In this document: piece by piece, positions 1 to 64,000 of the stretch | Numbering within the stretch: position 1 is the stretch's first letter | Layout of the letters: each line of letters opens with the position of its first letter | Assembly: GCA_024239075.1 (NCBI GenBank) | Contig: JANBVI010000004.1 | Span: forward strand, 1 to 64,000 | Length of the DNA stretch: 64,000 nt | From: Fischerella sp. CENA71 | Lineage (GTDB): Bacteria > Cyanobacteriota > Cyanobacteriia > Cyanobacteriales > Nostocaceae | Direction of reading: 5' to 3' | Notes under the pieces: model-generated | The model's database searches: none | Told to the model about the DNA's origin: nothing | What the model saw: the letters and a program-made list of their open reading frames with translations, nothing else | Translations under genes and position numbers: made by a program

Positions 1-249
1 ATAGACAATTCTTCAATTCATACAAGTAATGCACTGCTCGATAAACAAGAAGAATGGAAAGACAAAGGGTTAACTCTTTTCTTCTTACCTACCTACTCTC
101 CGGAGTTAAACATCATTGAGATATTGTGGCGTTTTATTAAATATCAGTGGCTGCAAATCGATGCATACTCTAGTTGGGAGAGTTTAGTTGAAGCAGTGGA
201 AAATATCTTTCGGAACTTTGGGGATAAATATATAATTAATTTTGCATAA
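1..249 (+). CDS. IS630-family transposase, C-terminal part (5' end outside window)
   Basis: An open frame enters from the left edge and ends at TAA 247-249, giving 82 residues. It carries the C-terminal signature of IS630/Tc1-mariner-like DDE transposases, LPTYSPELNIIEILW, whose Glu next to Asn-x-Ile is the third acidic catalytic residue of the family. The segment after it (WESLVEAVENIFRNFG) also fits the usual C-terminus. Because the start lies outside the window I cannot tell whether the element is intact. No terminal inverted repeat was recognised just downstream. It flanks the Dnd island about 1.7 kb away. Confidence 0.85.
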   Translation: MDNSSIHTSNALLDKQEEWKDKGLTLFFLPTYSPELNIIEILWRFIKYQWLQIDAYSSWESLVEAVENIFRNFGDKYIINFA

Positions 250-853
250 CTACTTATCAACGATTTTCTAGGTTTTTCGAGACAAAATTTATTGGGCGAT
301 CGCTTATCAACCTGCATTGCGAATGTATCAACCTGCATTAACAATGCAGCTGTCTGTACAATTTATTTAAGAACATCTTCATAAAGTAAAGGCTAATTAC
401 CAATAGCAATTCGCTATTAGCAATTAGCCAGAAGCACCAGGAACGTTTAAACGAGGTAATTAGCAGCAAAAATCATCCTTTACACGCTCATACTGATATT
501 TACCTCTGACATGAGTAATAACTGTAAATGTCCTTGAGAGTGAGCGATCGCTACTACATTGCTTAAATCAAGTTTCGATAGCTTCATCTATATTTGCTCT
601 CCTATTGGCACAACAGTTTTTATTTATGGTAGATTTTTATGCACGATTGAATTTTCATAGTACAAAAATACTATAAAAATCATCACTAGTCAAGCCTTGC
701 TAAAAAATTGTAGAAACGCGTTGAATACGGGAATGTAGAGATGCGTCGGACACAAAGACACGGAGACGCAGGAATGCAGAGAGATGAGAATGGTAAGTAA
801 TACGAAGTTGCGCTTATACAGCCTACCCTCTCTTCCTTGTCTTCTTTGTCTCC
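250..853. other. Gene-free stretch after the transposase
   Basis: No convincing coding frame on either strand. The sequence is AT-rich, contains a short direct repeat (TATCAACCTGCATT at about 307 and 327) and, near 720-790, a degenerate GACACGGAGACGC-type short repeat. An inverted pair near 403-425 (AGCAATTCGCTATTAGCAAT) is the only other structure noticed. The right boundary of the IS630 element probably lies in the first part. Confidence 0.6.
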
Positions 854-1270
854 TTATTCCCCGTAAACAGTTACCATCACTTGACGCTGGCGAGGCTTGA
901 TGTCACATTCTAAGTGAAAAATTTGTTGCCAAGTACCTGCAACTAACCTGCGATCGCGAATTGGAACTGTGATTTCTGGACCCAACCATGTAGCTTGTAG
1001 GTGGGAGTGTCCGTTACCATCATGCCAGGTTTGCTCGTGTCCATATTCGCGGCTAGGTGGAATTAGTTTATTGAGAATATCTGGTAAATCTTGTTGGAGT
1101 CCTGGTTCAAATTCAATAGTGCCAATTGCTGCTGTACTACCAACATTAAATACATTGACCATCCCAACCCTAACACCAGATTTTTTCACAATCTGATTTA
1201 CTTGATCAGTAAGATCATGCATGTGACCATTACCTTTAGTAGAAATTGTGATTTGCTCTTGGTAAACCAT
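854..1270 (-). CDS. YjbQ/UPF0047 family protein
   Basis: A 138-residue protein of the YjbQ (UPF0047) family, small trimeric proteins; some members have weak thiamine-phosphate synthase activity but the physiological role is unsettled. Family landmarks are the central GSTAAIGTIEFEPG stretch and the C-terminal half with HDGNGHSHLQATWLGP, whose histidines form the conserved pocket, followed by GTWQQIFHLECD. The frame is open 19 codons further upstream, but ATG at 1270 (MVYQEQITIST) matches the usual family N-terminus, so I chose it. It stands alone between gene-poor flanks. Confidence 0.85.
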   Translation of the reverse strand: MVYQEQITISTKGNGHMHDLTDQVNQIVKKSGVRVGMVNVFNVGSTAAIGTIEFEPGLQQDLPDILNKLIPPSREYGHEQTWHDGNGHSHLQATWLGPEITVPIRDRRLVAGTWQQIFHLECDIKPRQRQVMVTVYGE

Positions 1271-1362
1271 TTTGATTTTTAAACAATAGTCTTTACTATT
1301 TTTCAGGCTACCTGCAAGCAAGAACAATTTTGCTATTTTGACTTTTAAATTATCACTTGCAT

Positions 1363-1698
1363 TTAAACCAAACGAAAGATAAAAGGGTAGCGGTAGGGTA
1401 TATTGGGTTCACTGAGAACTCGAATAATAGCAACAATTGGCATTATCAAACTAATAATCCATAAACCAATCAAAAATGGAATACCAATGAGAATAATCGA
1501 CAACAATCCAAAAATCACCGCATAAATATAAAGATTGATGTGAAAATTTAGGGATTCTTTAGCATTTTCCTTGACAACGGGATCATTGCTGACATACAAG
1601 ATTGCAATGGGTATGCCAATAGACACAATCAAAGAGCTAAAAAATATTGCTCCATGACTCAGTGCTGACAAAAGCTTGCGTCGGTCTAAGTCTTCCAT
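1363..1698 (-). CDS. DUF4870 small membrane protein
   Basis: A 111-residue integral membrane protein of the DUF4870 (Tic20-like) type. Family features: an N-terminal amphipathic start (RRKLLSALSHGAIFFSS), a first hydrophobic segment near residues 17-35, the conserved polar stretch VKENAKESLNFHIN near 43-56, and two more hydrophobic segments at about 58-75 and 78-95. The C-terminus (EPNIPYRYPFIFRLV) is also typical. The ATG at 1698 is the only sensible start. Function unknown; DUF4870 proteins are common single-gene membrane proteins in cyanobacteria and Firmicutes. Confidence 0.8.
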   Translation of the reverse strand: MEDLDRRKLLSALSHGAIFFSSLIVSIGIPIAILYVSNDPVVKENAKESLNFHINLYIYAVIFGLLSIILIGIPFLIGLWIISLIMPIVAIIRVLSEPNIPYRYPFIFRLV

Positions 1699-1989
1699 AA
1701 TACAGCCTCTGAGTTGGCGTAGTTCTGATTACTCTTCGATTCTAGTTGGTATCGCTATTATTCTGCCAGAATAGGTTTCTGTCTCATCTTAAATAAAGTT
1801 ACAAAATCAGCGATCGCAATTGTTGAGAAAAACACGAAGAAAGTGCGATCGCACCAATGAAGTACTTGTTCGTAGCAGTAATTAGCACAGAGAACGCAGA
1901 GAGAACAAAGTTAGCAAATACTTTACAGTTTATCGTTAGACATAGGTTTAAGCTTCGGTTAAAATTGCAACAATGTATACTTGAGAACA

Positions 1990-2463
1990 ATGGCGGAAAC
2001 AGGTAGAATCAGAGTGGCAAAAGACAAAGCTGAGTTGGTCAAGGCTTTAACATCAGCTGATGGTGGAACTGGGCCTTTTCAAACCTTTGCTGATGTAATA
2101 GTGTTTGCTGCTGCTTTAGGTGCAAAGCATAAAAAGCGAGTCCCTTTAGGAGAAATCTCTAAAAGAGAACCATCACCAATCAGGCTAGAATACTTTGCAT
2201 CTGTAGGTAATGATTGGGTAATCAAACTCCTGGGAATTACCGAAACTCAAGATATCAAAATCCTCTCATTAGGCGAGGAAGAACATGAAGCGAACCGCAA
2301 CCATATTTTTGAAGAGTATGCTAATGGTGGATTAGAAATTTTACAAGGTGAATTGCGAGGAGCAGTAGACTATACAGAACGAATTTTGTTAATTCTGACT
2401 CATATAAGAACTAATAAAGATAAAGAAGCAGAGGAATTTGATTTAAGTAAATTCCTAAATTAA
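1990..2463 (+). CDS. DNA phosphorothioation-associated protein 4
   Basis: A 157-residue soluble protein resembling the family annotated as Dnd system-associated protein 4, found next to dnd genes in many bacteria. The N-terminal part has RVAKDKAELVKAL then FADVIVFAAALGAKHKKRVPL; the C-terminal part is acidic and helical and ends in FDLSKFLN. No catalytic motif is visible and its biochemical role is unknown. A TTG lies three codons upstream, but ATG at 1990 is the natural start. The gene converges on dndB across an 88-bp gap, which supports membership in the Dnd island. The family name is from recognition of the protein and context, not from a search. Confidence 0.75.
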   Translation: MAETGRIRVAKDKAELVKALTSADGGTGPFQTFADVIVFAAALGAKHKKRVPLGEISKREPSPIRLEYFASVGNDWVIKLLGITETQDIKILSLGEEEHEANRNHIFEEYANGGLEILQGELRGAVDYTERILLILTHIRTNKDKEAEEFDLSKFLN

Positions 2464-2551
2464 ACCGCCTCTACCTTGAAAAGTGTATTTTTTTAATCAG
2501 GGAAAAGTTCAAAACTAAAACTACAACCGATTAACTAATCAATTACAGGAA

Positions 2552-4150
2552 TTACAAAAGTGTAGGAAGTCCTACCTGCTTTGGTTCAACAAACTTGCCA
2601 TCAAAACCCATAGTTTTATTCTCAATTGTTCTAGCATCAGCCAAAGCTTTGCGAAGTTCAGCACGTTCCATCTGATCCTGAACACCACCCAGAATATAAA
2701 TTAGTAACTTCGCCGCGAGATCCCTTCCAGCAACTTGGACACGCTTTTTATTTGGATCATACAAAACGCCATACCAAAGAGATTGGGGAAACTCCATTCC
2801 ACTAAAACCACCCTGCTGATCAAATTTTCGCAGCTTCTTAACAAGCTCCTCTAATCTGAAACCTTTGCGGAAAACCAAGATACCCAAAGCTTGTGCAACA
2901 GCTACTTGAGCAACAGGACGGAAAAGCATATTTCCTTCACCTCCGTCTTTTTCAAAGCTGAATTTTCGCAGAGCCGGTGTCTCCTCATCTTCTAAAAGCT
3001 TATAACTCGGAAGACTTGCCAAACCATCAAAAAGCTTGTGAAATTCTTGTATTCCCTCCTCAAGTTCCTGATTCTCTGGACGGTTGGGAATTAGACCTTT
3101 ATCCAAAGGTTTCCAATGAGGAAATTTTTGCCCTAAATATCGCTCAGACATATCTGTAAGAGCTTGTAGCGTTGTCAAAACTGTTGATTTGGCTGCAACT
3201 GTTGCACTATTCCAATTAACACGAGGTTTTCTACCTTCACGCTGTTCCAAAAGTGGATGTACCACAGCGATTTTTCTTGCAACAATCGAAAAACCATCAT
3301 CTTCATTTAACTGTGCTAACTGACCTTTTGTTAAAGGTGCAGCCATTAAATTTACATGCACAAATATCGATCGCACCCGTCGTCTTGCTTGTTCACGAGT
3401 TTCGCCTTTCTCAACTGCACAAATGAATTCAATCCCTATTTTTTCTTTGGGTAAGGTTTGCAGATAAGCTGGCTGAAGGTGATATTGCTCAATTAAATCA
3501 TCAACTGTAATAAAAGTGTCATCTGGGGTTTTTTCCTTCTTATAACGCTGGAGTTTGCCAGTTTTTAGTAACTCCATCAACCCCTGTACCCCCATGAGTC
3601 GGTGTTGACCATCTAATGCGTAAATAGTTACATCCTCTTCTGAAACATTAAGTAAACCAACTTTTCCTTCTTTGTCTAAAGCCGTAAAATCTGTAGTAGA
3701 TTGTTTAGCCCGTCCTTGACTATCCCACTCAGCAGCTTTCGGGTCATCAACCCACGCTTGGTTAATCACTACCAATACAGGTGGAAACTTATGGTTTTTT
3801 CGACCTGCTAAATATTGTGTTAGGGGTAATTGACGTGACCAATCCAAAGGACGTTGTTGAATCTCATCAATACTTTCTGCATCAATCTCAATATTATCTG
3901 TCTGAGGATTATATTTTTGCTGAAGCAAAGGTAAAGCAGACGCAAAGCGAACCCGACCTGCAAACCATTCCAAGGTAACAGAACTGATATAAGCTTCAGT
4001 ACCACCCATCTCAGTTTTCTGAACCAGAATCTGGTTTTTTTGGTTCATAAACTTTTCTAGCAAAATAGCTAGTACCTGTTTATCTTTGTTGTCCCGTTCT
4101 AAATACTCACTTGCAATGTCAGCAGTTGGGTTATTTGCGCTTGGATTCAT
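2552..4150 (-). CDS. dndB: DndB, DGQHR-domain regulator of DNA phosphorothioation
   Basis: A 532-residue protein with the diagnostic DGQHR motif (YALDGQHRLMGVQG) at about residue 178, placing it in the DndB/DGQHR family. In characterised Dnd systems DndB is not needed for the modification chemistry; it represses the dnd operon and limits how many sites are modified. Further family-like stretches are FVHVNLMAAPLTKGQLAQLNEDDGF near 265-290 and FDQQGGFSGMEFPQSLWYG near 445. It is longer than the roughly 360-residue enterobacterial DndB, as is common for this subfamily. It is transcribed divergently from dndC with a 207-bp promoter region between them holding a perfect palindrome. Confidence 0.88.
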   Translation of the reverse strand: MNPSANNPTADIASEYLERDNKDKQVLAILLEKFMNQKNQILVQKTEMGGTEAYISSVTLEWFAGRVRFASALPLLQQKYNPQTDNIEIDAESIDEIQQRPLDWSRQLPLTQYLAGRKNHKFPPVLVVINQAWVDDPKAAEWDSQGRAKQSTTDFTALDKEGKVGLLNVSEEDVTIYALDGQHRLMGVQGLMELLKTGKLQRYKKEKTPDDTFITVDDLIEQYHLQPAYLQTLPKEKIGIEFICAVEKGETREQARRRVRSIFVHVNLMAAPLTKGQLAQLNEDDGFSIVARKIAVVHPLLEQREGRKPRVNWNSATVAAKSTVLTTLQALTDMSERYLGQKFPHWKPLDKGLIPNRPENQELEEGIQEFHKLFDGLASLPSYKLLEDEETPALRKFSFEKDGGEGNMLFRPVAQVAVAQALGILVFRKGFRLEELVKKLRKFDQQGGFSGMEFPQSLWYGVLYDPNKKRVQVAGRDLAAKLLIYILGGVQDQMERAELRKALADARTIENKTMGFDGKFVEPKQVGLPTLL

Positions 4151-4357
4151 GTTAATTTTTAAAAATCTAAAACTGTGATCAAAATATTGTTCTACAAAAA
4201 TTGATTTTACTGATAAAGTTTTTAAAAAGTTAAATATTTAGAATATTAGGGTTAAGTTTACAGTACACATAGGAAGGGTGAGTAAAATATTGCACGATTT
4301 CCCCAAGCTTGGGGAAATCGAGCGATCTATCACCTGTGATTCCAGAGGAAGGGAGAA
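4151..4357. promoter_or_regulatory. Divergent dndB/dndC promoter region
   Basis: The 207 bp between the two divergent starts must hold promoters for both dndB (leftward) and dndC (rightward). It is very AT-rich on the dndB side. The dndC-proximal part has the 26-bp palindrome at 4295-4320, a second small dyad ATCAC-CT-GTGAT at 4329-4340, and a purine-rich ribosome binding site (AGAGGAAGGGAG) just before ATG 4358. No promoter hexamers stand out clearly enough to assign. Confidence 0.6.
4295..4320. promoter_or_regulatory. Perfect 26-bp palindrome upstream of dndC (candidate operator)
   Basis: The half-site CGATTTCCCCAAG is followed at once by its exact reverse complement, with no spacer. No T-run follows on the plus strand and it lies only 37 bp before the dndC start, so it is a poor terminator. 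An operator for DndB or another dimeric regulator, or a 5'-UTR hairpin in the dndC mRNA, fits better. The role is inferred; the symmetry is read directly. Confidence 0.7.
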
Positions 4358-6022
4358 ATGGTCATCGCACAACAGCCAGAAAATAAAAGTCAGCAACCGC
4401 GTACTGTAGCAGAGTTAGTAGAAGAGATCCAACTTTTGACTACAGAAATACAAGATTTGTATTGTTTGGACGAAATACCTTGGGTTGTGGGTTATTCGGG
4501 GGGAAAAGATAGTTCGTGTGTATTACAACTGGTATGGAATGCGATCGCACAACTTCCACCCGAAAAGCGAACTAAAACTATTCATGTAATTACAACAGAT
4601 ACATTAGTAGAAAATCCCTACGTCTCTGTTTGGGTACGCAACTCTCTCAAGCAAATGAAATTGGCTGCTCAACAGCAAAAGCTACCATTTGAACCCCATT
4701 TACTACAACCAGAACCCAAAGAAACATTTTGGGTGGGTTTAATCGGTAAAGGTTATCCAGCACCAAAACCAAAATTTAGATGGTGTACAGAACGTCTGAA
4801 AATAAATCCATCTAACCGCTTTATTCGTAATGTTATTCGTAGTTGTGGAGAAGCTATTCTTGTTTTAGGTACTCGCAAAGCCGAAAGCACAAAACGTGCT
4901 TATAGAATGAAACAGTGGGAAAGCAAACGGGTACGCGATCGCCTCAGTCCTAACATGAATTTGCCAAATTCTCTAGTTTACAGTCCTGTAGAAGATTGGC
5001 GAAATGATGAGGTTTGGCTTTATCTCATGCAATGGGAAAATCCTTGGGGATATAGCAACAAGGATTTATTCTCGATGTACAGAGGTGCTAGCGCTGATAA
5101 TGAATGTCCTTTAGTTGTTGATACATCTACTCCTAGTTGTGGTAGCTCTCGTTTTGGTTGCTGGGTCTGTACGCTAGTAAGTGAAGATAAATCACTAACT
5201 GCAATGATTCAAAATGACGAAGAAAAAGAATGGTTACAACCGCTTCTTGATTTTCGTCAAGAATTAGATGCACCAATAAACCGCGAAAGACGAGATTTTC
5301 GGCGTAGAAATGGTGATGTCCAACTTTATGAACGTAACCTCAATGAAGAAATTTCAGTAGAGCCTATTCCTGGACCATACATTAAAGAAGCGCGAGAATA
5401 TTGGCTCAGAAAACTTCTAACTATTCAACAACAACTGCGGCGCACAGCACCAGAAAATATGCGCGACATCACATTAATAACCTCAGAAGAAATGAGCGAA
5501 ATTCGCCGCATTTGGTTAGAAGAAAGACACGAATTCGATGATAGTTTACCCCGCATATACAAAGAAGTGACTGGTGAAGAATTCCAAGATCCGCGCCCTG
5601 GTGCTGACTATAGTCTTTTAGGTAGCGATGAATGGGCTGTATTAGAAGAAATCTGTGCAGATGACGCTATGCACCTTGAACTAATGGCGAAATTATTAGA
5701 TACAGAACGCCAATTTCGTAAGAGAGCGCGTCGCGTGGGAATATATGATGCGCTAGAAAAATGTTTTGAAACTAGTTCCCGTTCTCGCGAAGAAGCAATT
5801 GATATTGCTCACATGAAAAGAGATTTGAAAACAGCAATTACTCAAGGCGATGTCGAAAAAGTCAAGCAGTTAACTTTAGGAGATGTTACTACAACTCATG
5901 AAATTACAAATGTAACAGATGAGTTAATTGAAAATCCTACAGAGAACCCATCAACTACAAAATCAGTAGCTAAATCGAAAACTTGGGCGAATATGAAATT
6001 TCAAAAAAAGGACAGTGAATAG
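4358..6022 (+). CDS. dndC: DndC, PAPS-reductase-like phosphorothioation enzyme
   Basis: A 554-residue protein with the PP-loop ATP pyrophosphatase motif SGGKDS at residues 47-52. DndC is the iron-sulfur ATPase that activates the DNA backbone for sulfur insertion; it works with DndD and DndE and receives sulfur from a cysteine desulfurase. Candidate [4Fe-4S] ligands are visible: the Cys of RWCTERLK near 147, that of ECPLVVD near 249, and the cluster SCGSSRFGCWVC near 261-272. The C-terminal 60 residues are low-complexity, Thr/Lys-rich. ATG 4358 is preceded by a strong purine-rich ribosome binding site. Length is slightly above the usual 500-550. Confidence 0.93.
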   Translation: MVIAQQPENKSQQPRTVAELVEEIQLLTTEIQDLYCLDEIPWVVGYSGGKDSSCVLQLVWNAIAQLPPEKRTKTIHVITTDTLVENPYVSVWVRNSLKQMKLAAQQQKLPFEPHLLQPEPKETFWVGLIGKGYPAPKPKFRWCTERLKINPSNRFIRNVIRSCGEAILVLGTRKAESTKRAYRMKQWESKRVRDRLSPNMNLPNSLVYSPVEDWRNDEVWLYLMQWENPWGYSNKDLFSMYRGASADNECPLVVDTSTPSCGSSRFGCWVCTLVSEDKSLTAMIQNDEEKEWLQPLLDFRQELDAPINRERRDFRRRNGDVQLYERNLNEEISVEPIPGPYIKEAREYWLRKLLTIQQQLRRTAPENMRDITLITSEEMSEIRRIWLEERHEFDDSLPRIYKEVTGEEFQDPRPGADYSLLGSDEWAVLEEICADDAMHLELMAKLLDTERQFRKRARRVGIYDALEKCFETSSRSREEAIDIAHMKRDLKTAITQGDVEKVKQLTLGDVTTTHEITNVTDELIENPTENPSTTKSVAKSKTWANMKFQKKDSE

Positions 6023-6084
6023 TGAACAGTTATCAGTTATCAATTAAATTTATGGGTAAAATGAAGTGTTTATAACATAACACC

Positions 6085-6119
6085 TAGATCCCCGACTTCT
6101 CAAAGAAGTCGGGGATCTA
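6085..6119. repeat. 16-bp stem hairpin between dndC and dndD
   Basis: The arms TAGATCCCCGACTTCT and AGAAGTCGGGGATCTA are perfectly complementary around a 3-nt CAA loop. It lies in the 279-bp dndC-dndD gap. A diverged relative with CCCCAACTT arms occurs at 25214-25238. Only mixed A/T sequence follows rather than a U-run, so it may be a dispersed palindromic repeat, an mRNA processing hairpin or a weak terminator dividing the dnd transcript. The preceding bases (about 6024-6042) are AGTTATC-type STRR. Confidence 0.75.
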
Positions 6120-6301
6120 TCTAGTCGTAAAGATTTTATATTTTCTCATCCTCAAAATCATTTCCTCTTTGAAAAGTTATGATTTCATCCTTGAAGCTTT
6201 CTTTCATCAAGCATCATTCTATGCAGATTCATAGAGAATCGGTATAATATCAAACTTGCAACCTTGCCTATTTGTATGAAAATTAAATATCAAACATTAC
6301 T

Positions 6302-8284
6302 ATGATTTTTCTTGAACTGATTCTGCAAAACTTTGGTCCCTATAATGGACGTCAAGTAATCAATCTGAATCCAAAAAGCCATGATTATACTCGCCCAATT
6401 ATACTTTTAGGCGGGATGAATGGTGGAGGAAAAACCACACTCATGGATGCAATTCGCCTTGCACTTTATGGACATCGCGCTCAATGTTCTACTCGTGGAA
6501 ATTTAAGTTATAGTGATTTTCTGACTCAATGTATTAATAGTAAAACAAAACCAAATGAGAAAACCCGTGTTGAGTTAGTCTTTGAACATATTGCAAATGA
6601 CAAACCCATCAAATATAGAATTGTCAGAACTTGGGAGAAAAATCCTAAAGATGGTAAAGACCATTTAGGAATTTTGGGTGATGATGATACCTGGCCTGTT
6701 GAGGCTTTAGTTAATACTTGGGATGATTATATTGAAAATTTGCTACCTTTAGGAATTTCTAACTTATTTTTATTTGATGGCGAACAGGTAAAAGAACTAG
6801 CAGAACAGGAAGTACCGCCACCAATGGTCGTGGATGCAATTCGCGCTCTTTTAGGACTAGAATTGGCAGAAAAATTAGCAGTAGATATAGAAATTTTAGT
6901 CAATCGCAAACGCAAGGAAATAGCCGAAAAACAAGACTTAGATAACTTAGAAGAAATTGAACAAAATCTCAAGCAGCTACAGGAAGAATTTCATCATCAA
7001 CAGCAAAATTTAACTTCCCTACAAGCAGAATTAAAGTTATCGGAACAAGAAGAACAAGAGGCTGTTGATAAATTCCTTTCGGAAGGTGGGAAAATAGCCG
7101 CAGAACGTAGTCATTTGGAACAACAAAAACAAGAAGTAACTACCGCAGCAGAAGCAATTCGTCAGATAATGTGTGAATCTGCGGCTGATGTTTTACCCTT
7201 AGCATTAATTCAACCATTACTTACCCAAGTCCAAGCACAAGGAGAAACAGAATTTCGCACCCGACAAGTGCAAATAGCACAGGATATAATACTTGAAAGA
7301 GATCAACGTTTGATTAATTTAATTAGTAAATTAGAAATCGAAAATCAAAAACTTGAAAAAATCAAATTCTTTTTGGAAGAAGACGAAAAGACGCGAAATG
7401 CTAATTTACAAAAAGAACTACCTTGGTTGTTAGCAGATGATGAAGCTTTAAGTCAACTAGGTAATGTAATTTATTATTTACAAAATGCTAAAAACTCTGC
7501 CAAACAGCAATTATCAAATTTGAAAAACAAAGAAGAAGAAATAATTAATATTGAGAGACAAATGCAAACAGCAGCATCTCCAGAAGAGTATGAACAACTC
7601 CGTGATGTGGTGCGAAAAGCACAACAAAAAGTTGCTGAAGTTAAAGCTAGCTGCGAAACTGCACGCCGTTACTTAGTTGAATTAGAAACAACTATTGAAA
7701 AGTCTAAAAAAGATTTAAAAGAATATACCGAACAAACGATTGATCGGAAGAATAGAGAGCATATTATTACGGCTTCAGCCAGAGTTCAAGAAACCCTCAA
7801 ACTGTTTCGTGAACGCTTGACTTTGAGAAAATTAAATAAATTAGAAAATGAAGTTACCGAATGCTTTCGCTATCTGTTGCACAAATCAGACTTAGTGCAT
7901 CGCATTGTCATTGATACCAATACTTTTAGCCTATCTCTGTTTGATTTGCACTCGCAACCAGTACCCAAACATCGCCTTTCGGCTGGGGAAAAACAACTTT
8001 TAGCGATCGCCTTCCTCTGGGGATTAGCACGAGTCTCCGGGCTGCGCTTGCCAGTAGCAATTGATACACCACTCGGAAGATTAGATTCATCGCACCGTAC
8101 TAACTTAGTCGAACGTTACTTTCCGTCGGCTTCTCATCAAGTAATTTTACTTTCCACCGATACCGAAATCGGAGAAAAAGAAGTTAAAACTTTGCGCGAA
8201 AACGAAGCGATCGCCCGCGAATATCTCCTCAAATATGACTCATCCACCCGCCAAACAACCATACAACCAGGTTATTTTTGGTAA
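6302..8284 (+). CDS. dndD: DndD, SMC/Rad50-like ATPase of DNA phosphorothioation
   Basis: A 660-residue SMC/Rad50-type ATPase. The N-terminal head has a Walker A motif GGMNGGGKTT at about residues 37-46, and DNFLFDGEQ-like sequence (LFLFDGEQVKELAEQ) near 158. The middle, about 200-500, is a Glu/Gln/Lys-rich coiled coil. The C-terminal head has the ABC signature LSAGEKQLLAIAFLWGLA near 560 and the Walker B/D-loop AIDTPLGRLDSSHR near 590. In the known system DndD hydrolyses ATP and is thought to nick or open DNA for sulfur incorporation with DndC and DndE. The ATG at 6302 begins the canonical MIFLELILQNFGPY. Length matches the family. Confidence 0.93.
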   Translation: MIFLELILQNFGPYNGRQVINLNPKSHDYTRPIILLGGMNGGGKTTLMDAIRLALYGHRAQCSTRGNLSYSDFLTQCINSKTKPNEKTRVELVFEHIANDKPIKYRIVRTWEKNPKDGKDHLGILGDDDTWPVEALVNTWDDYIENLLPLGISNLFLFDGEQVKELAEQEVPPPMVVDAIRALLGLELAEKLAVDIEILVNRKRKEIAEKQDLDNLEEIEQNLKQLQEEFHHQQQNLTSLQAELKLSEQEEQEAVDKFLSEGGKIAAERSHLEQQKQEVTTAAEAIRQIMCESAADVLPLALIQPLLTQVQAQGETEFRTRQVQIAQDIILERDQRLINLISKLEIENQKLEKIKFFLEEDEKTRNANLQKELPWLLADDEALSQLGNVIYYLQNAKNSAKQQLSNLKNKEEEIINIERQMQTAASPEEYEQLRDVVRKAQQKVAEVKASCETARRYLVELETTIEKSKKDLKEYTEQTIDRKNREHIITASARVQETLKLFRERLTLRKLNKLENEVTECFRYLLHKSDLVHRIVIDTNTFSLSLFDLHSQPVPKHRLSAGEKQLLAIAFLWGLARVSGLRLPVAIDTPLGRLDSSHRTNLVERYFPSASHQVILLSTDTEIGEKEVKTLRENEAIAREYLLKYDSSTRQTTIQPGYFW

Positions 8285-8328
8285 TCTTAACCAAGACACC
8301 AAGTTACTAAGAAAAATTATCAAAATAT

Positions 8329-8715
8329 ATGGAAACTCCTATCGAACGCATCAAATTATCTCAAACAGCCAAAGAACAACTGACTAAACTCAAACGCAAT
8401 ACCAAAATCGATCAATGGAATATTCTGTGTCGTTGGGCTTTTTGTCGTTCGCTTGCGGAACCCACTGCACCTTCCCCAGTCCCAATTCCCCAAGATAGTA
8501 ACGTCGAAATGACTTGGCGCGTCTTTGGGGGTGAAATGTCTGATATTCTGCTACTGGCATTAAAACAACGCTGTTATAACGATGGTTACGGTACAGACAA
8601 AGAAACCCTAGTTACCCAATTTCGCCTGCATTTACATCGTGGAATTGGATATTTAGCTGGTGATCCAAATATCAAGAAAATTGAAGATTTGATTGAATTA
8701 GCAACCAAGAATTGA
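8329..8715 (+). CDS. dndE: DndE, DNA-binding component of phosphorothioation complex
   Basis: A 128-residue basic protein beginning METPIERIKLSQTAKEQL, the usual DndE N-terminus, with NILCRWAFCRSLAEP near 32-46 and FRLHLHRGIGYL near 103-114. DndE is the small subunit that forms oligomers, binds nicked DNA and bridges DndC and DndD. It starts 44 bp after dndD in the same direction and ends 65 bp before the best start of the methyltransferase gene, consistent with one transcript. The family is variable in sequence, but length, position and motifs agree. Confidence 0.9.
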   Translation: METPIERIKLSQTAKEQLTKLKRNTKIDQWNILCRWAFCRSLAEPTAPSPVPIPQDSNVEMTWRVFGGEMSDILLLALKQRCYNDGYGTDKETLVTQFRLHLHRGIGYLAGDPNIKKIEDLIELATKN

Positions 8716-8780
8716 AATTATGGTTAGTGATTAATACAAACACTACTAACTACCAACTACTAACAAATTTAATTGCTCTT

Positions 8781-10277
8781 ATGTCCGAGAGCTACATCGA
8801 AATTGAACGCCATCGGGCTGCGATATTCCGCATTGATTTGTCTCGCCCTGTAAAATTGGCAATCGAGTGGTCAATTCTAAACAAAGAGACCACGTTTTTT
8901 GACTATGGTTGTGGATACGGTGGTGATGTCGATCGCATCGCTAATTTAGGTTACACCAGTTCTGGCTGGGACCCTTATTATTTTCCTCATCGCGATCGCA
9001 TTTCTGCTGATGTGGTCAATTTGGGCTACATCCTGAATGTAATTGAAGATACAGAGGAACGCCGTCAAGCCCTTGTGGCAGCTTGGTCACTTGCTCGCAA
9101 AGTATTAATTGTTGCTGCCCAAGTTCTAGTTAATGCTCCTAGTCGTAATCTCATACCTTATGGCGACGGTGTTGTCACCCGCCACAACACGTTTCAGAAA
9201 TATTACCAACAAGAAGAACTCAAAAAATACATTGATGAAACACTGAATGTGGATGCTGTACCTGTAGCGCTGGGTATCTACTTTGTGTTTCGAGATGAAG
9301 CTGAAAAAGAAGCTTACAAAGCCTTACGCTTCTTCTCTAAAAACTCTACGCCCAGAGTCCGCATTCCAGTTAAACGGTTTGAAGATTATCAAGAAATGCT
9401 TCAGCCGTTAATGGATTTTCATGCTAAACGCGGGAGACTACCAGTCAAAGGCGAATTAGAAAATGAAAATGAACAGGAATTATTAAAAGAATTTGGTAAC
9501 TTCCGCCGGGCTTTTGCTGTGGTTTTGCAAGCCACTGACGAAGCCGAATGGGATGCGATCGCTTACCGTCGTTCTCTTGACATTCAAGTTTATCTCGCTT
9601 TGACTCATTTTGAAACTCGCCCCTCATGGCACAAGCTATCACCAGAAATGCGCCACGACATCAAAGCCTTTTTTGGTTCCTATGAGGAAGCTTGCGAAGT
9701 TGCTGATGCCAAGCTGTTTAGCTTAGGAAAAGCGGGAGTAGTAAAGACTGCTTGCGAAAAAAGCAAAATTGGTAAACGAACACGTAGCGCTTTATACGTT
9801 CATGTTTCTGCTTTGTGTGAACTTGATGCTTTGCTAAGGATATACGAAGGCTGCGCTAGCCGCACTATTGGGCGTGTTGATGATGCCACACTTATTAAAT
9901 TTGATACTGAAAAATCACAGATTTCTTATCTGCTTTACCCAGAATTTGATACTGACCCTCATCCGGCTTTAAAAGCAAGTGTTGTGATTGACTTAAAAAC
10001 TTTATACATAACTCATCGAGATTATGCCAGCAGAGCAAATCCACCTATACTCCACCGCAAAGAAACATTTGTAACACCTGATTATCATCTCTATGAAGAA
10101 TTTTCTCAACTCACCAAACAAGAAGTTGAATTAGGATTACTTAAAAACAAAAGCGATATCGGTACTCGTGAAGGTTGGACAAAATGTCTGGCTGAACATG
10201 GGGTAGAAATTAGAGGACATCAGGTTTATGAATTGGGGAAAGGGAACGGGGATCAGGGATCGGGGATCGGGGAGTAA
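8781..10277 (+). CDS. DNA phosphorothioation-associated putative methyltransferase
   Basis: A 498-residue protein of the family annotated as Dnd-associated putative methyltransferase. SAM-binding motif I is FDYGCGYGGD at about residues 40-49, with the acidic post-motif near GWDPYYFPHRDR. DVVNLGYILNVIEDTEERR near 78 resembles a class I methyltransferase core. The rest (150-480) has no recognised motif. An open frame extends 23 codons upstream, but ATG 8781 (MSESYIEIERHRAAI) gives the usual start. The last 11 residues (GNGDQGSGIGE) are encoded by a GGGGATC-type STRR that has replaced or extended the natural C-terminus. Whether it methylates DNA, and how that relates to phosphorothioation, is unknown. 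Confidence 0.85.
   Translation: MSESYIEIERHRAAIFRIDLSRPVKLAIEWSILNKETTFFDYGCGYGGDVDRIANLGYTSSGWDPYYFPHRDRISADVVNLGYILNVIEDTEERRQALVAAWSLARKVLIVAAQVLVNAPSRNLIPYGDGVVTRHNTFQKYYQQEELKKYIDETLNVDAVPVALGIYFVFRDEAEKEAYKALRFFSKNSTPRVRIPVKRFEDYQEMLQPLMDFHAKRGRLPVKGELENENEQELLKEFGNFRRAFAVVLQATDEAEWDAIAYRRSLDIQVYLALTHFETRPSWHKLSPEMRHDIKAFFGSYEEACEVADAKLFSLGKAGVVKTACEKSKIGKRTRSALYVHVSALCELDALLRIYEGCASRTIGRVDDATLIKFDTEKSQISYLLYPEFDTDPHPALKASVVIDLKTLYITHRDYASRANPPILHRKETFVTPDYHLYEEFSQLTKQEVELGLLKNKSDIGTREGWTKCLAEHGVEIRGHQVYELGKGNGDQGSGIGE
10234..10277. repeat. GGGGATC-type STRR reading into the methyltransferase C-terminus
   Basis: Degenerate 7-9 bp units (GGGGAAAGGGAACGGGGATC and onwards to GGGGAGTAA) supply the last codons and the stop codon of the Dnd-associated methyltransferase. 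The same repeat type occurs after many stop codons in this window. Confidence 0.8.
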
Positions 10278-10539
10278 TATATGGTACAATTCCCCGGATT
10301 AATATATGGAATCAATCCAAAATCTAAAATCCAAAATCCAAAATCCAAAATCGTATGAGCCAAATTGGCACTAAATTACACACTGGTTATGGCAATATAT
10401 TTTAATCCCTGATCAGGAAAAACACAGAGATACGCAAGTCATAGCTCACAATCAAGAAATACAAAATTTTATCCTTAAATTCTCATTTTCAAAAGTAAAT
10501 TAAATTTCAATTTCTGATCAACGTACAAAATAAAATACT
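10278..10539. repeat. Intergenic region with CCAAAAT heptamer array
   Basis: Between the Dnd island and the AmpG-like gene. At 10314-10353 the heptamer CCAAAAT (variant CTAAAAT) is repeated about five times, preceded by GGAATCAAT. The same arrangement recurs at about 12690-12735 and, inverted, near 27770-27800, so it is part of a dispersed family. The rest is AT-rich; no gene is seen. Confidence 0.75.
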
Positions 10540-11838
10540 GTGCAACAAATTCAATCTCTGCTTAAGGTATTTGAAAGCCGCAAGATGGCGGCTTTATTAT
10601 TGCTAGGTTTTGCATCGGGTTTGCCCCTATTATTAATTGGCAATAACCTCAAAGCCTGGATGACTCAAGAACAGGTGGATTTGGCGGCGATTGGTTGGTT
10701 AAGCCTTGCTGCATTACCTTATTCATTAAAGTTTCTTTGGTCCCCGTTTCTAGATCGGTTTACACCGCCATTTTTGGGACGAAGACGGGGTTGGTTGATT
10801 GTGACGCAGATTGCTTTGATTGTCGCGATCGCCTTTATGGCTTTTCAACAACCCAAACAAGCGTTACAGCTTTTAGCCATCAACGCCATAATTATTGCTT
10901 TTTTGAGTGCGACTCAAGATATTGCTGCTGATGCTTACCGCACCGATGTTTTAACAAAATTAGAAATGGGTGCTGGCGCCGCAGTTTTTATTTTAGGTTA
11001 TCGAGTTGCGTTATTAGTTGCTGGTTCTTTAGGATTAATACTGGCTGATCGGATGCCTTGGTCGTCGGTATATTTATTTATGGCAGGAATGATGGTAATT
11101 GGAATCTTTGGTGTTTTACTCGCACCAGAACCACAACAAATTAGCCCTCCTGCTTCTTTAGCGGAAGCAGTTATCCTACCATTTAGAGAATTTTTCCAAC
11201 GTCAAGGAGTTATCCCAGCCTTATTAATTTTGCTGTTTATCACCTTATATAAATTAGGTGATGCTTTACTGAGTAATATGGCAACACCCTTTTTACTCAC
11301 CATTGGTTTTACTAAAACCGATATTGGGGCGATACAAGTAGGAATGGGATTAATTGCTACTATTGTTGGCGCTCTTGTCGGTGGTGCAGTTTTAAGCAGA
11401 ATCGGTATCAATCGTTCACTGTGGGTTTTTGGCGCGTTGCAAGCTTTAAGTAACCTTGCTTACTTTATACTTGCCCAACCGCAATTTACTCAAAATTACC
11501 AATTACTGGTAGTGACTATTAACATTGAAAACTTTTGTGGTGGATTGGGAACAGCTGCTTTTGTTGCTTTTTTGATGAGTCTTTGTAACCAGAGATTTTC
11601 TGCCACCCAGTATGCATTGCTTTCTAGTTTAATGGCCGTCAGCCGCGATATTTTGGCTGCTCCAGCTGGAGCGATCGCCAAAAGCACAGGTTGGTCTACA
11701 TTTTTCTTAATTACTATTATTGCTGCTGTACCAGGGTTACTGCTGCTACCTGTTTTCGCTCCTTGGAACCCTCAACCTATAGCAATGCCAAGACCAGGAT
11801 TAGATGATGAGGAAGAAGATATATGGGGCAAAAACTAA
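10540..11838 (+). CDS. ampG: AmpG-like MFS transporter (muropeptide permease family)
   Basis: A 432-residue major facilitator protein with about 12 hydrophobic segments. The N-terminal region ASGLPLLLIGNNLKAWM, the loop SPFLDRFTPPFLGRRRGW and the motif SATQDIAADAYRTD are characteristic of AmpG, the inner-membrane permease that imports anhydro-muropeptides for cell-wall recycling. The start is GTG at 10540 (MQQIQSLLKVFESRKM); no better ATG lies near it. The next gene overlaps its end by 16 bp, so the two are probably co-transcribed. Substrate assignment is by family only; related transporters with other substrates exist. Confidence 0.82.
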   Translation: MQQIQSLLKVFESRKMAALLLLGFASGLPLLLIGNNLKAWMTQEQVDLAAIGWLSLAALPYSLKFLWSPFLDRFTPPFLGRRRGWLIVTQIALIVAIAFMAFQQPKQALQLLAINAIIIAFLSATQDIAADAYRTDVLTKLEMGAGAAVFILGYRVALLVAGSLGLILADRMPWSSVYLFMAGMMVIGIFGVLLAPEPQQISPPASLAEAVILPFREFFQRQGVIPALLILLFITLYKLGDALLSNMATPFLLTIGFTKTDIGAIQVGMGLIATIVGALVGGAVLSRIGINRSLWVFGALQALSNLAYFILAQPQFTQNYQLLVVTINIENFCGGLGTAAFVAFLMSLCNQRFSATQYALLSSLMAVSRDILAAPAGAIAKSTGWSTFFLITIIAAVPGLLLLPVFAPWNPQPIAMPRPGLDDEEEDIWGKN

Positions 11839-12281
11839 TAATTATTGTTGCCACAACAATCCTATTATTTACAGGATTGTTACTTGGCTACGTACTTTCC
11901 CAGTTAGTTTTAGGATTTCTTGGACTTAACCTCTTAACTTTTTTGGGAACATTCAGTCTCATTTTGATTTTTGGCACACTTTATTATGTTTTATTTTGGG
12001 AGTTGCGTAGGCAGTCTAACCGAGCCAAAGCTAGTAACTCACAGCCAGCAACTCAGCCATTAATTGAGCCAGTAACACACTCACCAACCGAACCAACACT
12101 CAGACCTTCCACCCCACGTGAAGCTGAAAATCGTCTCAAAAATAAGCTAATTTCAATGGTAGCTGGCGACACCGCCGCCGCAGAACGCCTTGTGGAACAA
12201 GCAAGACAAGACTACCCAGGAATGCCAGAAAGCTGGTACTGGGAAAGAGCGATCGCGGACTTAGAACGCGATCGTAGATGA
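11823..12281 (+). CDS. Small two-helix membrane protein, unknown function
   Basis: A 152-residue protein with two N-terminal hydrophobic segments (about residues 4-27 and 33-58) containing LLGYVLSQLVLGFLG, then a Pro/Thr/Ser-rich linker (about 70-100) and a cytosolic helical tail with AAAERLVEQARQDYPGMPESWYWERAI. The tail resembles a short conserved cyanobacterial domain but I do not recognise a function. It overlaps the 3' end of the AmpG-like gene by 16 bp, implying translational coupling. The stop codon is followed directly by an AGTTATC-type inverted repeat. Confidence 0.75.
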   Translation: MGQKLIIIVATTILLFTGLLLGYVLSQLVLGFLGLNLLTFLGTFSLILIFGTLYYVLFWELRRQSNRAKASNSQPATQPLIEPVTHSPTEPTLRPSTPREAENRLKNKLISMVAGDTAAAERLVEQARQDYPGMPESWYWERAIADLERDRR

Positions 12282-12343
12282 AATCAGTTATCAGTGAACA
12301 GTGAACAGTGAGCAGTTACTCGTTGAGAACTGATAACTGATTT
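12281..12343. repeat. Inverted AGTTATC repeat after stop codon
   Basis: AAATCAGTTATCAG at 12281-12294 pairs perfectly over 14 bp with CTGATAACTGATTT at 12330-12343; the loop holds GTGAACA/GTGAGCA units. It starts at the last base of the preceding stop codon, so it could act as an mRNA 3' hairpin. No long U-run follows. Confidence 0.7.
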
Positions 12344-12411
12344 CTCCTGAACATCGCTAAAATAAATCATGTCAACTTTATAAATCTTCAGTTAAGCTTT
12401 ATATCTCAAAA

Positions 12412-12627
12412 ATGTCTATATTTCGTCAATACATAGCTCCCTTAATCGTAGTGTTGATGTTTTTGTTTGCGCTAGTAGCAGTCAGCGCTCGTATATTTTT
12501 ACCTGGGGATATGGCAGCACCCGCACCTGTTGAGGAGAATGGGGGAATAGGAAGAGTGGAAGACGCACAGAAATTAAGCGTGTCCTTTGTATTTCCGATG
12601 TCGTCCTCAGCTCCCGTATTATCCTAG
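12412..12627 (+). CDS. Small single-helix membrane protein, unknown function
   Basis: A 71-residue protein: MSIFRQYIAPL followed by one hydrophobic segment (about 8-30, PLIVVLMFLFALVAVSARIF) and a short Pro/Ala-rich part. It looks like a conserved small cyanobacterial membrane protein, with the second half (after residue 42) less typical and possibly extended by a frame change relative to homologues. No function known. Its start lies about 130 bp after the previous gene; whether it is in the same transcript is unclear. Confidence 0.55.
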   Translation: MSIFRQYIAPLIVVLMFLFALVAVSARIFLPGDMAAPAPVEENGGIGRVEDAQKLSVSFVFPMSSSAPVLS

Positions 12628-12648
12628 TGAACAAAAACTAAAGTTTGA

Positions 12649-12735
12649 TTGATAATTCCTCCCAGAGTACAAGAAAGCGGATAAATCCTGGGAATCAATC
12701 CGCAATCCAAAATCCAAAATCTAAAATCCAAAATC
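12649..12735 (+). repeat. Dispersed repeat: AAAGCGGATAAATCC plus CCAAAAT array
   Basis: The unit runs from GATAATTCCTCCCAGAGTAC through AAGAAAGCGGATAAATCC and GGGAATCAATCC to an array of CCAAAAT heptamers. Inverted, duplicated parts are at about 27765-27895, and degenerate copies at 21137-21190 and 37138-37190. It abuts the GTG start of the acetyltransferase gene. Confidence 0.7.
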
Positions 12736-12744
12736 GGTTGATTT

Positions 12745-13239
12745 GTGGAACTGCTACCAGGTTACTGTCTTCGTCATGGCTCCAGTTTAGATCGAGCATT
12801 GTTGGTAAAGTTCATGCAATTGACTTACCAAGAAATGTTTTCTACTGGAGATTTTTCCCATCTTGCACAAACAGTACAACAATACTTTTCTAGCCAAACA
12901 CCTTTATGGTGGGTGGATTTTTTAGGAATGGAAAAAGATACGGGGACATCATCATTTCCTCAATCTTCTACATCCTCCGTAGCTTGTTTGTGGATGGGAA
13001 ATGCGATTGATCAAGTTACAGGCGATCGCCATGCTCACATTTTTTTACTCTATGTTGTGCCAGAACATCGGCGACGAGGAATTGCAAAAGCTTTGATGCG
13101 GTATGCAGAAGACTGGGCAAAAAAAAGAGGCGATCGGCAAATCGGGTTACAGGTGTTTCAATCTAACCAACCTGCATTAAATCTTTACAATCACCTGGGT
13201 TACGAAACTCAGTCCTTGTGGCTCAAGAAACTTTTATAA
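12745..13239 (+). CDS. GNAT family N-acetyltransferase
   Basis: A 164-residue GCN5-related acetyltransferase. The acetyl-CoA-binding motif A is clear: HIFLLYVVPEHRRRGIAKAL at about residues 100-119, with the R/Q-x-x-G-x-G/A element as RRRGIA. Motif B follows as NQPALNLYNHLGYET near 146-160. The start is GTG at 12745 (MELLPGYCLRHGSSLDRALL); no ATG is available upstream and a repeat array abuts it. The substrate cannot be inferred. GNAT proteins of this architecture may acetylate protein N-termini, small molecules or antibiotics. Confidence 0.85.
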   Translation: MELLPGYCLRHGSSLDRALLVKFMQLTYQEMFSTGDFSHLAQTVQQYFSSQTPLWWVDFLGMEKDTGTSSFPQSSTSSVACLWMGNAIDQVTGDRHAHIFLLYVVPEHRRRGIAKALMRYAEDWAKKRGDRQIGLQVFQSNQPALNLYNHLGYETQSLWLKKLL

Positions 13240-13316
13240 GTTTAATTTTTTTGCACTTTCAATTTTAAATTTTGAATTAATTGGTAAGTGGTAGTAGGGA
13301 ATGGTACTTTTTATTT

Positions 13317-14075
13317 ATGTATGACGAAGACGACCTCAGCCTACTTGATGTAGAAGTGGAGCTAGAAAGTCCTCTAGATAAAATGGAACCACTGACCCCA
13401 GAGTCAGAAGTGCCAAAACCCGATCCAGAGGAAATGCTACCACTGTTAGAGCATCCCCAACCCCAGCAAAGAATGCTGGCGGCACGTGCCTTTTGTGACG
13501 TCGAAGATGCACGGGCAATTCCCCATTTGATTAGGTTGCTGACTGATACTTGCCCTCTAGTGCGGGTAAGTGCAGCTTATGGACTCGGACGTAACCCCAG
13601 CCCCGACGCTGTAGAACCATTGATTACTCAATTGGGGCGAGACTGGAATGGGTACGTACGCAAAGGCGTGGTTTGGGCCTTGGGTAACTGCCGCGATCGC
13701 CGTTGTTTAGCACCGCTCGCCGATGCTCTGAGAACAGATATTTCCGCAGTCCGATTGTGGGCTGCAAGTTCCCTAGCACAAATGGCGCAAATTGGTTATG
13801 AAACTGTGGTTGGAGCCATACCACCATTAATCGAAGCCTTGGTACAAGATCCTGTAGCACCTGTGCGGAGTAACAGCGCCTGGGCGATCGGACAGTTATG
13901 TCGCGAACTACCTTCTAATATTGTTTATGCCACTGCCATTGATGCCTTAATTCAAGCTTTTGCCGAAGACAAAGATTTAGGAGTGCGCGAAGACACCAAA
14001 GCCGCACTCTTAGGAGTAGGCGATCCGCGAGGATTACAGTTGATTGAAACCCTCGAACAGGAAGGGTGGTTTTGA
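13317..14075 (+). CDS. HEAT-repeat protein
   Basis: A 252-residue protein made mostly of HEAT/PBS-lyase-like repeats: VRVSAAYGLGRNPSPDAVEPLI, VRKGVVWALGNCRDRRCLAPLA, VRLWAASSLAQMA and VRSNSAWAIGQLC are successive repeat units from about residue 60 to 225. The N-terminal 45 residues are acidic (MYDEDDLSLLDVEVELE). The repeats resemble the CpcE/NblB superfamily, but nothing ties it to bilin chemistry and it is far from the cpc operon, so I leave it as a scaffold-type HEAT protein. The frame is open 12 codons further upstream; ATG 13317 is chosen because the acidic N-terminus begins there. Confidence 0.8.
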   Translation: MYDEDDLSLLDVEVELESPLDKMEPLTPESEVPKPDPEEMLPLLEHPQPQQRMLAARAFCDVEDARAIPHLIRLLTDTCPLVRVSAAYGLGRNPSPDAVEPLITQLGRDWNGYVRKGVVWALGNCRDRRCLAPLADALRTDISAVRLWAASSLAQMAQIGYETVVGAIPPLIEALVQDPVAPVRSNSAWAIGQLCRELPSNIVYATAIDALIQAFAEDKDLGVREDTKAALLGVGDPRGLQLIETLEQEGWF

Positions 14076-14143
14076 TCAGTTATCAGTTATCAGTTATCAG
14101 TGACCAGTTTAATTTGACAACTGATAACTGTTAACTGTTAAGT
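14075..14143. repeat. AGTTATC/AACTGTT STRR between convergent genes
   Basis: Four tandem AGTTATC units (ATCAGTTATCAGTTATCAGT) followed, after a short spacer, by the complementary TGATAACTG and AACTGTT units. The two halves can pair and lie between the HEAT-repeat gene and the convergent dehydrogenase gene, so they may serve as a two-way transcript end. Confidence 0.75.
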
Positions 14144-14156
14144 GATTCATGCCCAA

Positions 14157-15488
14157 TCACTTACCACTGTACTGAATTCGATAAATTCGGTTGTTGGCTT
14201 CTTCTGTAAAAATTAGGCTACCGTCGGGCAAAGTTAGTAAACCGACGGGACGCCCCCAAGTTGTTGGAACGGTTGGGTTTAGGAGAAATCCGGTGAGGAA
14301 GTCTTCATAGTATCCTTGCGGACGTCCTTCAGCATCAAAAGGAACAAAAACAACTTTATAACCAGTACCGCGATCGCGATTCCAAGAACCACGAAAAGCG
14401 ACAAAAGCACCATTGCGGTATTTTTCTGGAAAAGTTTGTCCATCGTAAAATTGCAAACCCAAAGCCGCAGAATGGGCCTGAAACAAGACATCCGGTGTAG
14501 TGGTAGTCTTGACTAAATCCGGGCGTTTACTTTTTCCGTTATTTGCTTGACGTGGATCAATATTGTTGGGTGCGAGGTATGCATAAGGCCAGCCGTAGAA
14601 TTGACCCTGTTGCAGGCGTGTGAGGTAATCTGGTACTAAGTCATCACCGATACCATCTCTTTCGTTTACTGTTGTGTAAAGTTCCTTGGTAACGGGGTGA
14701 AAATCTAAACCAACTGGGTTACGCAAACCATAGGCAAAAGTCTGTTGATTGGAACCATCCAAGTCCATCACCTGCACAGAAGCCCGTGGTAACGGTTCCT
14801 CATCTACATTTGTACCGGAACCAATGGAAACGTATAGTTTATTACCATCAGGCGAGGCTATGACGTTGCGTGTCCAGTGCTGATTGTACCCATTAGCAGG
14901 AATATCGGCTATTTTTTGACCATTACCATTAAGTTCTTGCTGACCTTGGGTATAAGGAAAGCGTAGCACTGCATCGGTGTTACCTAAAAAGAAAGAATCA
15001 GCTGCAAAAGTCATACCCAAAGGACGATTCAGCCCGTTTTTAGTAGTAGCAAAAGTCTTTTTCACATCAGCCACACCATCACCGTTAGTATCGCGCAGCA
15101 AGCGAATACGGTTTTGTCTGGTTTCAGTCACCAACACATCACCATTAGGGGTTAACGCTAACCAACGGGGTGCATCTAAATCTTGTGCAAAAACATTGAC
15201 TTTAAACCCAGGTGGAACCCGCAGCGTCGGGTTAGCAGGAATTGAGACAACTTGAGGTGATTTTGAGGCGCTTTTAGTCGCAAAGGGTTTTGGTAAATTT
15301 TTCAGATTAATCCGAATGCGTTGAGGTGAGAGTGGTTTGGTAGGGATAACATTTTGAGACTGTGGAGAATTCTGTGCTACGGGTGTGGAAGTATCGACAG
15401 AAGCACTAGTATTTTGCTCGCACGCTACCACTGTAGTCAGTAGTAAAAGTAGCACTAGGAAACTCTTAGAAGAATTTATTATAGTCAT
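14157..15488 (-). CDS. PQQ-type sorbosone/glucose dehydrogenase-like lipoprotein
   Basis: A 443-residue secreted protein of the soluble glucose/sorbosone dehydrogenase family (six-bladed beta propeller). A lipoprotein signal is visible: hydrophobic SFLVLLLLLTTVVAC with the lipobox Cys near residue 23, then a Ser/Thr/Pro/Gln linker to about 80. The propeller begins at RVPPGFKVNVFAQDLDAPRW; family landmarks are VTETRQNRIRLLRDTNGDG, LNRPLGMTF, YGLRNPVGLDFHP and GRPVGLLTLPDGSLIFTEE. Members bind PQQ and oxidise sugars or sugar alcohols in the periplasm; whether this one has PQQ available is unknown. It stands alone, facing the HEAT gene. Confidence 0.85.
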   Translation of the reverse strand: MTIINSSKSFLVLLLLLTTVVACEQNTSASVDTSTPVAQNSPQSQNVIPTKPLSPQRIRINLKNLPKPFATKSASKSPQVVSIPANPTLRVPPGFKVNVFAQDLDAPRWLALTPNGDVLVTETRQNRIRLLRDTNGDGVADVKKTFATTKNGLNRPLGMTFAADSFFLGNTDAVLRFPYTQGQQELNGNGQKIADIPANGYNQHWTRNVIASPDGNKLYVSIGSGTNVDEEPLPRASVQVMDLDGSNQQTFAYGLRNPVGLDFHPVTKELYTTVNERDGIGDDLVPDYLTRLQQGQFYGWPYAYLAPNNIDPRQANNGKSKRPDLVKTTTTPDVLFQAHSAALGLQFYDGQTFPEKYRNGAFVAFRGSWNRDRGTGYKVVFVPFDAEGRPQGYYEDFLTGFLLNPTVPTTWGRPVGLLTLPDGSLIFTEEANNRIYRIQYSGK

Positions 15489-15626
15489 CCCAAATTTAAA
15501 TCCAGCCCTACATTTATTAAATGTATACTCACGACCAAAATACTGTCCCCAGTCTGCAAGTAGATGTTATGGAAGTTGGTTGTTTACTCCCCACATTCCC
15601 CACACTTACCTCACTCCTCACACTCG

Positions 15627-16106
15627 CTATTCAGCCTGACTACAATACTTATTCACTTGTACCGCTAGCACGTCTGATTGTTTTCCAGCAAATTCGGCTG
15701 CTTTGAGGGCGTTCTCAATTTCACTTCTGGATGTTTGTATTTGTTGTGTACCAAATGTTGATGCTTTTGCTAGCTTTGCAGTATTCAGCGCTTTACCTGC
15801 TTTATTGATATTTTGACTAAGTGTTGTAAATACTTTGATAAACCGAGTCTGGTATTCTTTGAGCTTAGGATCTTTTAAGTTTAGTCGCTCAATTTTTTTG
15901 GTTGCTGCTTGCAAATCCTTAGCCAGTTTCAAGCTTGTTGCAACCTGAGTACCTTTATTGATTTCTAATAAAGAATTTCCTTCGTTGACAGTCTTAATTA
16001 GTCGCTGACATTGAGAGGCTTTGCTGTCGTTGCAACCGACTAGCAATAAAGTCAGGCTTACAGTTATGGGAACAATAATATGATTTTTACGACACCCGAC
16101 AGACAT
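15627..16106 (-). CDS. Putative lipoprotein, helical, unknown function
   Basis: A 159-residue protein with an N-terminal export signal (IIVPITVSLTLLLVGC) and a lipobox-like LLVGC near residue 25. The mature part is helical and Lys/Gln-rich with CQRLIKTVNEGNSLLE near 32-47 and ends in CSQAE. It resembles small cyanobacterial lipoproteins of unknown role. ATG 16106 is the chosen start; another possible start is not obvious. It lies 138 bp upstream of, and in the same direction as, the sorbosone dehydrogenase-like gene, so co-transcription is possible. Confidence 0.65.
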   Translation of the reverse strand: MSVGCRKNHIIVPITVSLTLLLVGCNDSKASQCQRLIKTVNEGNSLLEINKGTQVATSLKLAKDLQAATKKIERLNLKDPKLKEYQTRFIKVFTTLSQNINKAGKALNTAKLAKASTFGTQQIQTSRSEIENALKAAEFAGKQSDVLAVQVNKYCSQAE

Positions 16107-16277
16107 TTACACCCGACCAAATTTAATATATGAAATCCAAATAATCGTAACCAATAGTAACTACAGATTAAGTGATTTGGGTTAAGGTTCCGATAATTGT
16201 GGATTGGGGAAGGCGGAGTCCCCTCTGGGGTTAAGGGGCAATGGCGATCAGGGATCGGGGATTAGGAAAATAATTTG

Positions 16278-16445
16278 AAGTGAGAACGTTCAGGTTTGAA
16301 GTGAGAATGTTCGGGTTTGAAATGAGAACGTTCGGGTTTGAAGTGAGAACGTTCCGGTTTGAAATGAGAAGTTTGAGGTTTGAAATGAGAACGTTCCGGT
16401 TTGAAATGAGAATGTTGGGGTTTAAAGTGAGAAGTTTGGGGTTTG
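16278..16445. repeat. 21-bp minisatellite, eight copies
   Basis: Eight contiguous copies of a 21-bp unit, consensus AARTGAGAACGTTCSGGTTT plus G, with a few substitutions per copy (ACGTTC versus AGTTTG in the middle). Because 21 is a multiple of 3 it reads without stops, encoding repeated FKPERSH-like heptapeptides on the minus strand, which I regard as spurious. Confidence 0.9.
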
Positions 16446-16499
16446 GAAGTTGAAATAACTGTACGATTATCCCTCCGGGAGGCTCCGCCAACGCTCGAT
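16425..16499 (-). repeat. Dispersed repeat, copy A (GAGCGTTGGCGGAGCCTCC)
   Basis: Read on the minus strand this begins GAGCGTTGGCGGAGCCTCC, then GGAGG, ATAATCG, a TTTCAA stretch and CCAAACCCCAAACTT. It matches 31562-31640 on the plus strand over about 75 bp with scattered differences. Its distal end merges into the 21-bp minisatellite, suggesting the array was amplified from it. Confidence 0.75.
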
Positions 16500-16827
16500 G
16501 TTTTATTGTACTTGAGAGATGGGTGGGCTATCCGCACTTGAGTATCACCCCTGGGACTTTTCTATAATTTTTAGCAACTCCTCTCATGTTGTAGCGGTGG
16601 ATAAAAGACAGTTAATTACTCATTATTCATCCTCAGGATTAATCTTTGTGATAAAGAGCGATATGATTGCGTAAATGCTATATTTTATACACTATTACTT
16701 AGTGTTTGATGGAAATCAACTATGTCTAATGGCATTTACTGAATTATCAAAGAGAGGATTTAATGTTATATTTGCAACATTTAAATTCAAAAATAATTCT
16801 GTTTAGAAAAGCTGTGATCAAATACTA

Positions 16828-17466
16828 ATGAGTATAATTATTTGCCCAGGTATACATACACAAGACTTAACAGAGAACTTTATTACGGCTTGGAGAGACT
16901 TAGTAGTTCATAGTTTACAGTCTCCAGATTCAGTAAATATACTAGTTTACCCAGCCGAAGTTTTTTCATCATTATCAGCATTTCATATTTTAGAGTTTTT
17001 ACACAAACACTTAGGAGACAGGCTCGAATCGCCGCTTATATTTATTTGTTTTAGTGCTGGTGTAGTTGGAGCGATCGCAGCCGCATCTGCATGGCAACTA
17101 CTAGGAGGTAAAATAAAAGCTTTTATTGCTATAGACGGATGGGGAGTACCATTATGGGGAAACTTTCCTATCCATAGGATGAGCCATGATTACTTCACTC
17201 ACTGGAGTTCTAAACTACTGGGTGGCGGCGAAAATAATTTTTATGCAGATCCAGCAGTTGAGCATTTAGAAATGTGGCGATCGCCCCAAACCGTCCAAGG
17301 TTGGTCGGTAGACTCATCTTTTAGGGAATCGCCATCCCCGCAAAGTTTAACTGCGGCTGAATTTTTGCACCAACTTTTGGTGCGCTATGAAAAAATTAGT
17401 CCGGAAAGTATAAGTACTAAGGAGGAGATCGGGAATCAGGGATCGGGGACTAGGATAGGTTTTTAA
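16828..17466 (+). CDS. Alpha/beta-hydrolase-like protein, unknown function
   Basis: A 212-residue protein beginning MSIIICPGIHTQDLTENF. The strand-turn-helix LIFICFSAGVVGAIAAAS at about residues 71-88 looks like a nucleophile elbow with Ser75-ish in a degenerate G-x-S-x-G (here C-F-S-A-G), and FIAIDGWGVPLWG near 103 could hold the acid residue. This suggests a cyanobacterial alpha/beta hydrolase relative, but activity is unproven. The last residues (EEIGNQGSGTRIGF) come from a GGGGATC-type repeat that has run into the gene; the natural end was probably near ISPESIS. No function can be assigned from context. Confidence 0.65.
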   Translation: MSIIICPGIHTQDLTENFITAWRDLVVHSLQSPDSVNILVYPAEVFSSLSAFHILEFLHKHLGDRLESPLIFICFSAGVVGAIAAASAWQLLGGKIKAFIAIDGWGVPLWGNFPIHRMSHDYFTHWSSKLLGGGENNFYADPAVEHLEMWRSPQTVQGWSVDSSFRESPSPQSLTAAEFLHQLLVRYEKISPESISTKEEIGNQGSGTRIGF

Positions 17467-17479
17467 TATAATACTCAAT

Positions 17480-17574
17480 TCCAATCCCAATCCCCAATCC
17501 CCAATCCCCAATCCCCAATCCCCGATCCCCAATCCCCAATCCCCTATTCCCAATCCCCGATCCCCTATTCCCTA
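17480..17574. repeat. CCCCAAT/CCCCGAT STRR array
   Basis: About thirteen heptamers of the type CCCCAAT with CCCCGAT and CCCCTATT variants fill the gap between the hydrolase-like gene and the following MFS gene. It is the complement of the GGGGATC-type units at the end of the hydrolase-like gene, so the two can pair as a long imperfect hairpin. It ends only 7 bp before the MFS start. Confidence 0.9.
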
Positions 17575-17581
17575 ATTGCTG

Positions 17582-18844
17582 ATGTTTCCAACTGAACCTG
17601 CTGCTGTAAACAAAGGATTTGGCGTCCTGCTCAGAAACCGTAGTTTTATGCTGCTGTGGATTGGGCAGTTATTATCTCAGCTTGCGGATAAAGTTTTCTT
17701 TGTTTTAATGATTGCCCTATTAGAAAACTATCCACCTCCTGCGGGTATAGCCGAAAACTCGATGTACTCAGCTTTAATGGTGGCATTTACAGTTCCAGCA
17801 ATTTTGTTTGGTTCTGCTGGAGGTGTATTTGTCGATCGCTTTCCAAAAAAGCTGATCATGGTTGGTTCAGATGTTGTCCGCGGTTTGTTGACACTGTTAA
17901 TACCGCTTTTGCCACGGGAGTTTTTGATTTTATTAATACTGACTTTTGCAATCTCCACTGTGACGCAGTTTTTTGCACCCGCAGAACAGGCAGTTATTCC
18001 GTTATTGGTGAAGCGAGAGAATTTGATGGCAGCCAATGCCTTGTTCAGCAGCACCATGATGGGTGCTTTAATTGTGGGATTTGCGATCGGCGAACCGATG
18101 TTAAGCTGGGCAAAAAATTACCTTGGTCCCAATTATGGTCAAGAGCTGATAGTGGCAATATTGTATATGTCTTCTGCTGGGATTATGCAGCCCATTAACT
18201 TTAAAGACAACAGAACCATTAGCGAACAGGAAGTGAGTATACATCCTTGGACAGACTTTAAACAAGGGTTGCGCTATCTCAAAAAAAATCGCTTGGTATT
18301 AAATGCCATGCTGCAACTAGTGACTTTGTATTGCGTATTTGCAGCCCTAGTAGTGCTAGCAATTCAACTAGCAGCAGAATTTGGATTAAAAGAGAAACAA
18401 TTTGGCTTTTTCTTGGCAGCAGCAGGCGTAGGAATGGTAATTGGAGCCGGGATTTTGGGTCATTGGGGTGATAAATTTCATCACAAGCCCTTACCCTTGA
18501 TCGGGTTTTTGATGATGGCAATAGTTTTAGGGGTCTTCACTTTTGTTAACCAACTATCATTGGCTTTAGGACTTTGTGCTGTTTTAGGAATAGGTGCAGC
18601 TCTAATTGGTGTGCCAATGCAAACTTTAATCCAACAACAAACCCCACCTTCGATGCTTGGTAAAGTCTTTGGGTTTCAAAATCATGCGATCAATATAGCT
18701 CTTTCTTTACCACTGGCTATTACCGGCCCAATTACTGACGCTTTAGGCTTGCGAAGCGTGTTAGTAGGAATGAGTGCGATCGTCGCGATTATTGGTGTTT
18801 GGGCTTGGCACAATACCCGTCGAGTTTTGCAAGACGTGATATAG
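17582..18844 (+). CDS. MFS transporter (EntS-like, MFS_3 type)
   Basis: A 420-residue major facilitator with about 12 hydrophobic segments. The N-terminal NRSFMLLWIGQLLSQLADKVFF and loop GGVFVDRFPKKLIMVGSD (motif A-like, D-R-F-P-K-K) are typical of the MFS_3/enterobactin-exporter (EntS) group; FAISTVTQFFAPAEQAVIPLL is also conserved in it. A leading TTG two codons earlier exists, but ATG 17582 is preferred. Members export siderophores, drugs or other small molecules; the substrate here is unknown. It begins right after an STRR array and ends right before another, so its own regulatory sequence must be very short or lie in the repeat. Confidence 0.85.
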   Translation: MFPTEPAAVNKGFGVLLRNRSFMLLWIGQLLSQLADKVFFVLMIALLENYPPPAGIAENSMYSALMVAFTVPAILFGSAGGVFVDRFPKKLIMVGSDVVRGLLTLLIPLLPREFLILLILTFAISTVTQFFAPAEQAVIPLLVKRENLMAANALFSSTMMGALIVGFAIGEPMLSWAKNYLGPNYGQELIVAILYMSSAGIMQPINFKDNRTISEQEVSIHPWTDFKQGLRYLKKNRLVLNAMLQLVTLYCVFAALVVLAIQLAAEFGLKEKQFGFFLAAAGVGMVIGAGILGHWGDKFHHKPLPLIGFLMMAIVLGVFTFVNQLSLALGLCAVLGIGAALIGVPMQTLIQQQTPPSMLGKVFGFQNHAINIALSLPLAITGPITDALGLRSVLVGMSAIVAIIGVWAWHNTRRVLQDVI

Positions 18845-19053
18845 GGGATCGGGGATCGGGGAAAGGGAGTGTGGGGGGTGTGGGGAGTGTGGGGAGTGTG
18901 GGGAGTGTGGGGAGCAGGGAGCAGGGAGCAGGGAGACAAAGGAGAAGAACCAATGCCCAATGCCCGATGCCCAATGTCCAATCCCCTTTCCCCGATCCCC
19001 TTTCCCCAATCCCCTTTCCCCGATCCCCTTTCCCCGATCCCCAATGCCCAATG
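18844..19053. repeat. Compound STRR block with inverted arms
   Basis: Left part: GGGGATC units then GTGTGGGGA units and AGCAGGG units. Right part: CCCAATG/CCCGATG, then CCCCTTT, CCCCGAT and CCCCAAT units. The left GGGATCGGGGATCGGGGAAA and the right TTTCCCCGATCCCC are complementary, so the block can fold on itself. It begins at the stop codon of the MFS gene and lies upstream of ilvB. Several long frames across it are artefacts of the repeat. Confidence 0.9.
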
Positions 19054-19158
19054 TCAGGGATAAGTGATAATTTCAAGAAATGATCAAAGTTTTAAATTAA
19101 AATGAGAATTTAACTACAGAAATTCAGCATTATCTTAGCTAATAGGTGAGGTTCGACT

Positions 19159-21078
19159 GTGCGTTCACGAAGTGTCTCCGTCGGAGAATCGCGTTCCCCA
19201 ATCATTGGTTCACAAACCGAGAAGCAAGCCCAGTCTAGTGTATCTTCATCGCCAGTCGTGACGCCCAGACGTGCATCTGGTGGTTTTGCACTGCTTGACA
19301 GTCTAAAACGCCATGGCGTCGAATATATTTTTGGTTATCCTGGTGGTGCGATTCTACCAATTTATGATGATTTGTATAAAACGCAAGCTAGTGGTGAGGG
19401 TATCAAGCACATCTTAGTTAGACATGAACAAGGTGCCGCCCATGCTGCTGATGGTTATGCCCGCGCTACAGGGAAGGTAGGGGTGTGCTTTGGCACATCA
19501 GGTCCAGGGGCGACTAACTTGGTAACAGGTATTGCCACTGCTTATATGGACTCAATCCCGATGGTCATTGTCACGGGACAAGTACCGCGTCATGCAATTG
19601 GTACAGATGCGTTTCAGGAAACCGATATTTACGGTATTACACTGCCAATTGTGAAGCACTCTTACGTAGTGCGTGACCCCAAAGATATGGCACGGGTCGT
19701 AGCTGAAGCTTTCCACATTGCCACAACGGGACGACCAGGGCCAGTTTTGATTGATGTCCCTAAAGATGTAGCATTTGAAGAATTTGATTATTTACCTGTG
19801 CAACCGGGTTCGGTGAAGTTACCCGGATATCGCCCCACAGTTAAGGGAAATCCACGCCAGATCCACGCTGCAATTCAACTGATTCGCGACAGTCGCCGTC
19901 CTTTGTTGTATGTCGGTGGAGGTGCGATCGCTGCTGATGCTTATGCAGAACTTCAAGAGTTGGCTGAGTTATTCCAAATCCCTGTTACTACAACTTTGAT
20001 GGGTTTGGGTGCTTTTGATGAGCATCACCCTCTATCTTTGGCAATGTTGGGAATGCATGGTACTGCTTATGCTAACTTTGCAGTTACCGATTGTGATTTA
20101 CTCATTTGTGTGGGTGCAAGATTTGATGACCGCGTTACGGGCAAGTTGGATGAATTCGCTTCCCGCGCGAAGGTAATTCATATAGATATCGACCCCGCAG
20201 AAGTCGGTAAAAATCGCGTCCCCGATGTGCCTATAGTCGGTGATGTCAAGAACGTATTGCAAGATATTTTACGCCGATGTGAAGAATTGGGTATCAAAGG
20301 TACACCCAACCAAACCCAAGATTGGTTGAGATTAATCAATCGCTGGAAAGAGGAATATCCTTTGGTTGTACCACACCATGCCGATAGCATTTCACCACAA
20401 GAAGTAATTGTAGAGGTCGCTAGCCAAGCACCTCATGCTATCTACACCACAGATGTCGGTCAACATCAAATGTGGGCAGCTCAATTTCTCAAAGCAGGGC
20501 CTCGACGCTGGATTTCTAGCGGTGGTTTGGGAACAATGGGTTTTGGCGTACCAGCAGCCATGGGTGCTAAAGTAGCTTTCCCTGATCAAGAAGTCATCTG
20601 TATTAGTGGTGATGCCAGTTTCCAGATGTGTTTACAGGAACTTGGCACACTCTCACAGTATGGAATAAATGTCAAGACTGTCATTCTTAATAATGGTTGG
20701 CAGGGGATGGTGCGCCAGTGGCAACAAGCTTTCCACGGTGAGCGTTACTCTTGTTCCAACATGGAAGTAGGGATGCCAGATATTGAATTACTAGCAAAAG
20801 CTTATGGCATTAAAGGTGTAGTAGTTAACAGCCAGGAAGAATTGAAAGATGCGATCGCCGAAATGTTAGCCTATGACGGCCCGGTAATTCTTGATGTCCG
20901 TGTAACCAAAGACGAAAACTGTTATCCAATGGTAGCACCAGGGAAGAGCAACGCTCAGATGATCGGTTTACCTAAACAAGCACCGAAAGCTGACGTCGAA
21001 GCAGTGTATTGCAGTAATTGTGGTGCGAAAAACCTTCCTGCTAACAATTTCTGTCCAGAGTGCGGCACAAAGTTGTAA
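19159..21078 (+). CDS. ilvB: Acetolactate synthase large subunit with C-terminal zinc ribbon
   Basis: A 639-residue thiamine-diphosphate enzyme that condenses pyruvate (or pyruvate plus 2-ketobutyrate), the first committed step of branched-chain amino acid synthesis. Visible: [16 protein letters not shown] near 60, the catalytic-Glu region [17 protein letters not shown] near 90, [19 protein letters not shown] near 115, the FAD/middle domain LLYVGGGAI near 250, and the TPP-binding [15 protein letters not shown] near 485 to the NN of VILNNGW. After the normal end ([21 protein letters not shown]) comes a 40-residue tail with a four-cysteine zinc ribbon at C618, C621, C632 and C635. The start is GTG 19159; the first 40 residues are Ser-rich and variable. 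Confidence 0.95.
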
Positions 21079-21088
21079 TAAAGTTTTT

Positions 21089-21114
21089 GTAGTGAGTGCT
21101 TTTGCACTCACTAC
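21089..21114. terminator. Hairpin after ilvB
   Basis: GTAGTGAGTGC pairs perfectly over 11 bp with GCACTCACTAC around a TTTT loop, 11 bp after the ilvB stop. Only a short A/T-rich stretch follows, so termination is plausible but not certain. The GTAGTGAG arm also resembles the GTAGTGAGGAC dispersed repeat at 33597. Confidence 0.65.
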
Positions 21115-21322
21115 AATCATTTCAAAGGGAATTGACCGATAATTCCAAGCAGGGTAGCAGAAAGCGCAGTGGCTCCAAAATCCAAAATTGGATGACCTTG
21201 TTATAAAAATTCATCTAAATATATAAAATTTAAATTTATTACTCACACTAATAATTTTGTTGGTATTAGATAAAGTAAACATCCTACTTGTGTGAGTATC
21301 AAAAACAAACAAACAATCTTAT

Positions 21323-21517
21323 CTATTTACCCTTGAGTGCCTTATTAAAGTTTTGCCGATAGGGTTTGTTTGTAATATACAAAACTGGCCATAATAAAGA
21401 CAAAATCAGGCGATTAGCTGTACTGCGAGTAAAATTTGTCTTTCTATATCCACTCCAGAACTTCCAAGCAAAACCTGTATAACCTACAATCAATAAAACA
21501 GTAATTAATCCACTCAT
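21323..21517 (-). CDS. Small cyanobacterial membrane protein, unknown function
   Basis: A 64-residue protein with one clear N-terminal hydrophobic helix (MSGLITVLLIVGYTGFAWKF, residues 1-20), a basic loop SGYRKTNFTRSTANRL, and a second shorter hydrophobic stretch ILSLLWPVLYI near 38-48, then a basic tail. The pattern and composition look like a conserved small protein of cyanobacterial membranes; I do not know its function. A plausible ribosome binding site (GGAG within GTGGAGTAAATTGCA) precedes ATG 21517. It stands alone between ilvB and the nucleotidyltransferase gene. Confidence 0.7.
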   Translation of the reverse strand: MSGLITVLLIVGYTGFAWKFWSGYRKTNFTRSTANRLILSLLWPVLYITNKPYRQNFNKALKGK

Positions 21518-21938
21518 TGCAATTTACTCCACAATCAAAAAATAGAATTTGAGTTGAGAATTTTCACGCGATCGCGCAATCTAATCAATTACACCAATCA
21601 AGCATTACTAAACGCTATAGTTAAGCACCCGCTTTGATAGATAAATTTTCATAAATCCAGTTTAAATTAGCTTCCCCTTTAGTATCCAGTTAGGGAATGG
21701 GGAATGCGGGGACGCGAAAATCATCATAAATTCTCGACCTGTCGCCGTGTCTCCGTGTCTCCGATCCCCAATCCCTATTTCCAAGTTAATGTGGTAAGTA
21801 AATATACTTATATCTAGCTAGATGCATCTATTGGAAGTTCCTCAAATTTCAATATCCGTAGGACACTAAAGAAAGCAGATAAAACTGATCTGATTTATCT
21901 TGACGCAGCAAGTGGTGCAAACAGCCTAAGGAGGATTT
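21518..21938. other. Intergenic region upstream of the nucleotidyltransferase-mutase gene
   Basis: No gene seen. It contains a GGGGAATGCGGGGACGCG and CGTGTCTCCGTGTCTCCGAT short-repeat patch at about 21695-21780. The 3' end provides a strong ribosome binding site (AAGGAGG, about 21929) for the gene at 21939. The region must also contain the divergent promoters for that gene and for the small membrane protein. Confidence 0.6.
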
Positions 21939-24467
21939 ATGAGAGCAGTATTAATGGCAGGGGGTTCAGGAACACGGCTTCGTCCACTCACTTGTGATCT
22001 GCCTAAACCGATGGTACCGATCTTAAATCGACCAATTGCGGAACATATTATTAATCTTCTCAAACGACATGATATTACAGAAATAGTTGCCACGCTGCAT
22101 TATCTACCAGATGCTTTGCGAGATTATTTTCAGGATGGCAGCGATTTTGGCGTCCAAATTACTTACTCTGTTGAAGAAGACCAGCCTTTGGGTACTGCTG
22201 GATGTGTGAAAAATATTGCCGAACTTCTGGATGAAACTTTTTTAGTAATTAGTGGTGATAGCATCACAGATTTTGATTTAACAGCAGCGATTGAATTTCA
22301 CAAACAAAAAAAATCAAAAGCTACTTTGATTTTGACTCGTGTTCCTAACCCCATTGAGTTTGGGGTAGTAATTACTGATGAAGATCATCGTATTTGTCGA
22401 TTTTTAGAAAAACCTTCTACAAGCGAAATTTTTTCCGATACTGTTAATACCGGTGCTTACATTTTAGAACCAGAAGTTTTGGAATATCTGCCTGCCAACA
22501 CCGAATCAGACTTTTCCAAAGATTTGTTTCCTTTGTTGTTGGCAAAAGGTGAACCAATGTACGGTTATATCGCCCAAGGTTATTGGTGTGACGTTGGTCA
22601 CTTAGATGCTTATCGGGAAGCTCAGTATGATGCATTAGAGCAAAAAGTTAATCTTGACTTTCCATACCAAGAACAATTTTCGGGTGTTTGGATCGGTCAA
22701 AATACTTACATAGATCCAACCGCTAAAATTGAAGCCCCTGTGGTGATCGGCGATAATTGCCGTATAGGTGCGAGAGTATACATAGAACCAGGAACTATCA
22801 TCGGAGACAAAGTAACTATAGGGGCGGATGCGAATCTCAAGCGCCCCATTGTGTGGAATGGTGCCATTATCGGTGAGGAAGCGCAACTTTCGGCTTGTGT
22901 AATTTCTCGTGGTACTCGTGTAGATCGTCGCGCCCACGTTTTGGAAGCTGCTGTAGTTGGTTCGCTGTCAACTGTAGGAGAAGAAGCTCAAATTAGTCCT
23001 GGTGTGCGAGTTTGGCCAAGTAAGAAAATTGATTCAGGGGCGATTCTAAATATTAACTTAATTTGGGGAAATACTGCTCAACGTAATTTGTTTGGGCAAC
23101 GAGGTGTACAAGGATTAGCAAATATCGACATTACCCCAGAATTCGCAGTGAAATTAGGTGCAGCTTACGGTTCCACCTTAAAACCTGGTTCGCGGGTAAC
23201 GGTTTCCCGTGATCAACGTAATATTTCCCGCATGGTAACACGATCGCTCATTGCGGGTTTAATGTCTGTTGGTATTGATATTCAAAACCTAGACGCCACT
23301 GCTATCCCCATTGCCCGTACAGTTATACCGACAATGGGAGTAGCTGGTGGTATCCATGTGCGGGTACATCCCGATCGCGCAGATTACATCCTAATTGAGT
23401 TTATGGATGCTAAGGGTATTAATATTTCCAAAGCTCAAGAAAAGAAAATTGAAGGGGCTTACTTTAAAGAAGATATGCGGCGATCGCTCATTCATGAAAT
23501 TGGTGATGTTGCTTATCCCAGTCAAGTAGTTGATGAATACTGCACAGCTTTTGAAAAACTATTACATATAGATACACTTCGTAACAGTCGAGCAAAAGTA
23601 GTAATAGACTACGTCTATGCTGTATCTGGGGCAGTTTTGCCGCAAATGTTAGATAAATATGGCGCAGATGCGGTGGTATTGAATGCTAGTTTAAATAAAA
23701 CTGCCATGTCTGCTACTGACCGGGAAACCCTATTAACACAGCTGGGTCACGTGGTGGAAGCGTTAAAAGCCAATTTTGGCATCCAAGTTTCAGCAAATGG
23801 TGAACAATTGATTCTAGTTGATGAATCAGGTATACCGATTCGTGGGGAAATGTTAACAGCACTGATGGTAGACATGATGTTAACTTCTAGCCCCAGAGGT
23901 ACAGTAGTTGTACCAGTACATGCATCCAGTGCGGTAGAACAAATCGCCCGTCGCCACGATGCTAAGGTGATTCGTACCAAAGCTAACCCTACAGCCTTAA
24001 TGGAAGCAAGTTACAAAAATCCGAATGTTGTTTTAGGAGGTAGTGCAGACACTGGTTTTATTTTCCCCCAACTACATCCGGGTTTTGATGCGATGTTCTG
24101 TATTGCCAAATTAATTGAGATGCTAACGATTCAAGAGCGATCGCTAGCCTCAGTACGTTCAGAATTGCCACGAGTTATTCACAAATCCCATATTATCAGG
24201 TGTCCTTGGACTGCAAAAGGCGCATTAATGCGCTACTTGGTTGAAACCCATCCAGCCCAAAATCTGGAATTAATTGATGGAGTGAAAATTTGTCAGCAAT
24301 ATGATGATAGTTGGGTGCTATTGTTACCAGATGCGAGTGAGCCACTAGTACATTTGTATGCAAATAGTCACGATCGCGATTGGGTTGATGAAAATTTGAG
24401 GAATTACCGCGCCCGTATACAGGCGTTTGTGGAAAGAGAACAAGAGCAGGTTGTTGCTGAGGTGTAA
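21939..24467 (+). CDS. Mannose-1-phosphate guanylyltransferase-like / phosphomannomutase-like fusion
   Basis: An 842-residue three-part protein. Residues 1-230 are a nucleotidyltransferase with [18 protein letters not shown] and the K-P motif ([12 protein letters not shown]), as in sugar-1-phosphate guanylyltransferases. Residues 250-370 are left-handed beta-helix hexapeptide repeats ([20 protein letters not shown]). Residues 385-830 have the alpha-D-phosphohexomutase fold. The mutase motifs are degenerate: the phosphoserine loop TASHNP is VRVHPD (about 474), the metal loop DGDADR is SANGEQ (about 619), and the sugar loop GEQSGH is GSADTG (about 701). The first domain is likely active and the mutase half probably not. 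An AAGGAGG ribosome binding site supports ATG 21939. Confidence 0.85.
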
Positions 24468-24490
24468 GGTGGTTAAAGATTATTGATACT

Positions 24491-24543
24491 CTCACGGCTA
24501 CGTGAATATAACTAGGCTTATTCGTGCAGCCGTGGGATTTTTT
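24491..24543 (+). terminator. Rho-independent terminator after the fusion gene
   Basis: CACGGCT at 24493 pairs with AGCCGTG at 24528-24534, extended by imperfect pairing of CGTGAATA with TATTCGTG, and is followed by GGATTTTTTG. It is only about 25 bp after the stop codon. It overlaps the last codons of the convergent gene on the other strand. Confidence 0.75.
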
Positions 24544-24925
24544 GTTCGCCACCTTTTCCCTGCTTGGGGGAGTAGTCAGGGCAATTGCTTGCTTCTTCTG
24601 TTAAAACAATTGAAGGTTGAACTGCACAATTTAGATGATGATTTTGTGAGAAATATTGACATTTTCTACAGGGAACTTGACGTGAGGTATGGACTGCAAA
24701 AAATAACTTATTTGCTTGCGAAAGTCTCCTCATTTTAGACAAAAATACCAAAAATACTGCCCAAATTATTATGAAGGCAAGAGAACCTCCAGTAATCACA
24801 ATTCTTGCATGAGGAATGTTTGAATTATCAAATTTTCTATCTTCTACTTTTACTTCACTGTGAATAGTTTTGTTAAGTAAATTCTCAGCTGCTAGATATT
24901 GTACAAATTGTTCCTGAAAATGCAT
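24518..24925 (-). CDS. Membrane protein with cytosolic Cys motif, unknown function
   Basis: A 135-residue protein: soluble N-terminal 40 residues, one transmembrane helix (about 43-63, IVITGGSLAFIIIWAVFLVF), then a C-terminal part with CRKCQYFSQNHHLNCAVQPS near 85-104 and SNCPDY near 112. The four cysteines C-x2-C, C and C suggest a metal or Fe-S site. It looks like a small cyanobacterial conserved protein of unknown role. Its last codons coincide with the terminator of the convergent gene. ATG 24925 is the start; the ribosome binding site is not striking. Confidence 0.65.
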   Translation of the reverse strand: MHFQEQFVQYLAAENLLNKTIHSEVKVEDRKFDNSNIPHARIVITGGSLAFIIIWAVFLVFLSKMRRLSQANKLFFAVHTSRQVPCRKCQYFSQNHHLNCAVQPSIVLTEEASNCPDYSPKQGKGGEQKIPRLHE

Positions 24926-25485
24926 ATCGACACCCTTAATGAAATTTATTTACAGCATGGTTTAATGAGTCTCTTGAAATTGACAAATTATAATGTAAAA
25001 TTTTCTACTTTCTGAGCAGAGTATGACTTGTCAATATTGATTAGTTAATAAAACCGATATTATAGATGTAGCAAACTTTATATAAGAATAAATCTGTCAA
25101 GAGATTTGCTTGGATATAATAGATATATGTCAAAAGGAATAAGAAAAAATGATTATGATCAGCTATTAGTGTTAAACAACTATAGCAATCCTCAATCATA
25201 TAAACATTAAGATCCCCAACTTATTTGAAAAGTTGGGGTTTTATGTCTTCGGTTATATTACCTACATAGCGATCGCTTGAATAGCTGCTTGATTACTTTG
25301 AATAAAAAACTTGTGTGATCAAAAGTCTTTTTATGTATAGTCTAATTGTAATTATAAGTAGTTTAATTAGGACATATACATGATGATTAATAATAAAATA
25401 ATTTAACTTTTGTTCTCAAAAATACAAGCACTAAAGTGCTTACTACGAACCTATGAAGAGTTTTATAAATGCAATTTTTGCTGAG
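24926..25485. other. Gene-free AT-rich region with a terminator-like hairpin
   Basis: No coding frame of note. At 25214-25238 CCCCAACTT pairs with AAGTTGGGG over 9 bp and is followed by TTTTAT, the form of a Rho-independent terminator on the plus strand, yet no upstream plus-strand gene ends here, so an unrecognised small RNA or a repeat copy is possible. At 25427-25450 AAGCACTAAAGTGCTTACTACGAAC-like sequence belongs to the family at 33597. No other structure was noticed. Confidence 0.6.
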
Positions 25486-26409
25486 TCAAATTCCCCTTTC
25501 TTGGAGAAAAGTATCAAATGTTAACCTATTTGGAAGTGAAGTTTGTGCGCCGAGTTTAGTCGTTGCTATAGCACCTGCTGCTGCACCCCAAACGACTGCT
25601 TGACGTAAAGTCAGTCTTTGGAAAAGTGCAGCCGCTAAACCACCATTAAATGCATCTCCAGCTGCAACTGTGTCCACTGCTTTAACTGGAAATGCAGGTA
25701 CAAAAAAGATTTCATTAGCGGTAGCACCAACTACACCTTGAGCGCCTAATTTCACGATCGCATTTTTCACACCCCGATTCAATAAAGCTTCGGCTGCTTT
25801 CTTTGCAGATTCTGGTTCATTTACGGGAAAGCCTACTAATTGTCCTGCTTCTACTTCATTGGGAGTGATAATATCTACCAAAGGGTAAAGTTCATTTGGT
25901 AAATTTGACTGGGCGGGTGCAGGGTCGAGAATTACCGTTACTCCTGCTGCTCTTGCTACTTGTGCTGCTGCAATTACCGTAGCGATCGGAATCTCTAGTT
26001 GTAAAAGAAGTACTGTAGCTGTTTGCAACAAACGCGACATTCTAGTGACATCTTCTTGGTTAACGCATCCATTTGCGCCTGGAATCACAACAATTTGATT
26101 TTGAGTTGCATTGTCAATGATGATGATCGCAACACCAGAACTAACAGTTTCGTCTACCAAGACATTTTCAGTTTGTACACCAGCAGCTTGCAAACTATCA
26201 ACAAGTTCAGCACTAAAACTTTGTGCGCCTACACGTCCTACCATTTGTGTAGGAATTCCCAGTCGTGCTAACGCTACTGCTTGATTTGCACCTTTACCCC
26301 CAGGAACTTTAAAGAAATCGTATCCCAGCAGTGTTTCACCAGGGAGTGGTAATCGGGGTGCAGTTCCCACCAAATCCATATTGATACTACCGAAGACGAT
26401 CGCTGTCAT
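25486..26409 (-). CDS. rbsK: Ribokinase-family sugar kinase
   Basis: A 307-residue PfkB/ribokinase-family kinase, phosphorylating ribose (or another pentose/nucleoside) at O5 with ATP. The N-terminal substrate motif is FKVPGGKGANQAVALARLG near residues 33-51; the second PfkB signature DTVAAGDAFNGGLAAAL near 246-262 contains the catalytic Asp. The N-terminus IVFGSINMDLVG is typical for ribokinase proper. It starts 21 bp after the pentapeptide-repeat gene in the same direction, so it is the third gene of a ccmP-led cluster. No ribose transporter genes are nearby, so the source of ribose is unclear. Confidence 0.88.
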   Translation of the reverse strand: MTAIVFGSINMDLVGTAPRLPLPGETLLGYDFFKVPGGKGANQAVALARLGIPTQMVGRVGAQSFSAELVDSLQAAGVQTENVLVDETVSSGVAIIIIDNATQNQIVVIPGANGCVNQEDVTRMSRLLQTATVLLLQLEIPIATVIAAAQVARAAGVTVILDPAPAQSNLPNELYPLVDIITPNEVEAGQLVGFPVNEPESAKKAAEALLNRGVKNAIVKLGAQGVVGATANEIFFVPAFPVKAVDTVAAGDAFNGGLAAALFQRLTLRQAVVWGAAAGAIATTKLGAQTSLPNRLTFDTFLQERGI

Positions 26410-26430
26410 AAATCTTGAACAATAAACATT

Positions 26431-27090
26431 TCAAACGGACTCAAAGATAGTACCTGTAAAGTTAGCACCAGCTAACTTCGCTCCTGTGAGAGTAGCACCC
26501 GTAAGATCAGCCCCAGCTAAATTTGCTCCCTTGAGGTTACTCCATCGCAAGTCAGCACCTCGCAAGTCAGCTTGACTCAGGTTGGCTCGCAACAAGTATG
26601 CACCACTCAGGTGAGCTTTGCTGAGATTGGCTTGGTAAAGATCAGCTTTATAAAGGTAAGCTTCTATTAATTCTGCCTCGTGCAGATTTGCTTTGCTCAA
26701 ATCTGCTTCAATCAAGTTAGCTGCAATTAAGTTGGCAAAACAAAGGTTAGTGCGGTGTAGTTTGGCTGTACCCAAATCAGCACCTCTCAAGTTCGCCCCT
26801 TTCAAGTCAGCACCAATCAAGTTAGCATTAGCAAGCACAGCATTTTTGAGATTTGCTTCACTCAAGTTAACTCCAATCAGATTGGCTTGACTCAAATTTG
26901 CCTGTGTAAGTTTGGCATAACTTAAGTCTGCAACACTGAAGTTAACTAAGCTCAGATTTGCTTCAATCAGATTTGCTTCATAGAGATCAACACCGCTCAA
27001 GTCTGGTTCAATATTGGGGTTTTTTTCTCTCCACTCCATCCATATGACTGCACCAGCTTTCAATAAAGCCAGATGCTCTTGATTTGCCAT
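26431..27090 (-). CDS. Pentapeptide-repeat protein
   Basis: A 219-residue protein, almost all of it A(D/N)LXX pentapeptide repeats from about residue 33 to the end (for example LSGVDLYEANLIEANLSLVN and GADLRWSNLKGANLAGADLT), which fold as a right-handed quadrilateral beta helix. The N-terminal 30 residues (MANQEHLALLKAGAVIWMEW) are the helical cap seen in many cyanobacterial members. No signal peptide. The frame is open 20 codons earlier, but ATG 27090 has a good AAAGGAGAG ribosome binding site. It lies 10 bp after ccmP. Function unknown; such proteins often act as protein-binding scaffolds. Confidence 0.9.
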   Translation of the reverse strand: MANQEHLALLKAGAVIWMEWREKNPNIEPDLSGVDLYEANLIEANLSLVNFSVADLSYAKLTQANLSQANLIGVNLSEANLKNAVLANANLIGADLKGANLRGADLGTAKLHRTNLCFANLIAANLIEADLSKANLHEAELIEAYLYKADLYQANLSKAHLSGAYLLRANLSQADLRGADLRWSNLKGANLAGADLTGATLTGAKLAGANFTGTIFESV

Positions 27091-27100
27091 TTTCTCTCCT

Positions 27101-27742
27101 TTATTCCTGACGCACTGCGAGGGGATTTGTCCGACCTGCGACATTTTCAATTGCTGCTAATGCTCCAGCTGCACCTGCAAGAATATCTCGTTCTTGTCCA
27201 CCCAAGTAAAGCCGTCCAAAACTACCTACAGCTTGAACTTCTAGGATATTAATCGCTGCTGCTTTTTCTGCTTCATTGGCTGCGAGGGCGGCGTAAGCAG
27301 CAGGCTCAACTTCCAAGATATATAATGTCTGTCCCGCCAGTAATAATTGTCCTCGGCGTGTGCGATTAATTAGTTGTGTTTGGTAAGCATCAATGTTGCG
27401 GATAATTTGGCTAGAAACAACACGCGGTTTGAGACATTCCTCTCTTCTAACTCCGAGTGTCGCCAAAATTGCCTGACCAGCAGCTCGTGTTTCACCCTGA
27501 GAGCCAGAATGAACTTCTAATAAACCGTACAATCGTTCTACTACCTGCACTCCCGGACGAACAGAAGCAGATTTAAGTGCGACATCTGTAATCCGATTAA
27601 TCTCAATTCCAGGAGAAATTTCAATCCACAGCGATGTATCCCCAGGTAATGGCAAAAAACCTTGAGCTACCGTTCCTATATATGCTGCGTGTTGAGGTTG
27701 CAGGCTATCGAGAAATACGAAACTGCGTAGTTCTACTCCCAA
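27101..27742 (-). CDS. ccmP: CcmP, tandem-BMC carboxysome shell protein
   Basis: A 213-residue tandem bacterial-microcompartment (BMC) domain protein matching CcmP, the beta-carboxysome relative of CsoS1D. It begins [20 protein letters not shown], with conserved stretches [13 protein letters not shown] near 34, [17 protein letters not shown] near 62 and [20 protein letters not shown] near 170. Such proteins form double-stacked pseudohexamers with a large gated pore, proposed to pass RuBP and 3-phosphoglycerate through the carboxysome shell. The start codon is TTG at 27742, 9 nt after GGAG; no ATG fits. It heads a compact cluster with the pentapeptide-repeat and ribokinase genes, away from any ccmKLMNO locus in the window. 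Confidence 0.88.
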
Positions 27743-28276
27743 GGTTCTATTCTCCAGTCAAACAATTTTGGATTTTAGATTTTGGATTTTGGATTGACCC
27801 CATGGATAAATCCGCTTTCTTGAGGATTTTGGATTTGAGAAAATGGAATTGAGTCCACGGATAAATCCGCTTTCTTCTACCATCAAGGAATTATCGGTCA
27901 TCAGGGTCAAAGTGATTTGTTGCAAAATGTGTATTTAAGTTTAAAGTACCATAAAGCTATGTTTATGCATAAGCTAGAGAATTACCATGTAGCGCTTGTC
28001 TATATATTTTAGTTAATCACAGCAGCATAACTAGTCGCATACTAAGTCATACCGAACTCAGGTTATACAAATACCGTAAATACTCCCAGAAAACAGCTTG
28101 CTTGTTCAGAATTGTCTAATATCTTCCAAATTTGGATGTGGTAGCTACCAAATCAAAGAGCGAAAATAGAATACACGGGCCAGTGATCAGTAATCAGTTA
28201 TCAGTTATCAGTCAACAAGCTAACTGTTAACTGTTAACTGTTAACTGTTAACTGTTATACAAGGAGTTTATTATCT
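27743..28276. repeat. Intergenic region with dispersed repeats and AACTGTT STRR
   Basis: Between divergent ccmP and putA. At 27765-27895 inverted copies of the GGATTTTGGATTGA plus GGATAAATCCGCTTTCTT repeat occur twice (GGATAAATCCGCTTTCTT near 27805 and 27857). At 28188-28256 an AGTTATC and AACTGTT heptamer array immediately precedes the putA ribosome binding site (AAGGAG). The AT-rich middle (27900-28180) must contain the promoters; none is clear. Confidence 0.7.
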
Positions 28277-31200
28277 GTGGTTTTACAAGTAAAAACTAGC
28301 GCCTACGAAGCGAAAACCCAAGAAATAGCCAAAGTCTTGCTAGGGGCGACACAGGAAAATCGTAATTTCTTTTCGGCGTTACGTGATCAGATGCGCTGGG
28401 ATGATAAGATGCTGGCTTGGGCGATGAGCAATCCCGGATTACGGGTGCAGTTATTTCGTTTTATAGATACTTTACCTGCTTTACATAGCAAAGCGGAGAT
28501 TGCCGCACATTTACAAGAATATTTAGGCGATGAATCAGTAGAATTACCAGCAGCCCTGAAAGGGATGTTAAATTTTGCCAATCCTGATTCTATGCCAGGG
28601 CAAGTTGCTGCTACAACTGTAGCTACAGCAGTAGAAACATTAGCTCATAAATATATTGCTGGAGAAAATCTCAAACAGGTACTCAAAACTATTGAGCGAC
28701 TGCGTAAAGAAAAGATGGCTTTCACCGTAGATTTATTAGGTGAGGCGGTAATTACAGAAGTAGAAGCACAATCTTATCTGGAACGCTATCTTGATTTAAT
28801 GCAACAATTAGCAGAAGCCTCGAAAAATTGGGCAACTGTGCCATTGATTGATCAAGCAGATGGCGAACCACTACCTAAAGTTCAGGTTTCTGTAAAGTTA
28901 ACGGCGTTTTACTCCCAGTTTGATTCATTAGATCCTCAAGGTAGTGAAGAGAGAGTCAGCGATCGCATCCGTATTTTATTACGTCGTGCAAAGGAATTGG
29001 GTGTTGCTGTTCACTTTGATATGGAACAGTATGAGTACAAAGATTTAATTTTCAGTATTCTCAAAAAACTTTTGCTCGAAGCAGAATTTCGCACTCGTAC
29101 AGATATTGGTATGACTATCCAAGCATATCTGCGCGACAGCGAACAAGATGCCAAATTATTAATTGATTGGGCAAAACAGCGTGGTTATCCAATTACAATT
29201 CGCCTGGTAAAAGGTGCGTACTGGGATCAGGAAACCATTAAAGCAGAACAGAAACATTGGCCACAGCCAGTCTATAACGACAAAGCCGCAACAGATGCGA
29301 ACTTTGAAAATATTACCCAGTTGTTGCTAGAAAATCATCAATATATATATGCTGCCATTGGTAGTCATAACGTGCGATCGCAAAGTTTTGCCATGGCGAT
29401 CGCTCAAAGTTTGCAAGTCCCTAGCCGTTGCTTTGAAATGCAAGTCCTCTATGGTATGGGTGACAAACTCGCCAAAGCTTTAGTCGATCAAGGTTATCGG
29501 GTTCGTGTTTACTGTCCCTACGGCGAACTTCTCCCCGGAATGGCCTATCTCATTCGTCGTTTGCTAGAAAATACGGCAAATAGTTCCTTCTTAAGGCAAA
29601 ATTTGGAAAATCGTCCTGTTGAAGAACTACTAGCACCCCCAACCTTAAGACAACCAGACAAAGAGAGAGTCGCCAGAGGAGATGGAAGAAGAGAACTTGT
29701 AGCAAACACAGATAACAAAATAGTCAGAGGAGACGGGAGAAGAGAGTTTATCAGTACAGAATCTGAAATAGTAGATAAAAGTACCAGCAATCAACCTTTC
29801 TCCGCGTCCCCGCATCCCCACATCCCCGCATCCTCCTTTCAAGGTGCAGCAGATACAGATTATGCTGAGTCAGAATCTAGACAGGAATCTCAACAAGCTT
29901 TCCAAAAAGTCCGTCAACAACTTGGTAAAACCTATTTGCCGTTAATTAATGGTGAATATGTTAACACTCAAGAAATTATCAATTCTGTTAACCCCTCAAA
30001 CTACAGTGAAGTAGTTGGTAAAATTGGTCTTCTCAGCGTCGAACAAGCAGAACAGGCTATGCAAGCTGCGAAAGCTGCGTTTGCTAGTTGGCGCAAAACA
30101 CCCGTTAAACAACGTGCTGGTATTTTATACAAAGCTGCTGACTTAATGGAACAGCGCCGTGCAGAACTTGCAGCTTGGATTGTGTTGGAAGTCGGTAAAC
30201 CAGTACGGGAAGCAGACGCAGAAGTCAGTGAGGCGATTGATTTCTGTCGCTACTATGCTGTGGAGATGGAACGACTGGATCAAGGTTACAATTACGACGT
30301 TGCAGGCGAGACAAATCGTTATATTTACCAGCCACGGGGAATTGCAGTGGTGATTTCTCCTTGGAATTTCCCCTTGGCGATCGCCACAGGAATGACAGTC
30401 GCAGCCTTAGTTGCTGGTAACTGTGCTCTGCTCAAACCTGCGGAAACATCATCGGTAATTGCAGCAAAACTAACGGAAGTCTTGGTTGAGGCTGGCATCC
30501 CTAAAGGTGTATTTCAATACGTACCCGGTAAGGGTTCTCAAGTTGGAGCGTATTTAGTCAATCACGCAGATACTCATGTAATTGCTTTTACTGGCTCTCA
30601 AGAAGTCGGCTGTCGAATTTATGCAGAAGCAGCTATTCTTAAACCCGGTCAAAAGCATATGAAGCGCGTGATTGCTGAAATGGGGGGCAAAAATGGAATT
30701 ATTGTCGATGAAAGTGCTGATTTAGACCAAGCTGTGAAGGGTGTTGTGCAATCAGCCTTTGGTTATAGCGGGCAAAAATGTTCTGCTTGTTCACGGGTGA
30801 TTGTCCACACAGCGATTTACGATAATTTTGTCCAGCGTTTCGTAGAAGCTACAAAATCGTTAAACGTCGGAGAAACAGAGTTACCAGGTACTCAAGTCGG
30901 GCCTGTAATTGATGCCAATGCACGCGATCGCATTCGTGAGTATATCGCAAAAGGCAAAGCAGAAGCCAAAGTTGCTTTAGAAATGCCAGCACCAGATCAT
31001 GGATATTTTATTGGCCCGGTTATCTTTGCAGATGTATCTCCAAATGCAATCATTGCCCAACAAGAAATATTTGGCCCAGTTGTAGCAGTGATTCGGGCGA
31101 ACAGTTTTCAAGAGGCTTTGGAAATTGCCAATAGTACTAACTATGCTTTGACTGGAGGACTTTATTCTCGCACACCATCCCATATTCAAAAGGCACAGGA

Positions 31201-31402
31201 AGATTTTGAAGTCGGGAATTTGTATATTAACCGCACTATTACTGGTGCAATAGTTGCAAGACAGCCTTTTGGTGGTTTCAAACTTTCTGGAGTTGGTTCT
31301 AAAGCTGGTGGTCCTGATTACTTGCTGCAATTTTTGGAACCGCGCACAGTAACAGAGAACATTCAACGCCAAGGTTTTGCGCCGATTGAAGGAGCAGAAT
31401 AG
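28277..31402 (+). CDS. putA: PutA, bifunctional proline dehydrogenase / delta-1-pyrroline-5-carboxylate dehydrogenase
   Basis: A 1041-residue enzyme oxidising proline to glutamate. The FAD-dependent proline dehydrogenase domain spans about residues 90-440 (RLVKGAYWDQE near 310, RCFEMQVLYGMGDKLA near 382). The aldehyde dehydrogenase domain spans about 550-1030: nucleotide region VISPWNFPLAIATGMTVAAL near 694, general base in EMGGKNG near 798, and the catalytic Cys in GYSGQKCSACSR near 830. No N-terminal DNA-binding domain is present. Between the domains, about residues 458-525 is a low-complexity linker with duplicated RGDGRRE, encoded by an STRR-like insertion. Start GTG 28277 follows AAGGAG. 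Confidence 0.95.
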   Translation: MVLQVKTSAYEAKTQEIAKVLLGATQENRNFFSALRDQMRWDDKMLAWAMSNPGLRVQLFRFIDTLPALHSKAEIAAHLQEYLGDESVELPAALKGMLNFANPDSMPGQVAATTVATAVETLAHKYIAGENLKQVLKTIERLRKEKMAFTVDLLGEAVITEVEAQSYLERYLDLMQQLAEASKNWATVPLIDQADGEPLPKVQVSVKLTAFYSQFDSLDPQGSEERVSDRIRILLRRAKELGVAVHFDMEQYEYKDLIFSILKKLLLEAEFRTRTDIGMTIQAYLRDSEQDAKLLIDWAKQRGYPITIRLVKGAYWDQETIKAEQKHWPQPVYNDKAATDANFENITQLLLENHQYIYAAIGSHNVRSQSFAMAIAQSLQVPSRCFEMQVLYGMGDKLAKALVDQGYRVRVYCPYGELLPGMAYLIRRLLENTANSSFLRQNLENRPVEELLAPPTLRQPDKERVARGDGRRELVANTDNKIVRGDGRREFISTESEIVDKSTSNQPFSASPHPHIPASSFQGAADTDYAESESRQESQQAFQKVRQQLGKTYLPLINGEYVNTQEIINSVNPSNYSEVVGKIGLLSVEQAEQAMQAAKAAFASWRKTPVKQRAGILYKAADLMEQRRAELAAWIVLEVGKPVREADAEVSEAIDFCRYYAVEMERLDQGYNYDVAGETNRYIYQPRGIAVVISPWNFPLAIATGMTVAALVAGNCALLKPAETSSVIAAKLTEVLVEAGIPKGVFQYVPGKGSQVGAYLVNHADTHVIAFTGSQEVGCRIYAEAAILKPGQKHMKRVIAEMGGKNGIIVDESADLDQAVKGVVQSAFGYSGQKCSACSRVIVHTAIYDNFVQRFVEATKSLNVGETELPGTQVGPVIDANARDRIREYIAKGKAEAKVALEMPAPDHGYFIGPVIFADVSPNAIIAQQEIFGPVVAVIRANSFQEALEIANSTNYALTGGLYSRTPSHIQKAQEDFEVGNLYINRTITGAIVARQPFGGFKLSGVGSKAGGPDYLLQFLEPRTVTENIQRQGFAPIEGAE

Positions 31403-31512
31403 TACTCTATCAAGATTGAAATAAGGGATAGGTTGACGCGGAGAGACAATGACACGGTGACGCGGAGAAAAATAATCTCTCAAAACTAAATTGACAAATT
31501 ATATAGAGTTTG

Positions 31513-31530
31513 GGTGGGCAATTGCCCACC
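31513..31530 (+). terminator. Rho-independent terminator of putA
   Basis: The arms GGTGGGC and GCCCACC flank an AATT loop in a perfect 18-bp palindrome, followed by TTATTTTATATT. It lies about 110 bp after the putA stop codon. Confidence 0.75.
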
Positions 31531-31561
31531 TTATTTTATATTGAACTGCTAAATTGAAACA

Positions 31562-31640
31562 TTGAGCGTTGGCGGAGCCTCCTGGAGGAATAATCGCCAA
31601 CCCGTTTCAAGTACCAAACTCAAAACTTGAGGTTTCAAAC
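31562..31640 (+). repeat. Dispersed repeat, copy B (GAGCGTTGGCGGAGCCTCC)
   Basis: Begins TGAGCGTTGGCGGAGCCTCC and continues through GGAGGAATAATCG and a TTTCAA segment to CCAAACTCAAAACTTGAGG. It corresponds to 16425-16499 on the opposite strand over about 75 bp, with a different extension after the shared part. The frame across it is open in both copies but has no coding character. It stands in the gap 31403-31812, which otherwise has GACACGGTGACGCGG short repeats (31430-31470). Confidence 0.75.
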
Positions 31641-31812
31641 TTCTTGTCTCCCTTGCTCCCAATCCCCAATCCCTTAACTTTGCTAATCATTCTTAAGGAT
31701 GAAATTTTGAATCGATCTATTTCGTTTTGTATATATCCTATCCAGGGGGATGGGATAATAGATTTAACTAGTAAGAAAAACAACAACCTAAAATTTATTG
31801 AGGAATAAAGTT

Positions 31813-32937
31813 GTGGTTGCGACACCGGAAAAACTAGAACATAACCACGAACAATCATCAGGTAAACAGCGAGTAGCTGTATTGCTGATGGGTTATGGCG
31901 AAGTCGAAAGCTACGAAGATTTTGCTAACTATAACGAACAAGCATTACATTTACTCACAGCAAAATTTGCACCAGTACCAGCTTGGATTTATCCTCCTTT
32001 AGCTAAAATTTTGGCTTTATTTGATCGCCATGAGTGGGGTCATCAACACAATGATTTTATTTCTCCCCACAACGCCATTTTTGAAAAGCAGCGTGCTGGT
32101 ATTGAGAAAAGTTTACAGGAGCAGTGGGGCGATCGCGTCCAAGTTTTCAAAGCTTTTAACTTTTGCGCGCCATTTCTTCCTCATCAAGTTCTAGCAGAAA
32201 TTAAAAATCAAGGTTTTGATAAACTTTTAATTTATCCACTGTTAGTTGTTGATTCTATCTTTACCAGTGGGATTGCGATCGAGCAAGTAAATAAAGCTTT
32301 ATCTCAATTAGCTGATGGTAGCGAACACTGGATAAAAGGACTGCGCTATATTCCTTCTTTTTACAACGAACCCGCTTACATCGACATGATGGTGCGTCTT
32401 GTAGAAGAAAAAATAGCTAGTGAATTAGCTGCTGCCTATTTACCAGCAGAAATCGGTATTATCTTGATGAATCATGGTTGTCCCCACAAAGCTAAAGGCT
32501 TCACCTCTGGGATTACTGAAAGTCAAGCACTCTACGACTTGATCCGGGATAAATTAATTAACCGCTATCCTTTGATTTCTATCGGTTGGTTAAATCACGA
32601 TACACCAATGATTGAATGGACGCAGCCAAATGTCGAACAAGCAGCAAAAAACCTAATTCAACTGGGTGCAAAAGCTGTTATGTTTATGCCGATTGGCTTT
32701 GCTACAGAAAACCACGAAACTCTCTTAGATGTACACCACATTATCCATGCTCTAGAGAAAAAATATTCTCAGATTAATTACGTGCAAATGGCTTGTGTTA
32801 ATGATCACCCAGACTTCTTGTCAATGGTAGCCCAATGGGCGAATCCTCATATTGCTGAGTTGTTGTCAGCAGAAGCAACGCTGGTTAACCCAGAGTTAGC
32901 AGCAGTCCACCATCATCATCACCATCACCATCATTAA
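31813..32937 (+). CDS. Ferrochelatase-family protein with nine-histidine tail
   Basis: A 374-residue soluble protein with the chelatase fold of ferrochelatase: VAVLLMGYGEVESYEDFANY at the N-terminus, the metal-site histidine in GIILMNHGCPHKAKGFTSG near 216, and the glutamate loop MFMPIGFATENHETLLD near 299. Ferrochelatase inserts iron into protoporphyrin IX. It lacks the chlorophyll-binding (CAB-like) tail of the main cyanobacterial ferrochelatase and instead ends in nine consecutive histidines, which may store or deliver a divalent metal. It could be a second chelatase with another metal or a delivery protein. GTG 31813 has AGGA 8 nt upstream, so I prefer it to the TTG 15 nt earlier. Confidence 0.75.
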   Translation: MVATPEKLEHNHEQSSGKQRVAVLLMGYGEVESYEDFANYNEQALHLLTAKFAPVPAWIYPPLAKILALFDRHEWGHQHNDFISPHNAIFEKQRAGIEKSLQEQWGDRVQVFKAFNFCAPFLPHQVLAEIKNQGFDKLLIYPLLVVDSIFTSGIAIEQVNKALSQLADGSEHWIKGLRYIPSFYNEPAYIDMMVRLVEEKIASELAAAYLPAEIGIILMNHGCPHKAKGFTSGITESQALYDLIRDKLINRYPLISIGWLNHDTPMIEWTQPNVEQAAKNLIQLGAKAVMFMPIGFATENHETLLDVHHIIHALEKKYSQINYVQMACVNDHPDFLSMVAQWANPHIAELLSAEATLVNPELAAVHHHHHHHHH

Positions 32938-33275
32938 GACAAGGGAAAGGAGACAAGGGGGACAAGGGGGACAACCTCAAAGTCATTCCCCTACTTTCCC
33001 AATAACTTTTTATGTGGCGTTGCATAATTGCGGGATGATTTTGGAATTTGCATAAAAAATAATCACCGTGTCATCGCATCTCCCCGTCTCCGTGTCAGCC
33101 TAAATCATCCCCTTATTCAGCAACGCCAACTTTTTATGTTTTATGTCTGCGGTGTTGTTGCATTTTTCATGTGCTACGACTATTGATGGATGTCAAGCAT
33201 GAGCAAATAACTGAGGATAAAACAAATCTCTAAACAGCTTCTTTGCTCATCCTCTCAATACTTCCAGGAGGAGTT
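32938..33275. other. Gene-free stretch with ACAAGGGGG and CGTGTC repeats
   Basis: Right after the poly-His stop codon come GACAAGGG/GGGGACAA units (32938-32973), then CACCGTGTCATCGCATCTCC-type short repeats near 33063-33100. GGCGTTGC near 33015 and GCAACGCC near 33119 are short complementary segments about 100 bp apart. No gene is seen. The last bases provide the GGAGGAG ribosome binding site for the next small gene. Confidence 0.6.
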
Positions 33276-33458
33276 ATGAACAGAAAATTCTTTTTTCTAG
33301 TTTCAACTGTTGGACTAAGCATAGTTATGAGCGCCTGTGAACCTGCTGCACAAAGCCCAACAACTACTACGCCATCACCTATTAGTCCATCACCAGCTGA
33401 GACTTCACCAATAGGAGTTCCAACAGCCACTCCGACAGTAACTCCAACTACGCCGTGA
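33276..33458 (+). CDS. Small Pro/Thr-rich lipoprotein
   Basis: A 60-residue protein: MNRKFFFLVSTVGLSIVMSAC is a lipoprotein signal with the lipobox Cys at residue 21, and the mature 40 residues are a Pro/Thr/Ser spacer (PTTTTPSPISPSP) with no domain. An AGGAGG ribosome binding site ends about 7 nt before ATG 33276, supporting that this short gene is translated. It could be a surface or periplasmic peptide; function unknown. No partner gene is adjacent. Confidence 0.65.
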   Translation: MNRKFFFLVSTVGLSIVMSACEPAAQSPTTTTPSPISPSPAETSPIGVPTATPTVTPTTP

Positions 33459-33803
33459 TACACCTTTCAAAAACTTATTCTTAAAAGATGTTGAAGGGGA
33501 TGCGGAGAAATTCAAAAGGAAACTGAAAGGGAAAGCTCTGTTAAATTCCCTTTAAATGGATAGATTAAAGTTGATCCCGGAAAACAGACTGAGTTTGTAG
33601 TGAGGACTTTAGTCCTCAAACTAAGGGCTGAAGCTTTTACTACGAACTTTCTGATCCATTCATTTAAACTTGACAAACAACTACACTCAGCATCAGAGTA
33701 GAATTGCTAAATTGTGATTGTTTTCACACTACTAAATTCTCTGATTTTAGATTTGTAGCCCTGGATTCAACTTAAAATCTAGACTCTCCCACCCAAACTG
33801 ACA
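33459..33803. other. Intergenic region with a GTAGTGAGGAC repeat
   Basis: No gene. At 33597-33648 lies a dispersed repeat: GTAGTGAGGACTTTAGTCCT, then AAGGGCTGAAGC, ending TACTACGAAC; its ends are complementary (GTAGT/ACTAC) and the inner GAGGACTTTAGTCCTC is a hairpin. Related pieces are at 21089 and 25427. The 33660-33800 segment upstream of the malic enzyme is AT-rich and probably holds its promoter. Confidence 0.7.
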
Positions 33804-35195
33804 ATGACAGAGCTTACTCCTAATTCTAGTTTTAGTTTGACACTCCGCCTGGAGATTCCCAACCGGATTGGAATGTTAGCTAGCGTTACTCAGGCGATCG
33901 CCACCACTGGTGGTAATCTTGGTCAAATTGATTTAATCGAACAAACTAGAGCTGTTTCTACTCGCGATCTCACCGTTGATGCTGCTAGCACTGAACACGC
34001 CGAAGCAATTGTGCAAGCAGTCAAGGCTTTACCAGATATTAAATTACTGAATGTTTATGACCGCACATTTAATCTGCATCGGGGCGGCAAAATTAGTATT
34101 ACCAGTAGAATTAGTCTTAAAAGCGTTTCTGACTTAGCAATGGCGTATACGCCAGGAGTTGGACGTATTTGTACAGCGATCGCTGAAAACCCAGAAGAAG
34201 TTTACAAATTAACTATTAAACAAAATACCGTAGCAATTGTTACTGACGGTAGCGCGGTTTTGGGTCTGGGAAATCTGGGACCAGGGGCTGCTTTACCAGT
34301 TATGGAAGGCAAAGCAATGTTATTCAAAGAGTTTGCTGGGATCGATGCTTTCCCTATCTGTTTAGCTACCCAAGATACAGATGAAATTGTCCGTACTGTG
34401 AAAAATATTGCGCCTGTATTTGGTGGTGTCAATTTAGAAGATATTGCTGCACCTCGCTGCTTTGAAATTGAACAAAGACTGCGGCGAGAGTTGGATATCC
34501 CTGTTTTTCACGACGATCAACATGGTACAGCGATCGTGACCTTGGCAGCATTGTTTAATGCTCTCAAGTTAGTGCATAAGTCAATCGATCAAATTCGCAT
34601 TGTGATTAACGGTGCTGGTGCAGCCGGAATTGCGATCGCCCGTTTATTGCAAAAAGCCGGAGCTGATAAAATTTGGATGTGTGACTCTAAAGGTATTCTT
34701 TCCACCAGCCGTACCGATTTAACAGAAGAAAAGCAGGAATTTGCTGTCAAAGCACAAGGTACTCTGGCGGGTGCAATGCAAGCAGCAGATGTATTTATTG
34801 GTGTGAGCGCACCCGGAGTAGTCACACCAGAAATGGTGCGTTCGATGGCGAAAGATCCGATTGTGTTTGCAATGGCAAATCCCATTCCCGAAATTCAGCC
34901 AGAATTGGTGAGTAATGAAGTAGCTGTTATGGCTACCGGGCGTAGTGACTACCCCAATCAAATCAATAATGTTTTGGCTTTTCCGGGCGTATTTCGCGGT
35001 GCATTAGATTGTCGAGCCGAAACGATTACGACTTCCATGTATTTAGAAGCAGCATTTGCGATCGCTTCTTTAGTCAAACCATCAGATTTGGACAAGGAAC
35101 ATATCATTCCTTCTGTATTTGATGAGCGTGTCGCCACTACTGTTGCAGCTGCGGTGCAACGTGCAGCACGCCAGGATGGTATCGCTCGCAGTTAA
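33804..35195 (+). CDS. Malic enzyme with N-terminal ACT domain
   Basis: A 463-residue NAD(P)-dependent malic enzyme converting malate to pyruvate and CO2. Residues 1-85 are an ACT-type ligand-binding domain (LRLEIPNRIGMLASVTQAIA). The catalytic part shows AYTPGVGRIC near 112, DGSAVLGLGNLGPGAALPVM near 149, the metal-binding HDDQHGTAIVT near 234, and the Rossmann VINGAGAAGIAIARLL near 266. Later come AMANPIPEIQPE near 355 and FPGVFRGALD near 393. It is the shorter bacterial form, about 400 residues plus the ACT domain. The ACT domain suggests allosteric control by an amino acid, inferred only from the fold. Start ATG 33804. Confidence 0.92.
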   Translation: MTELTPNSSFSLTLRLEIPNRIGMLASVTQAIATTGGNLGQIDLIEQTRAVSTRDLTVDAASTEHAEAIVQAVKALPDIKLLNVYDRTFNLHRGGKISITSRISLKSVSDLAMAYTPGVGRICTAIAENPEEVYKLTIKQNTVAIVTDGSAVLGLGNLGPGAALPVMEGKAMLFKEFAGIDAFPICLATQDTDEIVRTVKNIAPVFGGVNLEDIAAPRCFEIEQRLRRELDIPVFHDDQHGTAIVTLAALFNALKLVHKSIDQIRIVINGAGAAGIAIARLLQKAGADKIWMCDSKGILSTSRTDLTEEKQEFAVKAQGTLAGAMQAADVFIGVSAPGVVTPEMVRSMAKDPIVFAMANPIPEIQPELVSNEVAVMATGRSDYPNQINNVLAFPGVFRGALDCRAETITTSMYLEAAFAIASLVKPSDLDKEHIIPSVFDERVATTVAAAVQRAARQDGIARS

Positions 35196-35347
35196 TAATT
35201 AGGGCTGGAAGTAGTCTATCAAGTCAGTCGATTTTAGATTTTGAATTTTGGATTGTTGTGACACGGAGAATTAATAAAAACAAACTCTCCGCGTCTTATT
35301 TTCTCCATGTCCCCGCATCTTCTCGTCCCCGTGTCTTCCTCATCCCG

Positions 35348-36046
35348 TTACTTATAAACTGCTACCGAATCTTGAGCCTCGCGGTACAATCCCTTGGCAA
35401 TACGGAACATTTCTTGACCTGTGTGCAAATAACTTTCATCGTAATTCAAGGGAAAATATTCCAATTCATCTAGCCCATCACTAATTTGATTGAGGCAATA
35501 ATAAAGATTAGCCGCTACTCTTGCTAAACTAGGTGGATTAGGTAGGGAACGGAAAGAAATTTGTGCCTGTTTCAGGTCTTCTCGGCAATTTTCTAAGTAT
35601 TCCTGAAAATCTTCTAAAAGCTCATCATCAAAAGGATCAGCTGATAGTTTTTCAATTTGTGTTTTCAAAGAATAAAGAATGACATACGCTAGGCGACTAG
35701 TTGGTTGATAAACCTGACGTAGCCATTCTTCAATCTGATCATCAATATCTCTTCCTGTTTGTCTTTTGGTTTGATATTGTTGCCCAGCAGCAGTGCTACG
35801 CTGTTGTCTGCTACTGGGTTGCTGCTTCAGTTTGTGATAATTCCGTCGATCATAACTTTGGCGATTTTCAGCATCACCCAAAACTTCATATGCCGCATTA
35901 ATACGGATGATTTCCTCGCTATCTGCCGTTTCTTGATTACTATCAGGATGATATTGCTTAACCAAGCGGCGGTAAGCTTGCTTAATCTCTGCTTGGCTAG
36001 CGTTAGGACTTACTTTAAGAGTTTCGTAGTGGTTATGATTTACCAT
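35348..36046 (-). CDS. DnaJ-domain protein
   Basis: A 232-residue J-domain protein. Residues 1-65 are the J domain (HYETLKVSPNASQAEIKQAY ... QYHPDSNQE ... YEVLGD) with the HPD motif that stimulates the Hsp70 ATPase. The rest has a Gln/Arg-rich linker (about 75-105) and a helical C-terminal domain (about 115-225) with WLRQVYQP and NCREDLKQAQISF, without Gly/Phe or zinc-finger regions, so it is a type III J protein. An ATG 12 nt upstream also fits; ATG 36046 (MVNHNHYETLKV) is preferred. The client or role is unknown. Confidence 0.85.
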   Translation of the reverse strand: MVNHNHYETLKVSPNASQAEIKQAYRRLVKQYHPDSNQETADSEEIIRINAAYEVLGDAENRQSYDRRNYHKLKQQPSSRQQRSTAAGQQYQTKRQTGRDIDDQIEEWLRQVYQPTSRLAYVILYSLKTQIEKLSADPFDDELLEDFQEYLENCREDLKQAQISFRSLPNPPSLARVAANLYYCLNQISDGLDELEYFPLNYDESYLHTGQEMFRIAKGLYREAQDSVAVYK

Positions 36047-36156
36047 TGTAGAGAACATCCTGAAAGCCCCGTCACTAGATAGCGCGGGGATGAAAGGTAG
36101 GTGAAAACTTGAGCTTACCTGCCTTCAAGATTTTAACAGTTTGGTCAAGTTCTCAT

Positions 36157-37116
36157 TTAACTGTTGCCGACTCTGGCTTCTACCAAGTCTTGAAATAATG
36201 GTGTACTTAGATACCTTTCCCCAAAACTGGGCTGAATCATCACAATTAAGCGTCCCTCGTTTTCTGGACGTTGGGCGACACGAATTGCTGCACACAAAGC
36301 CGCACCACTAGAAATACCAGATAGTAACCCTTCTTCTCTAGCTAAACGCCGTCCATAGGCGATCGCTTCGTCATCAGTGACAGTAATAATTTCGTCAATT
36401 AAATCTACCTTCAGTACTTGAGGCACAAATCCTGCACCAATCCCCTGAATTTTGTGCGCTCCGGGTTTTCCTCCTGATAAAACTGGACTGTTGGCTGGTT
36501 CAACTGCGATCGCTTTCAGGCTGGGTTTGCGTGCTTTGATCACCTCTGCTACACCCGTAATCGTACCACCAGTACCGATGCCGGCTATAACTATGTCTAC
36601 TTTACCTTCAGTATCTTCCCAGATTTCCTCTGCCGTTGTTACTCTGTGAATTTGCGGATTTGCAGGGTTACGAAATTGCTGCAACATGTACGCATTGGGC
36701 AGTTTGTCAACAATCTCTTGTGCTTGCCGAATCGCCCCACTCATACCTTCAATTCCTGGCGTGAGTTCAAGTTCTGCACCATAAGCCCGCAACATCGCCC
36801 GTCGTTCAGCACTCATTGTCTCTGGCATTGTTAAAATCAATCGATAACCTTTAGCTGCTGCTACCATTGCTAAGGCTATCCCCGTATTGCCAGAAGTGGG
36901 TTCTACTAATATGGTCTTACCAGGAGTAATCAATCCTTCTTCTTCAGCAGCATTAATCATACTGATTCCAATTCGGTCTTTCACCGATGCCGCTGGATTC
37001 ATACTTTCCAATTTCACGACAATCTTGGCTACGCAGCCTTCTGCTTGAGGAATACGGTTGAGCTGTACTAAAGGTGTACGCCCGATGAGTTCTGTGATAT
37101 TACGAGCAATTCGCAT
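36157..37116 (-). CDS. cysK: Cysteine synthase A (O-acetylserine sulfhydrylase)
   Basis: A 319-residue PLP enzyme making cysteine from O-acetylserine and sulfide. The PLP lysine is in the motif [11 protein letters not shown] near residue 47; the substrate loop is [12 protein letters not shown] near 70 and the phosphate-binding [10 protein letters not shown] near 179; SGISSGAAL near 267 is also typical. Length and order fit CysK rather than CysM. The ATG at 37116 begins [17 protein letters not shown]. The Rrf2 regulator gene lies 146 bp upstream in the same direction, an arrangement reminiscent of CymR-type control of cysteine synthesis. This enzyme could also supply cysteine for sulfur donation to the Dnd system, a general inference. 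Confidence 0.95.
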
Positions 37117-37262
37117 TAGTTTATTTTTCCTCGGTCATTCGATTTTTGGATGCGTGGATTTTGGATTGACCCCACAGATTTTTCTGGGGGTTTATAGCAT
37201 CAAATAATTTCGGTCAATGGTCAATTGTCATTAATCGTTAGCACAAAACAAATGACAAATGA

Positions 37263-37700
37263 CTAAATGTAATACATGATATTCAACTGCCGTCGTGAAT
37301 CGCGTTTTTCACAGAGGTCGGCAAGTGTGTATTTATGTAAAACTGAGTTTGCTGCCTGACGCGCTTCTTGCCAAATTTCTTCTACAACAGCACCATCTAC
37401 AGTTTTGGGCTTATCTTCTTCATGTGTCTGCACCTTATCTATACCTTCTACACATCCCAAAACTTCAAAAAGCGTGATTTTCCAAGGTTCTCGTGCCAAC
37501 AAGTAACCACCTTTTGATCCTCGTTGGCTTTTGATTAGACCCCCACGCCTCAAGATAGCTAGCAATTGTTCTAGATAGCGGTCAGGTATATTTTGTTGTG
37601 CTGCAATTTGACGAATTTGCAGCGGTTCTCCACTTTGATAACGAATTGCTAATTCTAACAAAGCAAGAATTGCGTATTCTGATTTACACGATAGTTCCAC
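37263..37700 (-). CDS. Rrf2-family transcriptional regulator
   Basis: A 145-residue winged-helix regulator of the Rrf2 family. The N-terminus MELSCKSEYAILALLELAIR and the recognition part IAAQQNIPDRYLEQLLAILR ... GLIKSQRGSKGGYLLAR are canonical. It lacks the three clustered cysteines (IscR C92/C98/C104 equivalents) that bind Fe-S in IscR and NsrR; the only Cys in that region is in LGCVEGI, so it resembles the cluster-free CymR type, which in Bacillus represses sulfur genes in complex with CysK. Start codon GTG 37700. It is directly upstream of cysK, so autoregulation and control of cysK are plausible. Confidence 0.88.
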   Translation of the reverse strand: MELSCKSEYAILALLELAIRYQSGEPLQIRQIAAQQNIPDRYLEQLLAILRRGGLIKSQRGSKGGYLLAREPWKITLFEVLGCVEGIDKVQTHEEDKPKTVDGAVVEEIWQEARQAANSVLHKYTLADLCEKRDSRRQLNIMYYI

Positions 37701-37784
37701 AGCTAAGAATGTGAAAGAAATGATCCCTTTACTTTTTTAGTATACTCCGGTTCTCCACTGGGGTTTGTTATTTTTATAATTAAA

Positions 37785-37813
37785 AACATAAAAAACCCCG
37801 CCCAAAAGCGGGG
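37785..37813 (-). terminator. Rho-independent terminator of the porin gene
   Basis: On the minus strand CCCCGC and GCGGGG flank a TTTTGG loop and are followed by TTTTTTATGTTTTT. It lies about 85 bp after the porin stop codon, on the correct strand. Confidence 0.85.
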
Positions 37814-37896
37814 AAGACATTTTTGCTATTGTTGATTGCTTATTGATTAGTGGAAAAAACTACCAATCAACTAGCAACTATTAACCAACAACTAAA

Positions 37897-39684
37897 CTAG
37901 AATGTGAAGGTTGTTCTGAGTGTACCGATAATCGCGTCATCATTGTTGCTATTTTGACCAGGAGAAGTTACCCAGATCACACCAGGAGTGACAGAGATAT
38001 TGTCGCTGACTTGATATTTGTAGAAGCCTTCAAAGTGGTATGGTACATCACCATCATCCACACCTGCGACTCTATTGAGAGAATAGGGTTCAGCACCAGC
38101 CAAAATACCCAACACGTTACCTTTCTTACCAAGGTCTGGGAAGGCTACTCCTAAAGCGTAGCTCCAAGCTTCAAAGTCATCACCGGTTCCGCCACCAGTG
38201 ACATCATGGTAAGAAACAAAGCCACTTACCGAGAATTTGTCGCTTGGTCTAAAGGCTGCTGATAAGCCGTAGGAATTACTGGAAGATCCATCTGTTGTAC
38301 TCAAGGTATTGGCTTGAGCAGTACCTACTACAGAGCTATTTACAGAACCCGCATCAAACAGAGAACTGCCTGCACCATGATAGCCGTGAACATAAGTTGC
38401 GGCTAATGCCAAGCGATCGCCTAAATTAAAGTTCAGTTGTCCGAGAGCAGCATAGTTACCGTCGAATATACCTGAACCATTGGTGGGATTACTAGCTTCA
38501 GATCCCAAGTAACCGACTGTGACTGAAGTTGGTAGAAGGAAACTGCGCTTGTTGCCAAAACCGAAGTTTACTGCTGCACCAGCGCCACCACCAATACGGA
38601 AAATGGGGTTTTCCGAAGCAAAGGTAGACAATGCGCCATTACCACCGTCGTAGTCTTCAAAGTAAGGGTTAACGGTAGCAGCAACATCACTCCAAATACC
38701 ACCAGTCGCGGCAACATAAACTCTGGCATTATCACCAACTGGGAAGTAGTACGCCAACCAATCTATATCGACGTCGTTGTTACCAGTGTTACCGATGTTA
38801 AAGGTTTGTAGACCTTCAGCACCACCGTTACTACCGATATTTAATCTTTGAGCATTACCAGCAGCAAGACGGGTGTGTAACAAGTCCCTACCAGTGAAAC
38901 TGGTTTGCAAGTCTAAACGAACCCTGTCTTGGAAGACGGTGTTGTTGTTATCGTTGTCACCAAAAGAATCAGTAAGAGCAAAGATTGCTTCACCAACTAA
39001 CTTGGTTGTGGTTGAGAACTGGTTAGCTTCCAACTCAGCTGTACGTGCTTCTAATGCATCCACACGACCGCGTAGAGTTGCTAGTTCTGCGGAAAATTCT
39101 TCTTGTAAGCGCTGTAGGGTGGCCAAATCTTCTTTAGTGACCAAATCAGCTGTAGCTGTAGCAATTAATTCATTGACCCGATCCAAACAAGCGTTCAAAC
39201 CTGCGGCAAATTCATAGCGGGTCATGGGACGGTTGCCGCGATAAGTGCCGTTGGGATAACCTGCAATACACCCATAGCGCTCAACCAAGGACTGAAGTGC
39301 TTGGAATGCCCAGTCAGTTGGTTGTACGTCGGAGAACTGAGAAACCGATGTTACCTGGGATTGGGAATTAGCAACTTTCCCTTCGCTCCCATATTGGTTA
39401 ACTTGGTCTAGGACGTTAACTTCTGTTTGCTGTACTTGCTGTACTTGAGCTAGCTGTGGTATCTGTGTTTGTTGTTGTACCTGAGCTAAGATATCTGACT
39501 GGTCGGTTGTTTGCGTTTGTACAACAGAAGCAGAATTATTTTGTTGTTGATTTGTAGATAAATCTGCTTTGACTACTTCAGAGGTAGCGCTATTTGGGGC
39601 TGCGATCGCAGTTGTTGAAACCAGCAATGCGGCTCCTAAAACTGCTGGACTTACCACTAATGATTTCCACAAGATATTAGACAT
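37897..39684 (-). CDS. SLH-domain outer-membrane porin (OprB-type, iron uptake porin family)
   Basis: A 595-residue outer-membrane protein. A signal peptide is visible (WKSLVVSPAVLGAALLVSTT to about residue 30), then a Gln-rich linker, one SLH domain (about 115-175: FSDVQPTDWAFQALQSLVER ... CIAGYPNGTYRGNRPMTRYE) that binds pyruvylated cell-wall polymer, a coiled-coil (about 190-225), and a C-terminal beta-barrel of about 360 residues ending in TLRTTFTF with a terminal Phe as in porins. Cyanobacterial members carry inorganic ions and iron. An AGGAGA ribosome binding site supports ATG 39684 rather than an open-frame extension 11 codons earlier. Confidence 0.93.
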   Translation of the reverse strand: MSNILWKSLVVSPAVLGAALLVSTTAIAAPNSATSEVVKADLSTNQQQNNSASVVQTQTTDQSDILAQVQQQTQIPQLAQVQQVQQTEVNVLDQVNQYGSEGKVANSQSQVTSVSQFSDVQPTDWAFQALQSLVERYGCIAGYPNGTYRGNRPMTRYEFAAGLNACLDRVNELIATATADLVTKEDLATLQRLQEEFSAELATLRGRVDALEARTAELEANQFSTTTKLVGEAIFALTDSFGDNDNNNTVFQDRVRLDLQTSFTGRDLLHTRLAAGNAQRLNIGSNGGAEGLQTFNIGNTGNNDVDIDWLAYYFPVGDNARVYVAATGGIWSDVAATVNPYFEDYDGGNGALSTFASENPIFRIGGGAGAAVNFGFGNKRSFLLPTSVTVGYLGSEASNPTNGSGIFDGNYAALGQLNFNLGDRLALAATYVHGYHGAGSSLFDAGSVNSSVVGTAQANTLSTTDGSSSNSYGLSAAFRPSDKFSVSGFVSYHDVTGGGTGDDFEAWSYALGVAFPDLGKKGNVLGILAGAEPYSLNRVAGVDDGDVPYHFEGFYKYQVSDNISVTPGVIWVTSPGQNSNNDDAIIGTLRTTFTF

Positions 39685-40076
39685 TTTCCTATTCTCCTCA
39701 CACCTCGTTCTAAACATTTAATTTGCTGCAACTATTGCCATATATGCAACTTCTCGTTAAACCTGTGGATGAGGCGTACTGCCCCAAAGACAATTTTAGT
39801 TTTTGCCAAGCTAAACAGTAAATTAAATTCCCTACAGATAACTTTTATGTGATTAACCTATGCAAAAACATATCTTTATAGATTGTCATTATAAAACATC
39901 TGAGTCAGAAGACAATACGTGAGAGTTCGCATATACAACTGTCACATTTGCCTCGCTTTTTCTTGAAATTTCAAGCATGATTTGTCATTTCTCTTGTCAG
40001 AGCGATCGCCTCCTACAAAACCATACTCAGAGTATATTTTTTGTAATTTCTCCTTCGAGCTACTAAGAGTTATTAC
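39685..40076. other. Upstream region of the porin gene
   Basis: This 392-bp gap contains the leftward promoter and 5'-UTR of the porin. It is AT-rich, with one HIP1 site near 40004. No distinct hairpin, terminator or gene was noticed. Its right edge abuts the stop of the dehydratase gene, which is transcribed in the same direction. Confidence 0.5.
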
Positions 40077-40358
40077 TTAACTTATTTGAGAAATTTCCTT
40101 GGCTAATTCAAAATCTTTCTGCGTTAAACCACCTGCATCATGAGTCGTTAGTGTGATTCTAACTTTGTTATAAGAAATCTCTATATCTGGATGATGCCCT
40201 GTTGACTCGGCGGGTTCAACAAGTTTATTTACAAACTCCATTGCCTGTAAAAAATCTTTAAACTGCCGTTGAGACTGTAACTTTGACCCCTCTACTGTCC
40301 AGCCTGAGAGGTTGCTTGCCAAATCTTGAACTTCTGCCTCTTTAAGTAATTGTGCCAT
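40077..40358 (-). CDS. phhB: Pterin-4a-carbinolamine dehydratase
   Basis: A 93-residue protein of the PCD/DCoH family, which dehydrates 4a-hydroxytetrahydropterins. Family motif: EFVNKLVEPAESTGHHPDIE, with the catalytic histidine pair at TGHHPD, followed by YNKVRITLTTHDAGGLTQKD containing the third histidine. In cyanobacteria without an obvious aromatic hydroxylase, relatives have been proposed to act in other pterin or carboxysome-related roles; which applies here is unknown. ATG 40370 is an alternative start (four residues longer). It lies downstream of the structured element at 40877-41165 on the same strand. Confidence 0.92.
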   Translation of the reverse strand: MAQLLKEAEVQDLASNLSGWTVEGSKLQSQRQFKDFLQAMEFVNKLVEPAESTGHHPDIEISYNKVRITLTTHDAGGLTQKDFELAKEISQIS

Positions 40359-40881
40359 ATCATCATCCAAATTTAATTTAGTTAGTGATATTTTGCATTT
40401 GATGAGGCTGATAACAGTAACCCCTGCTCTAACTTTAATGCTTTTAGCAAGTCATAAACTTTTGTTTATTATGACTTAGCAAGGCAAAAATAGCAGGCAT
40501 TAGCTAAGTTAACTATTGACTTTTTAGTTACCTCTGCTAAAAGTTAGATGATTTTTAATTTACTTATGATGAAGTATTTAGCTTTACTTCACTATATAAA
40601 CTCAGGACGCAGTTGATTGAGTACGGTTCCCATGATTTGACACCCATTTATAGTTTTTTATAATTATTTTAAATTTAAGCTTAGGTAAAACTTATACTTC
40701 AATCTACTTACCGTAAATCAGCAGAAGATTGAGTTGACTGCCTGTTTACGTTAGGCTTCGAGGCGGCTAAAAAATATTTGTTCTAGATGTCTAAATCTAC
40801 TCAATATCAAACTGGCTGAATCTTTTGCAACAATGTTTAGGCACTGAATCTATATATACATACTTAACATATAAATAAAAA

Positions 40882-40924
40882 CTATCCGCTCTTACTTTAG
40901 ATCGGGTGATCTAGGTAAGAGCGG
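40882..40924 (-). terminator. Terminator of the candidate small RNA
   Basis: CCGCTCTTAC (40886-40895) pairs with GTAAGAGCGG (40915-40924), extended inside by TAGATC/GATCTA around a four-base loop. On the minus strand it is followed by ATAG and five T residues. Confidence 0.75.
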
Positions 40925-41026
40925 TTTAGTTGGGTCTTCAGGTTGCAACCTAACTGCCGGATGGAACTCCAAATCAGCTTTGCTGCTTGAGGTAAACTAG
41001 TCTCTCAATAAGACTAAAGCTGACTT

Positions 41027-41098
41027 TTAGAGAACAGCTCCGGCACACAGCCGGCTTCCTGCAACCTGATGACCCATGCATTTACTACTATCTGTCAT
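41027..41098 (-). CDS. Candidate 23-codon ORF inside the structured RNA
   Basis: A perfect AAGGAGG (41107-41113) lies 8 nt before ATG 41098, and the frame runs 23 codons to TAA at 41027. The peptide begins MTDSSKCMGHQV, has two cysteines and ends hydrophobic. Codons 8-13 lie in one arm of the main helix (41060-41075), so translation would open that helix, as in leader-peptide attenuators. The strong ribosome binding site is the main evidence; conservation is untested. Confidence 0.45.
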   Translation of the reverse strand: MTDSSKCMGHQVAGSRLCAGAVL

Positions 41099-41213
41099 GG
41101 GCATCACCTCCTTGTTGCCTGAGCGGTCTTACTTTCAAAAAGGCAGAGCTAGTAGCTCTGGGTTGTTTACAACTATATATAAAATATAGCACAAAGTTTA
41201 ATCATTGCTGCGA

Positions 41214-41780
41214 TTAAAGATGTTTTTTGTCACCCAAAAGGAAATCGCGAACTAGGAAAAAGCTGGAAATCGATTTAGCATCTATAGGTTCACCTTGTAG
41301 AATTGCTTTTTCCAATTCTTCTGGAGTTAGTAAAACTGTTTCGATATCCTCGTCTTGTTCCTGTGCTGGTGGTGTTTCGAGTTTTTCTAAATCTTGAGCT
41401 AAATAAGCGTAAATAATTTCATCAGAATAACCTGGAGCCAGAAAAAATTCTCCTAATGTTTGCCACTTATGAGCGCGATAGCCTGTTTCTTCTTCTATTT
41501 CCCGCTTCACTGTATCCAAAGGGTCTTCATTTATTTCTACAGTTCCCGCCGGAAATTCCAACAATCTTCCCCCAACTGCAAAACGGTACTGACGTACGAG
41601 AACGAGTTTACCCTCTGAGGTTATGGGTACAGCTAAAGCACCTCCAGGGTGACGAATGCACTCCCATTCTCCTTCTGATTTGTTAGGCAAACGTAGGCGA
41701 TTGACCTCAAAATTGAACTTGCGTCCTCTGTAAAACAGACATTGTTTTAGTAGCTGGGGTAATTCTCTACCTAATGGCAT
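41214..41780 (-). CDS. NUDIX hydrolase (ADP-ribose pyrophosphatase type)
   Basis: A 188-residue NUDIX hydrolase. The Nudix box G-x5-E-x7-REIEEETG is present (GTVEINEDPLDTVKREIEEE near 79-98), with the upstream strand VLVRQYRFAVGGRLLEFPAG typical of the ADP-ribose pyrophosphatase subfamily; FFLAPGYSDEIIYAYLAQDL near 113 is also characteristic. Products would be AMP and ribose-5-phosphate if the substrate is ADP-ribose; the exact substrate is inferred from the family. ATG 41780 is chosen. The candidate RNA element begins just after its stop codon. Confidence 0.92.
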   Translation of the reverse strand: MPLGRELPQLLKQCLFYRGRKFNFEVNRLRLPNKSEGEWECIRHPGGALAVPITSEGKLVLVRQYRFAVGGRLLEFPAGTVEINEDPLDTVKREIEEETGYRAHKWQTLGEFFLAPGYSDEIIYAYLAQDLEKLETPPAQEQDEDIETVLLTPEELEKAILQGEPIDAKSISSFFLVRDFLLGDKKHL

Positions 41781-41974
41781 AATTAAAGTTTTTGAGTCTA
41801 AGAATCACTAGAAAAAGGATTTATGGCTTTTAGGGTGTAAGGGAAATCATAAATTAATATCAATTCCTACACACTGATATTGTCATAAAACCCTTACTGG
41901 ATAGCACGGAAGCCCAACGTCTTTAGATTTGGGTCGCTTGACTTAATCCACACCAATCTTTTCTTAGTGTAATA

Positions 41975-42523
41975 TCATACATTCGTAAGTAAATGTACTT
42001 CAGAACAGTCTATGTCTTTAGACAATTCCAAAATTGAGCGTTCGGAAACCGGATCTACCCAATTTGGAGCAATTTCTGATAACGGAACTAGGACAAAAGC
42101 ACGTTCCCGCATTCTAGGATGGGGTATTTGAAGTTTTGGCGTATTCAAAATTAAGTCATCATATAACAACACATCCAAATCCAATGTACGAGGACCCCAA
42201 CGCTCTTTCCGGAGACGTCCAAATTTTGTTTCTATTTCTAGCAAACTTGTCAATAATAAATATGGTGAAATTTTAACCTGGAGAACTACACAACCATTCA
42301 AATAATCTGGTTGTGGTGGTCCTATAGCTTTAGTTTGGTACCAACTGGATCTCGCTTCTAGAATAATACCTGGTATTTGCACCAAATTTTCTATAGCCGT
42401 TTCTAAAATTGTGTAGGAATCTCCAAGATTACTACCTAGAGCAACTGCAACACGCTTCCAGTCATCTGTATTGGCATTCTTTATTATCTCTGTCTGGGGT
42501 TTGCTGTGTGCAAATATTTTCAA
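41975..42523 (-). CDS. folK: HPPK, 2-amino-4-hydroxy-6-hydroxymethyldihydropteridine diphosphokinase
   Basis: A 182-residue folate-pathway enzyme that transfers pyrophosphate from ATP to 6-hydroxymethyl-7,8-dihydropterin. Signature: VAVALGSNLGDSYTILETAI near residue 26, the pterin-binding part PDYLNGCVVL near 75, and the Mg-binding RWGPRTLDLDVLLYDD near 112, followed by IPHPRMRERAFVLVPL. No ATG lies upstream of the GSNLGD motif, so the start is TTG 42523 or another non-ATG codon; the first 22 residues are uncertain. It is convergent with none and divergent from the PBP gene 200 bp away. Confidence 0.92.
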   Translation of the reverse strand: MKIFAHSKPQTEIIKNANTDDWKRVAVALGSNLGDSYTILETAIENLVQIPGIILEARSSWYQTKAIGPPQPDYLNGCVVLQVKISPYLLLTSLLEIETKFGRLRKERWGPRTLDLDVLLYDDLILNTPKLQIPHPRMRERAFVLVPLSEIAPNWVDPVSERSILELSKDIDCSEVHLLTNV

Positions 42524-42722
42524 CGCTTTTGCAACTCCAAATATTACTGGATATAAAGTATAAAATTTTGCAAAATTATTTATATTAATTTCAAAAAATT
42601 AATTTGTTATATAGTGAATTAAGCTAATAATTTATTAGGATACTGTACAAACACAAACGTTGTGTATCAATCTGAAAATTTAATGGTGGTTAGGTTGGAA
42701 CTACTGGAAGTGAGGAGCTGAC

Positions 42723-45200
42723 GTGGCGAAGTTTACCTCCTGGTTTAAAGAAAGAACGACAAAATCGAGTGAACCTCAAACAGATAAATCTGAATCACCA
42801 GCAGGTGATCCACAACAAGATGAGGAATCCACAAATGAACAAAACCATGACGAGAACAGACCACTAACAAAACTAGAGCAAGCCAAGCAGATATTAACTC
42901 AAGTAGTTGCCAAGCTTCCTGGTAGTCAAAAACCCCTATACCGTCGTTATTGGTTTTGGGCTGGCTTGGGTGTAAGTGGCGGAGTCGCTGCTATTTGTTA
43001 TGGGGTCTGGTCAATAGATCAAACATTACCAAATAAAGACGAATTAAGTGCTGTTGTTAGAGAGCAAACACTAACTATCAAAGCTGCTGATGGAACGATT
43101 TTGCAACAGCAGGGAGAAGCAACTAGAGAACAGCTGAAACTAGAGGAAATACCAGATAAACTCAAAAAAGCTTTTATCGCCTCAGAAGATAGAAGATTCT
43201 ATAAACATGGGGGTATTGATACCCAAGGAATTGTCAGAGCAGTTTTAAATAATTTGCGATCGCAAAACGTCGTAGAAGGTGGTAGCAGTATCACGCAACA
43301 GCTAGCACGAATTCTGTTTCTCAAACAAGAACGGACAATCTGGCGTAAGCTCAAAGAAGCTCGTTTAGCACAGAAAATCGAAGACCAATTATCAAAAGAC
43401 CAAATTTTAGAGCGTTATCTGAATCTAGTATATTTGGGTTCAGGAGCCTACGGTGTTGCAGATGCGGCGTCGGTGTACTTTAGTAAACCAGTACATGAAC
43501 TCACCTTGGGCGAAATGGCTACTATCGCTGCTTTACCCCCCGCCCCAAATCGTTTTTCACCCCAAGTGAATTTAGCATCTGCTCAACAGCGAAGAAATTT
43601 AGTTTTAGAGCGAATGCATGAAGACGGGTACATTACGACAATTGAAAGAGACATAGCGATCGCCGAAAAATTAGCCGTTAGACCCAGTCCGCCCAAACGC
43701 TGGCAAATAGAAGCACCATACTTTATTAGTTATATCCAAAAAGAACTACCAAAACATGTTTCCCCAGAGGTTTTGAATGCAGGTGGTTTGACGGTGGAAA
43801 CATCCCTCAACCCGTCTTGGCAAAAGTCAGCAGAAGAAGCTGTTGATAAAACTTTACGTAACCAAGGTAGCTGGGAAAACTTTAAACAAGCTGCTTTAGT
43901 GGCGATCGATCCCCGGACTGGTGCTATTAAAGCCATGGTAGGGGGAAAAGACTTTGGTAAAAACCAGTTTAATCGAGTTACCCAGGCAAAAAGACAGCCA
44001 GGCTCGACTTTTAAGGGATTTGTCTATGCAACAGCTATTGCGACTGGAAAGAATCCATATGATGGTTACGAAGATGCACCCTTAATTGTGGATGGCTACG
44101 AGCCGAAAAACTTTAGTGAGAGTTTTCATGGTTGGATGAATATGAGAGATGCCCTCACCAAATCAGTAAATATTATTGCGGTGAAGGTGTTAATGAATAT
44201 TGGATTTGATCCGACAATTAAACTTGCCCATGACATGGGAATTCAATCGGAACTCAAGCCCGTGTATTCTCTAGCTCTTGGCTCCAATGAAGTTAACTTA
44301 TTAGAATTAACCAGTGCTTACGGTTCCTTTGCCACTCAGGGATTACACGTACAACCCCACGGCATCACCCGAATTATCAACCGCCAAGGTAAGGTAATTT
44401 GGAGAGACAATTATCAGCCCAAACGGGCCTTAGATACAGAAAGTGCCGCGATTATGACCTGGATGTTACGTAATGTGGTCAATGAAGGTACTGGTGGTGC
44501 TGCCCAACTCAATGATAGACCTGTTGCAGGTAAAACTGGTACCACCGATGAGGCAAGGGATTTATGGTTTATTGGCTTTATACCCCAGTTGGTAACAGGT
44601 GTATGGTTAGGTAACGATGATAACAAGCCAACTGGAGGTGGTAGCAGTACAGCTGCTTATACCTGGCATGAATTCATGGAAAAAGCAACAGCAGGAATGC
44701 CGGTGGAAAAGTTTCCCGAACGACCTAAACTAGAAGGCCGCAAAGGTACTATCAAAGCTCAACCAATCAAAGCTAAACGAATTATTAATCCTCCTGCACC
44801 TTCTAGTGATGGAAATTCTGATGGGGGAAATCAACAGATAAATTCTGATGATAGCGATCGCCGATCATCTCGTAGAAGAAGATACAGAAGAAATTACGAA
44901 CAACAGCAAGAACAGCAACAAGAACAAACCCCAAGACGACGCAGACGCCGTTACCGAGAACAGCAAGCTACTGACGACTCTAGTTCCCAAAGAAGTTATC
45001 GGCGTCGGTATAACAGTTCTGAATCAGTTGCAAATAATGAATCTTCCTCATCTCAACCACAGCGACGATATAGACAATATTCAAATTCTTCTGCGTCTGT
45101 AACTCCTCGATTACGATCTACCCCATCTACTAGCAATTCTTCTAGCCCTACACCCACATCTTCTTGGCGAGAGAGACTTAAGCCAAATTCCTCACAATGA
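42723..45200 (+). CDS. Class A penicillin-binding protein (PBP1A-type)
   Basis: An 825-residue bifunctional peptidoglycan synthase. Residues 1-75 are cytosolic, acidic then basic; one transmembrane helix is at about 77-95 (WFWAGLGVSGGVAAICYGVW). The glycosyltransferase domain has the catalytic Glu in ASEDRRFYKHGGID near 155 and EGGSSITQQLARI near 186. The transpeptidase has SxxK in GSTFKGF near 428, SVN near 482 and KTGTTDEA near 603. The last 130 residues are Ser/Arg/Gln-rich low complexity. Start GTG 42723 is preceded by a GAGGAG site. It is similar to other cyanobacterial class A PBPs needed for growth and cell shape. Confidence 0.94.
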   Translation: MAKFTSWFKERTTKSSEPQTDKSESPAGDPQQDEESTNEQNHDENRPLTKLEQAKQILTQVVAKLPGSQKPLYRRYWFWAGLGVSGGVAAICYGVWSIDQTLPNKDELSAVVREQTLTIKAADGTILQQQGEATREQLKLEEIPDKLKKAFIASEDRRFYKHGGIDTQGIVRAVLNNLRSQNVVEGGSSITQQLARILFLKQERTIWRKLKEARLAQKIEDQLSKDQILERYLNLVYLGSGAYGVADAASVYFSKPVHELTLGEMATIAALPPAPNRFSPQVNLASAQQRRNLVLERMHEDGYITTIERDIAIAEKLAVRPSPPKRWQIEAPYFISYIQKELPKHVSPEVLNAGGLTVETSLNPSWQKSAEEAVDKTLRNQGSWENFKQAALVAIDPRTGAIKAMVGGKDFGKNQFNRVTQAKRQPGSTFKGFVYATAIATGKNPYDGYEDAPLIVDGYEPKNFSESFHGWMNMRDALTKSVNIIAVKVLMNIGFDPTIKLAHDMGIQSELKPVYSLALGSNEVNLLELTSAYGSFATQGLHVQPHGITRIINRQGKVIWRDNYQPKRALDTESAAIMTWMLRNVVNEGTGGAAQLNDRPVAGKTGTTDEARDLWFIGFIPQLVTGVWLGNDDNKPTGGGSSTAAYTWHEFMEKATAGMPVEKFPERPKLEGRKGTIKAQPIKAKRIINPPAPSSDGNSDGGNQQINSDDSDRRSSRRRRYRRNYEQQQEQQQEQTPRRRRRRYREQQATDDSSSQRSYRRRYNSSESVANNESSSSQPQRRYRQYSNSSASVTPRLRSTPSTSNSSSPTPTSSWRERLKPNSSQ

Positions 45201-45310
45201 AATGGGGATCGGGGATCGGGGATTGGGGATCAGGGATCGGGAAAGGGGACAAGGGAAGGGAGTAGGGTGCAGGGAGAGTAACCAATCCCCAGTTCCCAAT
45301 CCCCAATCGT
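45201..45310. repeat. GGGGATC/CCCCAAT STRR between PBP and Psb35-like genes
   Basis: GGGGATCGGGGATCGGGGAT and further units begin within three bases of the PBP stop codon; after a spacer of AGGGAAGGGAG-type units come AATCCCCAGTTCCCAATCCC units that are complementary to the first part. The pair can fold as a 3' hairpin. Confidence 0.85.
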
Positions 45311-45410
45311 TACTAATCTCCTCCCTTTCCTCTGACTTGTGATGGATGTGGATGGTATGCTCTTTTTATAAGTTTTTAAGTAGTGTTACTTATTTTAGGA
45401 GATTATACTC

Positions 45411-45620
45411 ATGGATTTATTGATGCAAACAGCAGCACAAGCAGCTAACGAACCTCATTTTCCCTTTGCTTTCACTGCGGTTTATGTTGTAGGCTTTATT
45501 GCTGCTGTTACTATTGGTTCAATTGCTTGGTACAACTCCAAGCGTCCGGTAGGTTGGGAAGATAAAAGCCGTCCTGACTTTGTCCCCAAGGTTGATAAAG
45601 ATGAAACCCCTGGTGTGTAA
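45411..45620 (+). CDS. Psb35-like small thylakoid protein
   Basis: A 69-residue protein with one transmembrane helix (about 18-42, FPFAFTAVYVVGFIAAVTIG), preceded by the polar AANEPHFP and followed by WYNSKRPVGWEDKSRPDF. This matches small cyanobacterial proteins annotated as photosystem II Psb35-related, which in Synechocystis associate with the CP47 antenna and high-light-inducible proteins. ATG 45411 has GGAG 11 nt upstream; a second ATG four codons later is possible. The name is by resemblance; photosystem II association here is inferred. Confidence 0.6.
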   Translation: MDLLMQTAAQAANEPHFPFAFTAVYVVGFIAAVTIGSIAWYNSKRPVGWEDKSRPDFVPKVDKDETPGV

Positions 45621-45701
45621 GCAAGCAGTTAAATAGTCATTGGTCATTAGTCATTAGTCATTGGTTAATTACAAATAACAATGGACAAATAACAAATAAC
45701 A

Positions 45702-46130
45702 TTAATTTTGAATTTCAACCCAACGACGGTAAAGCTTTTGAATTTGTTTGAGAAGGGCATTTAATCCGGCTTGGGTTGATTGCTCTTGATTAGATAATTG
45801 TTGTAATTTTGTCAACAGTTTAGCTTCTTCTACTGCCACTTCATCATCAGTGTAAATTAAACCACTGATAGCTTGAATCAAGTTTTGGCAATCTTCCATA
45901 CTGGGATGCTCACCCAGGTATTCTTTTACCCAGTCGTAGCATTCGATTGGTTTAATAGGAACTAACTCATATAATAAAGGCTTAATATCTGGATCGCTAG
46001 CTACTCCCTTCTCTTGGGCTATTTGATGTAGATACTGCCTTTCTTCTGGTTGGATTCTGCCATCTATCCAAGCTGCTCCAATTAGGATTTTGACTAAGTT
46101 TTTTACATTACTGGAGTTCACTGACATCAC
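45702..46130 (-). CDS. TerB-like protein
   Basis: A 142-residue helical protein of the tellurite-resistance TerB family. IGAAWIDGRIQPEERQYLHQ near residues 17-36 is the first acidic metal-binding half (D-G-x-x-x-P-E-E), and ISGLIYTDDEVAVEEAKLL near 88-106 is the second. Members with an internally duplicated acidic motif bind metal ions at the membrane interface; single TerB proteins in cyanobacteria have no proven role. The second Met (46127) is an equally good start. It is convergent with the Psb35-like gene, separated by an AGTCATT/AATAACA repeat at 45625-45700. Confidence 0.85.
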   Translation of the reverse strand: MMSVNSSNVKNLVKILIGAAWIDGRIQPEERQYLHQIAQEKGVASDPDIKPLLYELVPIKPIECYDWVKEYLGEHPSMEDCQNLIQAISGLIYTDDEVAVEEAKLLTKLQQLSNQEQSTQAGLNALLKQIQKLYRRWVEIQN

Positions 46131-46184
46131 AGCCTCCTATAGTTCACACTGCCCTCCTTGAAATCTTACAACTGCTAACAGTAT

Positions 46185-47741
46185 TCACCCTGAATCATTG
46201 GTTTTTCTTAAACGAACCATGAAAAATCCATCCATATCATGTTCATGGGGTAATACTTTCAGCCAGCCTTGTGACGTGGAGTACCTAGAAAAAGATAAAT
46301 CTTGGCTCGAATTCTCTATTTTCCAATCTGGGTTTTCTGCCAAGAATGACTGTATTACGGTTTCATTTTCAGCTGGATGCAACGTACAGGTAGCATAAAC
46401 TAATACTCCTCCTGGCTTGACAAAAGTACTTGTATGTAAAATTAGTTCTTTTTGCAGGACAGAAAGTTCTTGTACAGACTCTGGTGTTTGTCGCCAACGT
46501 GCATCAGCGTGACGATGTAGAGTCCCCAAACCAGAACAAGGTGCATCTAATAAGACACTATTAGCAGAGTTGCGAAATTGAGGTAAATTGCGGCTGTCAC
46601 CAATGCAAATGTCTATAGACTTGAGATTAAGTCGTTGAATGTTTTGTTTGAGTTTCCGCATTCGAGAATGAGTGCGATCGCACGCCCAAATTTTTCCAGT
46701 ATCCTGCATTAGCTCGGCAATATGAGTGGTTTTCCCACCTGGTGCAGCACAAGCATCAATCACTACTTCTTTTGTTTGCGGATCAAGGAAATGACCAACC
46801 AATTGAGCGCTACTATCTTGGACACTCCACCAACCTTCACTGAAACCAGGAAGATTTTGAATTTGGCCTGGATGACTAAGTAATCTTAAAGCTTGTGGTA
46901 GGTGGGGAAGACGTTGGCAGGAAACACCAACTGCTTGCAATGCTGTTTCTACTGTTTCTAAATCAGCCCGCAGTGGGTTCACCCGCAGATCAATTGTTGG
47001 GGTTTGGTTCATCCATATACACAGTTTCTCTGTTTCGGTAACACCAAATTGATCTAGCCAAACTTGAATAATCCAGTCAGGGAAACTGTGTAAAATACCC
47101 AAACGTTCCACAGGGTTTTCTGGTAGCTGTAAAAAAGACGCGGTGAGGAGGTGAGGGGGAGACGCTTGTGAAGACGCGGAGAAGGGGTGAGTGAGAGACG
47201 CGGAGAATATTTCATTAGTATTCTGCGTGTCCCCGTGTCTCCCACGTCCCCGTGTCCCCGTGTCTCCCATGTCCCCGTGTATCTCATGTCCCCGCCCCAC
47301 TTCCTCTACCAGGCGAATAAATTGGCGCAATAAACCATTTACAAAACCAGCCAGCCCAACAAAACCGTTTTCCTTGGCTAATTGCACGGTAGTATTAACA
47401 GCTGCACTAGGAGGAATTCTTTCTTGATAGAGCAACTGATATAAGCCCAGATGTAGAATTGTGCGGAGGTCTTTGGGTTGCTGATCAGACTTCTTTGTCG
47501 CCAGTTGATTGATAATGGCATCGAGAGTACGCTGTCTTCTGGTGCAGCCATAGACCAATTCTGTAACTAGACGGCGATCGCTGAGTCTCTTTACACCAAT
47601 TTCGCCATCTGTTATATCTGTTTTGGGCAATACTCGGTCTAATGCTACATCAGCATAAGCTCCTTTGTGGACTTCTCGCAATGCCACAAAAGCTAGTTGG
47701 CGGGGTGAAATATTTTGGTTTTGGGATTTTTGATGTTGCAA
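46185..47741 (-). CDS. rsmB: 16S rRNA m5C967 methyltransferase RsmB with repeat insertion
   Basis: A 518-residue protein. The N-terminal NusB-like RNA-binding domain spans about 1-145 (SPRQLAFVALREVHKGAYAD). The SAM-dependent methyltransferase domain is C-terminal: motif I DACAAPGGKTTHIAE near 331, motif IV DAPCSGLGTLHRHADARW near 400 and motif VI YATCTLHPAENE near 450, whose cysteines are the general-acid and nucleophile residues. It methylates C967 of 16S rRNA. Between the domains, about residues 150-205 is a Gly/Asp/Arg and Ser/Pro-rich insert encoded by GACACGGGGACGTGG-type short repeats; relatives are normally about 450 residues. ATG 47741 is the start. Confidence 0.93.
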   Translation of the reverse strand: MQHQKSQNQNISPRQLAFVALREVHKGAYADVALDRVLPKTDITDGEIGVKRLSDRRLVTELVYGCTRRQRTLDAIINQLATKKSDQQPKDLRTILHLGLYQLLYQERIPPSAAVNTTVQLAKENGFVGLAGFVNGLLRQFIRLVEEVGRGHEIHGDMGDTGTRGRGRHGDTQNTNEIFSASLTHPFSASSQASPPHLLTASFLQLPENPVERLGILHSFPDWIIQVWLDQFGVTETEKLCIWMNQTPTIDLRVNPLRADLETVETALQAVGVSCQRLPHLPQALRLLSHPGQIQNLPGFSEGWWSVQDSSAQLVGHFLDPQTKEVVIDACAAPGGKTTHIAELMQDTGKIWACDRTHSRMRKLKQNIQRLNLKSIDICIGDSRNLPQFRNSANSVLLDAPCSGLGTLHRHADARWRQTPESVQELSVLQKELILHTSTFVKPGGVLVYATCTLHPAENETVIQSFLAENPDWKIENSSQDLSFSRYSTSQGWLKVLPHEHDMDGFFMVRLRKTNDSG

Positions 47742-48412
47742 TGTAATTTTGATTGTCTTATACCAAATTATTAGCTTTTAAAATAATTAAATTCTTCTAA
47801 ATTAATTTTTATTTCTATACTTATGGTCAAAAGGGTCAGAAGTTAAGGCTTTAACCTTGTCCTTACTCGTTCTTCTTTATATCTTGGTTCTTTGATTTTT
47901 TGCTAAAACCTTGACTCGCACTTTATCACGAATTCTAAACATTAAGTTTTTGTTTCAAGCACTTTTATTTTATTATTATTTTTTTGTGAATTTGTCATCA
48001 AGACATGTAGAAGATTTTATTTGGGGTGCTTGGTCTGAACTGTTGTCTCTACTCTTGTAGTTGGATTTACTGCTTTAATAAGTAAATTATTTAACCGAAA
48101 TTGTCAATAAATCCTAAACTCACACACTAGTATGAAGATAAATTATGAGAATTTTTCTGTTCTTCATCGAAAAAAAATTAATATTAACAATAGCAACAAG
48201 CTATCCTAAAGCTATATAACGCTTTGGAGTATTTTTACTCACTGAAAACCACATAGAGCGTAGGACACCTTGACTAAATGATATCAGGGAGCATCAAGAG
48301 TCGATTTGGAAAAAGTGTACTATGTAGCAATTTTTCATTTTTTACTCCATTTTTCTTTTTTGTTAACTAAATCCGTTAAGAGTTATCAGGATTAAAAGGT
48401 CAGTAGGCATCA
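47742..48412. other. Gene-free AT-rich region upstream of the aminopeptidase
   Basis: A 671-bp gap between divergent rsmB and the aminopeptidase gene. It is AT-rich and has no STRR array, unlike most gaps here. No coding frame, RNA motif or long hairpin was recognised. It must contain both promoters. Confidence 0.5.
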
Positions 48413-51007
48413 ATGTCTTATTATTTTTTTGATACAGAAAATCAACGTTACAAATCTTTTGAGTTACCAGGGGCAAAACCACACTATACCCCTGATCGAC
48501 CGGGACAGGTTGAACATATTTTTCTAGACCTGAATTTAGATATTCCTAATCAAAGCGTTCAAGGTCAGTGCAATATTACTTTGTTACCTATCCGTAATGG
48601 TATTGACCGCTTGATATTAGATGCTGTTAACTTAAACATTGAATCGGTCTTAGTGGATGAAGTTAGCCAGAAGTTTGATTACGACGGTCAAAAATTGTCA
48701 GTTCAACTGCATTCACCGACTATTGCCAACAAACGAATTGCGATCGCGATCGCCTACTCTGTCCAAAAGCCCCAACGAGGGATCTACTTCATCCAACCAG
48801 AAAAACATTATCCCCACAAACCTACTCAAGTTTGGACACAGGGTGAAGATGAAGATTCACGCTTCTGGTTTCCTTGCTTTGACTATCCAGGACAATTGTC
48901 TACTTCCGAAATTCGTGTCCGGGTTCCCAAACCCCTAATTGCCATTTCCAACGGTGAACTCATTACTACAGAAGAAGATGGCGATGATAAAATATACCAC
49001 TGGTCACAGCAGCAAATTCATCCCACCTACTTGATGACATTAGCTGTAAGTGATTTTGCGGAAATTCGCGACGAGTGGAATGGCAAACCTGTTACCTACT
49101 ACGTGGAGAAAGGACGAGAAGCAGACGCTAAACGGAGTATGGGCAAAACTCCACGCATGATGGAGTTTTTGAGTGAAAAATACGGCTATGCTTACGCCTA
49201 CCCGAAGTATGCTCAAGTCTGCGTTGATGATTTTATCTTTGGTGGTATGGAAAACACTTCCACCACACTGTTGACAGATAGATGTTTGCTGGATGCCAAA
49301 GCCGCATTAGATAATCGCAACACAGAAAGCTTAGTAGTCCACGAACTGGCGCACCAATGGTTTGGTGACTTAGTTGTCATCAAACACTGGTCTCATGCTT
49401 GGATAAAAGAGGGTATGGCTTCTTACTCAGAGGTAATGTGGACAGAGCATGAGTATGGTGCAGATGAAGCAGCCTATTACCGCTTAGGAGAAGCTCGCAG
49501 TTATCTAGCAGAAGATAGTGGCCGCTATCGCCGCCCAATGGTGACACACGTTTACCGAGAAGCCATCGAGCTTTATGATCGTCACATTTATGAAAAAGGG
49601 TCTTGTGTTTATCACATGATTCGTACGGAATTGGGCGACGAAATGTTTTGGCAAGCCATGCAGACATTTGTCCAAGATAATGCCCATAAAACCGTGGAAA
49701 CAATAGATTTGTTGCGGGCGATCGAAAAGACAACTGGACGTAATCTTTTATTCTTGTTTGATCAGTATGTTTACAGAGGCGGACATCCTGATTTTAAAGT
49801 AGCTTACTCCTGGGATGGTGATTCTAACTTAGCTAAAGTTACGGTGACTCAAACTCAAGCAGCATCAGATAATAATGGTAGTAATAGTAATTTATTTGAC
49901 CTAAGAGTTCCCATTGGTTTTGGGTATGCCGAAAATGGTGCGCCTGCTGAGTTAAAAATTTTCAAGGTACGGGTTCACGAACGCGAACAAACTTTTTATT
50001 TTCCACTGCAAGAGAAACCGTTGTTTGTCAGCTTTGATGTTGGCAATAATTTCTTGAAAACAGTTTCCTTGGACTACCCAGTACCAGAATTAAAAGCACA
50101 GTTAGAATTTGATCCCCACCCGACTTCACGCATTTACGCAGCTGAAGCCTTGGCAAAAAAAGGAGGATTAGAAGTCCTCAAAGCACTAGAAACAGCACTG
50201 CAAAAAGATCCTTTTTGGGGTGTGCGTGTAGAAATAGCTGCTCAATTAGCAGAAATCAAGTTAGATCAAGCTTTTGATGCTTTAGTAATAGGGTTAAAAG
50301 ATGAAAATTCATACGTGCGTAGAGCTGTAATAGAAGCACTAGCAACAATCAAAACTCACGCCAGTTATAAAGCTGTCAAAGAAGTAATTGAGAATGGAGA
50401 TGCTAGCTACTATGTAGAAGCAGCCGCAGCCCGTGCCGTTGGGACAATTGCCGCCGCTAGTTTGGAAGAAAAACCCAAAGAAGAAAAAGTTTTAAAACTG
50501 CTAAAAACAGTTTTAGAAGAAAAAGCGGGTTGGAATGAAGTGGTACGCAGTGGGGCGATCGCTGGTTTAGCCAAGCTCAAAACTTCCGAAGCAGCCTTAA
50601 ATTTAATTTTGGAATACACTAAAGCTGGTGTTCCTCAGCCCTTGCGTTTGAACGCAATTCGGGCATTAGGTACAGTTTCTGTTGGTCAAACTCCTGCTAA
50701 CGTAGAACGAGTCTTAGACCATTTGGCAGAACTTGCCAAAGAAAGATTCTTTTTAACTCAAGTAGCAGTGTTGACAGCCTTGGGAAATATGGAAACTCCC
50801 AAAGCCATCAGCATTTTGCAATCCCTTGGCGAGCAAACAGCAGACGGACGGGTACGCCGCTATGCTGAAGAAGAAATTGCCAAAGTGCAAAAAAGTGTTG
50901 GTACAGACACCGCAGTGAAACAACTACGCGAGGAACTCGATCAACTCAAACAACAAAATCAAGAACTTAGAAGTCGTCTGGAAAATTTAGAAGCGAAGGC
51001 GAAGTAG
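48413..51007 (+). CDS. pepN: M1-family aminopeptidase with C-terminal HEAT repeats
   Basis: An 864-residue zinc metallopeptidase. The gluzincin motif HELAHQWFGD near residue 308 provides two His ligands and the catalytic Glu; the third ligand is the Glu of WIKEGMASYSE near 331. The exopeptidase motif GGMENTSTT near 275 binds the free N-terminus. The N-terminal beta domain (1-190) begins PHYTPDRPGQVEHIFLDLNL. From about 570 the protein has HEAT-like repeats (VRRAVIEALATIKTH, LRLNAIRALGTVS) and a C-terminal coiled coil (835-864). It removes N-terminal residues from peptides. An unrelated GTG upstream is less likely than ATG 48413. Confidence 0.92.
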   Translation: MSYYFFDTENQRYKSFELPGAKPHYTPDRPGQVEHIFLDLNLDIPNQSVQGQCNITLLPIRNGIDRLILDAVNLNIESVLVDEVSQKFDYDGQKLSVQLHSPTIANKRIAIAIAYSVQKPQRGIYFIQPEKHYPHKPTQVWTQGEDEDSRFWFPCFDYPGQLSTSEIRVRVPKPLIAISNGELITTEEDGDDKIYHWSQQQIHPTYLMTLAVSDFAEIRDEWNGKPVTYYVEKGREADAKRSMGKTPRMMEFLSEKYGYAYAYPKYAQVCVDDFIFGGMENTSTTLLTDRCLLDAKAALDNRNTESLVVHELAHQWFGDLVVIKHWSHAWIKEGMASYSEVMWTEHEYGADEAAYYRLGEARSYLAEDSGRYRRPMVTHVYREAIELYDRHIYEKGSCVYHMIRTELGDEMFWQAMQTFVQDNAHKTVETIDLLRAIEKTTGRNLLFLFDQYVYRGGHPDFKVAYSWDGDSNLAKVTVTQTQAASDNNGSNSNLFDLRVPIGFGYAENGAPAELKIFKVRVHEREQTFYFPLQEKPLFVSFDVGNNFLKTVSLDYPVPELKAQLEFDPHPTSRIYAAEALAKKGGLEVLKALETALQKDPFWGVRVEIAAQLAEIKLDQAFDALVIGLKDENSYVRRAVIEALATIKTHASYKAVKEVIENGDASYYVEAAAARAVGTIAAASLEEKPKEEKVLKLLKTVLEEKAGWNEVVRSGAIAGLAKLKTSEAALNLILEYTKAGVPQPLRLNAIRALGTVSVGQTPANVERVLDHLAELAKERFFLTQVAVLTALGNMETPKAISILQSLGEQTADGRVRRYAEEEIAKVQKSVGTDTAVKQLREELDQLKQQNQELRSRLENLEAKAK

Positions 51008-51114
51008 GGGAAAGGGGATCGGGGATCGGGGATTGGGAAAAGGGAGACAAGGGAGACAAGGGGGATAAGTGAGAGAATAAACACCGATCCCCAATCCCCA
51101 ATCCTCAATCCCCA
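51003..51114. repeat. Inverted STRR arms between convergent genes
   Basis: From the aminopeptidase stop codon: GGGGAAAGGGGATCGGGGAT units and AGGGAGACA units; on the other side CCGATCCCCAATCCCCAATC units lead directly into the stop codon of the mannose-1-phosphate guanylyltransferase gene. The arms are complementary and fill the whole gap, so they may act as a two-way transcript end. Confidence 0.85.
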
Positions 51115-52179
51115 TTACAACAATTCTGTAAACCGGGAATCGCTTTGCAAGGTTTTGAGAATTTGTTTGATTTCTTGAGTACGGTCTTTTTTGACCACAA
51201 GAGTAACATTGCGATCGCGTACAATTACGACATCTTCTAGACCAATCGTGACGATCACATCATCCGCATTGCTAGCATAAACAATAGCACCCTGTGTATC
51301 TAACCCTACGTGAGTACATAGTTCCACATTTGGGTTATCTGCTGTTTTTAATAAACGTTCGATCGCATTCCAATCACCTAAATCATCCCAGCCAAAATCC
51401 ACTGGTAAGACATGTGTCAAATTCGTTTTTTCCATGAGAGCATAGTCTATACTCTTCTTAGGTAACTGGGGATAGATATCAGGACCGTGCTGTATCAACG
51501 GTTCAATAATTTCTGGAGCATGGATTTGTAGTTCCTTGAGAACAACACCCGCCCGGAAAATAAACATCCCGCTATTCCAGCTAAAACGTCCCGTAGCTAG
51601 AAAATTTTCTGCCGTTTCTCGGTCAGGCTTTTCAGTAAAGCGGTTAACATGATAAGCTGGCAAGTCATTAAAGCAACCAATCTGTTCGCCTTGTTCTATG
51701 TAACCGTAGCCAGTTGATGGAAAGGTGGGCTTGATCCCCAGTGTGACAATTGCTGCTGTGTTTGCTGCTAGTTCAATTGCTGCATTTATCGTGCTTGCAA
51801 AAGATTCCTGGTTAGCAATCCAGTGATCAGCAGGGAAAAAGCCGATAATAGCGTCATCCCCGTAACGCTTTTTGATTTCCAAGCTTGTCCAAGCGACTGC
51901 GGCGGCTGTATCCCTTCCCTGAGATTCGACTAGCAAGTTATTTGATGGCAGTTCAGGTAGTTGTTCTTTAACTCCTTGAGCTATTTGACTAGAAGTAATT
52001 ACCAATAAGCGATCCCAACCGCCTGCTAGTGGTAGCAGTCGATCAGTTGTTGCTTGTAGGAGACTTCTAGAACTACCATCTAGGTTTAAAAATTGTTTGG
52101 GTCGATTTTGGCGACTGAGGGGCCAAAAACGCTCACCTTTACCACCAGCAAGAATTACTGGGAACAATGCTTGAGTCAT
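51115..52179 (-). CDS. manC: Mannose-1-phosphate guanylyltransferase (ManC type)
   Basis: A 354-residue type II-like enzyme making GDP-mannose from GTP and mannose-1-phosphate. The N-terminal pyrophosphorylase signature is LAGGKGERFWPLSR followed by RPKQF near 12-30; the metal-binding site is FFPADHWI near 115; the FTEKPD motif near 182 and WNSGMFIF near 203 bind the sugar. It has no C-terminal phosphomannose isomerase domain. It supplies GDP-mannose for polysaccharide and glycan synthesis. The fusion gene at 21939 carries another nucleotidyltransferase of a different subfamily, so the two are not simple duplicates. Confidence 0.93.
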   Translation of the reverse strand: MTQALFPVILAGGKGERFWPLSRQNRPKQFLNLDGSSRSLLQATTDRLLPLAGGWDRLLVITSSQIAQGVKEQLPELPSNNLLVESQGRDTAAAVAWTSLEIKKRYGDDAIIGFFPADHWIANQESFASTINAAIELAANTAAIVTLGIKPTFPSTGYGYIEQGEQIGCFNDLPAYHVNRFTEKPDRETAENFLATGRFSWNSGMFIFRAGVVLKELQIHAPEIIEPLIQHGPDIYPQLPKKSIDYALMEKTNLTHVLPVDFGWDDLGDWNAIERLLKTADNPNVELCTHVGLDTQGAIVYASNADDVIVTIGLEDVVIVRDRNVTLVVKKDRTQEIKQILKTLQSDSRFTELL

Positions 52180-52297
52180 GTTGTCATAGAGACTTACTTA
52201 AGAACACTACTAAGTGTACTGTGGTGTTCGTCACTGGCAAGATTTGTTGCTTCGATTAACATTAGGTTTAGGGAGTGGATGAGTGGGGAGATAGTTT

Positions 52298-53737
52298 GTG
52301 GTTAAACAAGTAGCACAGATCAAAAATCAGGGTAAATCTCAACAAGCACAAAAATCAACTGATGAGTCAAACTCACAGCATAAAACGAATATCTCATCTG
52401 AGTTTGTAGAATCTGTGGGTTCCATACCCAGCCAACTTTACCAGAGGTTGGGTTTGGCAATGCCTCGGTGGCTATTTTGGTTTTTGACAATAGTTGTAGG
52501 GATCACGCTTTCAGGGTTATTAGTATCGACTTTAGCGCTTTGGACTCCGCTCTGGAGCGATATAGATCGAACAGATGAAGAGTTAGGGATGGGCGGGCCA
52601 GATGTCGAAAAAACACCATTACCAGGGGAGATTTGGAGCAACATTTCCCAATACAAGCTCACACGCCCAATGAATATTTTGATCATGGGTATCGAACCAG
52701 TCCGGGGTAGCGTTGATGGTTCATCAGAAAGTTACGCTGGGAGCAGCGATACAATGCTGTTGGTGAGACTGAACCCAGAAAATAATACCATAAGGGTGCT
52801 GTCGATTCCTAGAGATACTATGATTGCGATCCCAGAATCAAAGGGATTGACTAAAGTCTCTCAAGCTAACGCCCAAGGGGGTCCGGTGTTGGCGGCGCGG
52901 GTTGTGAGTCGTACTCTCAGTAATGCACCAATTGATCGCTACATTCGTATGTCTACTAGTGGACTACGGCAGTTGGTGGATCAGTTGGGTGGAGTAGAGG
53001 TGTTTGTTCCCAAACCCATGCAATACAAAGACTCTGCTGCTAAGTTTTCTATTAATTTAGTCAGTGGCTGGCAAACTCTTAACGGTGAACAGGCTGAACA
53101 GTTTGTACGTTACCGTGATAATAATCTGGGGGATCTCAACAGAATCCAGCGACAGCAAGCATTGCTGATGGGTTTACGCGAACGCTTGTTTAGTCCGACG
53201 GTTTTACCCAGATTGCCACAGTTAGTTCACATTATGCGTAAGTACTTTGACACCAACCTGAAAGTTGAAGAGATGATGGCACTAGTCAACTTCTCTTTGA
53301 ACATGGAGCGGGATAATTTTCAGATGACCTTGCTACCAGGTATTTTCAGTCGTTTAAGTGCAGATCCTGATAGTTATTGGTTGAATCTAACTGGAAAAGT
53401 TGACTTGCTCGATAATTATACTGGAGTCAATATAGGTGGTCTGAAACCAGATAAGCGATCGCTACCTAGTTTCAGAATTGCCATTCAAAATGCTTCTAAT
53501 CAACCCCAGCTAACTGGCAAGGTGATCAATTCTCTCAAAAGCAAAGGCTTTAAAAAAGTTTATGCTATCTCAGATTGGCCTGATGGGCATAGTGAAACTA
53601 AGATTATTGCCCAAAAAGGTAATCGCCAAGCCGCAGAACAACTGCAAAAAATCTTGGGTTTGGGAACAATTGAAGTCTCAGCAACCGGTGACTTAGAATC
53701 TGATCTCACTATTAGAGTTGGGAAAGATTGGAAGTAG
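52298..53737 (+). CDS. LytR-CpsA-Psr (LCP) family protein
   Basis: A 479-residue membrane-anchored enzyme. Residues 1-60 are cytosolic and Gln/Ser-rich; one transmembrane helix spans about 62-88 (RWLFWFLTIVVGITLSGLLV). The LCP domain (about 125-290) shows MNILIMGIEP, SDTMLLVRLNP, IRVLSIPRDTMI and RYRDNNLGDLNRIQRQQ with the conserved Arg and Asp residues that bind polyprenyl pyrophosphate. A C-terminal LytR_C domain covers about 385-475. LCP proteins transfer lipid-linked glycopolymers to peptidoglycan. The start is GTG 52298; in cyanobacteria the transferred polymer is unknown. Confidence 0.9.
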   Translation: MVKQVAQIKNQGKSQQAQKSTDESNSQHKTNISSEFVESVGSIPSQLYQRLGLAMPRWLFWFLTIVVGITLSGLLVSTLALWTPLWSDIDRTDEELGMGGPDVEKTPLPGEIWSNISQYKLTRPMNILIMGIEPVRGSVDGSSESYAGSSDTMLLVRLNPENNTIRVLSIPRDTMIAIPESKGLTKVSQANAQGGPVLAARVVSRTLSNAPIDRYIRMSTSGLRQLVDQLGGVEVFVPKPMQYKDSAAKFSINLVSGWQTLNGEQAEQFVRYRDNNLGDLNRIQRQQALLMGLRERLFSPTVLPRLPQLVHIMRKYFDTNLKVEEMMALVNFSLNMERDNFQMTLLPGIFSRLSADPDSYWLNLTGKVDLLDNYTGVNIGGLKPDKRSLPSFRIAIQNASNQPQLTGKVINSLKSKGFKKVYAISDWPDGHSETKIIAQKGNRQAAEQLQKILGLGTIEVSATGDLESDLTIRVGKDWK

Positions 53738-53793
53738 TTATTTGCCATTGGTCATTCGTAAACAACAGATGACTAGTGACAAAGGATGATTTT

Positions 53794-53892
53794 ATGAAAA
53801 ATACTTTGCTGCGCTTTTTAGGGGTGATGTTGATTTTGGCTCTTGCCTTTTTATGGATCATGTTAGATGCTAAACCAGCGATCGCTCGTTAA
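53794..53892 (+). CDS. Candidate 32-residue hydrophobic peptide
   Basis: ATG 53794 is preceded by AAAGGA 8-9 nt upstream and opens 32 codons ending at TAA 53890-53892. The peptide starts MKNTLLRFLGVMLILALAFL and ends KPAIAR, so it is one transmembrane helix or an isolated signal peptide. It lies 56 bp after the LCP gene and upstream of murJ. Codons look like those of neighbouring genes and include a HIP1 site, but conservation is untested. Confidence 0.45.
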   Translation: MKNTLLRFLGVMLILALAFLWIMLDAKPAIAR

Positions 53893-54068
53893 ATCAAATT
53901 CATAGTCGTTAGTTAGTGGTTATTTGTGAATGGATCTAGCAAATAACCACTATTTTGTTTCAATAAAGAAATAAATGACTATTTTTTCAAAATGACCCTG
54001 ACAAACTACCAGATTTCCGGTTAAATGTTCAAGGATAAGGCTATCTGTAAAATTGTCAGGTACTGTGT

Positions 54069-55688
54069 GTGACGGAAGAACAAAAAGTTTCTCGTTCTCT
54101 TGCTGGAATTGCTGGTATTATTGCCGCCGCTACTTTAATTAGTAAAGTATTTGGGTTAGTTCGGCAGCAAGTTATTGCAGCTGCTTTTGGTTTAGGGCCT
54201 GCGGCTGATGCTTTTAATTATGCTTATACGATACCTGGTTTTCTGCTGATTTTGTTAGGGGGAATTAACGGTCCTTTTTACAGTGCTGTTGTCAGTGTTT
54301 TAGCTAAACGTAAGAAAGAAGAAGCCGCTCCTCTAGTAGAAACTATTACAACCCTTGTGGGTGGAGTACTGTTAATCGCATCAATTTTATTGGTGATTTT
54401 TGCACCTACTGTCATAGACCTATTTGCACCTGGTTTAAAAGTACCGGGAAAAGAATTAGTCAGAGCGATCGCCATTAACCAACTGCAAATTATGGCACCA
54501 ATGGCCGTCTTGGCTGGTTTGATAGGGATCGGTTTTGGCGTTCTCAATGCTGCTAATCAATATTGGCTACCGTCAATTAGTCCTTTATTTTCTAGCGTTA
54601 CGGTTGTTATTGGCCTCGGTATGCTAGCTTGGCAGCTTGGTAGTCAAATTAGCACACCTGAATACGCCATGTTAGGTGGAATGGTGTTAGCAGGAAGTGT
54701 TTTGGTAGGTGCATTTTTGCAGTGGATAGTACAAGTCATCGCCCAAGCCAGAGCGGGTATGGGTAAATTCCGGTTGCGATTTGATTTTCATCAGCCTGGA
54801 GTTGGCGATGTGATGAGAATCATGCTACCAGCTACCTTTTCATCAGGAATGTTGCAAATTAATCTTTACACAGATTTGTTTTTTGCTTCTTTAATTCCTT
54901 TTACAGGGGTTGCTGCGGCTTTGTCTAACGCTGGCTTACTTGTACAGACACCCTTGGGAATTATTTCCAATGTAATTTTAGTTCCCCTGTTACCTATGTT
55001 CGCCCGACTTGCTGCTCCTGAACATTGGCATGAGCTAAAATTACGTATTCGTCAAGGACTGTTACTTTCTGCTTTTACAATGCTGCCTTTGGGCGCATTA
55101 ATGATAACTTTAGCTGTGCCAATTGTGCGAGTTGTGTACGAACGCGGTGCTTTTAAAGGTACAGACTCACAACTAGTAGCTTCTTTGCTGATTGCAAATG
55201 GAATTGGGATGTTTGTCTATTTAGGGCGTGATGTCCTAGTACGGGTGTTTTATGCTTTGGGCGACGGTGCAACACCCTTTCGGATTAGCATGATAAATAT
55301 TGTCCTGAATGCTTTGTTAGATTTCCTTTTAATTAAATCTTTGGGCGCTCCTGGTTTAGTATTGGCAACTGTGGGAGTCAATTGCAGTTCTGTGTTAATG
55401 CTGTTTTTCGTGCTTAACCGTAGGCTAGATGGCTTACCTTTACGAGAATGGAGTTTACCTATTTTTGGTTTAACTGCTGGTAGCATTGTCGCTGGTGTAG
55501 CTAGTTTTGCGACTCTTCAAGTTTTGCAGCGATTTTTAGGTGTAGATGGTTTGTTGATTCAATTAGTGCAGTTAACTATCTCTGGCTTAGTTGGTTTGGG
55601 TGTTTTTGGTGCGATCGCTGCTTGGATGAACTTACCAGAAGTCAATATTTTTGTGTTTCGTCTGCGTCAACGATTTTTGAAGAAATAG
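54069..55688 (+). CDS. murJ: MurJ, lipid II flippase
   Basis: A 539-residue polytopic membrane protein of the MurJ/MviN family, flipping lipid II across the plasma membrane for peptidoglycan assembly. The N-terminus GIAGIIAAATLISKVFGLVR and AAFGLGPAADAFNYAYTIPG (residues about 12-55) are the family hallmark; SNAGLLVQTPLGIISNVIL near 288 and RVFYALGDGATPFRIS near 392 are also conserved. About 14 hydrophobic segments are visible. The start is GTG 54069 (MTEEQKVSRSLAG). It follows the LCP gene in the same direction, so two cell-envelope genes are adjacent. Confidence 0.94.
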   Translation: MTEEQKVSRSLAGIAGIIAAATLISKVFGLVRQQVIAAAFGLGPAADAFNYAYTIPGFLLILLGGINGPFYSAVVSVLAKRKKEEAAPLVETITTLVGGVLLIASILLVIFAPTVIDLFAPGLKVPGKELVRAIAINQLQIMAPMAVLAGLIGIGFGVLNAANQYWLPSISPLFSSVTVVIGLGMLAWQLGSQISTPEYAMLGGMVLAGSVLVGAFLQWIVQVIAQARAGMGKFRLRFDFHQPGVGDVMRIMLPATFSSGMLQINLYTDLFFASLIPFTGVAAALSNAGLLVQTPLGIISNVILVPLLPMFARLAAPEHWHELKLRIRQGLLLSAFTMLPLGALMITLAVPIVRVVYERGAFKGTDSQLVASLLIANGIGMFVYLGRDVLVRVFYALGDGATPFRISMINIVLNALLDFLLIKSLGAPGLVLATVGVNCSSVLMLFFVLNRRLDGLPLREWSLPIFGLTAGSIVAGVASFATLQVLQRFLGVDGLLIQLVQLTISGLVGLGVFGAIAAWMNLPEVNIFVFRLRQRFLKK

Positions 55689-55757
55689 ATTTTAACAGGG
55701 AAGGGAGCAGGGGACGCGGGGACACGGTGACGCGGAGAAAAACAAATGACCTAAAAC

Positions 55758-55784
55758 AAAAAACCCCGATGCGAAACACCGAGG
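55758..55784 (-). terminator. Rho-independent terminator of the cpc operon
   Basis: On the minus strand CCTCGGTG pairs with CATCGGGG around a TTTCG loop and is followed by six or more T residues. It is about 330 bp after the last cpcG stop codon. On the plus strand no U-run follows, so it serves the leftward operon. Confidence 0.8.
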
Positions 55785-56116
55785 TAACGTAACCATGAGG
55801 AATCCAAATGTCGAGAGGAGATAAGAGAATTAATAAAAATTAACTTATGTATATAAATGTAAAGTATTTTGTTACAAATAGTCAACATCATTTGACAAAA
55901 CAATAGTCAACATATTCTATAAGCCTAATTTATAAATGGAGAGATGGCATCTTTCAAGTTAGATGAATGAGGGAGCATCCTAAAATCACTGGGTCTTATT
56001 TCCATCTTAAGCAATGCTTAACTAACAAAAAAATGTAAGTTTGGCACTACATTAACAGGGAAACAAGACCCAGTATCAAATTGATGTGTTTAGTTTAAGC
56101 GATCGCAGTAGTGATT
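55785..56116. other. 3' region of the cpc operon with a long inverted repeat
   Basis: No gene. ACTGGGTCTTATTTCC (55988-56003) pairs with GGAAACAAGACCCAGT (56059-56074) with one mismatch, and the loop holds a smaller TTAAGC/GCTTAA hairpin. A direct repeat ATAGTCAACAT occurs near 55878 and 55903. The region is transcribed as the operon's 3' UTR if the terminator at 55758 is used. Confidence 0.7.
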
Positions 56117-56878
56117 TTAGCGTCTACTACGATTTGGCACTAAGTTCAGGTAATCAAGATCAGCTGCACGAATGTTTTGAGCGTAGTTACCCTTGGCATT
56201 GAGTGAAGTTGCAATGTCAGTGAACTTACGTGGATCACCTTCTGCCAGTTGCCGTTCTTGGAATTTGCGGGTGTAGAATTTCTCCAAGGTAAAGCGCCAG
56301 TCGGTAGCAACAGTACCAGCACTTTCTTGGAAGTCTTCACCATAGCGAGGAGTTACCAAGTTGTGAGGACGAGCTACCAAACGCTTGCGTTGGTAGGGTA
56401 TGGTGTTATCGCCAAAAGCTTCGGTGTACTCATCGCTGTCAACAATAGCATCAACGAAGCCGCCAAAACCTTTGGTACCAATGACAATTGACCAAGCAAT
56501 TTCTTCTTCTTTGTTATAAGCAGAACGACCCAACAAGCGCTTGAGGGTGATGTCTACTAGACGGTAGTTGTTGTTAACCGAGACAACCAAGCGGTAAAAT
56601 GCCTCAGATTTTGCCAAACCACGAATGAAGTCGCGTACCGTCAGTGAGCCATTTTTCAGCTGAGATTCAATGTGCTTTTGGCGGTTAAACTTGAGAACCT
56701 CATGTTCACTAAATACTTGACGATAAGCAGCCCAAATGATGTTTTCCATGTCAGTGAAAGAACTAACATCTTCTAGGCGATACACATATGGAGTATCTTC
56801 ATTTTGGTCAGCAAATCCAAAGCTTTGAACGCGATGATTTTGACTGCTGGGTTTGTATTCAAGTAATGGCAGTGCCAT
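56117..56878 (-). CDS. cpcG4: CpcG4, phycobilisome rod-core linker
   Basis: A 253-residue rod-core linker polypeptide. The Pfam PBS linker domain covers about residues 25-160 ([20 protein letters not shown] ... [18 protein letters not shown] ... [19 protein letters not shown]). The N-terminus [20 protein letters not shown] binds the rod. The C-terminal 75 residues (ending NLVPNRSRR) have no membrane helix, so this copy joins phycocyanin rods to the allophycocyanin core. It is the last gene of the operon. Its pI looks basic, as usual for rod-core linkers. Confidence 0.92.
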
Positions 56879-56986
56879 TTGCGATTTTCCCCTTTATTAT
56901 CAACAAATTAAACAGAGTTAGCTCTTGAAAATTGAAGGAGGCTTGTTTAACACAACCCTCTTTCATTTAATTTTCCCGCATTTGGT

Positions 56987-57721
56987 TTATAAGACAGAAC
57001 TATTTACAAACCAATTTAGTACAACCAACAAAGCGATCGCTCCGGATAATCCAACTATGACAGCTGATATTGCTCTCCAGTCCGCTTTTTGAGGATAGGG
57101 CGATGGATTCAAAAATCCGTACCATTCGGTATGATGTATCCAACTGGTCTGAATTATGCCCTTCTTGTCGCGATAATCTGCACCATAACGCGGGGTGAAA
57201 CTGAATGGTCTATCTGTAGACATGCGTTTACGTTGATAGGGTACGGTATTGTCACCAAAGGCTTGTTCATACTCTTGACTATCAATCAGCGCGTCTACAA
57301 ATCCTCCCCAACCGCGAGTAGCGATTTGAATAGACCAAGCAATTTCTTCTTCTCGATTGTAGGAACTACGACCCAACAAACGTTTTAAGCACATTTCAAC
57401 CAGCCGATAGTTGCTGTTAGCTGCAACAATTAGCTGATAAAATCGTTCTGATTTTGCCAAACCACGAATAAAATCGCGCACCGTAATTGAACGGTTTTTC
57501 AGTTGCGTTTCCAGAGCAATCTGACGGTGAAAGTGAAGAATTTCCTGCTCGTTAAAAACTTGGCGGTATGCTGCCCAAATTAGTGCTTCAATCTCACTAC
57601 TAGAGTTCGCATTTTCAAGACGATAGAGATAAGGAGCATCGTCATTTAAATCTGCCGTTCCAAAACTACGAACCCTTTGATTTTGAGTAGTGGGTTTGTA
57701 TTCATGTAGAGGTAGTGCCAT
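56987..57721 (-). CDS. cpcL: CpcG3/CpcL, membrane-anchored rod linker
   Basis: A 244-residue linker with the same PBS linker domain (about 25-160: [40 protein letters not shown]) but a C-terminus unlike its neighbours: after a short loop, [20 protein letters not shown] near 220-239 forms a transmembrane helix just before the end. This is the CpcL type (called CpcG3 in Anabaena and CpcG2 in Synechocystis), which attaches rods directly to the thylakoid membrane and photosystem I without a core. The gene lies between two core-type cpcG genes. ATG 57721 begins [17 protein letters not shown]. Confidence 0.9.
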
Positions 57722-57935
57722 ACTTTATCCACCTTTTACATAACTTGGCATTTTAGAAGGTTCTCAAATTTACTTTTGATCAACTTTCAAGTAAGCAAAC
57801 TTTGAAACCTTCTAAACTGTGTTAACTAATTTTGGATTTAGCAGACCCACTCTTTTATTGTTAGTTGTTGTTTGTTAGTTGTTGGTTGTTAACCACTATT
57901 TACTAGCCACTAACTACTAACTACTTTACTTTAGC

Positions 57936-58679
57936 TTAACGCACAGGAAAACTTGCACTAGGATTGATAGAAACAGGGATACCTTGCGGTTTTTCTTTCC
58001 GTGTGGTATCTGGAATTGTAATGTTAGTAGTACTAACTGGTGTGTAAGAAACCGTTTTGATATCAATAGACTTCGCCATATCCAAGAAGTTATTAATATC
58101 ACCCCATTTATAGCGTTCAGTTTCCTGTTTATCACGCCAGTAATTGCCGTAACGAGGTGTTACCAAGTTAAATGGTCTGTCTTTATAACGACGACGCTGG
58201 TAGGGAATAGTATTATCACCAAAGTTGGTTTGATACTCTTCAGAATCTACCAAAGCATCAACAAAGCCACTAAAACCTTTTGTTGCAATTAAAATTGACC
58301 AAGCAATTTCTTCGTCTTTATTGTAAGAGGCGCGACCTAAAATTCGTTTGAGGCTGATTTCTACGATTCGGTAGTTAGAATTTGTCTCTACAACTAAGCG
58401 ACGAAACGCCTCTGATTTTGCTAAACCACGAATGAAGTCGCGCACATTAATCGCCCGATTCTTCAACTGCGATTCTAAATGTTTTTGGCGATGAAAATTA
58501 AGGTTTTCGTGTTCACTGAAGATTTGTCTGTAACCAGCCCAAATTAATTCTTTGATTTCGCTTTCAGTGGGAGAATCTTCTAAGCGATAAATTCTGGGAG
58601 TATCTTCGTTGGGTACTTCATAACCAGGAATACGCTGGTTTTGAGAACTGGGTTTGTATTCGAGTAGGGGTATTGACAT
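57936..58679 (-). CDS. cpcG2: CpcG2, phycobilisome rod-core linker
   Basis: A 247-residue rod-core linker: N-terminus [23 protein letters not shown] linker domain about 25-160 ([56 protein letters not shown]), and a hydrophilic C-terminal tail ([15 protein letters not shown] ... [13 protein letters not shown]) without a membrane helix. It therefore attaches rods to the core. Upstream (58680-58830) are TCATTTG/ACCAATG heptamer repeats, also found in the other cpcG gaps, which probably do not contain a promoter. Confidence 0.9.
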
Positions 58680-58830
58680 TGTTAATATCTGTCCTTTGTT
58701 ATTTGTCTTTTGTCATTTGTCATTTGTCCTACCCTGCGGGTAGACACGGAGTGGCTTCCAAAGGTAGCCGCTTGCGCGTCTATGTCATTTGTTATTTGTT
58801 TGATGACCAATGACCAATGACCAATGACTA

Positions 58831-59670
58831 TTAAGTTGTTTTGTTACCGGGAATATAACGATAAGGTAAAGCAACTTGTGTGGGTTTTACGGTTGGAGGC
58901 GGGGTGCTAGATTCGCGAGTGGTGTCGGGAATTGGTACACTAGAAGCAACATTTCTGGCGCGATCGCTTGAACGTTGATATTCTGCTCCGCCTGGTGTGA
59001 TACTGGCAGCCATAGCCAGGAAGTTTTCTGGAATTGCTTTACGAATTCCTCGTTGTACTGATTCTCCTGTACGCACAACTTGATAGAAAGAACGACCTCC
59101 AAAATATTGCTCAATCAAACGACCGCGCCAGTAATCGTTGTAGCGGGGATTGACTAAGTTAAAGGGTCGGTCTTTAAAGCGGCGACGCTGGAAGGGTACG
59201 ATGTCATCGCCAAAGTTCTCACGGTATTCATCAGAATCTACAAGGGCGTCGATAAAACCATGTAGTCCTTTGGTCGCAATCACAATTGACCAAGAAATTT
59301 CCTCATCTTTACCGTAGGTAGCACGTCCCAAAAATCGCTTGAAGCTAATATCTACCAAACGGTAGTTAGAGTTAGTTTTTGCGACTTCATCACGATAAAC
59401 ACTGGATTTACCTAATCCCCGGATGAAATCTCGGACGTTGATTGTCCGATTGCGTAACTGTGATTCTAGGAACGGTTGGCGATAGTTTTCTAAGATAAGG
59501 TGTTCGCTGAAAATTTGCCGATAAGCTGCCCAGATAATCGCATCAACATCTGTATCGGAAATGGCGTCTGCCAAACGGTAAATTGCTGGTGTGTCTTCGT
59601 TAGGTACTTCGTAGCCTTCGACACGTTGATTTTGTGTAGTACGAGTAACTTCAAGTAATGGTATCGCCAT
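58831..59670 (-). CDS. cpcG1: CpcG1, phycobilisome rod-core linker
   Basis: A 279-residue rod-core linker, the longest of the four. N-terminus MAIPLLEVTRTTQNQRVEGY, PBS linker domain about 25-160 ([40 protein letters not shown]), then a C-terminal region of about 90 residues with QYFGGRSFYQVVRTGESVQR and a Ser/Pro-rich end. No membrane helix. It is the first cpcG after cpcF and likely the main rod-core linker. The numbering of the four copies follows the Anabaena order and is by position. Confidence 0.9.
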   Translation of the reverse strand: MAIPLLEVTRTTQNQRVEGYEVPNEDTPAIYRLADAISDTDVDAIIWAAYRQIFSEHLILENYRQPFLESQLRNRTINVRDFIRGLGKSSVYRDEVAKTNSNYRLVDISFKRFLGRATYGKDEEISWSIVIATKGLHGFIDALVDSDEYRENFGDDIVPFQRRRFKDRPFNLVNPRYNDYWRGRLIEQYFGGRSFYQVVRTGESVQRGIRKAIPENFLAMAASITPGGAEYQRSSDRARNVASSVPIPDTTRESSTPPPTVKPTQVALPYRYIPGNKTT

Positions 59671-59728
59671 CTTTACTTTTACCTTTTTTAGGGTTTCGCA
59701 GAGACTGGTTAGTGGTTAGTGGTAAAGA

Positions 59729-60367
59729 CTAACAACTAACTACTAAACCAATCGTCAACATTTGCTCTTGAGCTAACTGTACCCTGGCGCGGATGGCGCT
59801 TTCGGCGTCGGTAGCTAATATTTCCGCAAATGTTTCTCGGATTGGCTGTTGCAGTTCAGGTATTTTCGCCAAGGCTTGTAAACCGACGATAGCGGCGTAA
59901 CGAATTGACCAATCTGCATCTTGGCAAATGAACAATAGAGTTTCCAATGCTTTAGCCTGTGCTACTTGACGTTCTGGCATATCCAGCTTCTGAAAGCGCA
60001 AGCTTCCCAATCCTTTAGCTGCGGCGCGACGAACGCTAGGAGCAAAGTCGGTAGCAGCAGATGTCAGCAATATATCTAGGGCGCGAGGATCGGCGATCGC
60101 TGCTAAAGTACGAATTGAGTAGGCTCTAGCACCATAGTTATAGTCATCAATTTGTGCTAACAACTGTGGAACCGCTACATCTCCCAATTGTGTTAAGCCT
60201 GCGACTGCTGCGACTGCTGCGGCTGGATTGTTATAACCAAATACAGCAATTAATGTTTCAATTGCTGCTTCATCTTTGGCTGCTGCTAGTTCTTTTACTG
60301 CTGCTACTATTCGCGCTGGCGAGTCTGCTTCTGTAACAGCGCGAATCAATTTTTGGGTGTTAGTCAT
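59729..60367 (-). CDS. cpcF: CpcF, phycocyanobilin lyase beta subunit
   Basis: A 212-residue HEAT-repeat protein, the partner of CpcE in the heterodimeric lyase that attaches phycocyanobilin to Cys84 of the phycocyanin alpha subunit. HEAT units are visible: YNNPAAAVAAVAGLTQLGD, YNYGARAYSIRTLAAIADPR, APSVRRAAAKGLGSLRF and WSIRYAAIVGLQALAKI. N-terminus MTNTQKLIRAVTEADSPARI. The gap to cpcE (60368-60477) is AGTCATT/AATGACA repeats. Length and position in the operon are the usual ones. Confidence 0.93.
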   Translation of the reverse strand: MTNTQKLIRAVTEADSPARIVAAVKELAAAKDEAAIETLIAVFGYNNPAAAVAAVAGLTQLGDVAVPQLLAQIDDYNYGARAYSIRTLAAIADPRALDILLTSAATDFAPSVRRAAAKGLGSLRFQKLDMPERQVAQAKALETLLFICQDADWSIRYAAIVGLQALAKIPELQQPIRETFAEILATDAESAIRARVQLAQEQMLTIGLVVSC

Positions 60368-60477
60368 TGCTTATTAGTCATTGGTCATTTGTTATTGGTC
60401 ATTAGTCACTCGTCATTTGTTATTAGTCAGAAAACAAATAACAAATGACAAACAACAATTGACAATTGACAATTGAC

Positions 60478-61308
60478 TTATAAAAGTGAATCCATTAAGT
60501 TCATTAGCCGTATGGCATCCTCAGAAATAGAGGAAACATCTAACTCCTGTTGAAGTTGATGTTCTAGCAGACCTTTAAGGGCAATCAATTTAAAACTATT
60601 TTCAACCTTGGCGTTCGCGATCGCATCTGCTGCGGGCAAATACCCGATAGCACCTAAATCTCCCAAGACAACGCGGCGCATTTGGAGATTGTTACTGTCC
60701 AACTCTTGAATCAGACGCTCTCCATAGGAGGTGTCTTGTGTAAGTTGATACATTGCTCTTGCTGCTGCACACTGCACTCGCGCTACTGGATGTTCCAAAA
60801 AGGGTTCAATTAAGGAAATAGCCTCAGTTGCACCAATTGCTCCCAAGGCTTCCAAAACCGCTTCATATGGTTGGGTGAGATGAGGACGTCCCGGTTCTTG
60901 AACAGCAGCTGCAATACCACCGCTTAACAATTGCATTAGTGCTGGAGCTGCTGCTATATCTCCTAGCATTGCTAAGGATTGGGCTGCGGCTTCACGCACA
61001 TAGAAATCAGAGCATTCTAAGCACCTAATTAAGTGTGGTACGGCTCGAATATTGCCCAATTTTCCCAATGCTCTTGCAGCATTACGGCGCAGAGGATAAC
61101 CTCCCATTTCTGTTGTGTCGGCTTCGTCCTCTAATGCCACAATGAGAGCATCTACAACTTCTGAATCACGAACACGGAACTTACCTAGCCACCAAGCGGC
61201 GTAATAGCGGAGACTTAAATCTGGAGATTTGAGGTTGGCGATCGCTTGCTCTTTTGTTAAGGGCGAAGCGTTTTCGGCAGAATATGTTTCTGCACTTGGT
61301 TCCATCAT
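60478..61308 (-). CDS. cpcE: CpcE, phycocyanobilin lyase alpha subunit
   Basis: A 276-residue HEAT-repeat protein that with CpcF attaches phycocyanobilin to alpha-Cys84. Visible repeats: LSLRYYAAWWLGKFRVRDSE, PLRRNAARALGKLGNIRAVP, FYVREAAAQSLAMLGDIAAA, VARVQCAAARAMYQL and MRRVVLGDLGAIGYLPAAD. The most likely starts are the two adjacent ATG codons at 61308 and 61305; a TTG two codons earlier also keeps the frame. It begins 10 nt after the cpcD stop codon, so translation may be coupled. Confidence 0.93.
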   Translation of the reverse strand: MMEPSAETYSAENASPLTKEQAIANLKSPDLSLRYYAAWWLGKFRVRDSEVVDALIVALEDEADTTEMGGYPLRRNAARALGKLGNIRAVPHLIRCLECSDFYVREAAAQSLAMLGDIAAAPALMQLLSGGIAAAVQEPGRPHLTQPYEAVLEALGAIGATEAISLIEPFLEHPVARVQCAAARAMYQLTQDTSYGERLIQELDSNNLQMRRVVLGDLGAIGYLPAADAIANAKVENSFKLIALKGLLEHQLQQELDVSSISEDAIRLMNLMDSLL

Positions 61309-61318
61309 TGCCAAAGCG

Positions 61319-61564
61319 TTAGTTTGCTTCTGCTGTGCTTAAAGGCTCGATTTTGATGATTCTGCCGCCCATACGAGTAATCCGTTGCATTTCTTCATTC
61401 ATGCGGTTGTATGGCACAGTTATGAATATGCTACCGCTGTTGCGGATATCGTAGTTATTTTTGTCGTTTTCTTCGTTTTGTCGCAAGCCTACGACTTCAT
61501 AACGAAACATCCGGCTGTTTGCACTAGAAATGCCTTTAGCACCAACTGTGGTTTGACCGAACAT
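61319..61564 (-). CDS. cpcD: CpcD, rod-capping linker
   Basis: An 81-residue linker that caps the core-distal end of phycocyanin rods. It is essentially one CpcD-type domain: MFRYEVVGLRQNEENDKNNY near 19-38, IFITVPYNRMNEEMQRITRM near 47-66, then GGRIIKIEPL. The same domain closes CpcC. Length is the usual 80 residues. ATG 61564 has AGGAGAG upstream. A 190-bp gap with ACTCATA-type repeats separates it from cpcC. Confidence 0.94.
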   Translation of the reverse strand: MFGQTTVGAKGISSANSRMFRYEVVGLRQNEENDKNNYDIRNSGSIFITVPYNRMNEEMQRITRMGGRIIKIEPLSTAEAN

Positions 61565-61755
61565 TGTTGTGACTCTCCTGATAAAACTAGCTTTTGGGCA
61601 ATTGTTAGGAGTTATAAAGTCGGAGCTAAAAGTTAAGAATTAGGAGTTAAGAATTAGGAGTTTGAAATTTTATATTTTCTTCCACTCATAACTCATAACT
61701 CATGACTCATAATTCTTAACTCATAGCCCCTTGACTCCTAACTCATGACGATTAA
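61565..61755. repeat. ACTCATA/AAGAATTAGGAGTT STRR between cpcC and cpcD
   Basis: The left half has AGTTAAGAATTAGG twice in tandem; the right half has ACTCATA units (ACTCATAACTCATAACTCAT) with complementary AATTCTTAACTCAT, so the two halves can pair inside the cpcC-cpcD transcript. A ribosome binding site for cpcD is retained at the left edge. Confidence 0.8.
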
Positions 61756-62622
61756 TTACGCTGGGGTGATACTAACAATTTTGCCACCTTGGCGTTTTAT
61801 TTGCTCCATTCTGTCCAAAAGGCGTTCGTAGGGTACAACGACAGCGTAGCTGCTACGACGCACACTAGGGAAGCCAGGGTTGCGGAGTCCAGTGACTTCG
61901 ATGCGATAAGAGCGATCGCCTTCTCCGACTGCATTACCCATGTTCTTTCTGGGAGTCACATCCGCACTTGCACGGAATCCCCAGCTAGAATTTGTGCCAG
62001 ATGGCCCAACAATTGAGGAAGCGCTATTGGTTGCTAATTCACGGGCTAGGCGAGTTTTTGTACCTTCTACCTGGGCGCGATCGCTATTAGCGTAACCCCG
62101 ATACAAGCGAAACATTCGAGTAAAGCCGACTGTTTTCTGTCCGGTTTGGATCTCAAAACCACGATAATAGGGGACAATATTGTCACCAAAGTTGTTGAGG
62201 TATTCAACCGAATCAATGTACGAGTCAATTTCTGTATCGTACCCTTGGTTCTGGTACAAGTCTAAGTGGAAAATCACTTCAGACTCATCGTACGGCGCAC
62301 GACCCAATAAATGTTTGTAGTTGAGTTCGATAAACCGAGTTTGGAAGCTGTTGTAGAAAAATTTCTTTTTGTAGAGTTCTGACTTAGCAACGCTACGCAC
62401 AAACTCTCGTACTGTTAAGTTTCCATCCCGCAGAAGTGATTCTGCGCTTACAAGCCTTTCCGACGCCATGATGTAGTCATTACCCAACAGTTGGCGATAT
62501 ACGGCGCGAATCACCGCTTCTACATCATCTCTACTTGCATATGGACGTAACTCAACTTTAGCGGCGTTGGTGCTGCTAAAAGCCTCTGTTCCTAGCCTGG
62601 ATGCTGCTGCTGTAATCGGCAT
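61756..62622 (-). CDS. cpcC: CpcC, phycocyanin rod linker
   Basis: A 288-residue rod linker joining phycocyanin hexamers. The N-terminal PBS linker domain spans about 15-150 ([60 protein letters not shown]); a flexible linker to about 225; and a C-terminal CpcD domain ([20 protein letters not shown] ... [30 protein letters not shown]). ATG 62622 ([15 protein letters not shown]) is preferred over an open extension of eight codons; a GGGGA stretch precedes it. It follows cpcA after an attenuator-like hairpin. Confidence 0.95.
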
Positions 62623-62692
62623 TTTTTTTCCCCTATTTATGTACACGCGGACTTTTGCGTGTCTGATAAATATTTTTTATCAATCCCCAGAT

Positions 62693-62758
62693 AAAACTAT
62701 GCCCGGAGCGAGATTCAACTGCTTGGTGATTCCACACAGCTGCATCCCTCTCCGGGCA
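62693..62758 (-). terminator. Attenuator-like hairpin between cpcA and cpcC
   Basis: On the minus strand TGCCCGGAG (62758-62750) pairs with CTCCGGGCA (62708-62700) across a 41-nt loop and is followed by TAGTTTTATC. It begins 10 bp after the cpcA stop codon. Such partial terminators after cpcBA explain why the phycocyanin subunits are made in excess of the linkers; the function here is inferred. Confidence 0.75.
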
Positions 62759-62767
62759 TTACGCTAT

Positions 62768-63256
62768 CTAGCTCAGAGCGTTGATCGCGTAATCAATGTA
62801 GGTGTTAGCTTCGTTAGCAGCTTGACCGGACAAACCATGGTTAGATTTGATGTGCTTGAGAGCTTCTACGTACCAGCTGGGGGACAAATCAAAAGCGCTG
62901 TTGATTTCAGCCAAACCAGCAATCAAAAATTCATCCAATGGGCCAGTACCACCAGCAACCAAGGAGTAGGTGATGATCCGCAGGTAGTGACCAACGTCAC
63001 GAGCACACTTGGACTTACCACGAGAATCAGCAGCATAGTTTGGGCCACTGGTTTGGGTGGTGAAGGGGAACTTCTGATAAACAGCTTGAGTAGCACCATC
63101 AATCAAGCGTTGAGCATTGCTGGTCAATGCACGAGCAGCTTCCATGCTAGCAGTAGCGCGCTCTAAACGACCGCGAACAGCTTGGAGTTCAGTGTTGCTC
63201 AGAAAGCGACCTTGGGTATCAGCAGCTGCAATTGCTTCGGTAATGGGTGTTTTCAT
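62768..63256 (-). CDS. cpcA: CpcA, phycocyanin alpha subunit
   Basis: A 162-residue globin-like phycobiliprotein, the exact usual length. Chromophore cysteine Cys84 lies in [14 protein letters not shown] and is the target of the CpcE/CpcF lyase in this operon. N-terminus [20 protein letters not shown] and C-terminus [15 protein letters not shown] are canonical. A strong AAGGAG ribosome binding site lies about 10 nt before ATG 63256. It pairs with CpcB to form alpha-beta monomers, trimers and hexamers in phycobilisome rods. Confidence 0.97.
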
Positions 63257-63347
63257 GATTTTATAATCTCCTTAACGTCCTTAACGTTTCGTAATTTTTT
63301 GCCTGCAAACCTAGATTTTTGGTTCTGGGCTTTTTTGTTATGTTTTA

Positions 63348-64000
<653 letters not shown>

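Follow-up and report, generated by a model that had tools for sequence, protein, structure and literature searches.

A widely conserved cyanobacterial RNA whose small open reading frame lies within a covarying rod, with a predicted start-codon switch

Leader-peptide attenuators such as the trp and erm leaders combine a short open reading frame (ORF), mutually exclusive helices and a terminator, and 6S RNA is a long imperfect rod. SgrS/SgrT are mentioned as dual-function RNAs (PMC5126843). The closest described system is the set of homologues of ncl0160, a small RNA of Synechocystis sp. PCC 6803 credited to Mitschke et al. 2011, of which PMC4734099 reports 83 in a set of 89 genomes of heterocystous and other cyanobacteria. 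These homologues encode a conserved peptide of 23–25 amino acids behind a ribosome site, considered likely to be translated; the starts are mostly ATG with GTG in a few, the stops are TAA, TAG and TGA in 47, 34 and 2 cases, and a structure prediction for a Nostoc homologue and a peptide logo are given in supplementary figures (PMC4734099). Within the literature searched, the name ncl0160 was found in this paper only; its passages on ncl0160 give no function for an RNA of this type, nor did the search return one.

The RNA described here lies on the minus strand (41191–40877) of a 64,000-nucleotide stretch of Fischerella sp. CENA71 DNA, the whole of which we call the window. Sequence reading and folding located all of the parts given in the original prediction, in the minus-strand order −10 box, 5′ hairpin, Shine-Dalgarno sequence, ATG and 23-codon ORF, TAA, apical part, rod 3′ strand and terminator:

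41183–41191, minus strand: extended −10 promoter-like box TGCTATATT (sequence reading)
40877–41176, minus strand: inferred transcript of about 300 nt, its ends deduced from the −10 box and the terminator
41144–41160, minus strand: 5′ hairpin CAGAGC..GCTCTG, then CCTTTTTG; terminator-like (terminator scan)
41103–41113, minus strand: Shine-Dalgarno sequence AAGGAGGTGAT (sequence reading and homologues)
41027–41098, minus strand: 23-codon ORF MTDSSKCMGHQVAGSRLCAGAVL plus TAA (ATG at 41098, TAA at 41029–41027)
41072–41102, minus strand: start-codon hairpin, GCCCAUG (41102–41096) with CAUGGGU (41078–41072) (folding, 53 sequences)
41030–41075, minus strand: rod 5′ strand, inside ORF codons 8–23 (covariation)
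40970–41026, minus strand: apical part of the rod, variable (alignment of homologues)
40932–40969, minus strand: rod 3′ strand (covariation; frees the start codon in folding)
40877–40930, minus strand: terminator hairpin with U-run (folding against shuffles)

The central element is a rod of 144 nt whose 5′ strand lies within the ORF. Specifically, GGGUC (41075–41071) pairs with GACCC (40936–40932), then UCAGGUUGC with GCAACCUGA, followed by further helices, giving 31 pairs in four helices. We examined these pairs in a sequence-only alignment of 53 of 96 extracted sequences; six repeat loci had been skipped during extraction, L043 and L044 had no end pattern, L048 and L099 were excluded by hand, and the rest were too similar to sequences already kept. 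In this alignment 96.5% of the cells in the rod are paired, and both sides have changed in 18 of the 31 pairs. The covariation score is 0.280 compared with 0.153 for shuffled alignments, none of 500 shuffles scores as high, and sliding the partners gives at most 0.092; the compensating changes that had been anticipated in the main helix are present. Because the homologues are related by descent, counts over these 53 sequences, or over the 136 used below, are not counts of independent trials. The minus strand also folds unusually well over 319 nt (z −6.4; 0 of 100 shuffles as good), and the ORF and rod alone (199 nt) are less extreme (z −3.1; 1 of 200 shuffles). Because the RNA is conserved and its rod covaries, a chance origin is excluded.

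The anticipated conservation in related genomes was found at two depths. With a threshold of E 0.001, a 321-nt DNA query matched 96 of 100 genomes, including the genome of origin; in six genomes there were two match rows, both at a single locus. A covariance model built from the 53 sequences matched 120 of the 386 genomes of the phylum, once in each: 39 of these genomes, the window's own among them, belong to the same family, another 59 to the rest of the order and 22 to other orders of the class. Seven misses are listed for the same order, which gives 98 of 105 genomes matched if, as it appears, the listing is sorted by kinship; beyond those listed, 246 more genomes of the phylum have no match. 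Among the matches listed in a pattern scan are Nostoc, Fischerella, Microcoleus, Acaryochloris, Thermosynechococcus and others. One family with genomes of 1.6–3 Mb (f41) gave a single weak match of 24.6 bits. Because the contig ends inside psbD, beside the RNA, in several assemblies, some misses may be assembly gaps. Two genomes of one genus in the window's family (G016 and G297) are about 99% complete and near 4 Mb and have no match, which suggests a real loss. Judged by these sequence comparisons, the RNA is real and widely conserved in cyanobacteria, and because it is kept as a single copy in nearly all genomes sampled from the order, with matches in further orders of the class, it is probably useful.

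The RNA corresponds to no Rfam family, in line with the original prediction. Rfam 15 assigns none at gathering score to the window copy or to 20 homologous loci, and all matches up to E 5 at 40500–41300 fall far below the cut-off. The suggestion of a 6S-like rod did not survive, with no RF00013 match at the locus and a separate 6S gene (115.7 bits) elsewhere in the same genome. ARAGORN finds no tmRNA within the window. The only Rfam match in the window is PsrR1, a photosynthesis regulatory RNA, at 55759–55844 on the minus strand (43.2 bits; cut-off 42).

The predicted ORF through one arm of the helix, with a maximal Shine-Dalgarno sequence 8 nt upstream, is likewise present and kept among homologues. 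We compared 136 of these, the 96 of the first extraction and 40 from a second, retaining one doubtful member (L261, 24.6 bits). The spacing between GGAGG and ATG is 8 nt in the window and in 133 of the 136, with 1–2 nt more in three, and 120 Shine-Dalgarno sites match the complement of the 16S tail over at least 10 nt. Start, frame, stop and a near-fixed ORF length are kept in 135 of 136: the ORF has 23 codons in 117 homologues, 24 in 13, 17 in five and 34 in one, the last being the sole frameshifted ORF (L099). The stop is TAA in 90, TAG in 43 and TGA in three, and GTG replaces the first in-frame ATG in three. In the window, an in-frame ATG at 41104 would extend the ORF to 25 amino acids, and two in-frame starts arranged as ATG-CCC-ATG would account, from the sequence, for both 23 and 25.

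These properties resemble the published description of ncl0160 homologues closely. Both have an ORF of 23–25 amino acids behind a ribosome site with ATG, sometimes GTG, as start; the stops occur here in proportions similar to 47, 34 and 2, although the genome sets differ; and both are spread over heterocystous and other cyanobacteria (PMC4734099). Because the published description fits at every point compared, we are highly confident that the window RNA belongs to the ncl0160 family, in print since 2016, the identification being made by description rather than by sequence comparison. The label ‘undescribed’ in the original prediction thus no longer fits: very probably the RNA has already been published, as a prediction with a putative peptide.

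The description in PMC4734099 of a peptide likely to be translated comes closest to a plain small mRNA, in which the peptide of 23–25 amino acids is functional and the rod merely stabilises or tunes the message. The preservation of start, Shine-Dalgarno sequence, frame and stop in 135 of 136 homologues is in keeping with this, as is a dN/dS that, for the 109 unique 23-codon ORFs, is 0.85 in frame compared with 1.29 and 1.03 in the two alternative frames. However, amino acids are free to vary where the RNA is unpaired: dN/dS is 1.08 for codons 2–7 and 0.89 for codons 13–15, compared with 0.71 and 0.57 for the paired codons 9–12 and 16–23. In addition, the ORF of two homologues (L253 and L264) ends at codon 17, yet the RNA sequence beyond is preserved; and all 109 of the unique 23-codon ORFs use AGT for serine at codon 5, a position that is fixed down to the nucleotides. 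The peptide has no Pfam match at E 0.001. We consider the plain small mRNA unlikely. The pattern suggests that the reading frame is kept and that the amino acids are hardly protected beyond the needs of the RNA. Because start and length are kept and amino acids weakly held, being translated may count more than the peptide itself.

How translation could be connected to the fold is suggested by the start-codon hairpin, which is paired in 98.4% of cells in the 53 sequences; covariation sought in these sequences was not found, there being too little variation to show any. The full hairpin and the rod helix P1a have GGGU in common, and the full hairpin excludes P1a. When the 5′ half is folded alone, the start-codon hairpin forms, although the folding score of this half is only moderate (z −1.9). 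Averaged over the 53 homologues, the start codon is unpaired with a probability of 0.04 in the 5′ half and 0.43 in the whole RNA, and the value for the whole is the higher one in 51 of 53. If the 3′ part is shuffled, the start codon remains closed (mean 0.07; 53 homologues, ten shuffles each); the real 3′ part gives a higher value than the average of its shuffles in 49 of 53 homologues, and a higher value than every one of the ten in 38. The unpaired probability of GGAGG moves from 0.49 to 0.64 and is higher in 36 of 53. The effect is smaller in the window's own copy, where the start codon reaches an unpaired probability of only 0.29 and remains covered by a short CAUG:CAUG stem in the minimum-energy fold that includes the rod. 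A possible third hairpin, CCGGC with GCCGG, is 98.1% paired in the 53 sequences, with no clear covariation signal. By predicted folding, then, the 3′ strand of the rod opens the start codon, which fits a translation-coupled switch and lends support to the interplay of translation and folding proposed at the outset.

Motifs at the inferred ends of the transcript are also conserved. Of 241 unique homologues that could be tested, 199 carry the −10 motif TGNTANNNT upstream (shuffles: mean 32, maximum 38 in 20 rounds). At the 3′ end, the terminator that had been predicted as a hairpin with a T-run is present as a hairpin at 40930–40881 with a U-run at 40881–40877 (−25.4 kcal/mol, z −7.8, 0 of 200 shuffles), and its stem motif ACCGCYC with GRGCGGATRGYTT occurs in 187 of 242 testable unique homologues. 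A simple terminator scan did not list this 3′ terminator, although it listed the 5′ hairpin at 41160–41144, and a strict terminator folding test missed the window's own copy. That test is passed by 218 of 242 homologues in its strict form and by 235 in its relaxed form; because 48 of 80 shuffled stretches also pass the relaxed form, it is unspecific and proves nothing, and we rely for the terminator on its stem motif and on the z-score in the window. By eye, an unrelated hairpin seems to replace the conserved stem in five homologues (L089, L100, L101, L273 and L278). A pairing between a 5′ leader element and the 3′ arm of the terminator, considered by eye, was dropped, the leader element being absent in some homologues. 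On the opposite strand, a perfect TTGACA-16-TATAAT at 40637–40664 (+) is directed at the RNA; because the exact pattern occurs in only 2 of 294 loci, both of the window's own genome, it is probably there by chance.

A further possibility is a cis-acting attenuator, in which translation of the ORF sets read-through into downstream genes. In Pfam terms, the same-strand neighbours are HPPK and a NUDIX protein upstream, and pterin-4a-carbinolamine dehydratase (PCD) and an SLH/OprB porin downstream. Where at least 2500 nt of downstream sequence is available (58 unique loci), the porin follows on the same strand in 42 and PCD in 32; where at least 1500 nt is available upstream (106 loci), psbD lies on that side in 39. 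The order psbD-RNA-PCD-porin is seen even at a weak, deep homologue (L257). The porin and PCD counts, this gene order and the conserved terminator stem favour attenuation of the PCD and OprB-porin genes. Against it, both genes are absent in 14 of the 58 loci, and the next mechanical ORF of 80 amino acids or more, considered at 173 loci, shares the strand of the RNA at 147 and lies on the opposite strand at 26. Twenty of those 26, several of them from one genus, have no PCD or porin match downstream; in the other six PCD or porin still follows, and because of this the opposite-strand ORF may be spurious there. The apparently unrelated terminators of some homologues also count against attenuation, and no antiterminator helix was seen in the RNA. 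The leader-peptide switch in cis of the original prediction is weakened by the 26 loci, and we regard it as very improbable. Because the RNA survives without its psbD and porin neighbours, it looks stand-alone, with neighbours that are inherited.

The same-strand porin in 42 of 58 loci nevertheless hints at a possible tie to the porin gene. Complementarity of 7-mers to the porin leaders showed no excess (loop 3 of 65; shuffled mean 2.25), and for the PCD leaders the loop gave 11 of 93 compared with a mean of 3.2, a difference hard to judge in related sequences. Of 65 porin leaders that follow the RNA in related loci, 56 contain GTGAGGA, a count that includes no chance control. This porin is presumably the orthologue of alr4550 of Nostoc sp. 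PCC 7120. Yfr1 represses alr4550, an OprB-like porin (PMC6974561), and GTGAGGA fits the Yfr1 motif as printed in PMC4734099.

Another alternative is a small RNA that acts in trans, its AGUAGUA loop or a rod strand pairing with targets, while the ORF is incidental or serves only to hold a ribosome. AGTAGTA is almost invariant, third codon positions included, and the RNA persists away from its usual neighbours, both as expected for such an RNA. Against it stand the preserved frame and stop and the very strong Shine-Dalgarno sequence, and no target was found in the porin and PCD leaders, the only ones searched. We think this alternative quite improbable.

The reading that we prefer, and hold at even chances, is that the window RNA is an ncl0160-type copy that is transcribed on its own and couples translation to folding. 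The newly made 5′ half would first shut the start codon in its hairpin, and the rod would then capture GGGUC, opening the start codon. A ribosome could then initiate, read the ORF and unzip the rod, exposing its 3′ strand; the start hairpin could re-close behind the ribosome, and the rod would refold after termination. The active product would be less the peptide than the RNA, through its 3′ strand or the AGUAGUA loop, and would probably act in trans on a putative target. A broader form of this proposal, which we put forward as doubtful, is a translation-gated RNA across cyanobacteria in which each reading ribosome would briefly expose a trans-acting strand, the start hairpin would admit one ribosome at a time, and the RNA would report translation capacity.

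The analysis adds three things to the published picture: a rod backed by covariation, a predicted role of its 3′ strand in opening the start codon, and a sign that selection acts on translation rather than on the peptide. The covariation and the start-codon switch are not mentioned in the ncl0160 passages of PMC4734099. With them, a ‘possible small peptide’ becomes a testable claim, namely that selection acts on translation of the ORF and on what this translation does to the fold.

The RNA resembles 6S RNA (RF00013) in its long imperfect rod and differs in carrying an ORF. With the trp and erm attenuators it has in common a short ORF, mutually exclusive helices and a terminator; in contrast to them, it has no obligate downstream gene, an attenuator being expected always to have its regulated gene downstream on the same strand and an opposite-strand ORF coming next here in 26 of 173 loci, and its terminator lies outside the two competing helices. 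On the question of a dual-function RNA, the observations are a kept ORF frame, a weakly held peptide and a search for target pairing that covered the porin and PCD leaders. The likeness to SgrS/SgrT, as these are mentioned in PMC5126843, is a small RNA with a small ORF and, here, suspected action in trans; the difference is that here the ORF itself is one strand of the main helix.
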